Below are positions 1 through 52,582 of a stretch of DNA of 52,582 nt, in pieces. The DNA is from Terriglobales bacterium. GTDB lineage: Bacteria; Acidobacteriota; Terriglobia; Bryobacterales; Bryobacteraceae. Position 1 is the first letter of the stretch. Each line of letters begins with the position of its first letter. The DNA lies in assembly GCA_027485675.1 (NCBI GenBank), contig JAIXQP010000012.1:1-52582 (forward strand), read 5' to 3'. The position numbers were made by a program, and so were the translations under genes. The notes below the pieces were generated by a model, which worked only from the letters and a program-made list of their open reading frames with translations, was not told the DNA's origin and searched no databases.

Positions 1-342
1 AGCCCGTTTTCCGGCAAGTTCTTTGTATTCCGCGGCCCGCCCGGCGATCTGATCAGCATCCTCTGGTTCGATGGCGACGGACATTGTCTAGTCCTGAAGA
101 AATTGGAACGCGGCCGGTTCGTGTGGCCGCAAGCCGAGAGTGGAGCCGTATCCCTGGTCCGCGCGCATCGGAACCGGTGTTCGGCCGAAACGCACGATCG
201 CTGCCGAACTGCCGCAGGGGGCCTGACGACCTCGGGCGATTTGCTGGCTTCTGCGGCACGATCGTCGCACGGCATATCGAGACTGGCGTTTTGCTGGGAT
301 GGGATGAAGCGGGAGACGTCGCGGACGCTGCCGAGCGGGTAG
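1..342 (+). pseudogene. IS66-family TnpB (Orf2) remnant, cut by the window edge
   Basis: Reading from base 1 gives a frame open to a TAG at 340-342. Its first ~55 residues match the C-terminal half of IS66 Orf2/TnpB: an FVFRG-like strand, GDL, a tryptophan-aspartate turn (LWFDGDG) and the family hallmark LERGRFVWPQ, followed by SGAVSL. After about base 165 the sequence no longer resembles TnpB, whose usual ending has a short leucine-rich helix and IDW. The tail is therefore probably frameshifted or replaced. The start lies outside the window. No neighbouring TnpA or TnpC piece and no terminal inverted repeat is visible, so this is a decayed fragment rather than a working element. The family call is fairly secure; the boundaries are not. 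Confidence 0.7.
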
Positions 343-453
343 GTGGTCAATCGTGAGTACGGACTGGGAAGCGCGCCGGGGGCGAGTTGGCACCAGGTGA
401 CGACAGGGATGTCGCAGCGGGGCAAACGTTCGGGGGGGTGAGGCGGGGAGCCA

Positions 454-498
454 GCGGATTCCGGCGGCGGCCTTGAGGGAGGCGCCGCCGGAATCCGC
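454..498. terminator. 16-bp perfect stem-loop downstream of the subtilisin-like gene
   Basis: GCGGATTCCGGCGGCG at 454-469 is the exact reverse complement of 483-498, with a 13-nt loop. It lies about 25 bp past the stop of the minus-strand protease gene. On the plus strand a T5 tract follows about 10 nt after the stem. On the minus strand, the direction needed for the protease, no U-tract follows. It may be a weak or factor-dependent terminator or an intergenic repeat. The remaining non-coding sequence between 343 and 523 shows nothing else. Confidence 0.45.
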
Positions 499-523
499 CG
501 GGTCGGTTTTTGCAGGGGCGGGG

Positions 524-2761
<2,238 letters not shown>

Positions 2762-3007
2762 CAGTAAGTACGGTCCTTAGAGCTGTGGGATAGAGGGCTT
2801 CTCGACCGATTTCGGGGGAGTGTGAGCAAAAAAGCTGGGTGCCGAAAATTGAACCTCTTCCCGGGTTGAGTACGGGAGAGGGGGCACCGATAGCGGAGTC
2901 GATCCGGTGGGCAGCGAGGGCACTGGCGTGCGAGCATGGAGAGTACGCCGTGCTGCGGGTGGCCAGCCCAAGGCTATCTATGCGCTTTTCGGGGAGAGCT
3001 GCCGCGA

Positions 3008-4078
3008 ATGTTGAGGATTTGGAGTATCCTTTCGGTCTTTGCCATCGGGGTGGTATGCGGAGTGGCCGCATCGTTGAGTGGCCCCTTCGTGGCTATCGCT
3101 CTTCCTGCTTTTCCCGAGGGTCCTTTCGTGCCAGTGTCCGTACAGTCGGGCCCGTGTCTGGCGTTCCGGACCTCTTTGATGGTCTGGACCCTGGCCGCGA
3201 AGACGGGGCAGATCCGCGCGTTGTACTCCCTGCCCTCATCGGATACTGACCGAATTGCGGACGCCTCGCTGCATTCGTGTTCGAATGGGGCAATCCTCAC
3301 GATGCGAGGCAGACTTCTCTTTATCCACGAGGAACAGGCACCGATCACTATGGACATTCTTCCGGCAGGCCGGGAGGAACCGGTGGAGATGGTCGCGGTG
3401 CAGATGTTGGCGGAAGATAGCGCGGTCGCCGGAGTTCACGACCTGATTCCTACCCGAGAGGAGTTACCGCGACAGTTGGTTGATAGCGACGAGCAGGGAA
3501 AGCTGGTGATGCGGCGGGCGCGACTGCTTCTGGTCAGGAAGGAACGATCTCCCCACGCCATTACCCCGTTGCCAGTGGGCTCGGCCCGGGGAGTCGCGGG
3601 TTTGGCGGCGATGGATCGAGATACGGTTCTCGTTCAGGATCTGTTGGGACAGATCAGCGCGGTTGCCATTTCTCGGTTCGCGGTGGAGCGGGTTCCGGTT
3701 TCTGGATTCGGTGCCGAGGCCCTTGAGACGAAGGCTTGCCAGGCTGCCGCAGATGACCTTCGTTTGCATATGCTGCCGAATCGCACCGTGGAATTCGCCC
3801 TGGGCCGGTGCTCCTGGTTTGGCGCCATCGTATCCGGAAAGGTAGAGCGGATTACGCCGGTGTTTTCGGACGAAGGGAGACTATCCCTTTGCGGCGGGAC
3901 GGCGAGAGGTAGCGAGGTGGTGATCGCGGGCCCGGCCAATCGCGTGCGCGCGATTGAAAATGGGAAGGTGTTAGCGATCCCTGCCGGATACACGTTACGA
4001 GGATGTTCGACGGCAAGCGGCGGGTTGCTGGCGCTGGCTTGTGACAACGCCGGGAGCCGGTGCGTGGCTATTTTGTGA
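3008..4078 (+). CDS. membrane-anchored or exported protein of unknown function
   Basis: 356 residues from the ATG at 3008, preceded by GGGGAG about 11 nt upstream. An earlier in-frame ATG at 2936 would add 24 residues that do not look like a signal sequence. Residues ~4-25 form a hydrophobic signal or anchor segment. The rest is a series of short beta-rich stretches (for example around LLFIHEE, LVMRRARLLLV, RVRAIENGKVLAI), compatible with a beta-propeller, with scattered cysteines (GRCS, GCST, LACDN, RCVAIL). I do not recognise a family. It faces the serine hydrolase gene tail-to-tail across ~145 bp with no clear terminator. It is probably a real gene, judged by signal segment, ribosome site and length; its function cannot be inferred. 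Confidence 0.7.
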   Translation: MLRIWSILSVFAIGVVCGVAASLSGPFVAIALPAFPEGPFVPVSVQSGPCLAFRTSLMVWTLAAKTGQIRALYSLPSSDTDRIADASLHSCSNGAILTMRGRLLFIHEEQAPITMDILPAGREEPVEMVAVQMLAEDSAVAGVHDLIPTREELPRQLVDSDEQGKLVMRRARLLLVRKERSPHAITPLPVGSARGVAGLAAMDRDTVLVQDLLGQISAVAISRFAVERVPVSGFGAEALETKACQAAADDLRLHMLPNRTVEFALGRCSWFGAIVSGKVERITPVFSDEGRLSLCGGTARGSEVVIAGPANRVRAIENGKVLAIPAGYTLRGCSTASGGLLALACDNAGSRCVAIL

Positions 4079-4223
4079 TTCCGCACTCGACCATCATCGC
4101 CAGTGTCCGGAGCGTGAAATCACCGAATCCCCTGGTCTGACGCTGGCGGTTGGACCGGAAAGCCGACGGGTAAAGTTCCGCGCCGGGCAACCCGCGGTTC
4201 CGGTCCTCGTGCGCGCCTGCCGC

Positions 4224-6173
4224 TCAACGCAGCGATAGCGTTACCCCCGCAATACTCCTTTGGGTCCCGACCTCGAGGACAACCGGGAGGTTGGGGGTTT
4301 CCGCCAAGTCCTCCGGCACCTCGATATTCAACTGAAACAGACCGGCGGTCAAGCCGGGCGCCGCGCCGGCGTACAGCACCTTCGCCTCGCGCCCGGCCAG
4401 GAACACCTTCACGGGCAGACGCGGCGCCGGCAAGGGTTGCGTCAGCGCCAGCGCGCCATCCTCGGCCGCCGGAGTCGTCAGCCCCTCGCCCGTGGCGAAC
4501 AGCACGGCAATCCGCGCCTCGGGATAGGTGATCGCGGCCGCCGGGCCGGTGCCCGAAGCGTTCGCGGTAAAGAACGCGGGAGCCGCTTCCACCACCGTCA
4601 GCTCAACGGAATCGCTCTGTACGCCAAGACGCTCGAGCACCACCCGCACCCTTCCCTTCCCGGCTACGTTGTACGGCACAATCGCGCTCAACTGGCCCGC
4701 GGACGTGTAAACGAGAGGAGCGGGAGTCCCGTCGAATAGGAGCCGCGTTCCGTCCAGCGTTGTGCTTAAGCGTCCGTTGCTGACCTGCGCCGTGGTCAGC
4801 GCCGCCCCGGCCAGGCGATCGCCGAAGAGGCTGATGATCTGCCCCGGCGCGATGCTGCCGCCGCGAAAGCTCGCCGCGCTCACCAGGCTCGCGGCGGTGA
4901 AGCGGGGACGGTCCTGCGCGTAGTAGAGGCCCCAGAGGTCCTGCTCCGGCCACTGCCGGTTGCGATTGGAGGCCGCGCGGATGCCCGCATACAGTTCCCC
5001 GATGAAGTCATCATCGAGGTCGGCCGCCGGCCGCATATTGAAGGCCGCCGCCACGCTCAGATCGAGAGTGCCGAAGCGAAACAGGACGGAGCGCGTTCCG
5101 GGCAACGTGCCATTGTGAATCAGCCGCGCCTGGCCTTGGGCTTCGAGTTCGACGTTGAAGCCCAGACCGTAGAAGCTGTTAGCGGTTTGCGAGAGGGGGG
5201 CCGGGGGCCGCCGGATGAGTTCGGCAAACGACTCCCGCGTGAGCAGGGCGCCGGGGGCGTCGGGGTTCAACCGTGAGGCGATGCGCACCAGATCCACGCT
5301 CGTCGTGATCCAGGTCGCCGCCCCTTCGAGCAGTTCCAAGGAGAACGCACCGCTGTAGGGACGAAAGACCTGCCCCTCGCCAAACTGACTCGCCTCGGTC
5401 GTCGAGCCGGCGGGCATGTGATACCGCACTTCGCCGGGGACCCGGTCGGCCTGCCGGGTCCGGCCGGCCTGGGTCTTGGTAATGCCGAGGGGCGCGAGCA
5501 CGTCCTCGCGCAAGAAGGCGTCGTACTTTTTGCCACTGGCCGCCTCCAGCACCCGTCCGGCCGCCGCGACACTCATGTTGGAGTAAGTGAACTGGGCGCC
5601 GGGCGCCGACCCCAAGGGCCGCGTGAGCTGCCAGCGCAGCATCTGCTCGAGGGTGGGAATGCCCGTGGCGCCGAACGCTTGCGAGGCCTGCTGGTAGCGG
5701 GGCGCAAAAAAGGGATCGACGGTGTTATCGGTCGAGGGCAAGCCGGCCGTGTGCTGCAACAACTGCCGGACGGTGATGGTGTCGTAGACCGCCTGCTTGG
5801 TCAGGTTCGGCGGCGGCGTCAAGCCGCGGAGGTGCTGGCCGAAGACCCGGTCATCGAGCCGCAGCTTTCCCTGCTCCACCAACCGCATGATGCCGATGGC
5901 GGTCAGCGGCTTTGATACCGAGGCGACGCGAAAGACCGAATCGGGTTGGACCAGTTCCCGGGTGTCACGATCCGTGACGCCGAACCCGCGGGCGTAGACG
6001 AGACGCCCCTGGTAGGACACCGCCATCGACCCGCCGGGGATGGAATACTTGGCCAGCAACCCGGACATGAGGGTGTCCAAGTCGGCTAAGGCGGGGGAGC
6101 CTGTCCCGGTCTGACCGAACGCCAAGCAGGAGGTAAGCGATATCCCGATCCACAGAACTAGAGTTTTGTTCAT
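4224..6173 (-). CDS. class C beta-lactamase-like serine hydrolase with TIGR03437-type C-terminal domain
   Basis: 649 residues from the ATG at 6173; GAGG sits 7 nt upstream of it, which I prefer over the ATG at 6194. A signal peptide covers residues 1-21. The hydrolase domain (~30-390) carries the SxxK nucleophile motif S85-V-S-K88, the YxN motif Y197-S-N199 and the KTG-equivalent H353-N-G355. This is the set used by class C lactamases, EstB-like esterases and DD-peptidases. Residues ~430-649 form a domain of the TIGR03437 type (AASF...GGSIAPGQIISLFG, an internal SAIVPYNV, a TGEGLTTP segment and a Q-L-N-I-E-V-P end), a C-terminal module I associate with Solibacter-like Acidobacteria. The enzyme probably acts outside the inner membrane on an ester, peptide or amide substrate that cannot be predicted. 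No partner gene is evident. Confidence 0.9.
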   Translation of the reverse strand: MNKTLVLWIGISLTSCLAFGQTGTGSPALADLDTLMSGLLAKYSIPGGSMAVSYQGRLVYARGFGVTDRDTRELVQPDSVFRVASVSKPLTAIGIMRLVEQGKLRLDDRVFGQHLRGLTPPPNLTKQAVYDTITVRQLLQHTAGLPSTDNTVDPFFAPRYQQASQAFGATGIPTLEQMLRWQLTRPLGSAPGAQFTYSNMSVAAAGRVLEAASGKKYDAFLREDVLAPLGITKTQAGRTRQADRVPGEVRYHMPAGSTTEASQFGEGQVFRPYSGAFSLELLEGAATWITTSVDLVRIASRLNPDAPGALLTRESFAELIRRPPAPLSQTANSFYGLGFNVELEAQGQARLIHNGTLPGTRSVLFRFGTLDLSVAAAFNMRPAADLDDDFIGELYAGIRAASNRNRQWPEQDLWGLYYAQDRPRFTAASLVSAASFRGGSIAPGQIISLFGDRLAGAALTTAQVSNGRLSTTLDGTRLLFDGTPAPLVYTSAGQLSAIVPYNVAGKGRVRVVLERLGVQSDSVELTVVEAAPAFFTANASGTGPAAAITYPEARIAVLFATGEGLTTPAAEDGALALTQPLPAPRLPVKVFLAGREAKVLYAGAAPGLTAGLFQLNIEVPEDLAETPNLPVVLEVGTQRSIAGVTLSLR

Positions 6174-6526
6174 TGAGAGCCTCATTGGTGGCATGTGCCA
6201 ACTCAGGGAAAATCGGCTCAGGATGGGGGCGGTTTAATCAGGTCTTAACTTTTCTGGGGACTGGTGCGCCGCCGGGAGGCCAACGTGTACGCAGTTGGCA
6301 GCGTTTGTCCCGGATTGCGATGGGGACCGCTTGGATCGGGGTGTTGGCGGACGGTACGGAGCAGGTGAGCGAATTAGTCGCTGGCGCCGAAGGACATGGC
6401 GGTGATGGGGACGGCGGATGCGGGGGCGTTCCTATTTTTTGGGGCATTTGTATATGATGAGAACCAAGTGAGTGGGTCCGACAAGACGAACAATGCGTGG
6501 GCGGCGGGGATTGTGACGGTGCAGCG
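6174..6526. other. intergenic region between divergent genes, no recognised gene
   Basis: 353 bp between two outward-facing genes. Short frames here have no ribosome site or recognisable product. A TATGAT hexamer at 6453-6458 could be a -10 element for the isomerase gene, but the sequence 16-18 bp upstream is a poor -35. No strong hairpin or repeat was seen. Confidence 0.4.
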
Positions 6527-7480
6527 ATGAGGTTACTGGGACGGCGTGGATTTCTGGTTGGCGGCGCGGCGGCGTTGTGGGCGGCGCCGGGGCGGCCTTG
6601 GCTGGTGGGCGCGAACACGGCGATCCAGGGGTATGGTTTGCTGGAGGCCATTTCCCTGCTCCGCGAACTGGCGTTTCCGGTAATTGAGATTCACCCGATG
6701 GGGCGCATGGAGCCGACGCCGAAGCAGTTTCCGGGCTTTCGTTTTGATGCGTTGGGACGGGCCGAGCGGCAGCGGATCCGGGCGGCGCTGCGGCCATTCC
6801 GGCAGGTGACGGCGCATCTGCCCTACACGGGCCTGAACTGGCTGAGTGCGGAGGCCGGGGTGCGGGCCAAAGCGGTAGAGACGATCGATACGGCGTTGGC
6901 GGGGGCGGCGTACATGGGGGCGCGGGTGGCGGTGCTGCATCCGCAGAGTGTGCCGAATGAGCCGTGGGAGCGGTGGGAGGAGGAGTGCGTGACGGCGATT
7001 CAGCGGTGGGGGGATCGGGCGCGGCGCGAGGGGGTGCAGATTGCGATCGAGACGGGATGGCCGCCGAGCGTGGCGGAGTTTGTGCGGTTGGTGGGGAAGG
7101 TAAACCATCCGGCGGTGGGGGCGACGATTGATGTGGGCCATCAGGGGCGGTATGCGGAGTTGACGGCGCGGGTGCGGAGCGAGGACCGGGCGAAGCGGGA
7201 GTCGGTGGCGGCGTATAACGAGACGACGATGGCGATTATCCGGCAGTTGGGGGCGAAGGTGGCGCACCTGCATGTGCATGATATTGACCCGGTGACGTGG
7301 GTGGAGCACAAGCCGATGGTGCATGGGTTTGTGGATTATCCGGGGATTTTTGGGGCGCTGCGGGAGGTGGGGTACCGGGGGGCGCTGGTGCTGGAGATTG
7401 GAGGGGATCCGGAGAAGATGCCGGGATATCTGCGGGAGGCGCAGGGGCGGTTGGCGGGGTGGATGGGCGAGCAGCGGTAA
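6527..7480 (+). CDS. sugar phosphate isomerase/epimerase-type TIM-barrel protein, Tat-like signal
   Basis: 317 residues from the ATG at 6527. The leader (LGRRGFLVGGAAALWAAP) has a twin-arginine followed by a hydrophobic stretch, so periplasmic export by Tat is likely. The body is an AP-endonuclease-2/xylose-isomerase-like barrel. Probable metal ligands are E175 (AIETGWPP), D202 and H205 (TIDVGHQG), H249/H251 (HLHVHD) and E290 (LVLEIGG). Family members isomerise or epimerise keto-sugars, inositols or hydroxypyruvate; the exact substrate cannot be read from sequence. The gene is 78 bp upstream of the effector-like operon with the same orientation. Coding sequence is extremely G-rich on the sense strand, with many GCG and GGG codons. 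Confidence 0.85.
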   Translation: MRLLGRRGFLVGGAAALWAAPGRPWLVGANTAIQGYGLLEAISLLRELAFPVIEIHPMGRMEPTPKQFPGFRFDALGRAERQRIRAALRPFRQVTAHLPYTGLNWLSAEAGVRAKAVETIDTALAGAAYMGARVAVLHPQSVPNEPWERWEEECVTAIQRWGDRARREGVQIAIETGWPPSVAEFVRLVGKVNHPAVGATIDVGHQGRYAELTARVRSEDRAKRESVAAYNETTMAIIRQLGAKVAHLHVHDIDPVTWVEHKPMVHGFVDYPGIFGALREVGYRGALVLEIGGDPEKMPGYLREAQGRLAGWMGEQR

Positions 7481-7558
7481 GCGGCGGAGGGGATAGCGCA
7501 ACCGGCCGCCCGGGCGTCTTGTACCGGGGCGAGCAAAGGTTAAACTTGGAAGGGTCTT

Positions 7559-7921
7559 ATGCTGACGATTCGCCCGCAACAGTTTCGACGGCTCGAGGAG
7601 TACATGTTCGAGCAGTTTCTGCTGGAGTGTGCCCAAATTGTGCGGGAGCGCCGGCCGGGGTTGGCGGCGCGATTGGGCGACGAGAAAGCGCTGCGGGAGT
7701 TTGTGGGGGCGTCCGTGAAACGATGGCAGGGCCAGGGGTTTACGGAACGGGAGCACCTGATCCGGTTGCTCGATTGGGAGTGCGAGTATGGGGTAGGTTA
7801 TTTAGAGGAGCCGCGATGGGAGTGGGCGAGGCAGATTTTTTCGTTGCGTCTCGATCCGGCCAGCCGCATTTTCCGCGTTGAGAAGCGCATGGGGATTTTG
7901 CGCGAGCGAGGGGAGCTGTGA
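7559..7921 (+). CDS. small protein resembling those encoded next to secreted-effector cassettes
   Basis: 120 residues beginning MLTIRPQQ. It is helical, with the pattern IRxxQ...YM...F...R...P...LG...LREFV, then a WA(R)QI motif near residue 92. From memory this resembles small proteins of ~110-160 residues encoded upstream of type VI secretion or eCIS effector genes (an IR..Q start, GI(E)RA-like helix, YG..F turn, WA). I cannot name a Pfam family. There is no signal peptide, so it should be cytoplasmic, perhaps an effector chaperone or loading adaptor. Its TGA overlaps the GTG start of the next gene by 4 nt (GTGA at 7918-7921), indicating translational coupling. The coding call is solid; the role is inference. 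Confidence 0.75.
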   Translation: MLTIRPQQFRRLEEYMFEQFLLECAQIVRERRPGLAARLGDEKALREFVGASVKRWQGQGFTEREHLIRLLDWECEYGVGYLEEPRWEWARQIFSLRLDPASRIFRVEKRMGILRERGEL

Positions 7922-8343
7922 ATCCAGGGACGGAACGGAGTGGGGTGGCGGGGGATCCGGTACAGCCGTGCCCGGACGACGGGGATCTGGAGGTAGTCTG
8001 CGATATCGAGGAAGAGGACGGCGATATCGAGATGGAGTGCGCCTCAGAAGAGGACGACGATCCGGATCTGGAGTTCGCGTGCGGGGTGGGGGACGCGGAG
8101 CCGGCGGGGAGGGAGCGGGAGCCCCGGGACAAGGACGGGACAGAGGAAGAAGCGAGCGACACTGAGGAAGAAGAGGATGGTCCGGATCTGGACTTCGCCT
8201 GTGTTTTGGACGAAGAGGACGAGGCCGACCTTGAATTAGTTTGCGAGGCGGTACACGACGACGAGCCGGAGCTCGACTTAGATAGTGCAGTAGAAGAATC
8301 CACGACCGAGCCAGCAAGGGACAGCATCAACAGCAATGCCTGA
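7918..8343 (+). CDS. acidic cysteine-repeat protein, unknown function
   Basis: 141 residues, GTG start overlapping the previous stop. Nearly half the residues are Asp or Glu. The core is a repeat of an acidic run followed by a hydrophobic-cysteine motif: DLEVVC, DIEMEC, DLEFAC, DLDFAC and DLELVC, with a sixth degenerate copy (ELDLDSA) near the end. An additional cysteine lies in QPCPDDG near the N-terminus. No signal peptide, membrane segment or known domain is recognised. Its end overlaps the start of the metallopeptidase gene by 8 nt, so the two are probably made together. Possible roles are an electrostatic chaperone, an inhibitor of the protease or a metal buffer. These are inference; only the repeat architecture and coupling are seen. 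Confidence 0.72.
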   Translation: MNPGTERSGVAGDPVQPCPDDGDLEVVCDIEEEDGDIEMECASEEDDDPDLEFACGVGDAEPAGREREPRDKDGTEEEASDTEEEEDGPDLDFACVLDEEDEADLELVCEAVHDDEPELDLDSAVEESTTEPARDSINSNA

Positions 8344-10855
8344 TATCGTGAAAGAAGATATTTTCGAAGAGTCGACGTACAAAGTAACGGCGACGATTAA
8401 GTCTGGGCTATTTAGTTCGAAATACAAGGGGAAGTTAGACCTTCTCTACAAGAAGGGTGATACCGTGCTGCACACGGACCCGGATGTGGACGTGAACAAG
8501 GGCGTGGTGCAAAAGGACTATCCGGTGCCGAAGGTTCCGGACACGGAAGAGACTTACGTCCTGAAGATTGTCGCCAACTACGGCAAGAATAAAGAGAAGA
8601 CGCGGGTGCTGGCGGAGGCGACCGTTTGGCCGAAGACGTTGAAGCTGACGGTGAAGGATACGGAGAACAAGCCCCTCAAAGAAGTGCCTTTTGAGGTCTC
8701 GTTCGGGTCCGGGCAGCCGACGCGGGGCGATACGGACGATAAGGGGATTGGCAATGTCGACCTGAAGAAGGCGGCGTATGAGTTGAAGATCAAGGCGCCG
8801 TGGGAAGTTATCAGCAACAAGAACGACGCCAAGAAGCGGGAGCACGAGATCGTCGTGCGCCGGAACATGGAAGCGAAGATTGTGAAGCCGGACCTGACGA
8901 AGCCGTGCTGGTCACCGGCGACGGAGGGGGGCGACACGGCGGCGGGGGTGCGGCAGTACGTCAACGCGCCGAAGACGGGGGAGAACGGCTGCGACGGGGA
9001 CGGCAGCGTGATTGAGTTTGAGGTGGCGTGTAAGAAGCTCACGGATGGTCTGAAGAACGACAAGATTTATATCAAGGTGGAGTTTTCGAAGTTGGCCGAG
9101 CGCAGCACGCCGGTTCCAGCGTTACTGGCGCCGGCCCAGGGCATCGCAAGCGCCAACAACGGCAAGACGTTGACGGGCTTCGTGCAACTGGCGGCCGACG
9201 GCGGCACGGCGAAGTTCAAGCTGCAGTTGGGATACGCGGGCGGGGAGACGTTTAAGGTATCGGTGGGCTATTCGAAAGATGACCCAAGCGATGATACCCA
9301 GACTTTCGTGACCTGGCGGAAGATAACTTATCAGTTGCGGTTCCCGAAGCTGATGAAGGTGCGGATGACGGAGAAGACGAGGAAGGACGGGACGAAGTAT
9401 TTCGACCTGCCGGATGCGGTGTTCAACGTAGTGAAGACGCGGTTGGCGGCGGTGTTCGTGGAGTACGAAAACATCAAGTCGCACGAGTTTGATCCGCCGC
9501 AGGGGGCGCCTTGTCTGGTGACGCGCGGTTATCTCGAGGATTCGGCGGATACGACGCCGGTGTACGTGATTGACGAAGACCTGGTTTGGCTGGGCGGGGC
9601 GCCCAGCTTTGACGCGGTGGCGGACAAACGGGAAACGACGATTACGTTTTGTGACGCGGCGCTCGATGAGAGCGTAAAGACGGTGAATCCGACGGTGTCG
9701 TTGAAGGCGGTGGAGACCAACGACGTCATTATCGACACGGCAGTCAGCTACAAGTATTTTGTGAAGCGGCCGTTCCAGGCGGATATGGTGAACCTGCAGG
9801 TGGCGGGCTATGAATGGGTGGCGGACATGGCGGCAGTGGCCAACACGGACAAGAACGTGAAGCCGACCGTGAAGGTGGAATTTGTGAGGGAGGACCGGGA
9901 GGACTGGGATGAGTACGAGATTACGGAGCCCAACGCGGGAACGGGCTCGGTGGTCATCAACTTCACGGGGACGGACGGGCTGACGACGGGTGATAAGGCG
10001 AAGTTAAAGACGTTCTACGAGGCGTGCTTTGACAAGGCCACCGAGATACGCCAGAAGAATAACGTTTTGACCTTCAAGGTGTCCGGGCCGGTTGCGGACG
10101 GGCATGAAGCGCAGCACCGGGATATAACGAACGCGTTTAACGCCATCCGGACGGCGTCCGCCAAGACGATACTCTATCATCCGGGGCTCGACGAGAATGG
10201 GCAGCCGCGGAAGGGCCCGATGTCGGACGTGACGATTGAGCATGTGACAAGCCGGAAGCTGAAGTTCAAACTGCCCAAGCGGGCGAGTGACACCGAGGCG
10301 TTGAAGCCGGGGGATTTCGTCGGCGAGGCATCGGCGGAAAAGTGTCCGGTGAATGTAACGTATTCGATGGTGGGCGCTTACACCTACAATGGGCATGCGG
10401 GCGGGGGAAGCCAGGTGCTGGTGCTGCGCAACGTGATTCCCGAGGCCATTGCGGCGACCGTGTGCCATGAGTTGGGCCATGCGATGGGGATGTCGGTGAT
10501 GCCGACGGCGTCTGGAGATACCATCCCGATGCCGCCGGGGGTGAGTGCGGATCTGGCCAAGCACGTCGATAACGGGGGATGGTACTACCGCAACAAGTCG
10601 GCGGCCCCTTACTCGAATGGCTTCCGGGCCCTTCACCAAGGCCCGCACTGTAGCAACGGGATGCCGTCAGGCAAGAAGACGCATCAGAAGTTCGAGAGTT
10701 GGTCGCCGACGGGTGCGTCTCCGGCCTGCATCATGTGGGGTTCGGGCGGGGGTGAGGACTCGCGGACCCAGTATTGTGAAAACTGCACCAAGATCCTAAA
10801 GGCGCGCGATTTGCGTAACGTCCGGAAAACTTGGGCGGGGAGCGCGGAGGGATGA
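8336..10855 (+). CDS. large HExxH zinc metallopeptidase-like protein, candidate secreted effector
   Basis: 839 residues. The first ~600 are beta-rich and contain carboxypeptidase-regulatory/transthyretin-like stretches, for example residues ~100-160 with ...VKDTENKPLKEVPFEV and a GDTDDKGIG turn. The C-terminal region has a zinc-binding motif H711-E-L-G-H715-A-M-G-M. It is followed by H743, H767-Q-G-P-H771-C772, then C798 in ACIMWGS and C814-E-N-C817 in a YCENC box. That HQGPHC...CIMWG...C-x2-C ending resembles what I remember from metallopeptidase toxins of contractile or type VI systems. No Sec signal is present, so export would need a dedicated machine, none of which is in the window. The gene overlaps its upstream partner by 8 nt and the downstream start by 4 nt (ATGA). 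Metallopeptidase call strong; effector role moderate. Confidence 0.8.
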   Translation: MPDIVKEDIFEESTYKVTATIKSGLFSSKYKGKLDLLYKKGDTVLHTDPDVDVNKGVVQKDYPVPKVPDTEETYVLKIVANYGKNKEKTRVLAEATVWPKTLKLTVKDTENKPLKEVPFEVSFGSGQPTRGDTDDKGIGNVDLKKAAYELKIKAPWEVISNKNDAKKREHEIVVRRNMEAKIVKPDLTKPCWSPATEGGDTAAGVRQYVNAPKTGENGCDGDGSVIEFEVACKKLTDGLKNDKIYIKVEFSKLAERSTPVPALLAPAQGIASANNGKTLTGFVQLAADGGTAKFKLQLGYAGGETFKVSVGYSKDDPSDDTQTFVTWRKITYQLRFPKLMKVRMTEKTRKDGTKYFDLPDAVFNVVKTRLAAVFVEYENIKSHEFDPPQGAPCLVTRGYLEDSADTTPVYVIDEDLVWLGGAPSFDAVADKRETTITFCDAALDESVKTVNPTVSLKAVETNDVIIDTAVSYKYFVKRPFQADMVNLQVAGYEWVADMAAVANTDKNVKPTVKVEFVREDREDWDEYEITEPNAGTGSVVINFTGTDGLTTGDKAKLKTFYEACFDKATEIRQKNNVLTFKVSGPVADGHEAQHRDITNAFNAIRTASAKTILYHPGLDENGQPRKGPMSDVTIEHVTSRKLKFKLPKRASDTEALKPGDFVGEASAEKCPVNVTYSMVGAYTYNGHAGGGSQVLVLRNVIPEAIAATVCHELGHAMGMSVMPTASGDTIPMPPGVSADLAKHVDNGGWYYRNKSAAPYSNGFRALHQGPHCSNGMPSGKKTHQKFESWSPTGASPACIMWGSGGGEDSRTQYCENCTKILKARDLRNVRKTWAGSAEG

Positions 10856-11979
10856 GCAGCGGCGTCCCGATCCGTGCGGTGTATTGCGGGTTGGTGGCGG
10901 CGGGCCTGTTGTTGGCCCAAACCGGATCGAGAGAAGGCGCGAGGAAACTTATGACGAATGAATTGGAAGCGGTCCGCCTGCCGGATAGCGCGTTTTGGGA
11001 AGCGGGCTCGCAGGACCACGGTCTGGACCCGCTGGTGAAGAAGTACAAGACTTCGCACTTTGGGATTCTGGTGGATGGTCCGCGGGAGGTGATGCTCTCG
11101 AGCCGGGAGACGCTGCCGCTGTTCACCTACTACATGGGCAGTTACCGGGCGACGGCGAAGCGGGATTTTCCGCGGGTCGCGTCGATTGTGGTGATGGCGC
11201 CGGAACGGAACGAGATCCACGTGGCGCCCTTGCTCGAGAAACGAGGCGAGTCGCTGCTGACGGGTGAGACCGAGCCGGAGGCGAATCTGCCGGAAGGGTA
11301 CCAGATGATCTTTCAGATGGTGGATGTGCGGCGGCGGACGGAGCTTCCCTGGAGGGCGGGCCGGGTGATTTCCCAGGTGTTGCTGTGGGATCTGCAGTCC
11401 AACCGGCTGGAGACGAAGCTGGTGGCCGGGAGCGGGGCGTTTTCTGATCCGGAGAAGGAGAAGTTTCTGGCCGCGGAGCGGGCGAAGCAAGACCCACCGG
11501 CGCCCTTTCCGGCAGTGAGCACGGCTGCCGCGGATGCTCCGGCGGTTCCGCAGGAGATTGGAATCGTGTTGGCGGCGCCGCGGGTGGTGGTGCTCGAAAA
11601 GCAAGGCCGGCTGGAGTTGAGCGGGGCGTGGCGGCTGCCGGTGTTGCCGGAAGAGATGGTGAAGCCGGCGCACGCCGAATACAACAAGGCGAACGGACTC
11701 GTTCAGGCAGGGGGCGGCGCTTACGCGGCCTGCGTGGGGGTGCATCTGGTGGTGCAGAGCAGCGAGGAGGAGACGGCGGACGTCTACACGTTGCGGCTGC
11801 CGGTGGCCCAAGTGGAGATGGTAGACGGCCAGCCGGTGGCGAGCGGACGGTTCACGGTGAACCTGTTGCAGTTGCCGGACTTCCCCGTGGGTGAGGCAAC
11901 CTTGTTCCTGAGCGCTTACAGCAAAGAATGGGCGAGCGAACCGGCGACGATCGGGGTGGTGGACCGGCGGCAACAGTAA
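10852..11979 (+). CDS. exported protein of unknown function in the metallopeptidase operon
   Basis: 375 residues from the ATG at 10852. This ATG forms an ATGA overlap with the metallopeptidase stop and is directly preceded by GGAGGG. A signal peptide at ~8-28 (IRAVYCGLVAAGLLLAQ) predicts export; there is no clear lipobox. The mature part has two beta-rich regions joined by an Ala/Pro-rich linker (~residues 195-220). The first contains an FPRVASIVVMAPERNEIHV stretch. The second contains a VHLVVQSSEEETADVYTLRLPVAQVEMVDG stretch typical of beta-sandwich proteins. No family was recognised. Because it is co-translated with the candidate effector it may be a periplasmic partner or immunity protein, but nothing in the sequence proves this. 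A CorA-like gene follows after 1 bp. Confidence 0.78.
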   Translation: MSSGVPIRAVYCGLVAAGLLLAQTGSREGARKLMTNELEAVRLPDSAFWEAGSQDHGLDPLVKKYKTSHFGILVDGPREVMLSSRETLPLFTYYMGSYRATAKRDFPRVASIVVMAPERNEIHVAPLLEKRGESLLTGETEPEANLPEGYQMIFQMVDVRRRTELPWRAGRVISQVLLWDLQSNRLETKLVAGSGAFSDPEKEKFLAAERAKQDPPAPFPAVSTAAADAPAVPQEIGIVLAAPRVVVLEKQGRLELSGAWRLPVLPEEMVKPAHAEYNKANGLVQAGGGAYAACVGVHLVVQSSEEETADVYTLRLPVAQVEMVDGQPVASGRFTVNLLQLPDFPVGEATLFLSAYSKEWASEPATIGVVDRRQQ

Positions 11980-11980
11980 G

Positions 11981-12844
11981 ATGGACTGGCACGATCTGCA
12001 GGAGGGTGAGCAAGGGAAGCTGCTGGAGCTTGCCGAGCAGTACAGGCTGCATCCTCTGCATATCGAAGACTGCCAGCATGGGGGCCAGAGCGCGAAGTTA
12101 GAAGACGGCGAGGACTATCTGTTTGCGGTTTTGAAGCCGGCTTATACGGCCGAAGATGGAACGCTGGACTTCGGGGACTTTGACATCTTTTTGGGCCCGG
12201 CGTATCTGATCACCTACGAGGAGGTGGGCTGCGCGGAGCTGCGGAGCCGGGTGGAGAAGTGCCGGAGCAACGACGCGCTCGCCAACGATGAGGTGGTGTA
12301 TCGAATCCTGGACGGGATCGTGGATGCCTACCTGCCCGCGCTGGACCGGTATAGCGAGGAGATCGACAAAATCGAAGACCGGGTGCTTTCCGACCCGCAG
12401 CCAGAGGTGCTGGCGACGATTTTCCAACTGAAGCGGGACCTGATTGCGTTCCGCCGGGTGCTAACGCAAACGCGGGATTTGGCCGGGCACCTGATGCGGA
12501 CAGAGCATTCGTTGATCAGCCCGAAGCTGCTGCCGTACTTTCGCGATGTGTACGATCACCTTTCGCGGCACATTGAGACGGTGGAAATGTCGCGCGACCT
12601 GTTAAGCGGGGCGCTGGATATCTATCTTTCGAGCGTGGCGAACCGGACGAATCAGACGATGAAGGTGTTGACGATTTTGAGCACGATCGCGCTGCCGAGC
12701 GTGGCGACGAGCAGCATTTTCGGGATGAATTTTGAGTTTTTGCCCTGGATTCACGAGCCGCACGGGGTGTGGTATGCGGCGGCAATGTCGCTTTCGGTGA
12801 CGGCAATCCTGATTGGGGTGCTGCGGTGGCGGCGTTGGATCTAG
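11981..12844 (+). CDS. CorA-family divalent metal ion transporter
   Basis: 287 residues. The N-terminal cytoplasmic domain has the family hallmark YRLHPLHIEDC (~21-31). Long helices at ~105-225 include a DRYSEEIDKIEDRVL segment. Two transmembrane helices lie near the C-terminus (~229-247 and ~263-281), with the pore motif G248-M-N followed by FEFLPW. CorA-like proteins form pentamers that carry Mg2+, Co2+ or, in the ZntB branch, Zn2+; the GMN motif favours the Mg/Co branch. The gene starts 1 bp after the stop of the previous exported protein, so it belongs to the same transcript as the metallopeptidase cassette. Whether that linkage is functional is unknown. Confidence 0.92.
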   Translation: MDWHDLQEGEQGKLLELAEQYRLHPLHIEDCQHGGQSAKLEDGEDYLFAVLKPAYTAEDGTLDFGDFDIFLGPAYLITYEEVGCAELRSRVEKCRSNDALANDEVVYRILDGIVDAYLPALDRYSEEIDKIEDRVLSDPQPEVLATIFQLKRDLIAFRRVLTQTRDLAGHLMRTEHSLISPKLLPYFRDVYDHLSRHIETVEMSRDLLSGALDIYLSSVANRTNQTMKVLTILSTIALPSVATSSIFGMNFEFLPWIHEPHGVWYAAAMSLSVTAILIGVLRWRRWI

Positions 12845-12912
12845 CGCGGCGATAACTGTAAAGATCGGAATCCACGAATTTACGGGTCGGCACGTAGTAG
12901 AAGGTAGGAGCG

Positions 12913-13389
12913 ATGGGAATCCTATTGGCAGACCGGTTTGAGGAAACAGTGGCCGCCCAACAGCCGCGAGTCCTGGCGATCTGCCGCCGGTTGCTGGGGG
13001 AGACAGGCGAGGCGGAGGAGGCCGCGCAGGACACCTTTTTGAAGTTGCATCGCCACTGGGGGCGGATCGACGGAGATCCGGGGCCTTGGCTATACCGGAC
13101 GGCGGTGAATACCTGTCTCGACCGGAAGCGGGGGCCGCGGCGGAGCCTGGAGTTAGTCGAGATGGCGGACGCGCGGCCGGGTCCGGCGGCGTTAGCGGAG
13201 ATTGCGCAACGGTGGGAGCGGGTGAAGCGGGCGCTGGGGGAGCTGCCGGAGCGGGAGCGGGCGGCGATTACGTTGCGGGACATTGAGGGATTGCCGACGG
13301 GGGAGGTGGCGGGGTTGCTGGGAACGACAGAGGCGACCGTCCGGAGCCAGATTGCGGCGGCGCGGATGAAATTACGGAGGCTGGTATGA
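12913..13389 (+). CDS. ECF-type RNA polymerase sigma factor
   Basis: 158 residues. Region 2 (~8-72) contains a helix ending in EEAAQDTFLKLHRHW and PWLYRTAVNTCLDRKR, the core-binding and -10-recognition part. Region 4 (~105-158) has LPERERAAITLRDIEGL and a helix-turn-helix ending in TEATVRSQIAAARMKLRRL. There is no region 1 or 3, as expected for the ECF group. A ribosome site GGTAGGAG sits just ahead of the ATG. The stop overlaps the anti-sigma start (ATGA), giving the classic coupled sigma/anti-sigma pair. The target regulon is unknown. The convergent TonB-dependent receptor is a possible target but has a sigma70-like promoter. Confidence 0.94.
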   Translation: MGILLADRFEETVAAQQPRVLAICRRLLGETGEAEEAAQDTFLKLHRHWGRIDGDPGPWLYRTAVNTCLDRKRGPRRSLELVEMADARPGPAALAEIAQRWERVKRALGELPERERAAITLRDIEGLPTGEVAGLLGTTEATVRSQIAAARMKLRRLV

Positions 13390-13799
13390 CGTGCGAGCGA
13401 TGGGACGAGGAGATTGCGCTGTGGGCGGGAGACGACGCCGTGAGCGAGGCGTTTCTCGGCCATCTGACGGGGTGTGGGCGGTGCCAGCGGGAAGTTCGGG
13501 AGATGCGTTTGGCGCGGGCGGGGTGGACCGAGTGGACGCCGCGGACGCGGCAGCGGATGAGTTGGTGGGGGGGGGTGGCGGCGGCGGTGCCGCTAGTCGT
13601 GTGGGCGGGGTGGCCGGAGCCGGTGGCGGTGGAAGAGTTGGCGTTACGGATGCCGGCGGCGCCCGCGGGGCCGGGGTATGTACCGGTGGCGGGGAAGGTG
13701 ATGAAGAAGCGGGTTTTGCGGCGGGAGGCTGCCGTTACGATGAAGATTTTGACGGACGACCCGGAGGTCGTGATTCTGTTACTGGGAGAAGGGGAATGA
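13386..13799 (+). CDS. membrane-anchored anti-sigma factor, zinc-finger (ZAS) type
   Basis: 137 residues. The N-terminal cytoplasmic part carries H26-x3-C30-x2-C33, the zinc-binding signature of ZAS anti-sigma domains, which clamp ECF factors. A single hydrophobic segment (~residues 59-76) would anchor it in the inner membrane, leaving a ~60-residue periplasmic tail that could sense signals. It is coupled to the sigma gene upstream (4-nt overlap) and to the exported secretin-N-like protein downstream (ATGA at 13796). This is consistent with all three being parts of one trans-envelope switch. No protease-site or Asp-box sensing motif is evident. Confidence 0.88.
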   Translation: MTCERWDEEIALWAGDDAVSEAFLGHLTGCGRCQREVREMRLARAGWTEWTPRTRQRMSWWGGVAAAVPLVVWAGWPEPVAVEELALRMPAAPAGPGYVPVAGKVMKKRVLRREAAVTMKILTDDPEVVILLLGEGE

Positions 13800-14488
13800 A
13801 AACGATACTTTTGCTGTTTTTTGCGGTCGCGTTGTGGGGACAAAAGACCGGATTGGTGATTCCGCTACGACATATCAAAAGCAACTTCGCCGCACAGATT
13901 GCGGTGGCCTTTGGCGATGGGAAAGTGCAGGTGCAGAACTTTGCCGACACGCCAAATCTGGTTCTGAGCGGGCCACCGGAGCTTCTGGCGGTGATCGAGA
14001 GTGCGATCAAGAAGGCGGATGTGCCGTCCGCCCCGGCTCCGAATGTGGAAATCACCTTCTACATCCTGGCGGGCGGAGAAGGAGCCATCGGCGGTCCGCT
14101 GCCGGAGGAGTTGAGCGGCGTGGCCAGACAAGTGAAGGGACTGCTTGGCATGACGGCGCTCAAAATGGTGGAATCGATCCAGATTCGGTCGCGGGCTGGG
14201 CAGGGCGCTGAGGCATCGGGGGTGATGGGGAAATCGGCAGGGAACCCGAGTTTGTATCAGCTTCGCTTCCGCGAGGTTTTGGTGGAAGGCGAAACGGGAA
14301 GCCGGTTTCTGCGATTGAGTGGGTTGAAATTCGGGGGAAGAATCGCGGCCGGGGCCAATTACGTCGAGACCGGGTTCAACACGGATGTCGATATGAAGGA
14401 CGGCCAGAAGATTGTGATTGGGAAGTCGAGCCTGGACACTTCGGGAACGCCTTACTTTGTCGTGGTGACCGGCAAGGTGGTGGAGTAG
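13796..14488 (+). CDS. exported protein with secretin N-domain-like fold
   Basis: 230 residues from the ATG at 13796, which overlaps the anti-sigma stop by 4 nt. A signal peptide covers ~1-16 (LLLFFAVALWGQ). Residues ~20-75 follow the pattern of secretin N1/short domains: VIPLRHIKSNFAAQI, a short strand, then NLVLSGPPELLAVIESAIKKADVP. In secretins that last segment ends the repeat before the next subdomain. The remainder has a beta-rich segment ending GQKIVIGKSSLDTSGTPYFVVVTG, somewhat like the edge of a secretin core but far too short for a gated pore. It may be a periplasmic sensor or assembly module controlled by, or reporting to, the sigma/anti-sigma pair. The coding call is sure; the fold assignment is by pattern only. 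Confidence 0.78.
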   Translation: MKTILLLFFAVALWGQKTGLVIPLRHIKSNFAAQIAVAFGDGKVQVQNFADTPNLVLSGPPELLAVIESAIKKADVPSAPAPNVEITFYILAGGEGAIGGPLPEELSGVARQVKGLLGMTALKMVESIQIRSRAGQGAEASGVMGKSAGNPSLYQLRFREVLVEGETGSRFLRLSGLKFGGRIAAGANYVETGFNTDVDMKDGQKIVIGKSSLDTSGTPYFVVVTGKVVE

Positions 14489-14498
14489 GAGCCAAAAA

Positions 14499-14532
14499 CA
14501 AGAAGGCCTCCCCGGTGGGGGAGGCCTTCTTG
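14499..14532 (-). terminator. rho-independent terminator between convergent genes
   Basis: A 15-bp perfect stem (CAAGAAGGCCTCCCC at 14499-14513 with 14518-14532) and a 4-nt loop. Read on the minus strand it is followed by TTTTT (complement of 14493-14498), making a textbook terminator for the TonB-dependent receptor gene. The plus-strand gene ending at 14488 runs into the same hairpin but has no U-tract, so termination in that direction may be weaker. Confidence 0.9.
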
Positions 14533-14556
14533 AGGGGTTGCGGTGGTCGGTTGCGC

Positions 14557-17500
14557 TTAGAACTCTAAACGCAGGCCCATGGTGATGAGGCGGGCGCCGT
14601 TCTGCGGGCCGGTCGGCCGGCCGAAGTTGGCGTTGCCCACAACACCGTTGATGCCACCAAAGTTGGTGCGGTTGAACACGTTGAAGCCATCGGCCCGGTA
14701 GATCAGGACGACGGGATTCTTCTCGTTCTCCCACAGGGTGGTCCGCTTCACGAGCGCGATGTTCTCGGTAAAGACAGCCGGATTCCGGAACTCGGTATCG
14801 TAGAACGCCGCGGTGCCGAGGGTGAACTGCGGCGCGGCCGTGTACGAGCCCGGGGTGAAGAACCGGGTGCTCGGGTCGTTGGGATCGAGCGTGGTGCGAT
14901 CGATGCCCGTGCGAATCGGCGAGCCGGAGCGGTTGGCTTTGGTGAGCGGCGCAAACAGAACGCCGTTGCCCAGCGGGTTACCGGGGGTGACGGCCTGGAG
15001 GAGCGTACCCTTACGATAGACGGCGGTGGAAGCGATCGTCCAACCACCGGCCAAGCCGTTGACGAGCCGGTTCGAGGAGCCCAGGAACTTCTGGTTCTTG
15101 CCGAACGGCAGGTCGTAGCTGAGCAGGATGTTCAACACGTGCGGGATGTCGAAGGGCATGAAGCTCTTCGAGTCGGGCAGGTTGTAGTAGTCCTGGGGCG
15201 AACCCTGACCACCCAACTGGCTGAAGACCTGACGGAAGTGGCCGTAGCCTAGGCTCTTCGACCAGGTGTAGTTGGCGTTGAGCTGGAGGTTGCCATAGCG
15301 GCGCTCGACCTTCAACTGCATCGCGTCATACCAGCTGACACCGTAACCGGCGAAGAGGCTGGCGACCGAGAGGTACTGCGGGAACGGACGCAGGCTCTGC
15401 GCCACGCTGCGATTGGCACCGAAGCCAGCAAACGGTTCGCGGAAGCCGGCGGCCTGGGCCGCGGCGCTGCCAACCGGCTGCTGCAGCAAGCTTCCCCGGC
15501 CGAGAAGGCTGGTCGGCAACTGGTTCAGGTCAACGGTAGAATTCAGACGGGTGCCGCGATTGCCCTGGTAGGCCACGTCGATCAGCCAGTTCTTGAATTC
15601 GTGCTGCACGCTGAAGCTCCAGTTGAAGATGCGACCCGCCTGACCGGCGGTCGGACCCTGGTACTGCACCGTCTGGAAGTTGACGATGGTGGGATCGATG
15701 ATCGGCGGAGGACGGTAGCCGGCCTGGACCGGGATGCCGTTGTCCCAATTGAGAACCTGGTTCAAGCCATCGCTCTGCAGGTCGTTGGTGCCGGCGAAAC
15801 CCGCGCGGCAGCCGCAACCACCGCTCGACATGCCCTGGTAGAAGATGGCATAGCCACCACGGAGGACCGTCTTCGGCGACAACTGATAGGCGAAGCCGAT
15901 GCGCGGACCGATGTTGGAGTAGTCGTTCGGATAGAAACGACGGACACCCGTACGGCCGGGGCCAGTACCGGAGAAGACGAGCGCGCCGGGACGGCCGCCC
16001 GCGCCGGGATTCGGCACGTTGATATCGACGTGCGAATACCCGTTGCCGCCGGGGACGTGCCAGCCGATCGGCACTTCATAGCGGAGGCCGAGGTTGAGGG
16101 TAAGCTTCGAGGTGACGCGCCAATTGTCCTGGAAGAAGACCGACGTGTCGTAGTAGACAGTGTCGTCAAACAGGACGGGAGGAACGACGTTCGAGGCGAC
16201 GTCAGTCGCGCCGAGGAGCAGGCTGGCGAACTCGTGGCCGGTGGAGGTGAGCGCAGTGGGAAGACCCGTCTGCACCCGGTTGAAGACATAGCGGCCATTG
16301 GTGCCGGCGAGGTCTTCGCCACGGGTGGTGAACTTCCGCCAGTTGTAGCCGAACTTGTATTCGTGCTTGCCGCGGAGCCACGTGAAGCCCTGGCTCCACC
16401 ACCACTGGCGGTTGAACTGGGCGCCGTTGGCGACCTTACCGTCCTGGACACCGTAGGGGGTGAGGCCGGCGGGACCATTGAACTGGATACGCGGGGTCGC
16501 GTCGGAGTCGCCCGTCAGGTTAAAGCCCAGCTTCGAGCCGAAACCGGCCTGGAAGGGGTTGGTCCAAGTCTGGCGGGTGATCGAGTAGGAGAACGTCGAG
16601 TGCATGCTCAGATTCGGCTTGATGCTGAAATCGTGATTGATGCGGTGGTTGTACGGCTTCTGGTTGTTGTTGAGACCCTGACCGAGGGCGCCCGGGAAGG
16701 CCGCCAGGTCCGTCTGGGCCTGCACTTCGTTCGAGAAGAAGTAGCTGACGCGGTTGGTGGGGGTGAAGGCGTGATCGACCTTCAGGCTCCAGATATCGCG
16801 TTCAAACGGGCTCTCGTTGACGAAGTCAAAGTTGTTGGCGAGGGTGGGACGGTTAGCGTCCGGGATGAGCGGAATCAGATTCCGGGCCACGCGGCTAAAG
16901 CGGGCGGCGGGGATGATGTTGCCTGGGAAGGGCTGGCGGACGTTGCCTGCGGTCGTCGCCGGGTCATAAATCAGGGGCACGCCAGTCTGGCTGAAGTTGC
17001 CCTGCTTCATGAGCGGGGTCGGCAGGGTCGAGATGGGGAAGCTGATGGTGGCGGGGCGCAGATCCTTGGTCTTCGTAAAGTACCAGAAGGTCTTGTTGCG
17101 GCCATCGTACACCTTCGGAATGTAGACGGGGCCGCCGATAGAGCCGCCGGTCTCGTTGAAGCGCTCCTTGGGACGGAAGTTCGCCGCCGGGTTCGGATTG
17201 GCGTTACGGGCCCAGGCGTTGGCGTTCCAGATATCGCGGCGCATATTGTGGAAAGCCGCGCCATGGAACCAGGAGGTGCCGCTCTTGGCGACATAGATTT
17301 CGATACCGCCGCCGACGCGGCCATACTCGGCCGAGTAGTTCGAGCTGAGCATCTTGAATTCGCTGAACATTTCCGCGGACGGGAAGTTGAAGACAGCGCT
17401 CGATTCGACGTTGAGCGCGCTGGCTCCGTCGATGAGCACTTCCTGCGCGCGGCCGCCGGAACCGGAAACGGACTGTTCGCCGTTGTTGGTCACGCCGGGC

Positions 17501-17994
17501 ATAAAGTTGACGAAGGCGCGGGGGTTACGGATGCCGCCAGCGAACAGCGGGAGCGTGTCCATCATTTTGGTGGAGACGGCGTTGCCGCGTTCGGCCGACG
17601 AGGTTTCGAGCAGCGGCGCCTCGGCGCTGATGGTGACGGACTGCTGCACGTCACCGACTTCGAGCTTGAGGTCCAAGTCGATACGCTGGGCGATGCGCAC
17701 TTCGATGTTTTGCCGGGTAAGCTTCTTAAAGCCCGACTTTTCTACGCTAATAACGTAGCGGCCAGTGGACAACTGGGGGAACACATACAGGCCAGCCTCG
17801 GACGAGGTGGCTTTGATCTCCACGCCGGTTCCCTCGTTCCGGGCGGTTACGGTCGCCGCAGGGATGGAGGCGCCATTGGGATCCACGACGACGCCGGCCA
17901 TAGAGCCGGTGGCACTCTGGCCAAACGCGGATACCGACGTCGACAGCAGCGCAAACAGGGCAAAAACCGACGGGGTAATTTGTCTACTCTTCAT
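14557..17994 (-). CDS. Oar-like TonB-dependent outer membrane receptor with carboxypeptidase-regulatory-like domain
   Basis: 1,145 residues from the ATG at 17994. AGAGGAG lies 3 nt before it, so I reject the ATG at 18021. A signal peptide ends ...SAFGQ. The N-terminal CarboxypepD_reg-like domain follows (TGSMAGVVVDPNGASIPAATV...EAGLYVFPQLSTGRYVISVEKSGFKK). Next come a plug region (QEVLIDGASALNV, AEYGRVGGGIEIYVAKSGT) and a long 22-strand-type barrel ending in ...RLEF, the terminal aromatic recognised by BAM. No TonB box was confidently placed. Members of this expanded acidobacterial family are thought to import or bind oligosaccharides, peptides or other polymers; the ligand is unknown. The gene has its own promoter, 5'UTR hairpin and terminator and is monocistronic. 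Confidence 0.94.
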   Translation of the reverse strand: MKSRQITPSVFALFALLSTSVSAFGQSATGSMAGVVVDPNGASIPAATVTARNEGTGVEIKATSSEAGLYVFPQLSTGRYVISVEKSGFKKLTRQNIEVRIAQRIDLDLKLEVGDVQQSVTISAEAPLLETSSAERGNAVSTKMMDTLPLFAGGIRNPRAFVNFMPGVTNNGEQSVSGSGGRAQEVLIDGASALNVESSAVFNFPSAEMFSEFKMLSSNYSAEYGRVGGGIEIYVAKSGTSWFHGAAFHNMRRDIWNANAWARNANPNPAANFRPKERFNETGGSIGGPVYIPKVYDGRNKTFWYFTKTKDLRPATISFPISTLPTPLMKQGNFSQTGVPLIYDPATTAGNVRQPFPGNIIPAARFSRVARNLIPLIPDANRPTLANNFDFVNESPFERDIWSLKVDHAFTPTNRVSYFFSNEVQAQTDLAAFPGALGQGLNNNQKPYNHRINHDFSIKPNLSMHSTFSYSITRQTWTNPFQAGFGSKLGFNLTGDSDATPRIQFNGPAGLTPYGVQDGKVANGAQFNRQWWWSQGFTWLRGKHEYKFGYNWRKFTTRGEDLAGTNGRYVFNRVQTGLPTALTSTGHEFASLLLGATDVASNVVPPVLFDDTVYYDTSVFFQDNWRVTSKLTLNLGLRYEVPIGWHVPGGNGYSHVDINVPNPGAGGRPGALVFSGTGPGRTGVRRFYPNDYSNIGPRIGFAYQLSPKTVLRGGYAIFYQGMSSGGCGCRAGFAGTNDLQSDGLNQVLNWDNGIPVQAGYRPPPIIDPTIVNFQTVQYQGPTAGQAGRIFNWSFSVQHEFKNWLIDVAYQGNRGTRLNSTVDLNQLPTSLLGRGSLLQQPVGSAAAQAAGFREPFAGFGANRSVAQSLRPFPQYLSVASLFAGYGVSWYDAMQLKVERRYGNLQLNANYTWSKSLGYGHFRQVFSQLGGQGSPQDYYNLPDSKSFMPFDIPHVLNILLSYDLPFGKNQKFLGSSNRLVNGLAGGWTIASTAVYRKGTLLQAVTPGNPLGNGVLFAPLTKANRSGSPIRTGIDRTTLDPNDPSTRFFTPGSYTAAPQFTLGTAAFYDTEFRNPAVFTENIALVKRTTLWENEKNPVVLIYRADGFNVFNRTNFGGINGVVGNANFGRPTGPQNGARLITMGLRLEF

Positions 17995-18018
17995 TTCTCC
18001 TCTTTTGATTTTGGGAGA

Positions 18019-18044
18019 CAAGTCTATGCAAAATCATAGACTTG
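18019..18044 (-). promoter_or_regulatory. 10-bp inverted repeat in the 5'UTR of the TonB-dependent receptor
   Basis: CAAGTCTATG at 18019-18028 and its exact reverse complement at 18035-18044 enclose the 6-nt loop CAAAAT. It lies between the predicted transcription start (~18063) and the ribosome site at ~18000. It could therefore act as an mRNA hairpin that affects stability or translation, or as a DNA operator. Both are inference. Confidence 0.6.
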
Positions 18045-18070
18045 CGCCATCCCGAATCATCTCTCCGCAG

Positions 18071-18098
18071 ATTATAACCCACATCCGCGGACTAGCAA
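18071..18098 (-). promoter_or_regulatory. sigma70-like promoter of the TonB-dependent receptor gene
   Basis: On the minus strand TTGCTA (18098-18093) and a perfect TATAAT (18076-18071) are separated by 16 bp. The start site would be near 18063, giving a leader of ~70 nt that includes the inverted repeat at 18019-18044. No extended ECF-type -35 (GGAAC) is visible here. The rest of the 18045-18289 gap holds no gene that I can see. Confidence 0.65.
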
Positions 18099-18289
18099 CC
18101 CAATTCCCATCGGGCAGCAGCAGAAATGTAACCCTTTTTCGTTTGGTACGGCGGTTTCCCTTTTGACACGGCCGAATCGCGGGGTCGAAGAGGGATACGC
18201 GGTTTGGCTGGAGCCGGTTACGCCCCCGAATTCCTCGCCTGACGCTATGGAATTCGGGAAGGCGTTCCGCATTTCGAGACCGCAGCGAT

Positions 18290-19141
18290 CTAAGAATAGG
18301 TGGCGCAAACGGCGCGGAGCTTCTTGAGAAGGGCCGGGGTGGCGGTGAGCGCCGGGGCCTTTTCTTCATACTCCAGGGCGAGATAGCCGCGGTAGTTGTT
18401 GGCCACCAGCATGCCGGCCACGCGATCCCAATCAGAGGGGGCGGGGCCCTTTTCGTCGCGAACCATCGCCTTGACCTGCACGTTCACGGCGTGGGGGGCG
18501 ATCATCTCGATCTGCTCGTAGATGCGGGTCCGGAAGTTCGCCGTATCGAGGTTGATGCCGACCCAGGGGCTATTGACCTGTTTGACGATCTGGATGATGT
18601 TTTCGGCCTTGTCGGTGATGCCGCCGTGATTCTCGAGGCCCAGAATAACGCCGTGCTGACCGGCGTACTCGGCCGCGGGCGAGAGGATTTCCGCCACCCA
18701 CTTGGCGGCGTCGGCTTCGGTCGAATCCTTCGGCACCGCGCCGCCGAAGACGCGAATGTGGCCGGCGCCGAGCTTGGCGGCGACATCGATCCACTTTTTG
18801 AGATTCGCCGTCTGCTCGACCCGCGCCGGGCCGGCCGGCTTGGTGAGCTCGGTGCGGATGGAGATGGAGTAGATCTCGATGCCGGCTTTGTAGGCGGCAC
18901 GCTTCAACGGAATCAGGAAGCTGTTTTCCGTGTTGGGGAACCAGTAGACGGTCATGTCGATGCCGTCGAGATCGTTCTCCGCCGAGATCCGGATGAGGTC
19001 CTCATATTTCAACGTGCCCTTCTGCAGGTCTTCGCGGAAGGAGTACGCGCAGAGGGCGGGGCGGAGGCGCGGCTTCAAAGCGGCAGAGAGCGAAAGCGGC
19101 GCGACGGCAGCGGAGGCGAGAAGAGAGCGACGGGTGATCAT
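18290..19141 (-). CDS. sugar phosphate isomerase/epimerase-type TIM-barrel protein, Tat-like signal
   Basis: 283 residues. The leader TRRSLLASAAVAPLSLSA is twin-arginine-like with a hydrophobic core, predicting periplasmic export. The barrel has probable metal ligands E170 and H172 (GLENHGG), D199 (NLDTANF) and E257 (LALEYEE). At the position where relatives often have His there is K224 (VQVKAM), so metal coordination or the substrate may differ. The ATG overlaps the stop of the TolC-like gene (ATGA at 19138-19141), making it the last gene of the export operon. Substrate unknown. It is not closely similar to the other barrel protein encoded at 6.5 kb. Confidence 0.85.
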   Translation of the reverse strand: MITRRSLLASAAVAPLSLSAALKPRLRPALCAYSFREDLQKGTLKYEDLIRISAENDLDGIDMTVYWFPNTENSFLIPLKRAAYKAGIEIYSISIRTELTKPAGPARVEQTANLKKWIDVAAKLGAGHIRVFGGAVPKDSTEADAAKWVAEILSPAAEYAGQHGVILGLENHGGITDKAENIIQIVKQVNSPWVGINLDTANFRTRIYEQIEMIAPHAVNVQVKAMVRDEKGPAPSDWDRVAGMLVANNYRGYLALEYEEKAPALTATPALLKKLRAVCATYS

Positions 19142-20520
19142 GGTCTGGTCAAAGCATATCGCGAGAAGATGCGCGTCGTCGACCCGTCATATTCGGCGAA
19201 GGCTTTGAAGTAGTCGCTCTGAGCTTTGATCTCCCGGAACTGGGCGTCGGCGGTAGCGAGTTCCCGGAGATTGACGAGGAACTGCGTCGAATCGCCGAGA
19301 TCGAATTTAGCGCGTTCGGCCTCTTCGAGCTGGCGGGCGGTAAGGACTTCATTACGCACCACGGCCAGGGTTTCGTAAGCCGCCTTGACGGCACTAACGG
19401 CGTCCTGCACATCGGCGACCACGCGGTCGCGGGAGAAGCGGAGTTCGGCTTCGATCTGCGACAGTTTGGCGGTCTGCTGGACGTTCTTGCCGATGGCTTT
19501 GCGGCGCTGAGCAGGGAGTTCGAAGATCAGGCCGGACTCGAGGTTGTTGCCGGCCTTGGTGATGGAGCCGGTGCCGGTATCACGGGAGTATTGGAGGAAG
19601 AAGTTGAGCTGCGGGGCGATCTGATTGCCGGCGAGTTGCACTTCCACCTGCTGCTGGTCCCGCTTAAAGAGCAGGCCGCGCACTTCGGGGCGTTGTTGAA
19701 TGGCGAAGGCGAGATCCTCGCGGATGCGGGCGTCGTCGAGGTCGCCGGGCGGCTCCGGGATGGGCGGGAGACGCTCGGGGGGCGGCTGGACGGGGGAGCC
19801 GTCGGCGGCGCGGAGGAAGAGCGAGAGTTCGATGGCGCGATTCTGCAGATTTCGTTCCGCGCCGACAACTGCACCGCGGCGGCGCAGAATGGTTTGCCGG
19901 TTGTCGGTGAGTTCGATGGGGGCGATGCTGCCCAGCTTCACCGATTCATCGATTTGGTTGTTGCGCTCTTCGGCCAGACGAAGGAGGGCCTGGGCAACCC
20001 GCAACTGCTGGCCGGCGGCGACCCATTCCCAAAACTGTTTGAGCGCTTCCTTGAAGAAGGTCAGACGGGATTTGTCGACACTGGTTTCGGCGACATCCCG
20101 CTGCAAGGCGTTGGTGCGGAGGCCGGCGCGCCGGGCATCGATCGCGCGGTCCTTAAGCAGGTTGGTGCGGAAACCGGCGCGGTACTCGCCCGCGGAAAGG
20201 GTGAGCGAGCGATCCTCGGCAGGGCTAAAACGGCCACGGCCGACCTTGTAGCCGCTATAGACGTCGGTGCCCCAGGCTTGCAGAGGCTGCTCGACGAGCG
20301 CTTCAAAGGTTTCGTTGCGGTAGAAGCCGAACTGTTCGACGTCCCCTTTGGCCTTGAGCTTGGTGTCGAATTCGCCTTTGGCCGAGATCTGGCCGCCCTC
20401 GGCGATACGCCGTTCTTCGAGAACGGCAGCCAACAGGGGAAAGTGCTGATTGACGGAACGCAGTACTTCTTCTGGAGTCAGAGGATCCAGGGCGAGGAGA
20501 GCGAAGACGGCAAAGATCAT
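19138..20520 (-). CDS. TolC-family outer membrane efflux/secretion protein
   Basis: 460 residues. A short hydrophobic N-terminus (MIFAVFALLAL) serves as signal sequence, followed by LTPEEVLRSV, the usual opening helix of the family. Two long alpha-hairpin repeats follow. One includes LAEERNNQIDESVKLGSIAPIELTDNR and the other RQLEEAERAKFDLGDSTQFLVNLRELATADAQ; both are typical OEP motifs. It forms the trimeric outer-membrane duct of a tripartite export system together with the HlyD-like and ABC proteins encoded just upstream. Its ATG shares a base with the HlyD stop (TAATG), so translation is coupled. Confidence 0.92.
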   Translation of the reverse strand: MIFAVFALLALDPLTPEEVLRSVNQHFPLLAAVLEERRIAEGGQISAKGEFDTKLKAKGDVEQFGFYRNETFEALVEQPLQAWGTDVYSGYKVGRGRFSPAEDRSLTLSAGEYRAGFRTNLLKDRAIDARRAGLRTNALQRDVAETSVDKSRLTFFKEALKQFWEWVAAGQQLRVAQALLRLAEERNNQIDESVKLGSIAPIELTDNRQTILRRRGAVVGAERNLQNRAIELSLFLRAADGSPVQPPPERLPPIPEPPGDLDDARIREDLAFAIQQRPEVRGLLFKRDQQQVEVQLAGNQIAPQLNFFLQYSRDTGTGSITKAGNNLESGLIFELPAQRRKAIGKNVQQTAKLSQIEAELRFSRDRVVADVQDAVSAVKAAYETLAVVRNEVLTARQLEEAERAKFDLGDSTQFLVNLRELATADAQFREIKAQSDYFKAFAEYDGSTTRIFSRYALTRP

Positions 20521-21839
20521 TATTTTTCTTTAGACGCGGCCTTACCCTTTCCGGGTTCGGTGGAAGCAATGACCGGCGGGAATCCATTGAATTGCCGCCA
20601 GAGTTCGAAGCCGAGAGGGACTTGGTTCAACAACACCCAGCCATTGGCGCGAACGCCCTGGCGCAAGTAGTTCTTGGTGGGCCAGGGTTCGTCGTTGGCG
20701 TCGTGCTGCACGAGGACGCGGAACTGACCGGCGCCATTGTCGGTGGAGTCCACAAGTTGGACGTGACCGCCGAAGGTGCCGACAGCGATGGAAGGCCAGC
20801 CGGCAAACTGGAGAGCGGGCCAGCCTTCAAACTGGAGCCGGACCGGGCTGCCTTCGCTGATGAGGGGCACGTCGTTCCCGTTGATCCACAGTTCAACAAC
20901 GTCTTTCGTGGTGGAGGGAACGAGGATGGCGATTTGTGCTCCGGCCTTCAGGAGTTCGCCATTCTGGCGGGCGACGACCCGGAAGATCTTGCCGTCGACG
21001 GGAGCCAGGACGCGCTGGGTGTTCTGGCGGGCGAGACGGACCTCCACTTTCGTCACTTCGGCACGGGCCTTGGCGACATCGGATTCGGCCGAGGCGTGGG
21101 CGCCCCAGGCCTCTTCAATACGGGAGCCGGCGTCGGCGTCGGTCCGGAGAAGTTCGCTATCGAGCGACAACTTTTCGCTCTTGGCGGCGTTGAGGGAGGC
21201 CGTGGCGCGTTCGACGTCCGCCACCTTCTGCGCGTAGTCCAGCTCCGCCAATTCGACGTTGCGGGTAGAGGTGAGCCCCTTCTTGGCCAAACCGGATTGG
21301 CGTTCCTGCTGCATTTTTGCGGTGATCAGGGCGGCCTTGGCCGCTTCGAGCGACTGCTGGGCCGCGGCGATGCGGTCGACCGACATTTGGACGCGGGCCT
21401 TGGCGGCGGAGACGCCGGTTTTCTGGCTCAGCTCGAGCGCGCGAATCCGGTCCTCGATCGTCTTAACCCGGCGGACAGCCGCCTCTTCGGTGCGGAGCAT
21501 CTGATCGCGCTCCTGGGTGAGGCGCTCGATCAACGAAGGATCGTTGTCGGTGAGATCTACAATGGGGTCATTCTTCTTGACGTCCGACCCTTCAACGACA
21601 TGCCACCGGGCAATCCGGCCATCGATGGGGGCTTCAATATTCTGTTGGCGCTCTTCGGGCGAGAAGGCGACCACGCGGCCCGAGCCAGGGATGTTCTGCT
21701 GCCAGGGGGTAATGGTAAGGGCGAGCGCCAGGACGATCATCAACACGACCAGGACGCGGGCCAGCGTGCGAGTGGCGCGGGGGGCCTGAATGGCGTGCAG
21801 CGCCACAAAGGCGGGAAGAGTATGCGAAGGGGAGCTCAT
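20520..21839 (-). CDS. HlyD-family periplasmic adaptor (membrane fusion protein)
   Basis: 439 residues. One transmembrane helix (~25-45) anchors a periplasmic body. A split biotinyl-lipoyl domain surrounds it: GRIARWHVVEGSDVKKNDPIVDL at ~74-96 and LAPVDGKIFRVVARQNGELLKAGAQIAILV later. A very long coiled-coil hairpin lies between (~100-270). Downstream are beta-barrel and membrane-proximal parts. It bridges the inner-membrane ABC protein and TolC. A Lys-rich tail (KGKAASKEK) ends the protein. The gene overlaps the ABC gene by 4 nt and the TolC gene by 1 nt, so the three are clearly one operon. Confidence 0.93.
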   Translation of the reverse strand: MSSPSHTLPAFVALHAIQAPRATRTLARVLVVLMIVLALALTITPWQQNIPGSGRVVAFSPEERQQNIEAPIDGRIARWHVVEGSDVKKNDPIVDLTDNDPSLIERLTQERDQMLRTEEAAVRRVKTIEDRIRALELSQKTGVSAAKARVQMSVDRIAAAQQSLEAAKAALITAKMQQERQSGLAKKGLTSTRNVELAELDYAQKVADVERATASLNAAKSEKLSLDSELLRTDADAGSRIEEAWGAHASAESDVAKARAEVTKVEVRLARQNTQRVLAPVDGKIFRVVARQNGELLKAGAQIAILVPSTTKDVVELWINGNDVPLISEGSPVRLQFEGWPALQFAGWPSIAVGTFGGHVQLVDSTDNGAGQFRVLVQHDANDEPWPTKNYLRQGVRANGWVLLNQVPLGFELWRQFNGFPPVIASTEPGKGKAASKEK

Positions 21840-23806
21840 GCGTGGACCTCAAGGAGATTGGAATCGCGAAGGTCGCCGTTTTCGAGGACGGCCAAACGGT
21901 TGCAGCGGGACAAGAGGTCAGGGCGCTCGGTGATGCAAATGAGCGTCCAGGGGGCGTTACGGTCAAACAGAACTTTGCAGATCTCTTCGCGCTCCTGAAT
22001 CCGGTCGATCTGGTCGAGGGCATCGTCAAGGATCAGCAGGCGGGGCTTGTTGGCGATGGCGCGAGCAATCATGAGGCGGCTGGCCTGGACGCGGGAGAGC
22101 GGGCGGCCGCTCGGATGGAGCTCCGTATTCATACCTTGCGGGAGGAGCTGCACTTCGTCGAGCAGGCCGACGCGGTCGAGCAGTTCGCGGGCCTCGTCGT
22201 GCGACAGATGCTGGCCCATGCGAAGGTTGTCGAGCAGCGTACCCGGGAAGATCTCGACGTCGCGGACGAGTGAGACGTGATTGCGGAGTTCGGCCAGTGG
22301 CAGATCGCGCAGATCGACGTTATTGAGGGTGATCAGGCCGGAATCGGGTTGACGGAGGCCGTAGAGCAGATCGGCGAGGGTGGACTTTCCGCTGCCGTTA
22401 TGGCCCATCAGGCCAAGCCATTCGCCGGGAGCAAGCTGGAAGTCGCCGATGGAAAGATTGTTGTAGCCCATCTGGCGGAAGTGGATTTTGACGGGCCCTT
22501 CGCCGGACAGGTGGGCTTCCCCGCCCTCCCGCTCGAGCGGCAGATCGATGACGTTGCCGAGTTTGTCGAGGCCTGCGAGGAGGTCGTAGTAGGTTTCCAG
22601 ATGCTTGCCGAACTTGGTGAAGCCGCTGACCATGAGGGTGACGACGAGTTCTGCGGCGACGAGCTGGCCGAGGGTGAGTTGGCGATCGATGACGAGATAG
22701 CCGCCGATGCCGAGGAGGATTGAGCTGGCGATGGCCTGCAGGGCGAAGGAGCCGACAGTCTGCCGGAGCAGGATAGAAAAATGCTTCTTGCGATAGTCGA
22801 GGTAGTGCTCAAGCAGGTGCTGGGAGTGCTCCATGGCAAACGAGGAACCAGAGGGCGACTTGAAGGCGATGAGGTGAGCGGCAATCTGCTCTAACCAGGC
22901 CTCCATGGCGTATTTGGCCTTGGACTCCTTGATCGCCGTATAGATGGCGCCGCGGCCCAGTACGAAGATGATAAACAACATCGCAAAAATGAGCAGGACG
23001 TCGAAGGCGAGCAGGAGGGGGTGATACAGCGCGACGAGCACCATGCCGATGGCGGTTTGCATGAAGATCGTGAGGCCATCAATCAGCAAGGTGGCGGCCG
23101 CCTTCTGCACCGTCACCACGTCAAAGAAGCGGTTGACGAGCTCCGGTCCGTGGTACTTGTCGAAGGCCTGAGCTTCGACTTTGAGGAGCCGGTGGGTGAA
23201 GTCCTGGGAGACGCGGGCGAAGACGCTGCGTTGGACCAGTTCAATGACGTAGAAGCGAAGCCCGTTCAACGCCGTGGAAAAGCCGAGGGCGAGGAAGACG
23301 AACAGGGTAAGGACAACGATGGGTTGAAGGACGGAGCCGAAGGCGACCGTATTGACGAGCGACTGGACGGCGATGGGGACAACGAGAGAGAGCAGGCCGA
23401 TGACGATCGAGTAGATAACCGCCACCCAGAGTGTGCTCTTCTCCCCGGCCAATAGCGCGCGCAGCCGCTGGTAGGGGGTCTCCTTGAAGCGCAGGGACTC
23501 AAGCGGGGCGGCCGGAATGGGAATCTGCCAATCGACCTCCGCATTCACGTTGGGGATGCCAAGCGCCTCGATGAGAGCTGGAACCGTGATCCAGCGGTCT
23601 CGGTTGCCGGGGGCGCCAAAGCGCACCCGCACCTTGCCTCGCTTGGCGTCAAACAGAGTGATCAATTCGTGATCACCCGAGCAGGTAGCGAGCCAAGGGG
23701 AGGAGGGGTCCACCTCCCGAAGAACCGCTCTGAGTGCGCGCCGGACCGGCAACGTAGATTGTTCGGAGGTGAAGTAGGCCTGCATTGATGTCACAGATGC
23801 AAACAT
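21836..23806 (-). CDS. type I secretion-like ABC transporter (fused permease/ATPase) with atypical ATPase motifs
   Basis: 656 residues. Residues 1-110 are a non-C39 N-terminal domain that I do not recognise. Six transmembrane helices span ~125-395 and the nucleotide-binding domain ~435-650. Walker A is intact (GHNGSGKST, 468-476). The other catalytic motifs are altered: the Q-loop Gln is missing (VSLVRDVEIF, 511-520), the signature reads LSRVQ (570-574) instead of LSGGQ, Walker B ends LILDD so Asp595 replaces the catalytic Glu, and the switch His is Glu627 (CITERPD). The protein heads an operon with HlyD- and TolC-like genes and should export a peptide or protein, but no obvious substrate lies in the operon. 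Two possible starts exist (23806 and 23785); neither has a good ribosome site. Confidence 0.9.
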   Translation of the reverse strand: MFASVTSMQAYFTSEQSTLPVRRALRAVLREVDPSSPWLATCSGDHELITLFDAKRGKVRVRFGAPGNRDRWITVPALIEALGIPNVNAEVDWQIPIPAAPLESLRFKETPYQRLRALLAGEKSTLWVAVIYSIVIGLLSLVVPIAVQSLVNTVAFGSVLQPIVVLTLFVFLALGFSTALNGLRFYVIELVQRSVFARVSQDFTHRLLKVEAQAFDKYHGPELVNRFFDVVTVQKAAATLLIDGLTIFMQTAIGMVLVALYHPLLLAFDVLLIFAMLFIIFVLGRGAIYTAIKESKAKYAMEAWLEQIAAHLIAFKSPSGSSFAMEHSQHLLEHYLDYRKKHFSILLRQTVGSFALQAIASSILLGIGGYLVIDRQLTLGQLVAAELVVTLMVSGFTKFGKHLETYYDLLAGLDKLGNVIDLPLEREGGEAHLSGEGPVKIHFRQMGYNNLSIGDFQLAPGEWLGLMGHNGSGKSTLADLLYGLRQPDSGLITLNNVDLRDLPLAELRNHVSLVRDVEIFPGTLLDNLRMGQHLSHDEARELLDRVGLLDEVQLLPQGMNTELHPSGRPLSRVQASRLMIARAIANKPRLLILDDALDQIDRIQEREEICKVLFDRNAPWTLICITERPDLLSRCNRLAVLENGDLRDSNLLEVHA

Positions 23807-23816
23807 GCGAATGTCT

Positions 23817-23824
23817 GCATATAT
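23817..23824. promoter_or_regulatory. operator-like GCATATAT box at the export-operon promoter
   Basis: GCATATAT here equals one half of the perfect palindrome at 23878-23891. It sits just downstream of the predicted -10 of the export operon, around its transcription start. Occupancy by the divergently encoded ArsR-type regulator would block transcription. A GAATGT element next to it recurs, inverted, beside the other site. Confidence 0.5.
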
Positions 23825-23826
23825 CT

Positions 23827-23854
23827 AGAATACCAGGATGGGATAGCGAGTCAA
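23827..23854 (-). promoter_or_regulatory. sigma70-like promoter of the ABC/HlyD/TolC operon
   Basis: Minus-strand TTGACT (23854-23849), a 16-bp spacer and TATTCT (23832-23827). The start would fall near 23820, inside the GCATATAT box and about 15 nt before the ATG at 23806, leaving almost no leader. Confidence 0.55.
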
Positions 23855-23860
23855 GAGCCA

Positions 23861-23891
23861 TTGACAAAAACATTCAAATATATGCATATAT
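23861..23891 (+). promoter_or_regulatory. promoter and perfect palindromic operator of the ArsR-type regulator
   Basis: A consensus TTGACA at 23861-23866 is followed by AT-rich sequence that includes the 14-bp perfect palindrome ATATATGCATATAT (23878-23891). This overlaps the place where the -10 should be (CATATA at 23885-23890, spacer 18). A flanking ATTCA on the left and TGAA on the right extend the partial symmetry, resembling the 12-2-12 sites of ArsR/SmtB regulators. The layout predicts autorepression. Confidence 0.6.
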
Positions 23892-24288
23892 GAAGTTAAG
23901 CATGCCTTTTCGTGACATAGCATCTAAAGAACTCGCCAAGGTGTTCGCCGTTCTTTCGCACCCCGACCGGGTCCGGATCATTGAGGAGCTTGGATCGGGA
24001 GAAAAGGACGTCAATTCGATGCAGGCGGTATTGGGAGTGAGCCATTCGCGGACCTCGCAGAACCTGGCGGTCCTGCGGACCAACCGGATTGTGATTGAGC
24101 GACGGGACGGCCGTCATGTCTACTATCGGCTGGCGCAGCCGGAGTTTGCAGGGTGGGTACTAGAGGGATTGCGCTTTATCGAGAGGGATCTGCAGGCCTC
24201 CGGCGCGCGATTGACGGCGTTTGAGGAGGCCCGGCAGACGTGGAGTTTGGAGCAGAATCCGGAACTATTTCTTACCAATGGCGATTAG
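23890..24288 (+). CDS. ArsR-family winged-helix transcriptional regulator
   Basis: About 132 residues from the ATG at 23890 (128 from the ATG at 23902). A longer in-frame reading from a TTG at 23785 would run through the operator and is unlikely. The core is FAVLSHPDRVRIIEEL, NSMQAVLGVSHSRTSQNLAVLRTNRIVIERRDGRHVYYRL, the standard ArsR helix-turn-helix and beta-wing. There is no CxC metal site, so the inducer is probably not a soft metal bound in the classic alpha3 way. If transcription starts near 23897, the 23902 ATG would be read leaderless. The gene is divergent from the export operon it probably represses. Its last 24 bp overlap the end of the convergent PQQ-propeller gene. Confidence 0.9.
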   Translation: MKLSMPFRDIASKELAKVFAVLSHPDRVRIIEELGSGEKDVNSMQAVLGVSHSRTSQNLAVLRTNRIVIERRDGRHVYYRLAQPEFAGWVLEGLRFIERDLQASGARLTAFEEARQTWSLEQNPELFLTNGD

Positions 24289-25668
24289 CTGGTTGCGATT
24301 GACGACGTAGATGGCGCCGTTGGCCGGGGTGGGGGTGGAGTAGATCGAGCTCCCCATGTTGGTTTCAAACAGCACCTTTTTGGTGCGGCCGGAGGCGAGC
24401 ACGACGAGATCGCCGTCCTCATCGCCGATGTAGACCTTGCCGTCGATGATGATCGGGGAGCCCCAGACGGCGGCAAGGAGGTCGTGGACCCACACCTGCT
24501 GTCCAGTCTTGGCGTCGACGCAGTGGACGAAGCCGCTGAAGTCGGAGTAGTAGAGCAGGCCGTCCAGATAGGCTCCGGTGGAAATTGAGCGGCGGATCTT
24601 GTCGTAGTGCCAGATGAGGCCGGTTTTGGTGATATCGCCACGCTTGGTGCCATCGACGGCGTAGAGGTGGCCGACGCCTTCGCCGTGTTCGGGGTCCTGC
24701 CCGTTGGCGATGTAGATGATGCCGTTGACGATGATGGGCGTCGAGATGACTTCGTTCCGGGTTTTCGGCCAGACGGAGTCCTTGGGATTCATGTCGAACT
24801 CCCAGAGCTTCTTGCCGGTGGCGGCTTCGTAGCCGCGCAGCCAGCCGTCCCCCTGGCCGATCACGGCCTGCATGACGCCACCGATTTCGCCAGCCGCGGC
24901 GCTCGACCATTGGCCGTGGAGGATGCGGTCGCCGACGGAGTTATCCTCCCAGATGAGTTTGCCGGTCTTTTTGTTGATGGCGATGATGGCCGGGGTTTTA
25001 GGCGAAGGGACATTGACGTGGCTTTCGTCCTGACCGTTCGAGGTGGAGATGATGACCAGGTCGCCGACGATGACCGGCGAGGAGTTGGACATGTTGTGGG
25101 GACCGTTGCCGAGCTCCTCCATCATGTCGTAGCGCCAGAGGATATCGCCGTCCTTAGGGCCGGTGAACTTTTCATCCTTCACGCCGTCGTTGCCGTTGGC
25201 CATGCCCTTCAAGTCGGCGGCAATGAGTTCGCTCCGGTTGGAGACGTAGTAAACGATGCCGTTTTCGACGAGAGGCGAGGAGCAGATGCCCTGGTAGGGC
25301 CAGTCGTTCACCCGGCCGGCCGCCAGCTTTTCGTGGGTGATCTGCCAGAGGAATTCGCCGTCCGTTTCGCGGAAGGCCATCAGGACGCCGCGGTCGCCCG
25401 GCTGTTTGGGATCGCGCAACGCTTCGTTGTTCGTACCGACGAGAACCACGCCTTCGGCCACCACGGGATTGCCGTAGCTTTGCGAACCGAGCGAGGCGAT
25501 CCAGCGGATATTCTCTTTTTTGGCGTAGTCCCAGGCATCGGGCACGCCTTTCATGAGGGAGACCAGATTCCGGTGCGGGGCGCCGCCCCACATGGGCCAC
25601 TCTTTATCGTCGGCCAACAGCGAAAAGGCGCCGAAGACGGCGAGGATGAGCAGTGTTTTTGTCCGCAT
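24265..25668 (-). CDS. exported PQQ-type beta-propeller protein
   Basis: 467 residues with a signal peptide (~1-19, ending SLLAD). The mature part opens with DKEWPMWGGAPHRN, the start typical of these propellers. It then has repeated blades of the form SPLVENGIVYYV...LIAADL, TPIIVNGIIYIANGQ...LYAVDG and SPIIIDGKVYIGDEDGDLVVL. This is the PQQ_2/BamB-like fold but without evidence of a PQQ-dehydrogenase active site. It lies 3 bp after the other propeller gene and forms a two-gene operon with it. It is likely a periplasmic binding or scaffold protein; the ligand is unknown. Confidence 0.88.
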   Translation of the reverse strand: MRTKTLLILAVFGAFSLLADDKEWPMWGGAPHRNLVSLMKGVPDAWDYAKKENIRWIASLGSQSYGNPVVAEGVVLVGTNNEALRDPKQPGDRGVLMAFRETDGEFLWQITHEKLAAGRVNDWPYQGICSSPLVENGIVYYVSNRSELIAADLKGMANGNDGVKDEKFTGPKDGDILWRYDMMEELGNGPHNMSNSSPVIVGDLVIISTSNGQDESHVNVPSPKTPAIIAINKKTGKLIWEDNSVGDRILHGQWSSAAAGEIGGVMQAVIGQGDGWLRGYEAATGKKLWEFDMNPKDSVWPKTRNEVISTPIIVNGIIYIANGQDPEHGEGVGHLYAVDGTKRGDITKTGLIWHYDKIRRSISTGAYLDGLLYYSDFSGFVHCVDAKTGQQVWVHDLLAAVWGSPIIIDGKVYIGDEDGDLVVLASGRTKKVLFETNMGSSIYSTPTPANGAIYVVNRNQLIAIGKK

Positions 25669-25670
25669 AG

Positions 25671-27854
25671 TTAGTTCTTAGTTACCTTGAGGTTGTCGAG
25701 GGCGACTTCGACGGGCGCGTCGGCGTAGAGTCCGGCGGCGCCAAAGTGGAGGGCATGAGAGGGCGGATCCACGCGTTCCACGGTCCATTCGGCGGGTTCC
25801 GGCTCTCCTTTCACCCAGGCCTTGCCTTGCACCTTGACGCTCTTGTCGGCCAGCGTCTCGACGCGCAGTTTCAGGCTGTACCAGGTGTCCCACTTCCAGG
25901 GGAATTTCTTGCTGACGGTCCGCTCGGTTTCCGGCTGCCAGCTTTGCAGTTCGATCTTTTCGGCATTGCCAAACAGGATCAGGTTGTAGCGTTGGGCGAC
26001 GAGACCCACGTCGCCCATCTGGCGGCGCTTTTGCGTCGAGCGGACGTCGCCTTCGACTGTATAGTTGGCCATGTCGACGGGGCCGAAGAAGACGCGGGCC
26101 CGCTTGGTGGCCGGGTTATCGGCGAACTTGATCAGCGCCCGGTTGCCTTCTTCCTGGCGCACTTCAAACTTCGTGTTGCAGTTGATCCACTCCATGGGCA
26201 CTTTGCCCGGATCCACCTTTTCAAAATCCCAGCTCCAGTTGAGCGCTGGAACGATGCGGGCGCGGGCGGCGCCGGTGACCCCGCCAACGGTGGCTTTCAA
26301 CAGACCGGCCTGGGCGACAGAGTCGGCGGCGGCGACATACTTGCCGGCGTCGGAGATCATGCCTTTCAAGCCTTCGAGCGTCCAGGTGGCTTTCTCTTCC
26401 CGAATAAAGTTTCCGGCGGCGTCGAAGCTGCGCACGCGGAAGTTGGCGGATTCGCCAGGCTTCAGCGTAACTTCGGCGGGAACCACTTGAACAAAAGCCA
26501 CGGCGGCAGCGGCCGGGGCGTTGCGGGGCGCCGGCAGAGCCAGTTTGGCGCCGGGCTGCTTCTTGCCGATGGCGTAGGTGCCTTTGGTGGTGACCAGGAA
26601 GACCCGGCCTTCGCTGACGGCCACCGAGCCGAGGATCTTTTCCCCTTCATCGTCCCCGGTGGCGGTCGTCGATTGCGGGAAGGTCACTTCGCTCAGCGTT
26701 TCGACGCGATCATTGTGCGGCTTCAAAATAAAAAACTTGCCGTTCTCGGTGCCGACGTAGATCTTGCCGTCGGCGAGTACGGGCGAAGCCCGCTGGATGG
26801 TGCCGAGTTGGTGCTTCCAGATCTGGCGGCCATTGATGACGTCGAAGGCGAACATGTTCGCCGAGTTATCGATCTGAATGAGGCGGTCCCCATCGATGAT
26901 GGGCGAGGAGAAGCCCAACTGGAGGCCGGGGAAATAGAACTTGGCCTGCTCCTTCTTGATTGGCCCTTTGAGGGTGGCGTCGACGGCGCTGAACAGGCCC
27001 ATTTCGCTCGTGTCGAGATTCTCTTCACTATGCGAGATATAGGCGGTGGTGCCGTTGACGACGACGCCGGTGTTGATGCCGCGCTTGGAGACTTCGTAGC
27101 GCCATGCGGGTACGCCCGTCTGCGGCTGGATGGCGTGGACGTTACCGTCGCCGCCGCCGGCGATGAGGAGGCGGACGCCCTTCACGTCGACGATATTGGT
27201 GGGGCTATAAGTGGTGTCGTAGGGGCGGCCGCCGGGAGCGCTGATATAGGCGAGTTCGCCGTTCTTCCGGTCGAAGGCGAAGAAGCGATGGCCGGCGCGG
27301 GAGTACTGGCCCCAGCCGGTGGAGACGCCGGAGATGATCACCAAGTCCCCGTCAATGGCCGGGGAGACGGTGCGGCCGCCGTGCGTCGTGACGAAACCGA
27401 ACTCTTCGGCGAGCGGCCGCTCCCAAATCAGTTTGCCCAGGCGCGAAAACGCGGCCAAGGTGCCATGGACGCTGAGCACATAGACGTTGCCGGAGATGGG
27501 ATCAACGGCGGGCGAAGACCAGGCGGCGCGGTGGGGTGGCACATCGCTCGAGTAGATCTTGATGGGCTGCTGCCAGACGGGCTTGCCGGTATCGGCATTC
27601 AGGCAAACGAGCAGTTCCTGCAGCGTCTTGCCTTTGCCCAAGGTGGTCAACAGATAGAGGTGATCGCCATGGACAACGGGGCCGGAGCGGCCGCCAACCG
27701 GCGCTTTCCAGGCCAGATTTTGTCCCGCGGGCGTCCAGGTAGCGGGAAGATTCTTTTCCGGGCTGGTGCCGTCGCGAAGCGGACCCCGCCAATCCAGCCA
27801 GTCGCCGGCGAAGAGGGTCGCCGCAAGGCCCATCCCAAGGAGTAATCGCTGCAT
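25671..27854 (-). CDS. large exported PQQ-type beta-propeller protein with C-terminal beta-sandwich region
   Basis: 727 residues from the ATG at 27854, which has GAAGG 6 nt upstream; an ATG at 27866 would add MKAT. A signal peptide is followed by DWLDWRGPLRDG and propeller blades over ~20-420 (GPVVHGDHLYLL, SPAVDPISGNVYVLS, SPVLADGKIYVGTENGKFFIL). Residues ~430-530 include an Ig-like stretch (FVQVVPAEVTLKPGESANFRVR). Residues ~540-727 look like a laminin-G/concanavalin-type beta-sandwich (WSWDFEKVDPGKVPMEWI..., LHFGAAGLYADAPVEVALDNLKV), a layout found in sugar-polymer-associated proteins. It is co-transcribed with the smaller propeller downstream. Function beyond periplasmic binding is not visible. 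Confidence 0.87.
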   Translation of the reverse strand: MQRLLLGMGLAATLFAGDWLDWRGPLRDGTSPEKNLPATWTPAGQNLAWKAPVGGRSGPVVHGDHLYLLTTLGKGKTLQELLVCLNADTGKPVWQQPIKIYSSDVPPHRAAWSSPAVDPISGNVYVLSVHGTLAAFSRLGKLIWERPLAEEFGFVTTHGGRTVSPAIDGDLVIISGVSTGWGQYSRAGHRFFAFDRKNGELAYISAPGGRPYDTTYSPTNIVDVKGVRLLIAGGGDGNVHAIQPQTGVPAWRYEVSKRGINTGVVVNGTTAYISHSEENLDTSEMGLFSAVDATLKGPIKKEQAKFYFPGLQLGFSSPIIDGDRLIQIDNSANMFAFDVINGRQIWKHQLGTIQRASPVLADGKIYVGTENGKFFILKPHNDRVETLSEVTFPQSTTATGDDEGEKILGSVAVSEGRVFLVTTKGTYAIGKKQPGAKLALPAPRNAPAAAAVAFVQVVPAEVTLKPGESANFRVRSFDAAGNFIREEKATWTLEGLKGMISDAGKYVAAADSVAQAGLLKATVGGVTGAARARIVPALNWSWDFEKVDPGKVPMEWINCNTKFEVRQEEGNRALIKFADNPATKRARVFFGPVDMANYTVEGDVRSTQKRRQMGDVGLVAQRYNLILFGNAEKIELQSWQPETERTVSKKFPWKWDTWYSLKLRVETLADKSVKVQGKAWVKGEPEPAEWTVERVDPPSHALHFGAAGLYADAPVEVALDNLKVTKN

Positions 27855-27893
27855 AGTCGCCTTCATTCTATCGCTATCGGGTATCGGCCATCG

Positions 27894-28415
27894 CTAGCGA
27901 ATAACCTCCCAAGCCAGATGTTCGATCTCCGGAGCGATCAGTTTGTTCCAAGCCAATTGGACGGCGTTGGGCGAGCCCGGAGTGGAGATGACGAGCTTGC
28001 CGCGGTAGACGCCGGCGGTGGCCCGGGAAAGCATGGCGGCCGGACCCACCACTTCGTAACTCAGCATCCGGAAGATTTCGCCGAAGCCGGGCAAGGTTTT
28101 CTCCAGGTGCTTGCTGAGGACGTCGTAAGTGGTATCGCGGGGGGCGATGCCGGTGCCGCCGTTCCACAGCAGCAGCCGGGCCTCGGAGGCGGCGAGTTCG
28201 TTCAGGACGGCGGCGACCTGATCGGGCTCGTCCTTGATGAGGCGGTAGGCGACCGTCTCGTGTCCGGCGGCGGCGATCTGCTCCCGAAGCCACTGGGCAT
28301 TGACGTCGGTCTGTTCGGTGCGGGTGTCGCTGACGGTGATCAGGGCGATCTTGACGGGGCCCTGGGCGTGGGCGATTTCGCGGTGTTGGTTCGTACTTGC
28401 CGATCCGGTGCTCAT
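27894..28415 (-). CDS. MoaB/MogA-like molybdenum cofactor biosynthesis protein
   Basis: 173 residues from the ATG at 28415. The MoCF_biosynth domain is clear: [16 protein letters not shown] at ~21-36, the pterin-binding [14 protein letters not shown], and a conserved [10 protein letters not shown] near the C-terminus. Such proteins adenylylate molybdopterin (MogA activity) or form the non-catalytic MoaB variant; sequence alone does not separate them. There are no other molybdopterin genes in the window. It is divergent from the SDR gene across only 22 bp, so the two promoters must overlap the opposite coding regions. Confidence 0.9.
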
Positions 28416-28437
28416 AGGTTCAGGATAGCTGGGGAGC

Positions 28438-29202
28438 ATGGCAATGGAACTTTTTCGATTGGACGGGCGGCGGGCGTTGATCACGGGCGGATCGCGGGGA
28501 TTGGGGGCGGAGATGGCCGAAGGGTTGGCGGAGGCCGGGGCGAGCATCCGGTTGCTGGCCCGGCGAGAGCAGTGGTTGACGCCGGCGGTGGAGGGGTTTC
28601 GGGCACGGGGGTTCGATTGCGAAGGCGCGCTGTGCGATGCCGCCGATCCGGAGCAGGTGCAGGCCGTGGTGGACCGGTTTGGGCCGCTCGACATTCTGAT
28701 CAACAACGCCGGCATCTCCTGGGGCCAGCCGGCCGAAGAGATGGCGCTCGACAAGTGGCGGCAGGTATTGGACACGAACCTAACGGGGGCGTTCCTGTTC
28801 TCGCAGGCCGCCGGGCGGCAGATGAAGGAACGGGGCGGCGGGGTGATTCTCAATATCGCCTCCATTGCGGGGATGCGCGGTTCGATGCCGAGGGGGATTC
28901 ACGCCGCCGCGTATACGGCGAGTAAGGGCGGCTTGATTGCACTGACCAAAGAGCTGGCGGCCAAGTGGGCGGGATACGGCATCCGGGTGAATGCGCTGGC
29001 GCCAGGCTTCTTCCCTTCCCGGATGACCGAGCGGATCCTGCCGGGCATGCAGGAGGACCTGCGGCGCCATGTGCCGCTGGGCCGGGCGGGCCGGGGTGGC
29101 GAACTGAAGGGGGCGGCGATCTTCCTGTGTTCGGACGCAGCCAGCTATATCACCGGGCAGACACTGGCCGTCGACGGAGGCGCCACGGCCGTAGGACTTT
29201 AG
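28438..29202 (+). CDS. short-chain dehydrogenase/reductase
   Basis: 254 residues, classical SDR length. The NAD(P)-binding motif TGGSRGLG lies at ~16-23 and NNAG at 89-92. The catalytic set is N114, S142 (NIASIAG), Y159 and K163 (YTASK), and the C-terminus has the common [17 protein letters not shown]. The overall pattern resembles gluconate 5-dehydrogenase and other sugar-acid or 3-oxoacyl reductases; the substrate cannot be fixed. It ends 4 bp inside the convergent GNAT gene. Confidence 0.92.
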
Positions 29203-29702
29203 TTTTCGAGCTGCGGAGCGCCCATGGCCAGGCGTTGCAGGGCATCGCCGTTTAAGTCGAAGTAGAGCCGGCCCGATTCCCGGGTGGCGCCCAGGCGGTC
29301 ATAGAACTGAATGGCGGGGGAGTTCCAATCGAGGACGCTCCAGTGCAAGGCGCCATAATGGTGTTGTCTGGCATAGCCGGCGGCGAAGGCCATCATCAGC
29401 TTGCCAAGGCCCTGGCCCCGGCTGCGAGCGCGGACGAAGACGTCTTCGACATAGATGACCGGGGTGCCGCTGTAGCTCGAAAACCGATGTTGGAGCATAA
29501 GATAGGCGACCGGTTCGCCCTCCCAGAAACCTAGGAACACTTCGGCGATGGCCTCCGGGCCGAAGACGTAGCGCTGCAGAGCGGCCGGGGTGATGGTGAC
29601 CGCGTCGGCCTTGCGTTCGGAGTTGGCCATCTCCCGAATCATCTGAAGCACCAAGTCCATATCGGCGGGAGTCGCCCGGCGCACGGTGAAGAGTTCTGCC
29701 AT
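29199..29702 (-). CDS. GNAT-family N-acetyltransferase
   Basis: 167 residues from the ATG at 29702, preceded by GAGGA 8 nt away; the longer reading from 29735 lacks a ribosome site. GNAT motifs are visible: RRATPADMDLVLQMI at the N-terminus, VEDVFVRARSRGQGLGKLMM for the acetyl-CoA pyrophosphate loop (RGQGLG), and WNSPAIQFYDRLGA near the end. The pattern is close to the diamine/spermidine acetyltransferase-like (SAT) branch, but the substrate is unproven. It converges with the SDR gene by a 4-bp overlap. Confidence 0.9.
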   Translation of the reverse strand: MAELFTVRRATPADMDLVLQMIREMANSERKADAVTITPAALQRYVFGPEAIAEVFLGFWEGEPVAYLMLQHRFSSYSGTPVIYVEDVFVRARSRGQGLGKLMMAFAAGYARQHHYGALHWSVLDWNSPAIQFYDRLGATRESGRLYFDLNGDALQRLAMGAPQLEN

Positions 29703-29779
29703 AAAAGTTTCCTCCAGAGTACTATGCCAACCCATTACTTTCGAACATATGCCGGTGGTACGGAAACCTTAGCAAGTCG

Positions 29780-29809
29780 TTGCGAGAAAGCCGACCATCC
29801 CGATACTAT
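29780..29809 (+). promoter_or_regulatory. probable sigma70 promoter of the hybrid kinase gene
   Basis: TTGCGA at 29780-29785 and TACTAT at 29804-29809 with an 18-bp spacer, 17 bp ahead of the ATG at 29827. This would give a very short leader. Confidence 0.4.
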
Positions 29810-29826
29810 GTTCGAGACCCTCTTCC

Positions 29827-31953
29827 ATGGCAAATCCTAGCACTTCGGCCGCACCTACCGCGATTCTCTTCGTCGCGACCGCGACGGCATCGGTCGCCGC
29901 CCCGCCCGGGGTGAGCGCGGCCGCCGGATCCGGCTGGTTAGCCGGCGCAGTAATCCTCCTTCTGGTAGCCGTGGGGGCCTGTAGCTGGTTCCTGTGGGAT
30001 GCCCGGCGACGGCTGCGTCTGGCGGCGCAACAACCGCCGTTGCCGCCTCAGGATGCATTGAGTGCCGCGATAGTGCGCGATAGCTCCGATGCGATCTTCA
30101 CCATTGATGCGGCCGGGATGATCCAGAGCATGAACCCGGCGGCGGCCAAGCAGTTTGGATATCCGCTTGACGAGATCCGCGGAAAGAATATCTCCGTTTT
30201 GATTCCGCCTCCGGCGCGGGGCCGGCAACGGGCGAATTACATGACCAATCCTGGGATCCGGGAGTTGTACGGCGTACGGCGGGATGGCACCCGATTTCCG
30301 ATTGATGTGAAGCTCGATGAGTTGACCTTCGCCAATTGGAACCTGATGGGGCTTTCCGTGCGCGATATCTCCGCCCGGCACGCGAATGTGCAGGACCTCG
30401 AACAGCGTTTGGCGTCGGCCGAGGGGATTCTGAATCAGACGGGAGCATTAGTGTTTGTGCTTACCCGCGATGGCGTCATTGAACGGATGAACCGGGCTTG
30501 TGAGGCGCTGTTGGACTTCTCGGCCGGAGAGGTTCGGGGACAAGCGATTTGGGAGATTGTGGCGATGCCGGCCCGCATGGAGGAGTTGCGGCGCCAGATG
30601 GGCGAATATCTCCGGGGGCCGTTTCCCGCGCGGGCGGAACTGGTCTTCGCGGCGCGCGATGGCCATGAGTACACGATGAGCTGTGTGTTTACGGCAACCC
30701 TGGACGAGTTGAGCACGATTGAGTCGATTATCGTGACCGCCCACGACATCAGCGCGCAGAAGGCGTTTGAACGGACGCAACTGCGCACCGAGCGGATGGC
30801 GGCGGTGAGCCGGTTGGCGGGCGGGGTGGCCCATGACTTCAATAATCTGCTGACGGCCATTACGGGCTACAGCGGACTCGCCCTGCAGAATCTCGATACC
30901 GAGAACCCGATCCGCAAGGACCTCGAGGAGATCAAGCGCGCCGGAGACCGGGGCGCGGCCATCACCCGGCAACTGCTGGCGGTGAGCGGCCGGCATCCGC
31001 GCCGTCCCCGCCTCGTGAACTTGAACGAAAGCCTGAAGAGTGCCGAACGGATGCTGCGGGTGTTGACCGGCGAACCGGTGCAGTTGGACTTGCATCCGGA
31101 TGCCAAGCTGCCGCCGATTGAGGCGGATGTGGCGCAGGTGGAAGAGGTAATTTTGCACTTGGCGGCGTTCCTGCGGGAGCAGATGCCGCAGGGCGGCCGG
31201 TTGGGCATCCGTACCGGCACCGAGAAGCTGGACCAGGGGCAAACCGATACCGAACCGCCGCTGGGCGCCGGCACCTACGTGGTGCTGACGTTGACGGATA
31301 CGAGCCGTGGACTTAGCCGGGAGGCGTTGGCCCACCTGTTTGAACCTTTCTTCCCGGCCCAGGAGACTGCGCGGACAAACGGTCTGGGATTGGCCATGGT
31401 GGCCGGATTGATTAAGCAGAACGGCGGCGGCATTCAGGTGTCCGGCAATCCGGGCGGCGGGAATGTCGTGCGGGTCTACTGGCCCAAAGCGGCGCAGCCG
31501 GAGTTCGTCACGCCGGAGCGCGCCACGCCCTTGTTCGTGGTTCCGAAGCCCGTGACGATGGATGGAACCGAGACCATCCTGGTGGCTTTTGAGCGAGACG
31601 AAGACCGGGCGCGGGTGCGAGAGACCCTGGAACCGGCCGGCTATACCGTGCTCGAAGCCCGCAGCGGCTTGCAGGCGATGGAGATTTCGCACCGGCACAG
31701 CGAAACGATTCACGCACTAATTACCGACATTACACTGCCCCGGATGTCCGGTGCCGAGTTGATTCTTGGCGTCCGCGTCGGCCGGCCGGGCCTTCGCTCT
31801 CTGTACGTGACCAGCCGCCCGACGGCGGAGATCCTGGCGCAGGGGTTGACGCCATCGAGCGTGGTAAGTCTCGAAGGAGAGGCCGAAGACAAAGCGCTCC
31901 TGGTTCGCCTTCGCTCGGTGCTCGATACGAAAACTATGTCCGTCGGGCAGTAG
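29827..31953 (+). CDS. PAS-containing hybrid histidine kinase with degenerate ATP-binding and receiver motifs
   Basis: 708 residues. A membrane segment lies at ~37-57. PAS domain 1 spans ~78-185 (DAIFTIDAAGMIQSMNPAAAKQFGY) and PAS 2 ~195-310. HisKA has H336 in GGVAHDFNNLLT. The HATPase region (~395-555) keeps a G2-like NGLGLAMV, but the N-box reads HLAAFLREQM (444-453), so both usual Asn positions are His and Phe. The G1 box is DTSRGL instead of DTGxGM. A receiver-like domain (~582-700) keeps the acceptor Asp634 (LITDITLPRMSG), while the N-terminal acidic pocket is altered (VAFERDED). The protein may therefore be a sensor with weak or no autokinase activity. It is a single gene with no response regulator beside it. 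Confidence 0.88.
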   Translation: MANPSTSAAPTAILFVATATASVAAPPGVSAAAGSGWLAGAVILLLVAVGACSWFLWDARRRLRLAAQQPPLPPQDALSAAIVRDSSDAIFTIDAAGMIQSMNPAAAKQFGYPLDEIRGKNISVLIPPPARGRQRANYMTNPGIRELYGVRRDGTRFPIDVKLDELTFANWNLMGLSVRDISARHANVQDLEQRLASAEGILNQTGALVFVLTRDGVIERMNRACEALLDFSAGEVRGQAIWEIVAMPARMEELRRQMGEYLRGPFPARAELVFAARDGHEYTMSCVFTATLDELSTIESIIVTAHDISAQKAFERTQLRTERMAAVSRLAGGVAHDFNNLLTAITGYSGLALQNLDTENPIRKDLEEIKRAGDRGAAITRQLLAVSGRHPRRPRLVNLNESLKSAERMLRVLTGEPVQLDLHPDAKLPPIEADVAQVEEVILHLAAFLREQMPQGGRLGIRTGTEKLDQGQTDTEPPLGAGTYVVLTLTDTSRGLSREALAHLFEPFFPAQETARTNGLGLAMVAGLIKQNGGGIQVSGNPGGGNVVRVYWPKAAQPEFVTPERATPLFVVPKPVTMDGTETILVAFERDEDRARVRETLEPAGYTVLEARSGLQAMEISHRHSETIHALITDITLPRMSGAELILGVRVGRPGLRSLYVTSRPTAEILAQGLTPSSVVSLEGEAEDKALLVRLRSVLDTKTMSVGQ

Positions 31954-31956
31954 CGT

Positions 31957-33168
31957 CTAGGCCGTTCGGCTTTCGCGCAGGAGCGTGAAGAAGCGATCGA
32001 CATCCTCTGGCCGGGTGTGGATGTGGGTGGCGATCCGCATCAGGTCCGAGCCGTAGATCCACATCTTTTCCGCTGAGGCCTTCTTTGCAAAGCGCTCGAA
32101 CACGGGACGCGGGATGCGGAAAGCGACGAGGCCACCATAGAGGCGGTCGTCATCGGGCGTCAGGATCTCCAGTTCGGGGATCTCGACGGCGTGTTGGCGG
32201 GCGCGGCGGGCGAGCGAGTGAATGCGCTGGTAAATGCGGTCGGGCCCGATGGCTTCGGCGAAGCGGATGCCGGCGACCATGCCTTCGACGACGGCGCGGC
32301 TATTCGTACCGACTTGCATGAAGCGGGCGGCCTTGAGGTGGCGGGCGGTCCAGGCCTCCGTGGTCACGGTGGGCCAGAGCCGGTCGAGCATCTCGTCGCG
32401 GATGTAGAGCAAGCCGCAGCCGGGAGGGGCAAAGAGCCATTTGTGGGGGCTGCCGGCGAGGAAGTCGCATTCCAGGTCCTCGATCCGGAAGGGGATCTGG
32501 CCGTGCATATGCGCGCCGTCGACCACGGTGATGACCCCTTTGGCGCGAGCGGCGCGGCAGATCTCCCGCACCGGGAGGACGAGACCGGTGGTAGTCAAAA
32601 TGCCGCTGAAACTCAGCACGCGGGTGCGAGGGCCAATGGCGCTGACGATGCGGTCCGCCAGTTCCGCGCTGTCCCGCGGCGGGAGAGGAATGGGGACCGT
32701 GCGGACGCGAAGGCCATGGCGGGCTTCGCGCTGCAGCCACGCGCCCTTGCCTCCGGTGTGCTCCTGGTCGGTCATCAAGACTTCGTCGCCGGAGGCGAGA
32801 TCGAGACCCTGGGCAACAAAGCTCATGGCTTCGGTCGCGTTGTGGGTGATGGCCAAGTTTTCCATGGCGCAGCCAAGAAATTTTGCGGCGACGCGGCGAT
32901 GGTCCTCCATCAGCTCATAACCCCAGCGCGGATACTCACTGCCGATCATGCCGGCGCCGCGTTCGAGGTAGTCCGCGACGGCCGCCACCACCGGCTTGGG
33001 CGCCACCCCGAGCGAGCCATTGTTCATGTAGGCTCGCCAGTCAGGGAGGAGGAACTGTTCCTGCCGGAGGCGCTGCCAGTAGGTCTCCGGGGCGCTGTCA
33101 AACAGCTTGGCATCGGGCAGCGGCAACGCGGCGCTGGCCAGCGCAGGAAAAAAAGAACGGCGCTTCAT
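31957..33168 (-). CDS. PLP-dependent class V aminotransferase-fold enzyme (isopenicillin N epimerase-like), exported?
   Basis: 403 residues. The catalytic lysine is K243 in GSPHKWLFAPPG and the PLP-anchoring Asp is D217 in TVVDGAHMHG. N-terminal landmarks MNNGSLG and NATEAMSFVAQGL match the isopenicillin-N-epimerase/cysteine-desulfurase-like group. The N-terminus (MKRRSFFPALASAALPLP) has a short twin-arginine-like motif but a weak hydrophobic core, so Tat export is possible, not certain. Substrate unknown. The stop lies 3 bp past the convergent kinase gene; the gene upstream on the same strand is an exported unknown 10 bp away, so they may share a transcript. Confidence 0.88.
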   Translation of the reverse strand: MKRRSFFPALASAALPLPDAKLFDSAPETYWQRLRQEQFLLPDWRAYMNNGSLGVAPKPVVAAVADYLERGAGMIGSEYPRWGYELMEDHRRVAAKFLGCAMENLAITHNATEAMSFVAQGLDLASGDEVLMTDQEHTGGKGAWLQREARHGLRVRTVPIPLPPRDSAELADRIVSAIGPRTRVLSFSGILTTTGLVLPVREICRAARAKGVITVVDGAHMHGQIPFRIEDLECDFLAGSPHKWLFAPPGCGLLYIRDEMLDRLWPTVTTEAWTARHLKAARFMQVGTNSRAVVEGMVAGIRFAEAIGPDRIYQRIHSLARRARQHAVEIPELEILTPDDDRLYGGLVAFRIPRPVFERFAKKASAEKMWIYGSDLMRIATHIHTRPEDVDRFFTLLRESRTA

Positions 33169-33178
33169 CCTCTCCAGC

Positions 33179-33970
33179 TTATCGCTTCGGTTCCACGGCG
33201 GTTCTCAATTTGAAGTTGGAATACTGGGTGCTGATTTCGTTGATCAGCGTTTTGAAGATCAGGACTTTGGCCGTGAAGTTCACTTGGGAACTCTCGGTGA
33301 AGTAGTGGCCTTCGCTGACGCGGGCCCGGTTCAGGACGAAGCGGGTTCCCTTCTCCACGCGGCCCAGCAAACCGAAGCCGACGCTGATGGTGTCGAAGAC
33401 TTCGGCGTCAACCCGGACCAGATCTTTGTTTGCCTGATCCACCCACACCTTGCCCCTTACCTTTTCAAAGAAGCGGGCGCGCAGGTTGGGCGGTTTGTAG
33501 CCGGGCCGCGGCTGGCAGGCCAGCACCCAGGTTTTCCGGCCATCCTTCAGCTCTTCGCCCAACAAACGGTACTCCAGAGCTTCGGGGAAGAGCCGGATCA
33601 GTTCGTCGTTTTCCCGGCCGAGGATACTGGGAGGCCGGGACTGTTGGCCCTTTTCTTCATTAATGCGGCGGCGGATGGCCTCCTCCTGACGGCGCTTTTC
33701 GACGTCGGTCAAGGGTTTACCGTCGAGGGTGATGATCCGGGAAATCCAGACACCCTCCACACGTTCGGGACGCATGAGCGTCGTGGTTTGCAGTTTCAAC
33801 CGGCCGTCCGGTTCAAACTCCTTTTTCACGACTTGGCGGTCAAACGAGTAATCCGCCATGCGCGCATCACTCTCCACCATACGTTCGAGCGAGGCCCGCA
33901 TGATGGGCCGCCAATCGAGAGGCTGTGCCCCGAGACTGCTGGCGGCAGCCAGAAAGAGAAGAACTCGCAT
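33179..33970 (-). CDS. exported protein of unknown function (outer-membrane-lipoprotein-sorting-like pattern)
   Basis: 263 residues. A signal peptide (MRVLLFLAAASSLGAQ) is followed by a domain in which KVWVDQANKDLVRVDAEVFD and later strands recall LolA/MucB-like half-barrels. These patterns (VW-D..N..LVR...) recur in acidobacterial exported proteins. No cysteine suitable for lipidation is seen. It is 10 bp upstream of the PLP-enzyme gene on the same strand and divergent from the DMT transporter across 103 bp. Function unknown. Confidence 0.78.
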   Translation of the reverse strand: MRVLLFLAAASSLGAQPLDWRPIMRASLERMVESDARMADYSFDRQVVKKEFEPDGRLKLQTTTLMRPERVEGVWISRIITLDGKPLTDVEKRRQEEAIRRRINEEKGQQSRPPSILGRENDELIRLFPEALEYRLLGEELKDGRKTWVLACQPRPGYKPPNLRARFFEKVRGKVWVDQANKDLVRVDAEVFDTISVGFGLLGRVEKGTRFVLNRARVSEGHYFTESSQVNFTAKVLIFKTLINEISTQYSNFKLRTAVEPKR

Positions 33971-34073
33971 ATGCTACTCTTCATCATAGCCATGCTGCTA
34001 GCCTGACTTCGCCCACCGGCCTTCTCCCGTCCAGCCAACGGCCGGGGCTCCCACAAGGAGTAACCCGACAATC

Positions 34074-35012
34074 ATGCCTCCTCCCCTCTGGCGTATCGGT
34101 CTTGCCTTCACCGCCATTTATCTCATTTGGGGCTCGACATTCCTGGCCACTCGCTTCGCCGTACAAGCTCTGCCGCCCTTCTTTGTTGCGGGCTTTCGCT
34201 TTTTTCTCGGAGGGCTGGTGCTGTTTGCAATGGGTCGCAGCCGTTCGCCGGAGCCACTTACCAGGGCGCACTGGATCAACGCGACCAAACTGGGGCTGCT
34301 GTTCTTTTTCATCTGCCACGGCGCCGTGAGCTGGGCGGCGCAGCATGTGCCTTCGGGAGTGGCTGCGCTCCTGATGGCGTCCATCGCCCTTTGGACGGCG
34401 GTGGTGGAGCGCTTTCTCCAGACGAATACCAAACCGGGCCGGAGAGTACTGCTGAGCCTGGGCGTCGGCTTCATCGGCTTGGCCGTCCTCGTCTTGAAGC
34501 CGGAATCGCTGGCCGGGTCAACTCAAGGCCGAACCGCCTCGCTGGCCGTGCTGTGCGGCGCGTTAACGTGGGCAGTGGCGACGGTGCTGGCATCGCGAAC
34601 GGAGCGGCCGCAGAGCAACTTCACAAGCGCGGGTATGCAGATGCTCTGTGGCGGAGGCGCCTTGATCGTTTTGAGTCTGCTGGTCCAGCCGCCGACCCTG
34701 GAGCGAATTACCCCGGTGACGGTGTGGGCGCTGGGCTACCTCACCATTGTCGGCGCCCTCGTTGGATTCCTGAGCTATACCTACCTCCTGCAGCATGTTC
34801 CGCCCACGAAGGTGGCCACCTACGCCTATGTCAACCCGGTGGTCGCTCTTCTGTTAGGATGGGCTCTGGCGGGCGAGACGATCTCCGCCCGATCGTTGGT
34901 TGCGAGTCTGTTGGTGTTGGCCGCCGTGGCTAACATCGTCCTTTCCCGGTCGACGCCATTGACTCCGCGCCGGCCCACACCTCTACCTGTTCCCGCTGAG
35001 CAAGGAGCCTGA
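34074..35012 (+). CDS. EamA/DMT-superfamily inner membrane exporter (YedA-like)
   Basis: 312 residues with about ten hydrophobic helices in two EamA repeats (~10-140 and ~165-300). Diagnostic stretches are IYLIWGSTFLATRFAVQALPPFF in repeat 1, and in repeat 2 GFLSYTYLLQHVPPTKVATYAYVNPVVALLLGW, the common DMT ending. Such transporters export amino acids, metabolites or drugs; the cargo is unknown. An AAGGAG lies 13 nt upstream. It is followed by the aldo/keto reductase (5-bp gap) and surE, likely one operon. Confidence 0.92.
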   Translation: MPPPLWRIGLAFTAIYLIWGSTFLATRFAVQALPPFFVAGFRFFLGGLVLFAMGRSRSPEPLTRAHWINATKLGLLFFFICHGAVSWAAQHVPSGVAALLMASIALWTAVVERFLQTNTKPGRRVLLSLGVGFIGLAVLVLKPESLAGSTQGRTASLAVLCGALTWAVATVLASRTERPQSNFTSAGMQMLCGGGALIVLSLLVQPPTLERITPVTVWALGYLTIVGALVGFLSYTYLLQHVPPTKVATYAYVNPVVALLLGWALAGETISARSLVASLLVLAAVANIVLSRSTPLTPRRPTPLPVPAEQGA

Positions 35013-35017
35013 TTGCC

Positions 35018-35998
35018 ATGACTATTTCCCGTCGTCATTTTCTTGAAACTTCCGCCATGGCGGCCCTGGCTGCCGCCACGGGCCATGCCGCAGAATCCGG
35101 CAAGATCCCGACCCGTGTTCTGGGCGCTACCGGAGTCCGCATCCCCATCATCGGCATGGGAGGCGGTAGCCGTTTTCTCTCCTATAAGCAGGAGGACGAG
35201 GCCTTGGCCGCCATGAACAAGGCGATCGACGCGGGCGTCACCTACATCGACACGGCCTACAACTACGGCAGCGGCCTGAGCGAAACGCGGGTTGGCAAAA
35301 TCATGGCGACCCGGCGTAAGGAAGTGTTTCTGGCCACCAAAATCGGCCAGCGCAAGGGCGACGAAGCGATGCGGATTCTCGAGGGCAGCCTGAAGCGCCT
35401 GCAGACTTCGCAAATCGACACCGTGCACATCCACCAGTTGATGGGTGAGGACGACCTGGCCGCCATCGAAGCCAAAGACGGCGTGTTGAATGCGCTCTAC
35501 AAGGCTCGCGAGCAGAAGATGATCCGTTTTGTCGGTATCACCTGCCACACGGACCCCACGGTGCTGAAGCTGGCGCTCGAACGTCACGACTTCAACGTGA
35601 CCCAGATGGCGCTAAACGCTGCCTTGGTAGGGATGAAGCCGGGCCCGAGCGGGATGATCATCAACCCCGATATGCGCCCCAGCTTTGAAACCGTAGCCCT
35701 GCCGGTGGCCGTGAAGAAAAAGATCGGCGTGACCGCCATGAAGATTTTCGGTGCCGACGGTCTCGTGGGTCAGGTTCCTTCGGAAAAGCTCCTGTACTAT
35801 TCGCTTTCGCTGCCCGTGGCGGGCGCCGTCCTGGGGATGCCCAAGATCGAGCACATTCTCGAAAACTCGAAGATGGCTCGGACCTTCAAGGCGATGGCCA
35901 AGCCGGAGATGCAGGATCTCTCGCAGGCGCTTTCGTCCAAGAACAAAGTGGCGCTCGATCGTTACCTGGCCGATCACGTGGACAGCTACGCGGTCTAG
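35018..35998 (+). CDS. aldo/keto reductase with Tat-like signal
   Basis: 326 residues. The N-terminus ISRRHFLETSAMAALAAATGHA is a twin-arginine signal (SRRHFLE), so a folded, cofactor-loaded enzyme may be exported. Catalytic residues fit the AKR tetrad: D78 and Y83 (YIDTAYNYGSG), K108 (FLATKIG) and a His in VHIHQL (137-139). The C-terminal half keeps ITCHTDP and GVTAMKIFGADGL as in other acidobacterial AKR-like proteins. AAGGAG lies 14 nt upstream in the end of the previous gene. It may reduce sugar or aldehyde substrates; the electron donor in the periplasm would be unclear. Confidence 0.9.
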   Translation: MTISRRHFLETSAMAALAAATGHAAESGKIPTRVLGATGVRIPIIGMGGGSRFLSYKQEDEALAAMNKAIDAGVTYIDTAYNYGSGLSETRVGKIMATRRKEVFLATKIGQRKGDEAMRILEGSLKRLQTSQIDTVHIHQLMGEDDLAAIEAKDGVLNALYKAREQKMIRFVGITCHTDPTVLKLALERHDFNVTQMALNAALVGMKPGPSGMIINPDMRPSFETVALPVAVKKKIGVTAMKIFGADGLVGQVPSEKLLYYSLSLPVAGAVLGMPKIEHILENSKMARTFKAMAKPEMQDLSQALSSKNKVALDRYLADHVDSYAV

Positions 35999-36002
35999 GC
36001 GA

Positions 36003-36683
36003 TTGCGGATCCTTGTAACGAACGATGATGGGTTCGATGCGCCAGGCTTAGCCGCCCTGCGCGACGTGGCGGGGGAGTTCGGCGAGGTATTCACCCTCGC
36101 CCCCGCCACGCAGCAATCGTACGTCGGCCATCGGGTTTCCACGGCCACGCCGCTCCGATTGACCACCCTTGGTCCGCTACAGTTCCACCTGGCGGGTACG
36201 CCGGCGGACTGCGTGCGCGTGGCCTTGCGCGGTTTAGGAGAGCCGTTCGACTGGGTCTTTTCGGGAATCAACCACGGGGGAAACCTGGGCGCCGACGTCT
36301 ATACCTCCGGCACGGTGGCGGCGGCGCGCGAGGCCGCCCTGCTGGGGGTCCCGGCGATCGCTATTTCCCAGTTTCACCGCCGGCCGCATCCCGATGATTG
36401 GGAGATGTCGGCGGCCCTGGCGCGCCGCGCCATCGCCCGGATCATCAGCGAAACCGTCCCGCAAACCCTGTACTGGAACGTGAACCTGCCCCATCCGGTG
36501 GCCGACCCGGCGGCGGTAGAGTTGTGTGAGTGTTCGCTCGATCCGGGAGCGCTGGATGTGGCGTTCGCCCGCGAGGGCGATGAGTTTCTCTACGCCGGCC
36601 GTTACATGGACCGCAGTTGCGCCCCGGGCTTCGACGTGGCCCAATGCTTCAGCGGCGCGATTACCTTGACCCGGTTCATTTAG
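36003..36683 (+). CDS. surE: 5'/3'-nucleotidase SurE
   Basis: 226 residues when started at the TTG at 36003, which yields MRILVTNDDGF, the canonical SurE N-terminus with metal ligands D8 and D9. Further signatures are LAPATQQSYVGH (metal-binding Ser), HLAGTPADCVRVAL and FSGINHGGNLGADVYTSGTVAAAREAALLG. SurE dephosphorylates nucleoside 5'- and 3'-monophosphates and polyphosphates in the cytoplasm and is linked to stationary-phase survival. The start lies 4 bp after the reductase stop, with a poor ribosome site, so expression likely depends on coupling. No ATG occurs at a sensible position. Confidence 0.95.
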   Translation: MRILVTNDDGFDAPGLAALRDVAGEFGEVFTLAPATQQSYVGHRVSTATPLRLTTLGPLQFHLAGTPADCVRVALRGLGEPFDWVFSGINHGGNLGADVYTSGTVAAAREAALLGVPAIAISQFHRRPHPDDWEMSAALARRAIARIISETVPQTLYWNVNLPHPVADPAAVELCECSLDPGALDVAFAREGDEFLYAGRYMDRSCAPGFDVAQCFSGAITLTRFI

Positions 36684-36724
36684 CGAACCCATTCGGTGGG
36701 AGACGGCAACCATACCCTAATGGG

Positions 36725-36754
36725 TTTGGGGATAAATGTCGATAGTACCCCAAA
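36725..36754. promoter_or_regulatory. TTTGGGG/CCCCAAA inverted repeat upstream of the PEP-CTERM gene
   Basis: Seven-base arms (36725-36731 and 36748-36754) separated by 16 bp, within the 206-bp gap before the PEP-CTERM gene. The right part, TCGATAGTACCCC, has a close counterpart (TCGAAAAGTACCCG) ahead of the giant oxidase gene at 46741-46754. It is a candidate operator or upstream element; nothing else notable was found in the gap. Confidence 0.35.
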
Positions 36755-36889
36755 GAAGGTATCTACACATATTTTCTCAGTGGGGGTAAGGCCCCAATCG
36801 TATCCTTGGCTGTCTGGAGATATCCGATAGACGAACAGGAAGGTGAACAATCCGCCTTTCGTACTCAATCTCCAAGGACCAATGAACTC

Positions 36890-37648
36890 ATGCGCCCGCT
36901 ACTTCTCGTTCTAATCGCCACCATTTCGTTGACGTCGAACTCGATTGCTGCAGAGTTCTCGTTCTACAGTATTTTGCGCGCCGGCTTACCGGGCAACGGA
37001 GACTGGGAGATCGGGACGGGCCCCAACGGGAGTACCATTCCGAACAGCGCCCAGTATCGTTACAGCACGGGCACCCCGGGATGGTCGAACAACATCGATC
37101 AACAGTTTCGCATCGGCTACACGCAGGCAACCAACACGGTCTACGCCACCGTCTGGGGATCGACGGGGATTGAATACACCTCGCAATACAACCCGGCGGG
37201 CGGACTGACCGTGGCGCCGAATGGCACCTGGACGATCAATCCCGGATCGCTATACGTCACGGCGACGCCCCGGTCGGTTGGCAATGCGCCGTCGGCTCCG
37301 AGTTCCATCCTGGTGGAGAATCTGGAGCTCAGTTCGGCGGTGAACGTGTTGCAACCGATGAACCAGACCAGCTTTTACGCGTCGCAGCCCACGGGCACCG
37401 GACTCCGCTCCAATTCCAGTCCCATCGTCTTTTCGGCGGCCGCCAACGGCGGCGATTGGTTTTTGGACGGCACAATCCGCTTCAGCGGCCTCGCGGCCAA
37501 CAGCAACGGGCCCGGGGCGCAGCGCTCGAGCCTGCATTTTGGCCTCACCGCCACCTACGCGGACAGTCCTGAACCCGCGGCAATCCTGCTGGTGTCGGTC
37601 GGGCTCCTGGCCATGGCGTATCTTCGGCGCCGGAGGTCGATGGCGTAA
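36890..37648 (+). CDS. PEP-CTERM sorting-signal protein
   Basis: 252 residues from the ATG at 36890. A signal peptide (RPLLLVLIATISLTSNSIAA) is followed by a Gly/Ser/Thr/Asn-rich beta domain. A C-terminal tripartite tag spans ~225-252: the SPEPA motif, a hydrophobic helix (AILLVSVGLLAMAYL) and an RRRR cluster. This is the PEP-CTERM signal cut by exosortases, usually in exopolysaccharide/biofilm loci. No exosortase is in the window. The stop codon overlaps the ATG of the next gene (TAATG), so this structural protein is translationally coupled to a polysaccharide co-polymerase fusion, supporting a role in a surface matrix. Confidence 0.85.
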   Translation: MRPLLLVLIATISLTSNSIAAEFSFYSILRAGLPGNGDWEIGTGPNGSTIPNSAQYRYSTGTPGWSNNIDQQFRIGYTQATNTVYATVWGSTGIEYTSQYNPAGGLTVAPNGTWTINPGSLYVTATPRSVGNAPSAPSSILVENLELSSAVNVLQPMNQTSFYASQPTGTGLRSNSSPIVFSAAANGGDWFLDGTIRFSGLAANSNGPGAQRSSLHFGLTATYADSPEPAAILLVSVGLLAMAYLRRRRSMA

Positions 37649-40600
37649 TGGAGAACCCATGGCCCCCCCGCATGCCGTCACTGGCTGACAGTTTCAGCCT
37701 CTACAGCCTTCAAGACCTCCGATTGCTGCTAAGACGGTTCTGGTGGGTGCCCTTGATCACGGGAGTTCTGGCGTTGGGTGCCGGGACAGCGATCTCGCAT
37801 TACTTCCCGAGCCGATTTGTGTCGCGAGCTCAGGTTCGATTCATTCCGCCACAGATCGCCGACCGCTATGTCACTCCTAATCTGTCGATGCAGGTGGAGC
37901 AACGGGTTTACGCTTTGGCGCAGCTTTTGCGGAGCCGGATTACGGCGACTCGCATTGTCGACGGTTTTCAGCTGTATCCGGAACTGCGCCGGTTCTACAC
38001 GACCGCGGATCTTTTGCCGACCTTTCACGACGACCTTCGCATCGTCACCGTCGGCTCCACGTCCGGCGATCGCGGCCACGCCATCCCCACGGTAGAGATC
38101 TCGTTCTCGTATGTCGATCCTGTGATCGCCCAGAAGGTTGTGCAGCGGCTGGTCGAGGTGATTTTCGAAGAAAACCGGCGCTATCGCACCGATCAAGCGA
38201 TCGGTACGACGGAGTTCCTCAACGAAAAGGCCAAGGCGATGCAGGAGGAGGTCGATGAAATCGAAGCTCGGATTGGCGAGTTGCAGACCGTCACCAACAC
38301 TTCGTCGAACCCCAATCAGTTGGGCAGCGCGACGCAGCGTTTGTATTCGATTGATACGCGGATTCGAGACATTACGCACGACCTCCGGGAACGGGAAAAG
38401 GAACGGGACCGGGCCGTACAACTGGTCGTGGGCGCGCAACGCCGGCTGGCGGCCATCGACAAGGAGAATCCGCAAGCCTCGATTCTGCGATTCGGATTCA
38501 ACTCCGCCACCGACCTCACTCGCAATCGAATGATCCGTGAGCGAGCTCTCGTTCTGGACCTGCGGCAGCGGTATCAGCCGAACCATCCGGACCGTGCCCG
38601 CGCCGAAGCCGAACTGGCTACGGCGGAGCAGGAGTATGCCAACGCCGTGGCCAATGAGGTGGACCAGGACCGGCACCTTCGCAAGACGGCGATATCCGCC
38701 GAAATCGAGAGTTTCGAGGCAGAGCGCAGGGCGGCGGAAAAGGCCATCGTGGACCTCAGGCGGCAGGAGGAAGAGTTCCGGGCCGAGGCCCAAAGAGTGC
38801 GCGCGGAAATGAACGTGGAACCGGAAACCAACACGGAACTCCTGGCGCTGAACCGGCGCTATGTCGAACTCAAAGAGCAGTTTGCAGCCCTGACCCAAAA
38901 GCAGCAGGAGTCCCATCTGGCATCGGATATGGAGCGTCGCGGTCAAGGAGAGACGGTGGAAATGATTGAGCCGCCGTCTCTTCCGAGCTCACCGCAAGGT
39001 TTGCGGCGGCGGTGGTTGATTGCGGCGTACGGAGTCGGAGGAATCGTTCTGGGTTTCCTATTCGCCTGCCTCCTCTACCTGCGCCGGCTCCGGGTCAGCA
39101 CCGCGCGGGCTCTGGAGCACTGGAGCCAGGTACCGGTCCTCGCTGTCTTCTCGGGCGGGCGAATGATCGGTCCGGAGCAGCCCTCGCGGCCCTTGGTGGA
39201 AGCTTGGGTCCAACGGTCGGCGCTGTCGCTGCTCCCCTTCGTCCTTCTGCTGTCCGGATGCGGAACGTTCTCCGAGTCGCCGTCGGGGCTCGTCGAGCGG
39301 GGAATGGCATTGGAGTCGAAGGGCAACGACTCGGGCGCCAGCATCCTGTACCGGCGTGCGATTAAGGCCGACGCCCGCTATGGCCCGGCGTACAAGGCGC
39401 TCGCGGCCCTCGCCCTGCGCCACGGCGAAATCACGTCGGCGCGCGAAGCCTACATTCGGGCGGCGGAACTCCATCCGGAAGATGGAAGGCTCAAGGCGCG
39501 CTTAGCCGACGTCTCCTACCGGCTCTATTTCTCTGATCCGGGCCGTCCCGCCGCACTCCTCCGGGAGATTGAGGTCCTGGCCGGCGAACTGGTCCAACGC
39601 TGGCCCAAACTCGCCGATGGCCACCGGTTGCAGGCGCAGGTGCTGCTCGAGAGACACCAACTCAACGCCGCAATCGAAGTTCTCGAGCGGGCGTTGCGGG
39701 TGCTGCCCGGGGAACCGGCCTTGGCGAGCCAACTGGCCTCGGCCTACTATCAGCGGGGAGACCGGGACCGTGCTTCCGAACTACTCGTTTCCTTGCTCGA
39801 TAACTCGCCCGATTTCGGGAACGCCTACGATCTTCTGTACCTGCAAGCCATGCAGTCTGGTCGGCTCGACGTCGCAGCCGAAACGCTGCAGCGGAAGTGG
39901 CAACACTTTCAGACCGTGGACGCGGGTTTGCAACTGGCGGCGCATCATGCCGCGGTCAACAAGCAGGAAAAGGCCATCGAGTTCCTCGCCGCCCTGCTGC
40001 AGTCGAGACCGAAAGAGCCGCTGCTCCATGCAAAGATTGGCGACTTCTGGCTCCATCGGGGCGACTATGCCCGGGCGCGCTCTCACTACGAGCAGGGCCG
40101 GTCGCTTGAACCCCAGAAACGCGGCGATTACGCCGGCCGCCTGGTCGAACTGCTGTTGGCCTCCGGAAAGACCGAGGAGGCCCAAAAGCTTATCGATACC
40201 GAGAAGGCGCACTCCCCGAATGATCTGAGTCTGCAAGCGATTCACGCCGCCGTCCGGCTATCCGCCACCAAGCCCGACGACCGGAAAGAGGCCCGGATCC
40301 GCCTGGAGCAACTGCTTTCCCAGATGCCTACTTCCCCCTTCGTCCGGTACCACCTCGGCCGCGCGTACCTGATCGAGGGAAACGCCCCGAAGGCCGCGGA
40401 ACAGCTAGAGCGTTCGGTGGCGCTGGACCCGAACTACGCCCCCGGCTGGCTCGCCCTCGCCGAAGCTGAACTGATTAGTGGCGACACGGCACGAGGCGAA
40501 CAAAAGGCCCGGAGTCTGCTCCGCCGCCTGCCGGGCCATCCCATCGCGCTGCAACTGGCCGCCCGCGCCCGTATGGCGCAGCAGCGCCCGAAGGAGGCCG

Positions 40601-41460
40601 AAGACCTGCTCAATCAGGCCGTTCGCAGCCGTCCCGAAAACCTGGTGGCTCTCTATGACCTGTTCCAGGTGCAACTGGCCCAGCGCCATTGGGACCAGGC
40701 CGCGCAGACCGTTGCCCTGCTCCGGAAGAGTTCTCCCGGCGCGGATTGGAAAGTCGATCTGGCCGAGGCGCAACTGGCGGGCCGCCGCGGCGACCCGACC
40801 CAGTCCCTGGCCATCCTCGAGGCCGCGCTGAAAGGGCAATCGCACGTCATCGCCTTGCGGGGAGCCTACGCCGCCCTGCTGCTCCACAACGGCCAAAGCG
40901 GTCGCGCTCTCGATCAGTACCGGATCCTTGCCACCGCACAGCCGGAAAACTTCGAATACAAGCTGGGCCTGGCAAACTCCCTGGCCGTGGCGGGAAAGGC
41001 GCCCGAAGCACTGGCGCTGTACGAGGAGCTGCAACGGAGCAACCCAGCCGAAAACCGGGTCTGGATTCAGTACGCGGCGCTGGCGCGCCAGTCCGGCCGC
41101 AACGCCGACGCCATTCGCGCTTACCGCTCGGCGATCTCTCGCGACGATACCAACCCGCTCGTCCTGAACAACCTCGCCTGGATTCTGGCCCAATCGGGAC
41201 AGGACCTGCCAGAAGCGCTGGCCCTGGCGCAACGTGCCCAGAAGTTGATGCCGGGCAGTGTCGAGATCGACGATACCCTCGCGGCGACATACCGCAAGAT
41301 GGGGCTCGATGGCAATGCACTCTCCGTCTATCAGCGGATGTTGCAATACGCACCGCCGGAGTCGCGGCCTCGCATCGAGGCTAAGATCAAAGAGGTTGGC
41401 CCAGGCCAAATCGGCCTGCCCACCCCTCGCAAGGAGCGCTCGCATGAACCCCGCAGTTGA
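37648..41460 (+). CDS. fused Wzz-type polysaccharide co-polymerase and TPR-repeat lipoprotein-like protein
   Basis: 1,270 residues. TM1 lies at ~31-53. A periplasmic Wzz-like domain and long coiled coil cover ~55-440. A Pro-rich PPSLPSSP stretch precedes TM2 (~456-480), the arrangement of PCP/EpsF-type chain-length regulators. After a short cytoplasmic-type linker a third hydrophobic segment carries a lipobox-like LLSGC (C538). About 700 residues of TPR repeats then follow, like the PrsT-type TPR lipoproteins of PEP-CTERM/exopolysaccharide loci. The frame is continuous across the junction. A separate start near 39163 or 39196 is conceivable but has no good ribosome site. The gene is coupled to the PEP-CTERM gene (TAATG) and overlaps the BY-kinase-like gene by 17 bp. 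It probably organises polysaccharide chain length and export. Confidence 0.88.
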   Translation: MENPWPPRMPSLADSFSLYSLQDLRLLLRRFWWVPLITGVLALGAGTAISHYFPSRFVSRAQVRFIPPQIADRYVTPNLSMQVEQRVYALAQLLRSRITATRIVDGFQLYPELRRFYTTADLLPTFHDDLRIVTVGSTSGDRGHAIPTVEISFSYVDPVIAQKVVQRLVEVIFEENRRYRTDQAIGTTEFLNEKAKAMQEEVDEIEARIGELQTVTNTSSNPNQLGSATQRLYSIDTRIRDITHDLREREKERDRAVQLVVGAQRRLAAIDKENPQASILRFGFNSATDLTRNRMIRERALVLDLRQRYQPNHPDRARAEAELATAEQEYANAVANEVDQDRHLRKTAISAEIESFEAERRAAEKAIVDLRRQEEEFRAEAQRVRAEMNVEPETNTELLALNRRYVELKEQFAALTQKQQESHLASDMERRGQGETVEMIEPPSLPSSPQGLRRRWLIAAYGVGGIVLGFLFACLLYLRRLRVSTARALEHWSQVPVLAVFSGGRMIGPEQPSRPLVEAWVQRSALSLLPFVLLLSGCGTFSESPSGLVERGMALESKGNDSGASILYRRAIKADARYGPAYKALAALALRHGEITSAREAYIRAAELHPEDGRLKARLADVSYRLYFSDPGRPAALLREIEVLAGELVQRWPKLADGHRLQAQVLLERHQLNAAIEVLERALRVLPGEPALASQLASAYYQRGDRDRASELLVSLLDNSPDFGNAYDLLYLQAMQSGRLDVAAETLQRKWQHFQTVDAGLQLAAHHAAVNKQEKAIEFLAALLQSRPKEPLLHAKIGDFWLHRGDYARARSHYEQGRSLEPQKRGDYAGRLVELLLASGKTEEAQKLIDTEKAHSPNDLSLQAIHAAVRLSATKPDDRKEARIRLEQLLSQMPTSPFVRYHLGRAYLIEGNAPKAAEQLERSVALDPNYAPGWLALAEAELISGDTARGEQKARSLLRRLPGHPIALQLAARARMAQQRPKEAEDLLNQAVRSRPENLVALYDLFQVQLAQRHWDQAAQTVALLRKSSPGADWKVDLAEAQLAGRRGDPTQSLAILEAALKGQSHVIALRGAYAALLLHNGQSGRALDQYRILATAQPENFEYKLGLANSLAVAGKAPEALALYEELQRSNPAENRVWIQYAALARQSGRNADAIRAYRSAISRDDTNPLVLNNLAWILAQSGQDLPEALALAQRAQKLMPGSVEIDDTLAATYRKMGLDGNALSVYQRMLQYAPPESRPRIEAKIKEVGPGQIGLPTPRKERSHEPRS

Positions 41461-42241
41461 GCAAGCGCGGAGCGCCAACCCGGCAGCGGATCAACAAACC
41501 ATCGAGGCGCTACGCCTCCTCAGTGGCCTGCAACCGCCAACGGAACGTTCCGAACGGCCAGCCGCCGGCGACTGGTCCATTCGATTCTCCGCGGTCCCGC
41601 AACATCCAGCGGAAGTGCTTCACCAACTGCCGTTGGCCACCATCGCCAACGCCGACTGGCAGCAGATTCGTCAGCTGCGGGATACCTTGTGGGACGCCCA
41701 GGAAACGGACACCGGCAAGGGTGCGCCGCTAAGCCTGATCGGATTGACGGGGTTGATTCCCGCCCGCGAACGCTGGGCAATTGCGGCCGGACTCTGGGCT
41801 TCTCATCGGGAATGGTCCGGCTGCCGGGTCCTGCTTATCGATGCCGATCCGTACGCCGCGCCCTCTTCGCAATCGCCGGCCTTGGCCCTCGTCCCGGGAC
41901 TATTGGATGTGGCGATGAGAACGGCCCCGTTGTCGAGCGCGCTCCAACGGATTCACGGCACGCAGCTCTACCTGATGGGTCCGGGAAAGGCCAACCCCGC
42001 CAGCTTGGACCCAATTGACTTCCGGGCCACTCGTCCGCTGTTCGAAGAACTGCGGCGCCATTTTGATTTTGTCTTCCTTCATCTCCCCGACCACGAGTCG
42101 GCCACGGACCTGGCCGCCTGGGCGAGACATACCGACGGCACCATACTAAGCTGCCGGCGCGGGCAGGCTAGCTTTCAGGAGTTGGAAAGCCTGCTCGGCT
42201 GCATTCCGCCCTCGAAGGCCTTGGGCTGGGTGGTCCTGTAG
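41444..42241 (+). CDS. BY-kinase/ParA-like protein lacking a Walker A motif
   Basis: 265 residues from the ATG at 41444, with AAGGAG 8 nt upstream inside the previous gene. It follows the architecture of CpsD/EpsG-type tyrosine autokinase domains that partner Wzz proteins: QIRQLRDTLWDAQ (cf. the 'EaFR.LRTNL' helix), a central beta-alpha core, CRVLLIDADP (Walker A'-like) and HFDFVFLHLP (Walker B region). The P-loop position reads LTGLIPARERWAIAAGLW, with no GK[ST], and the Walker B aspartate is His. The C-terminus has no tyrosine cluster. It is most likely a non-catalytic regulator or scaffold that kept the fold, working with the co-polymerase fusion upstream. Confidence 0.82.
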   Translation: MNPAVEQARSANPAADQQTIEALRLLSGLQPPTERSERPAAGDWSIRFSAVPQHPAEVLHQLPLATIANADWQQIRQLRDTLWDAQETDTGKGAPLSLIGLTGLIPARERWAIAAGLWASHREWSGCRVLLIDADPYAAPSSQSPALALVPGLLDVAMRTAPLSSALQRIHGTQLYLMGPGKANPASLDPIDFRATRPLFEELRRHFDFVFLHLPDHESATDLAAWARHTDGTILSCRRGQASFQELESLLGCIPPSKALGWVVL

Positions 42242-42296
42242 CCGCATTACATCCGCTTTAGTTGTCAGCAAGGTGCCCGCTTGGCTACCGTAGAGT

Positions 42297-44615
42297 ATGC
42301 GTCGCGCTGCTCTCTTGGCCCCGTTTCTTCTTCTTGCCTCCCTGGCTTTCAGCCAAAGCCGCAGAAGCCCACTCGATAAGTTCCGGCAACTGGAAGAGAT
42401 CCTTCCCACGCCCAACGAATACCGCACGGCATCCGGCGCCCCCGGCCACAAGTACTGGCAGCAGCGAGCCGACTATCAGATCTCCGTTGAACTCGACGAC
42501 ATCAATCAACGCATCATCGGGTCGGGAACAATCGATTACCATAACAACTCGCCCGATACCCTAAACTACCTCTGGCTGCAACTGGATCAGAACATTTGGG
42601 AGAAGCACTCCGATACGCCGCTCACCGAGACGGCGCCGGACTTCCGGCGCTTCCCGCTTCCCGTCGCCCGCCGTCTGATGGACGACCCCTTTGAAGGCGG
42701 CTACACCATTGGCCCCGTGCGCGATGCCGCCGGCCGCGAACTGCATAAACACATCAACCGCACCATGATGCGCGTCGACCTGCCCGCACCGCTCCCGCCC
42801 GGGCAGTCGTTCCGCTTCTCCTTGAGCTGGGACTACAAGATCAACAACTCCAAGCGCGTCTCCGGCCGCACCGGCGCCGAGTTTTTCAAGAAGGACGGAA
42901 ACTGGATCTACGAAATCGCCCAATGGTTCCCCCGGATGGCCGCCTACAACGATGTCACCGGCTGGCAGCATAAGCAGTTCCTGGGTACTGGCGAGTTCAC
43001 GCTCGAGTTCGGCGACTACCAGGTCAAAATTACGGCCCCCAACGACCACATCGTGGCCTCCACCGGCGTGCTGCAGAATCCAGCGGAAGTTCTCACTCCC
43101 GTGCAGCGCCAGCGTCTCGAGCGGGCGCGCACCTCACCCAAGCCGGTTCTGATCGTTACGCCCGAAGAAGCCAAGGCCGCCGAAAAGAGCAAGCCCACCG
43201 GGAAAAAGACGTGGGTCTTCCACGCCAAGAATGTCCGCGACTTCGCCTTCGCCTCCTCGCGGAAGTTTATCTGGGACGCCCAGGGGCATAACGCCGGCGG
43301 TAACCCGGTGATGGCCATGAGCTTCTACCCGAATGAAGGCAACCCGCTGTGGGAGCGCTACTCCACGCAAGCCATCATCCATACGCTGAACATCTATTCG
43401 CGCTACACCTTCCAGTATCCGTATCCGATTGCGATCTCCGTCAACGGCCCCGTCGGCGGCATGGAGTATCCGATGATCTGCTTCAACGGCCCCCGCCCCC
43501 TCGAGGACGGAACCTATTCGCAGCGCACGAAGTACGCTCTGATCGGCGTGGTCATTCACGAAGTCGGTCACAACTACTTCCCGATGATCGTCAACTCCGA
43601 TGAACGCCAGTGGACCTGGCTCGACGAAGGCATCAATTCGTTTCTCCAGTTTCTGGCCGAGCAGGAATGGGAACCCAACTATCCTTCTCGCCGGGGCGAG
43701 CCGTCCACCATCGTCGAGTACATGCTGAGTTCCGCACACGATCCCATCATGACGAACTCGGAAAGCGTCGTCTCGTTGGGACCGAATGCCTACGGCAAAC
43801 CAGCCACCGCGCTCAACATCCTCCGCGAAACCGTGCTCGGCCGCGAACTGTTCGATTTTGCTTTCAAAGAATACTCCCGCCGCTGGATGTTTAAGCGGCC
43901 CATGCCGGCCGACTTCTTCCGCTCGATGGAGGACGCCTCCGGAACCGACCTGGACTGGTTCTGGCGCGGCTGGTTCTACACGAATGAACACGTCGACATC
44001 TCGCTTGAAAAGCTGACCCAGTACACCATCGATACCCGCAATCCGGAGATCGAAAAGCCCCTGTCCAAGAAGGCCAAGGAGGAGGCTCCGGTAACCCTCT
44101 CCGCGCAGCGCAATAAACCGCTCCGCAAGCGGACCGACGATTACCCGGAGCTCCTCGATTTCTACAACAAGTGGGACGAGTTTGCCCCCCTGCCTTCCGA
44201 AAAGAAGGCCTTTGAGAGCTACGTCAAGGGGCTCGAAGAGGACGAGCGCAAGCTGCTCGATCCGGCGATGAACTTCTATGCGCTCGAGTTGAAGAACGTC
44301 GGCGGCGTCGTCATGCCCGTAATTCTCGAAGTCGAGTTCAACGATGGAGTGAAGGAAGAGCTCCGCATCCCCGCCGAGATTTGGCGCCGGCAAAGCTCCA
44401 CGGTCACCAAGTTGATTCCCACTCGTAAAGAGATCCGCTCCATCACGCTCGATCCTCACCTTGAAACCGCCGACGCCGACCCGTCGAATAACCACTGGCC
44501 GCGGAAGCCGGTCAAGAGCAAATTCCAGCTCTTCAAGGAAGAACGGGACACCAAGCGCAACCCGATGAACGAAGGGAAAACGGATGCGGCGCCTCCTTCT
44601 TCTGGCAGCAACTAG
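42297..44615 (+). CDS. M1-family zinc aminopeptidase-like metallopeptidase
   Basis: 772 residues with a signal peptide (MRRAALLAPFLLLASLAFSQ). The peptidase domain has H421-E-V-G-H425 and the third ligand E444 in WLDEGINSF, i.e. HExxH-x18-E of gluzincins. The exopeptidase GAMEN motif appears as VGGMEYP (~386-392), as in M1 relatives with atypical specificity. An N-terminal beta-domain with ISVELDDINQRIIGSGTIDY matches the M1 saddle. It is expected in the periplasm or at the outer membrane. The last 32 bp overlap the start of the DUF6702-like gene, a pairing also known to me from other bacteria. Confidence 0.93.
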   Translation: MRRAALLAPFLLLASLAFSQSRRSPLDKFRQLEEILPTPNEYRTASGAPGHKYWQQRADYQISVELDDINQRIIGSGTIDYHNNSPDTLNYLWLQLDQNIWEKHSDTPLTETAPDFRRFPLPVARRLMDDPFEGGYTIGPVRDAAGRELHKHINRTMMRVDLPAPLPPGQSFRFSLSWDYKINNSKRVSGRTGAEFFKKDGNWIYEIAQWFPRMAAYNDVTGWQHKQFLGTGEFTLEFGDYQVKITAPNDHIVASTGVLQNPAEVLTPVQRQRLERARTSPKPVLIVTPEEAKAAEKSKPTGKKTWVFHAKNVRDFAFASSRKFIWDAQGHNAGGNPVMAMSFYPNEGNPLWERYSTQAIIHTLNIYSRYTFQYPYPIAISVNGPVGGMEYPMICFNGPRPLEDGTYSQRTKYALIGVVIHEVGHNYFPMIVNSDERQWTWLDEGINSFLQFLAEQEWEPNYPSRRGEPSTIVEYMLSSAHDPIMTNSESVVSLGPNAYGKPATALNILRETVLGRELFDFAFKEYSRRWMFKRPMPADFFRSMEDASGTDLDWFWRGWFYTNEHVDISLEKLTQYTIDTRNPEIEKPLSKKAKEEAPVTLSAQRNKPLRKRTDDYPELLDFYNKWDEFAPLPSEKKAFESYVKGLEEDERKLLDPAMNFYALELKNVGGVVMPVILEVEFNDGVKEELRIPAEIWRRQSSTVTKLIPTRKEIRSITLDPHLETADADPSNNHWPRKPVKSKFQLFKEERDTKRNPMNEGKTDAAPPSSGSN

Positions 44616-45051
44616 CAGTATTCTGGCCACGGCGCATCAGTTCCACTTCGGCCACATCGATGCCAACTGGAACTCTCGCGCCAAAACCCTGGAACTCGCC
44701 GTCCGCCTGCACGCCGACGACCTGGAGCAACTGCTGCGCCAGCGCGCGGGCAGGCCCCTGGAGATTGACCGCGACGCGCAGGCCGAGCCGCTGGCTTGCG
44801 CGTATGCGCTCGAGACCATCGCCTTTGACGAATCCCGTTTCCGCTGTCTCGGCATGAAGGTAACGACCCACTACGCCACGCTCTTTCTCGAAGCGCCTGC
44901 CGCCACCCCACCCCGCCGCGCCAAGTTCCGCTCCTTCTCCGGCGACTTCCCCGACCAGATCAATACCGTGCAGCGATTGACCGACGACCACCGCACGGGC
45001 TCGGCGATCGCCTTTCTCGCCGCCGATCAGTGGAAGCCGCTCCGCCCTTAA
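44584..45051 (+). CDS. small exported DUF6702-like protein partnered with the M1 peptidase
   Basis: 155 residues. A short signal peptide (RRLLLLAATSSILATA) is followed by HQFHFGHIDANWNSRAKTLELAVRLHADDLEQLLRQ, the pattern of DUF6702 (a His-rich start, then a 'lEls.ri..dDle.al' strand-helix). Such proteins are commonly encoded next to M1 peptidases. The ATG lies 32 bp inside the upstream gene in another frame, indicating coupled expression. The biochemical role is unknown. Confidence 0.8.
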   Translation: MRRLLLLAATSSILATAHQFHFGHIDANWNSRAKTLELAVRLHADDLEQLLRQRAGRPLEIDRDAQAEPLACAYALETIAFDESRFRCLGMKVTTHYATLFLEAPAATPPRRAKFRSFSGDFPDQINTVQRLTDDHRTGSAIAFLAADQWKPLRP

Positions 45052-45076
45052 ACCGGCTAGCGAGCGGAGCGACAGC

Positions 45077-45379
45077 CTATTCGGCGTCCCCCCCGTTGCC
45101 ACTCCCCTCGAGCTCCGCTTCGGCCTGTTCGGCCGCTGCCGGCCCCGCCGCCAAGGCCTCGGCCAGAACTTTCTGCGCCGCCTCAAACTGATTCCGGGTC
45201 ACACTCACCTCAAACGGAACGCTCGCAAAACCAACGGCGCCCTCCACCACGGACTCAATGCCCGCCGCGCGCAGCACGCTCTCCACAGCCCGCGCCTCCA
45301 TCTCCGCGTGAGGACCGTGATAGTTCGCCAGGATCACAAAATCGAATTCCGACGTTTCATTCAATTCAGTTTCATTCAT
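45077..45379 (-). CDS. DUF2007-like small signal-transducing-type protein
   Basis: 100 residues from the ATG at 45379; the long upstream extension of this frame is antisense to the serine hydrolase and is rejected. The core is DFVILANYHGPHAEMEARAVESVLRAAGIESVV, a DUF2007-like (putative prokaryotic signal-transducing) ferredoxin-fold pattern. An Ala/Glu/Gly-rich acidic tail follows. Cytoplasmic, no signal peptide. It is divergent from the serine hydrolase gene across 69 bp. Function unknown beyond family resemblance. Confidence 0.75.
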   Translation of the reverse strand: MNETELNETSEFDFVILANYHGPHAEMEARAVESVLRAAGIESVVEGAVGFASVPFEVSVTRNQFEAAQKVLAEALAAGPAAAEQAEAELEGSGNGGDAE

Positions 45380-45448
45380 GTCGCCCAAAGTATCACTATT
45401 GAAACGACCCCGGCAGCCGGTTCCAGCCGTGCTCGGATTTTGAGTATC

Positions 45449-46660
45449 ATGAGCGTCGTGCGTTTCCCTCTGCTGCTCGCCTGCGCCACCCTGACCCTCC
45501 TCGGAGCTGACTACTTCCCTCCCCCGGACTCGAAGGGCGGATGGCGAACCAACTTCGATCCGGCTCTCACCGCCAAGCTCGATGCCGTCTTCGATTACGT
45601 GAAATCGACAACCCAGCACGGCGGCCTTCTCGTGGTGCACAAAGGACATCTGGTCTACGAACGCTACTTCGGCCGGGGACATCGCGAAGCGCTCCCCGAA
45701 CTGGCCTCCACCGGCAAGGCATTCACCTCGCTGGCCACCGCCATCGTCATGAAGCAGCGGCCGGAGTTGTTTCCGCAGGGCCTCGACACCCGGATCTTCA
45801 GGCCCCAACTGCTGCCGCCGGAGGCGTTCCCCCTCACCGATCCCCGCAAGGAACGAATCTCCATCGGCCAGGTTCTCGCCATGTCCGCCGGTATCCGGGG
45901 CACCAATCCGGTCTACGTCAAAGGGGAACGGCAAACTTGGCCCAACCCCACCGAGGACAACGGTCCTTATTCCACCACCGACGGTTTCGCTCTCCGGCAG
46001 TCCCTTTGGTGTAATCCCGGCGATTGTTACTCCTACTCCACGGCCTCCAGCCACATTCCGGCCATCATGGTCCGGCATGTCTCCGGCATGGAGATGGAAG
46101 ACTACATGCGGAAACACCTCACCGGACCTCTCGGGTTCGGTACCTGGGGATACGCCATGTATCGCCCGAAGTTAAAAGGGGGCATCGACGCTAACGGTCG
46201 CATGTTACACACGCCCGGCGGCGGCTCCATCGCCGTCCGCGCCACCGACATGCTCCGTTTCGGATATCTCATGCTGCGCGAGGGACGTTGGGGCAAACGA
46301 CAGGTGGTCCCGGCCTCTTTCGCCAAGCTCTGCGGCCAGTCTGTCTCCTATAACCCGCATTACACGCATAGCTTTAACTTCAACACCAACGACGATGGCC
46401 ACATTGCGGACCTGCCCAAAGACGCTTTCTGGAAGGGCGGATCCGGTGGCCATGGGATCTACATCGTGCCGTCGCTGGATCTGGTTGTCTTTAAGCTGGG
46501 TGGCAATGAAGGGCAATATGATCCTGCTCTTACCCGGCTGCCCGTGAAATACTCCTACGATGGATCGCGCGACAAATGGACCGCGCCCGATCCGAAACGG
46601 CTGGGTGACTCCTCGCCCAAGACAGTGTCACTAGTCGTGGCGGCATTGGCCGGACGCTAG
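45449..46660 (+). CDS. exported beta-lactamase-family serine hydrolase
   Basis: 403 residues from the ATG at 45449; the longer frame from 45308 is antisense to the neighbouring small gene. A signal peptide covers ~1-20. The nucleophile motif is S87-T-G-K90. The second motif, Y-S-Y-S-T around 194-198, replaces the usual YxN, and SGGHG near the C-terminus is equivalent to KTG. Unlike the hydrolase at 4-6 kb it has no TIGR03437-type tail. It resembles '6-aminohexanoate-dimer hydrolase/esterase'-type proteins in being compact. Probable periplasmic esterase, amidase or lactamase; substrate unknown. Confidence 0.9.
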   Translation: MSVVRFPLLLACATLTLLGADYFPPPDSKGGWRTNFDPALTAKLDAVFDYVKSTTQHGGLLVVHKGHLVYERYFGRGHREALPELASTGKAFTSLATAIVMKQRPELFPQGLDTRIFRPQLLPPEAFPLTDPRKERISIGQVLAMSAGIRGTNPVYVKGERQTWPNPTEDNGPYSTTDGFALRQSLWCNPGDCYSYSTASSHIPAIMVRHVSGMEMEDYMRKHLTGPLGFGTWGYAMYRPKLKGGIDANGRMLHTPGGGSIAVRATDMLRFGYLMLREGRWGKRQVVPASFAKLCGQSVSYNPHYTHSFNFNTNDDGHIADLPKDAFWKGGSGGHGIYIVPSLDLVVFKLGGNEGQYDPALTRLPVKYSYDGSRDKWTAPDPKRLGDSSPKTVSLVVAALAGR

Positions 46661-46912
46661 TCCCCCAGGGGGATGGTAAGTCACTGGCGGGGTGAACCGC
46701 TAGGTTAGCCTGCGTAGTCCCAGGGGCATAGTACGGGGCATCGAAAAGTACCCGCCCACTGTGCGAAAGTAGAATCTTCCCAAACACTACGTCTAAGCTC
46801 CCGGGTATAGAACGGCGAATACCGTCCTGGACCCGATGGCCTGTATTCAAACACACCATCACCGATCACACTGTCGGACGGAGGACTGCTATATCCTCCT
46901 CCCCTTACGCCT
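46661..46912. other. 252-bp intergenic region with several short inverted repeats
   Basis: Non-coding gap ahead of the giant oxidase-peroxidase gene. It contains a CGGG...CCCG repeat around TCGAAAAGTACCC (46734-46754), similar to an element before the PEP-CTERM gene. A GGAGGA/TCCTCC hairpin lies close to the start codon (about 46880-46900). No consensus promoter or Shine-Dalgarno sequence is clear before the ATG at 46913. Confidence 0.4.
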
Positions 46913-49900
46913 ATGTCACTTCGGCTCGTCCTCCTCGTCCTGACCTCACTCTGCCTGTTGCACGCCCAACCAAGTCAGGTTGGCCAATGGACGACGCTGC
47001 TGAATTGGCCCTTCATTCCGGTCAGTGTGGCCCACCTCGCCGACGGCCGGCTCGTCGCTTGGTCCTCCACCCGGCCGACTACCTTTCCCGCAGGGGAAAC
47101 CTTTAGCTATGCGGCCGTGTACAACCCCACCACCGGGCAAATCACGGCCCTGAATAACACCGCCCATGACATGTTTTGCGCCGGACTGGCCACAACGGGA
47201 GACGGCCGCATCATCGCCTCCGGCGGCGGCGCGGATGTTCGCACCACCTCGGCCTTCCCCATCACTTCCCGGCAACCGCAATCCTGGTCGCGCCATGCCG
47301 ACATGGTGGCCCGCCGCTGGTACAACTCCTCCGTCACCTTGCCGAGCGGCAATATCCTGACCATGTGGGGCCGATCGGCTGGAACGCTGACGGAACTGTT
47401 TAATCAGAACACCAATACCTGGAGCGCCCTTTCGGGCATCTCCTTACTCAGCTCCGCCGAGCCGAACGACGGGGTGGATGACGACAATCAGTGGTTCCCG
47501 CATCTCCATCTAATGCCCAACGGAAGAATCCTGATGGCCGGCCCACTGCGGACCATGCACTGGCTCGACTACACGGGCGTGGGGAGCACGCAAGCCCTTG
47601 GCAACCGGCCCGTCGATGGCGACCGCCACCGCAAACTGGGCGCTTCCGTGCAGTATCTCCCCGGTAGAATTCTCTTTACCGGCGGACGGGACGACCGGTA
47701 TTCACCCCGAGTCTGGAACTCGGCCATCACCATCGATACCACCAGCGGCAACCCGGTGGTCGCGCCGACCGCCAATATGCAATTCGCCCGCGCTTTCCAC
47801 AATCTGGTCGTTTTGCCGAACGGCGAGGTGCTGGCTGTCGGTGGAAACACGAGCGGGACGAAGTTCAGTGACGCCGGAGGCGTCACGGTGCCGGAAATCT
47901 GGAACCCAAACACGGGCCAGTGGCGTTCCATGCAGCAGGCGGCGGTTCCGCGAGGCTACCACCTCGTGGCGATCCTATTGCGGGACGGCCGAGTGATGTT
48001 CGGTGGCGGTGGCCTGTGCGGTTGTGGAGCGGACCACATGGACTCGCAGATCTTTTCGCCGCCCTACCTGTTCAATGCCGATGGCACGGCGGCCACGCGG
48101 CCGGTCATCGATCTCGCGGCCGCCGACCTCCGGCCGGGTCAAACGTTCGGCTTGAAGGGTTCGGACGGCATTGCCGGCTTCCGTCTCATCCGGCTGCAGG
48201 CGACCACCCATGGCATCAACTCTGACCAGCGCTACATCCCTGTGCCGCACACGCGGGTCTCGGCCGGGAACTACGATCTCACGCTGGACTCGAATCAAAA
48301 CGTACTGCCCCCGGGCATGTACTGGCTCTTTGCGGTTACCGCGAGCGGCACTCCTTCCATCGGGTACCCCGTACAAATCCACACCCCGACGACCTGGCCG
48401 GGCGGCGTGGCGGGTGAAACCAATCTCGCCAAGGGCAAACCGGCCTCTCAGTCCAGTACGGAGCTTTCCGCCGCCGCCTCCCGCGCGGTCGACGAAAACA
48501 CGAACGGCGATTTCCAACAGAATTCGGTGAGCGCTACGGCCATCCAGGCCCAACCGTTCTGGCAGGTGGATCTTGGCGCCTCCGCCTTCCTCACCTCTGT
48601 TCGTCTCTGGAATCGTACCGATTGCTGTGGAAATCAGCTCAGCAACTTCCATGTCTTCGTATCCGATCAGCCGATCAACGGCACGACCGTGGCCCAGGCG
48701 CAAGCGCAGGCCGGAGTCCTGGACATCGCGCATCCGGGCACTGCTTCCGTCACCACAACTCTACCCGTGAACCGCACGGGCCGTTACGTGCGCATCCAAT
48801 TGGAAGCCACGGCAAGCCTGCGGCTGGCCGAAGTAGAGGTCTTTGGTTCCGTCGTCACCAACTTCCCCCCCGAGGTTTCTCTGGTCTCGCCCGCCAATGG
48901 TTCCGCTTTCACCGGCCCGCTTTCGCTCAGCCTTTCGGCCACTGCCTTTGACCCGGAAAACAGCCTGGCCCGCGTGGAATTCTTTAACGGCGCCACCAAA
49001 CTCGGCGAAGATCTCTCCTCTCCCTACTCGTTTGCCTGGAACAACGCCCCTCTCGGCACCCATACCTTAACCGCCCGCGCCGTCGATACGGCGGGGCTTT
49101 CCCGCACCTCCACTCCCGTCACCATCACCATCAATGCGCCTCCGGTGGTGAACAATCCCCCCACCGTCTCGTTCACCGCACCGGTAAACGGGGCTACCTT
49201 CGCCGCCCCCGCCGGCGTTGCCTTCTCCGTAAACGCCGCGGATCCAAACGGTAACCTCGCCCGGGTGGAGTTTTACAACGGCGCCACGAAAGTCGCCGAA
49301 AGGACCAGTGCACCGTTTACTTTCAGCGTCAGCGACCTGGGCGCGGGCACCTATAGCTTCCGCGCGCGCGCCATCGACGCCGCCGGTCTGTTTGCGGACG
49401 CCACGCTCACCGTCCGCGTACTCACCCGCCAACTGCAGTCTCTCCGCAATGTGCCCGTTCCCGAACCGTCCCAACTGGCGAGCTTCGTCAAGAACCGCTC
49501 CGCCGCGGTTGCCCTCGGCAAGGCGTTCTTCTGGGACACCCAGCTCTCGAGCGACGGCGCCATCTCCTGCGCCTCCTGCCACTTCCACGCCGGTTCCGAC
49601 GTTCGCATCAAGAATCAGATGAATCCCGGCACCTTTCGCACCGGCTCGCCGGCCATGACGTTCGACACCTCCCGCACCGGGGCGCCCCACGGACCCAACT
49701 ACACGCTAAAGCGGGGAGACTTCCCGCTGCATGTCCTGTCGAACCCGGCCGATCCGAACTCCACGGTGCTCTACGAGTCGAAGGACGTAGTTGGCTCGCA
49801 TGGAGTGATGCTCCGCCAGTTTTCGGCCGCCGGCATCCCCCCCGCGGAAGATGCCTGCACCAGTGCTGGCGATCCGGTCTTCGGCGCCTTCCGCCGCTCG

Positions 49901-52582
49901 TCAGGCAGGAACTCGCCACCCACGATCAACGCCGTCTTCAACCTGCGGAACTTCTGGGACGGACGGGCCAACACGACCTTCAACGGAGTGGATAGCTTCG
50001 GACCGCGGAACACGGCCGCCGTGATCTATCGCGGCAACCCGCCGGCGCCCGTCTCCATTGCGCTGGACAACGCGAGCCTGGCCTCGCAGGCGCTCACGCC
50101 GGGGTTGATGGCGGGCGAGATGTCCTGCAACGGCCGAACCTGGCCGGAGATCGGCCGCAGACTGTCCGGCGCGGTGCCCCTGGCGCGTCAGCGGGTGCTC
50201 ACCACGGATTCGGCCCTCGGGTCGTACGCCGCCTCCTCCGGGCAAGGTTTAAATTTGAACTACGCCCAAATGATCCAGGCCGCGTTTCAGGACGACCTGC
50301 ACATCTCCTCAGCGACAGTCACGGTCAATGGCCGCTCCTACTCCCAACTGCAAGCGAACTTCTCTCTCTTCTTCGGCCTCGCCATTCAGATGTATCAGGC
50401 GACCCTCGTCTCCGATCAGGCCCCTATCGACAACTATTTCGCCCCGTACCCCTCGACGGATGTCGCCAACTCGACGGCGCTGACGCCTTCGGCCGTGACC
50501 GGGATGAACGTATTCAATGGGAAAGGTCGCTGTGTCACCTGCCACCACGGTCCGCAGTTGACCAATGCCGCCACGCCCGCCCGCGAGGCAGCCGCTATCG
50601 GTGCGCTGGTCTCTTTCATGTTCAACAAGAGCGGAGACCCTGCGGCTTATGATCTTGGCTACTACAACATCGGGGTACGGCCCACGAGTGAGGATCTTGG
50701 CGTCGGCGGCATCGATCCCTTTGGGAACCCAATTTCGCTGACCCGTCAAGTCAAGTCGGGCAACCGTAGGGACAACTTCACCACGGATCCCTGCACGTTT
50801 GAGGTGAACCCCTGCGTACCCCTGACGGCCAGCAGCCGCGATGCGGTCGACGGTGCCTTCAAGACGCCGACGCTTCGGAACATCGCGTTAACCGGGCCCT
50901 ATTTCCACAATGGCTCCGCGGCTACGCTCGAAGAGGTCATCGAATTCTATGACCGCGGCGGCAACGCGAGAGGAACCTCCACGACCGACACCTCCGGTTT
51001 CGGCGTAAATCCGTCCAATCTGCATACCGATATCCGTCCGTTAGGCTTGGCCGAGTTTGAGAAGACGGCCCTGGTTGCCTTCCTGAAGACCGCGCTTACC
51101 GATGACCGGGTGCTCTTTGAGCGGGCGCCCTTCGATCATCCCTCCCTCCCCTTGGTGAATGGCCAAAGCGGCGCCGAGACAGACTTCGTCGTTGTTCCCG
51201 CCGTTGGCAGCGGTGGCCGCACCCAGCCTTTGCCATCTTTTGAAGAGATTCTCACGGCCGGCGATCTGGGGTTCAGCCCTGGTCCGAGCATTGTCTTAAC
51301 CGCTCCCACCACTCTGCTCGCGGCTCCCGCCAGCGTGGCGTTGTCGGCCACCACCGCCGGCACGGTTACGCAGGTCGAGTTCTACAACGGCGCCACCCTC
51401 CTGTTCACCGACACTACCGCGCCCTACGCCTACACCTGGCCCAACGTCCCCGCCGGCTCCTACACGATTACCGCCCGAGCCATTGGCACCGACGGCCTAA
51501 CGGCTACCTCCGCGCCCGCTACGGTCACCGTCGGCTCCGCGCCTACCGTCACCCTGACGGCACCCACCGGAGTCCTCGCCGCCCCGGCCACCGTCTCCCT
51601 CTCCGCCGCCACCACGGGCAACCTGACACAAGTCGAGTTCTACAACGGAGCCACGCTCCTCTTCACAGACACCTCCGCGCCGTACGCCTACACCTGGCCC
51701 AACGTCCCCACCGGCTCGTACACCATCACCGCCCGAGCCATCGCCGCGGACGGCCTCTCCACCACCTCTGCCCCCGCTACGGTTACGGTCGGCTCCGCGC
51801 CTACCGTCACCCTGACCGCGCCCACCGCGGTCCTCGCCGCCCCGGCCACCGTCTCCTTGGCCGCCTCGGCGACGGGCAGCCTGACGCAAGTCGAGTTCTA
51901 CAACGGCGCCACCCTCCTGTTCACCGACACCACGGCGCCCTACGCCTACACCTGGCCCAACGTCCCCGCCGGCTCCTACACCATCACCGCTCGGGCCATC
52001 GGCACGGACGGCCTCACAGCCACCTCCGCCCCCGCCACCGTCACCGTTGGCGCCGCGCCTGTCGTCACCCTCACGGCCCCCACCGCGGTCCTCGCCGCCC
52101 CGGCGACGGTCTCCTTATCGGCCTCTGCGACGGGCAGCCTGACCCAAGTCGAGTTCTACAACGACGACACGCTCCTGTTCGCGGACACGACGGCTCCCTA
52201 CGCCTTCACCTGGAACAACGTCGCCGCCGGCTCCTACACCATCACGGCTAGAGCCATCGGCACGGACGGCCTCACGGCCACCTCCGCCCCCGCGACGGTC
52301 ACGGTCGGCTCCGCGCCTACCGTAGCCCTCACAGCACCCACTGGAGTCCTCGCCGCCCCGGCCACTGTCTCCCTCTCCGCCGCCACCACCGGCGCCCTCA
52401 CTCAAGTCGAGTTCTACAACGGAGCCACCCTCCTCTTCACCGACACCACAGCCCCGTACGCCTACACCTGGCCCAACGTCCCCGCCGGCTCCTACACCAT
52501 CACCGCGAGAGCGATCGGCACGGACGGCCTCAACGCCACCTCCGCCCCCGCCACCGTCACCGTCGGCTCCGCGCCCACCGTC
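46913..52582 (+). CDS. galactose/glyoxal-oxidase-like copper radical oxidase fused to discoidin, Ig and diheme cytochrome c peroxidase domains (3' end outside window)
   Basis: At least 1,890 codons with no stop before the window edge. A signal peptide (MSLRLVLLVLTSLCLLHAQ) is followed by a galactose-oxidase-like propeller (~20-490). Its copper-site residues are all present: C89 (HDMFCAG) and Y137 (ARRWYNSS) for the Cys-Tyr cofactor, axial/equatorial Y349-H350 (RGYH) and H433 (TTHGINSDQR), plus GGGGLCG...DHMDSQIF. The stacking Trp of galactose oxidase appears to be Ser. A discoidin/F5-8C domain follows (~503-645), then two Ig modules (~652-836), then a MauG/CCP domain (~843-1430). The latter has heme motifs C886-A-S-C889-H890 and C1207-V-T-C1210-H1211. 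Tandem Ig repeats start at ~1457. The oxidase would convert alcohols or aldehydes and release H2O2; the peroxidase part could reduce it. Extracellular. Confidence 0.9.
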   Translation, partial: MSLRLVLLVLTSLCLLHAQPSQVGQWTTLLNWPFIPVSVAHLADGRLVAWSSTRPTTFPAGETFSYAAVYNPTTGQITALNNTAHDMFCAGLATTGDGRIIASGGGADVRTTSAFPITSRQPQSWSRHADMVARRWYNSSVTLPSGNILTMWGRSAGTLTELFNQNTNTWSALSGISLLSSAEPNDGVDDDNQWFPHLHLMPNGRILMAGPLRTMHWLDYTGVGSTQALGNRPVDGDRHRKLGASVQYLPGRILFTGGRDDRYSPRVWNSAITIDTTSGNPVVAPTANMQFARAFHNLVVLPNGEVLAVGGNTSGTKFSDAGGVTVPEIWNPNTGQWRSMQQAAVPRGYHLVAILLRDGRVMFGGGGLCGCGADHMDSQIFSPPYLFNADGTAATRPVIDLAAADLRPGQTFGLKGSDGIAGFRLIRLQATTHGINSDQRYIPVPHTRVSAGNYDLTLDSNQNVLPPGMYWLFAVTASGTPSIGYPVQIHTPTTWPGGVAGETNLAKGKPASQSSTELSAAASRAVDENTNGDFQQNSVSATAIQAQPFWQVDLGASAFLTSVRLWNRTDCCGNQLSNFHVFVSDQPINGTTVAQAQAQAGVLDIAHPGTASVTTTLPVNRTGRYVRIQLEATASLRLAEVEVFGSVVTNFPPEVSLVSPANGSAFTGPLSLSLSATAFDPENSLARVEFFNGATKLGEDLSSPYSFAWNNAPLGTHTLTARAVDTAGLSRTSTPVTITINAPPVVNNPPTVSFTAPVNGATFAAPAGVAFSVNAADPNGNLARVEFYNGATKVAERTSAPFTFSVSDLGAGTYSFRARAIDAAGLFADATLTVRVLTRQLQSLRNVPVPEPSQLASFVKNRSAAVALGKAFFWDTQLSSDGAISCASCHFHAGSDVRIKNQMNPGTFRTGSPAMTFDTSRTGAPHGPNYTLKRGDFPLHVLSNPADPNSTVLYESKDVVGSHGVMLRQFSAAGIPPAEDACTSAGDPVFGAFRRSSGRNSPPTINAVFNLRNFWDGRANTTFNGVDSFGPRNTAAVIYRGNPPAPVSIALDNASLASQALTPGLMAGEMSCNGRTWPEIGRRLSGAVPLARQRVLTTDSALGSYAASSGQGLNLNYAQMIQAAFQDDLHISSATVTVNGRSYSQLQANFSLFFGLAIQMYQATLVSDQAPIDNYFAPYPSTDVANSTALTPSAVTGMNVFNGKGRCVTCHHGPQLTNAATPAREAAAIGALVSFMFNKSGDPAAYDLGYYNIGVRPTSEDLGVGGIDPFGNPISLTRQVKSGNRRDNFTTDPCTFEVNPCVPLTASSRDAVDGAFKTPTLRNIALTGPYFHNGSAATLEEVIEFYDRGGNARGTSTTDTSGFGVNPSNLHTDIRPLGLAEFEKTALVAFLKTALTDDRVLFERAPFDHPSLPLVNGQSGAETDFVVVPAVGSGGRTQPLPSFEEILTAGDLGFSPGPSIVLTAPTTLLAAPASVALSATTAGTVTQVEFYNGATLLFTDTTAPYAYTWPNVPAGSYTITARAIGTDGLTATSAPATVTVGSAPTVTLTAPTGVLAAPATVSLSAATTGNLTQVEFYNGATLLFTDTSAPYAYTWPNVPTGSYTITARAIAADGLSTTSAPATVTVGSAPTVTLTAPTAVLAAPATVSLAASATGSLTQVEFYNGATLLFTDTTAPYAYTWPNVPAGSYTITARAIGTDGLTATSAPATVTVGAAPVVTLTAPTAVLAAPATVSLSASATGSLTQVEFYNDDTLLFADTTAPYAFTWNNVAAGSYTITARAIGTDGLTATSAPATVTVGSAPTVALTAPTGVLAAPATVSLSAATTGALTQVEFYNGATLLFTDTTAPYAYTWPNVPAGSYTITARAIGTDGLNATSAPATVTVGSAPTV
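51281..52582 (+). repeat. 258-bp tandem repeats encoding 86-residue Ig-like modules
   Basis: Five units begin at 51281, 51539, 51797, 52055 and 52313, and a sixth starts at 52571 and is cut by the edge. The period was checked at the VEFYN codons (51371, 51629, 51887, 52145, 52403), each exactly 258 bp apart. Units are highly alike at the DNA level; unit 4 is the most divergent around the VEFYND turn. Each encodes a bacterial Ig-like (Big_7-type) beta-sandwich with V-E-F-Y-N and ITARAI motifs. Confidence 0.95.

Follow-up and report, generated by a model that had tools for sequence, protein, structure and literature searches.

A bacterial copper radical oxidase joined in one reading frame to a MauG-type diheme domain: a possible self-activating oxidase

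Among the closest described counterparts of the locus reported here is the tandem Perox-AlcOx pair of the fungi Colletotrichum and Magnaporthe, in which an AA5-type copper radical oxidase (CRO) is paired with a heme peroxidase. Both proteins are secreted, the gene pairing is conserved, and the peroxidase, encoded head to head with the CRO, activates the oxidase in a dose-dependent manner, with an EPR change consistent with one-electron oxidation of the CRO (PMC9770985). Glyoxal oxidase is described in PMC10928124 as dropping into an inactive, non-radical state from which peroxidase systems reactivate it. How CROs stay in the active radical state in nature has thus far been answered for some fungi only. 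Among bacterial diheme enzymes, PMC6405878 assigns Met-His ligation to the bacterial cytochrome c peroxidases (bCCPs) and Tyr-His ligation of the six-coordinate heme to MauG and BthA, both of which H2O2 drives to a bis-Fe(IV) state; BthA works with Ser at the inter-heme Trp position. Fusions of AA5 oxidases as such are known, one to a CE3 domain in Burkholderia pseudomallei being cited in PMC11267884. Searches of open-access full texts brought up no description of a CRO fused to, or associated with, a diheme enzyme, in agreement with an earlier note on this DNA, made by a model from the sequence, to which the fusion was likewise unfamiliar.

The window, that is, the whole stretch of 52,582 nucleotides that was analysed, comes from a bacterium related to the Bryobacteraceae (Acidobacteriota), and encodes at its end a very long, probably secreted protein in which a CRO domain and a long diheme domain of the CCP_MauG superfamily share one open frame (Table 1). 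From its ATG the frame stays free of stops until the contig, and with it the window, ends; the break falls inside an array of Big_7 Ig domains, and the C-terminus of the protein is missing. A hydrophobic leader is followed by the CRO, a discoidin domain, Ig domains, the diheme domain and more Ig repeats that are cut off, Big_7 being matched by seven stretches in all (Pfam, 1.6e-95). The fusion of the CRO and the diheme domain on one polypeptide is real: an assembly chimera is ruled out by independent assemblies with the same continuous architecture, and the frameshift or misassembly between residues 500 and 850 that the earlier note had considered is not present in the window. The uninterrupted frame that it described is borne out, as are its two catalytic domains and every residue that it named, with exact numbering, and the profile search that it proposed finds the galactose-oxidase-type, F5_F8_type_C_2 and CCP_MauG domains. 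Plasmid records gave no sign of a plasmid-borne fusion: of the 97 with a match, none reached 80% coverage of the query.

Table 1. Features of the fusion frame (positions in the window; residues of the translated frame).
Feature	Position	Strand	Residues	Basis or remark
Whole frame	46913..52582	+	1890 aa	3'-open; hydrophobic N-terminus MSLRLVLLVLTSLCLLHAQ resembling a signal peptide (judged by eye)
CRO domain, galactose/glyoxal oxidase type (kelch propeller + GO-like_E_set)	46967..48382	+	19-490	Pfam; PDB 9g8h
C89	47177-47179	+	89	CRO cofactor/copper residue (alignment)
Y137	47321-47323	+	137	CRO cofactor/copper residue (alignment)
Y349-H350	47957-47962	+	349-350	CRO cofactor/copper residues (alignment)
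H433	48209-48211	+	433	CRO cofactor/copper residue (alignment)
F5/8 type C (discoidin) domain	48482..48796	+	524-628	Pfam F5_F8_type_C_2, 4.4e-15
Big_7 bacterial Ig linker domains	48869..49426	+	~653-838	best Pfam stretch 653-721; bounds of second Ig set by hand
Long diheme domain, CCP_MauG superfamily	49448..51199	+	~846-1429	Pfam; PDB; alignment A1
First heme-attachment motif, CASCH	49568..49582	+	886-890	
Trp1015 in NFWDGRA	49955..49957	+	1015	inter-heme Trp position of bCCP/MauG; near-invariant in A1, Val in L047
Glu1069	50117..50119	+	1069	aligns with Glu of the bCCP 'EM' motif; invariant in the 36 A1 rows
Second heme-attachment motif, CVTCH	50531..50545	+	1207-1211	
Tyr1346	50948..50950	+	1346	presumed axial ligand of second heme (alignment); Met in Nitrosomonas bCCP, Tyr in MauG/MbnH/BthA
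C-terminal array of near-identical Big_7 Ig domains	51305..52582	+		start approximate; array cut by contig end

A sequence comparison with the PDB aligns residues 13-489 to galactose oxidase 9g8h (4.4e-89), and the Pfam profiles Glyoxal_oxid_N (residues 64-208, 9e-13) and GO-like_E_set (residues 396-489, 8.9e-18) both score above their cut-offs. The domain has the Cys-Tyr cofactor pair, the axial Tyr and the two His copper ligands of family AA5 (five residues of five), together with the kelch propeller and C-terminal E-set domain, and it shares its fold, judged by sequence, and these five residues with the galactose/glyoxal oxidases and bacterial GlxA. It differs from GlxA in scoring far below the curated cut-off (NCBIfam NF052501, 120.1 bits against 800), and from the classical galactose oxidases in lacking the GGSW motif, the stacking Trp of which we take to be W290 of galactose oxidase; the aligned stretch of the window reads MWGRSAG. 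The motif is absent from all fused rows of the CRO comparison and present in L169, L195, L196, L243 and L244. All five cofactor and copper residues are complete in 25 of 25 fused rows, compared with 45 of 52 others.

The heme part has a CCP_MauG domain (PF03150, residues 864-1176, 6.4e-20) that scores 72.7 bits against a cut-off of 25.6, and a RoxA-like_Cyt-c match (residues 1316-1346, 8.2e-5, 22.5 bits) that stays under its cut-off of 26.7. By sequence it matches in the PDB the di-heme peroxidase 1iqc (2e-18), the di-heme enzyme 6e1c (1.1e-17) and, at about 4e-9, MauG. Curated NCBIfam cut-offs are missed for MauG (TIGR03791, 88 bits against 443.85) and MbnH (TIGR04039, 113 against 362.85), and the curated RoxC score is 11 bits against 900. 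In the profile alignment, Tyr1346 occupies the position of the axial Met of the Nitrosomonas peroxidase 1iqc and of the Tyr of the MbnH-type 6e1c. Alignment A1 comprises 36 of the 67 long heme domains available (66 relatives and the window), and both CxxCH motifs, Glu1069, His1332 and Tyr1346 are invariant across it. His1409, in a PFDHP motif closer to the C-terminus than Tyr1346, is near-invariant there; by alignment, in a comparison that held no RoxA or PA2077 sequence, Tyr1346 is the better candidate for the axial position. Because the axial Met position is taken by Tyr1346, the domain is, on these sequence grounds, not a classical bCCP but MauG-like, without the Met-His high-potential heme, and a reading as classical cytochrome c peroxidase is lowered accordingly. 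Thus the 'CCP/MauG domain' of the earlier note stands as to its two CxxCH motifs, its superfamily and its likeness to MauG, but not as a classical H2O2-reducing peroxidase. Like MauG, MbnH and BthA, the domain has two CxxCH motifs, WDGRA, the Glu and the axial-position Tyr; unlike them, it has its heme motifs 321 residues apart in a domain of about 600 residues that is fused to a CRO, and unlike MauG and MbnH it has neither a mau operon nor MbnP alongside. Its own family consists of long diheme proteins (such as L048 of Zoogloea, L057 of Prosthecobacter and L064 of Cyanosarcina), mostly single-domain proteins of 580-830 aa that are annotated at best as 'cytochrome-c peroxidase'; with the window they share 40-83% identity over A1 and form one clade (support 98/99).

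Within a set of 61 related genomes, the fusion was found in 11 of the 19 that belong to the same genus, with both domains complete in a single unbroken frame in six (G000, G005, G006, G011, G014, G017). Of the other five, G001 has a frame break within the heme domain, G013 has an in-frame TAG close to the end of that domain, G007 lacks its start and contains stops, and G004 and G010 run off their contigs. The remaining same-genus genomes have a broken CRO fragment only (G012) or no CRO match at 1e-20 (G002, G003, G008, G009, G015, G016, G018). The same fusion occurs in another genus of the family (L047, in G1543:C5), as the earlier note had proposed to look for in other Acidobacteria, where CRO, Ig and heme domains are followed by C-terminal ricin-type lectin domains and no discoidin match was found. 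In another genome of the family (G026), a single small contig holds fragments of every part, lying on both strands and interrupted by stops. Absence from close relatives, which that note had taken as speaking against the fusion, is therefore found in part: 11 of 19 genomes possess it, and the other eight lack it or hold a broken fragment. Between the window and its nearest relative, L011, dN/dS is 0.055 for the CRO, 0.047 for the discoidin domain, 0.124 for the Ig linker and 0.058 for the heme domain, with dS near saturation. The order of CRO equal to heme and both below the Ig linker was obtained for L012 and L013 also and is broken by L047 (CRO 0.286, Ig 0.253, heme 0.252); dS is near or beyond saturation in all comparisons and undefined in several cells for L014 and L015. 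Purifying selection acts on both catalytic domains, with similar constraint. The variation of the spacer, with no discoidin domain in L047, argues for a loose tether over a fixed interface.

A wider survey, covering five phyla, was made for pairing of CROs with diheme enzymes in other lineages. With the heme domain as query, 8 of 80 loci retrieved bear a CRO in the same frame (L040-L047). With the CRO as query, matches were obtained in 17 of 297 genomes of the same phylum, 5 of 13 genomes chosen by handle and 29 of 257 genomes of the same order, and in the phyla of Prosthecobacter (8 of 288), Nannocystis (6 of 188), Sphaerotilus (5 of 398) and Planctomycetaceae (5 of 199); the sets overlap, and the phylum of the genomes in each was taken from the named locus used as its centre. 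Surroundings were read for all matches but seven rows (G1546, G1634, G021, G1618, G1469 and G1449:C728, 6 of 32; G842:C656, 1 of 7), over flanks of up to about 10 kb per side, shorter at contig ends. Fourteen further CROs proved to share a frame with a short diheme module of the CCP_MauG/RoxA-like kind (L138, L164, L165, L182-L190, L194, L248), in Acidobacteriota and in the phyla of the Prosthecobacter, Nannocystis and Sphaerotilus genomes; no CRO-diheme fusion was found in the planctomycete set (199 genomes, 5 with a CRO match). These proteins resemble that of the window in joining both parts in one frame and also carry Ig/PKD and propeller or carbohydrate-binding modules, but the CxxCH motifs of their short modules are only about 125-131 residues apart, and a second MauG-type gene is usually adjacent. 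A separate CCP_MauG gene with Tyr at the axial position adjoins 11 of the 14, mostly overlapping or no more than 300 bases away and divergent once (L190), and none is adjacent to the fusion in L138, L165 and L248. Among loci cut by a contig end, L191 has such an adjacent gene and L192 does not. Where a locus of the Verrucomicrobiota phylum has such a neighbour (seven loci: L164, L182-L187), the neighbour is in every case an MbnP-CCP_MauG fusion. A scan with a diheme profile built from 98 of our own seed sequences (members from L138, L148, L151 and L057 among them) turned up a diheme peroxidase-type gene in the stretches retrieved for 3 of 50 unfused CRO rows (L148, L151, L249). Two close CROs of the same family, L241 (48% identity) and L242 (44%), are unfused, with no diheme peroxidase gene in the roughly 20 kb retrieved around each.

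The two kinds of diheme module are distinct. All 13 short fused modules inspected have His at the axial position and lack WDGRA, whereas the neighbouring MauG-type genes, 14 of 14, have Tyr there, like the window. Because of the axial His and the missing WDGRA, the short modules may be electron-transfer modules and not peroxidases. In a tree of 56 heme domains, the window type falls within the long family (31 rows, support 98/99) and the short modules form a separate clade (12 rows, 100/100), a topology that disfavours a single ancestral fusion inherited by the window. In a CRO tree of 77 rows, 24 of 25 fused rows, 2 cut rows and 2 unfused ones (L241 and L242) make up a 28-row clade with support of 94/91, slightly under the tool's mark of 95/80; L241 and L242 are a sister pair (98/93) of the window-type CROs, and L248 falls elsewhere. 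Left out of the CRO trees were rows with too short an aligned part (L019, L153, L174, L199, L211), rows with no CRO profile hit (L208, L175), the broken pieces of G026 and G012 (L216/L022/L038 and L220) and second copies of the same locus. On a smaller tree of 64 rows the whole clade had seemed to be fused (24 of 26 rows, with 2 cut), an idea dropped when the unfused L241 and L242 were found, for which loss and regain may be one account; confinement of the diheme fusion to that clade was disproved by L248. The fused CROs cluster on the CRO tree, none of 500 shuffles having come out as low. Since the window's heme domain lies in a family of mostly stand-alone proteins that is separate from the short modules, CROs appear to have been joined to two different diheme families, and we take the trees to suggest two or more such joinings in this CRO clade, using different modules.

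A one-off fusion is ruled out by this survey of several lineages, and the recurrent pairing across bacterial groups suggests cooperation between the two parts. A meaningful pairing, as the earlier note had supposed, agrees with its retention in the genus, with the similar constraint on both domains and with its recurrence elsewhere. Our preferred reading, held tentatively and at somewhat less than an even chance, is that H2O2 made by the CRO would let the tethered MauG-type domain oxidise, or reoxidise, the CRO to its radical state. The CRO domain would oxidise an alcohol or aldehyde and reduce O2 to H2O2; the heme domain, meeting this H2O2, would reach a high-valent state and draw single electrons from a nearby partner, and the CRO itself would be the partner that best accounts for the repeated occurrence of CROs in fusion with diheme enzymes or next to their genes. 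If the inactive Cu(II) form (or Cu(I)) lost one electron to the heme domain, the active Cu(II)-tyrosyl radical would be regenerated, and the fusion would act as a self-activating oxidase that consumes some of its own peroxide, with the discoidin and Ig domains as spacers and substrate anchors. We infer secretion, chemistry, substrate, electron transfer between the domains and activation alike, and carry the activation scheme over from fungi by analogy: the fungal pair is two eukaryotic proteins, its peroxidase a monoheme class II enzyme unrelated to the diheme CCP_MauG domain, whereas in the window both parts stand on a single polypeptide. Such a scheme would explain why CROs recur together with Tyr-type diheme enzymes, whether as fusions or as neighbours. 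It is a possibility, though a doubtful one, that the fusion is the tip of a wider, repeatedly assembled bacterial system for controlled extracellular oxidation, consisting of the long fusion, of short-module fusions with a neighbouring MauG/MbnH gene, and of neighbouring genes alone. A CRO with a MauG-type peroxidase of its own, or with such a partner in a neighbouring gene, would make the question of the radical state testable in one molecule; such fusions offer models from nature for oxidases that require no extra peroxidase, and part of the CCP_MauG superfamily, which is large and uncharacterised, gains in the CRO a candidate partner.

Some observations sit less easily with self-activation. 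The absence of the fusion from 8 of the 19 same-genus genomes counts against it, as does Val at the inter-heme Trp position of L047, although BthA works with Ser there (PMC6405878). The scheme leaves the stand-alone L241 and L242 unexplained, and since these close CROs are unfused and have no diheme peroxidase gene nearby, a diheme partner is not obligatory. It also leaves unexplained L056, a 2381-aa frame from one assembly only, in which a C-terminal heme domain of the long family is joined to Spondin_N and a multicopper oxidase with four HxH motifs that matches bilirubin oxidase 2xll at 8.7e-20.

The first alternative is that the CRO feeds H2O2 to the MauG-type domain for oxidation of an outside substrate, such as a polymer, an aromatic compound or a lipid. 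We regard this as rather unlikely, though the likeliest of the alternatives. The discoidin and Ig domains, and the ricin-type lectin domains of L047, would suit binding to a surface or polymer, and fungal glyoxal oxidase has been proposed (PMC10928124) as a fuel source for (ligninolytic) peroxidases. Relatives in the superfamily oxygenate outside substrates, RoxA acting on rubber and PA2077/PA2078 on fatty acids, and have the same PYFHNGS motif (PMC4496055); but the axial ligand of RoxA and PA2077 is, in the same paper, a C-terminal His, and the candidate in the window is Tyr1346, even if the conserved His1409 leaves some room. Multicopper oxidases would not be expected to give off H2O2, and L056 therefore fits a role in electron transfer better than one in peroxide supply.

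Reduction of the CRO's H2O2 to water by the heme domain, with a periplasmic electron donor, was the main idea of the earlier note and now seems unlikely. It accords with the superfamily of the domain, with the retained catalytic Glu position and both CxxCH motifs, and with BthA, which despite its Tyr-His ligation can turn over H2O2 when electrons are supplied externally (PMC6405878); but the Met-His high-potential heme of classical bCCPs is not conserved (Tyr1346), a giant secreted protein would have to find its electron donor outside the cell, and mere scavenging needs no fusion.

It is improbable that the domains only share a carrier, as large extracellular proteins gather enzyme and Ig modules by loose shuffling. 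The long heme family is indeed joined to other large modules as well, in L056, L214 (PKD/REJ) and L215 (TIG), the N-terminal parts of the last two finding no match in the PDB; against this stand the clustering of the fused CROs on their tree, the adjacent MauG-type gene in 11 of 14 short-module fusions and the five intact CRO residues in every fused row.

Least probable, and very much so, is that the diheme enzyme modifies the CRO or delivers copper to it as MbnH modifies MbnP, an idea that draws on the MbnP-CCP_MauG genes of the Verrucomicrobiota-phylum loci and on MbnP being, by its NCBIfam name, a copper-binding family, but neither the window nor the genes next to L188, L189, L190, L191 and L194 have an MbnP domain, the only MbnP of the window's genome lies on a different contig (C50), and CROs exist stand-alone without such genes. 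As for a second suggestion of the earlier note, that the MauG-like part helps to build the Cys-Tyr cofactor, such help seems unlikely to be required, since the retrieved flanks of L241, of L242 and of most unfused CROs examined contain no diheme gene; galactose oxidase forms its thioether unaided, using Cu and O2. Considered as functional partners and set aside as having no evident link to the fusion, its neighbours in the window encode a TPR protein, an M1 peptidase, a DUF6702 protein and a hydrolase of the beta-lactamase fold.

Among the loci from the phylum of a Prosthecobacter genome (Verrucomicrobiota), where the copper radical oxidase (CRO) is fused to a short diheme module, the CRO-adjacent genes of this kind encode MbnP joined to CCP_MauG in 7 of 7 cases (L164 and L182-L187). 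The polypeptides of L182-L187 are similar to the tabulated one of L164, and each adjoins a CRO gene. On contig C50 of the window's genome, a CCP_MauG-type match (55963-56100) lies about 1.3 kb from the MbnP gene, on the same strand.

The long diheme domain of the window's type also terminates other large frames (L214, L215), of which the N-terminal 730-760 or so residues had no PDB match in a sequence search. The frame of L056 contains a multicopper oxidase with four HxH motifs, Spondin_N and Ig domains and this long diheme domain.

No diheme gene was found near any of the three tandem CRO genes in a Cyanosarcina genome, and one genome of the planctomycete set (G1296) has seven CRO-type match places (L204-L210), with the axial Tyr replaced by Leu, Leu or Thr in three of six aligned matches.

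The assembly stops at the window's contig end, as in several relatives, probably because of near-identical Ig repeats.

Coordinates of features in the window, its genome and fetched loci
Feature	Location	Strand	Source
Three tandem CRO genes	L166:5317-11861	-	Cyanosarcina genome
MbnP and CCP_MauG in a single polypeptide, adjoining CRO gene	L164:11598-13418	-	
Sole MbnP of the genome	G000:C50:57390-58052	-	window's genome
Multicopper oxidase-diheme frame, 2381 aa	L056:4751-11893	+	Verrucomicrobiales MAG
1770-aa frame, PKD/REJ and terminal long diheme domain	L214:4379-9688	-	
1617-aa frame, TIG and terminal long diheme domain	L215:5386-10236	-	
Near-identical Ig repeats at contig end	window 51305-52582
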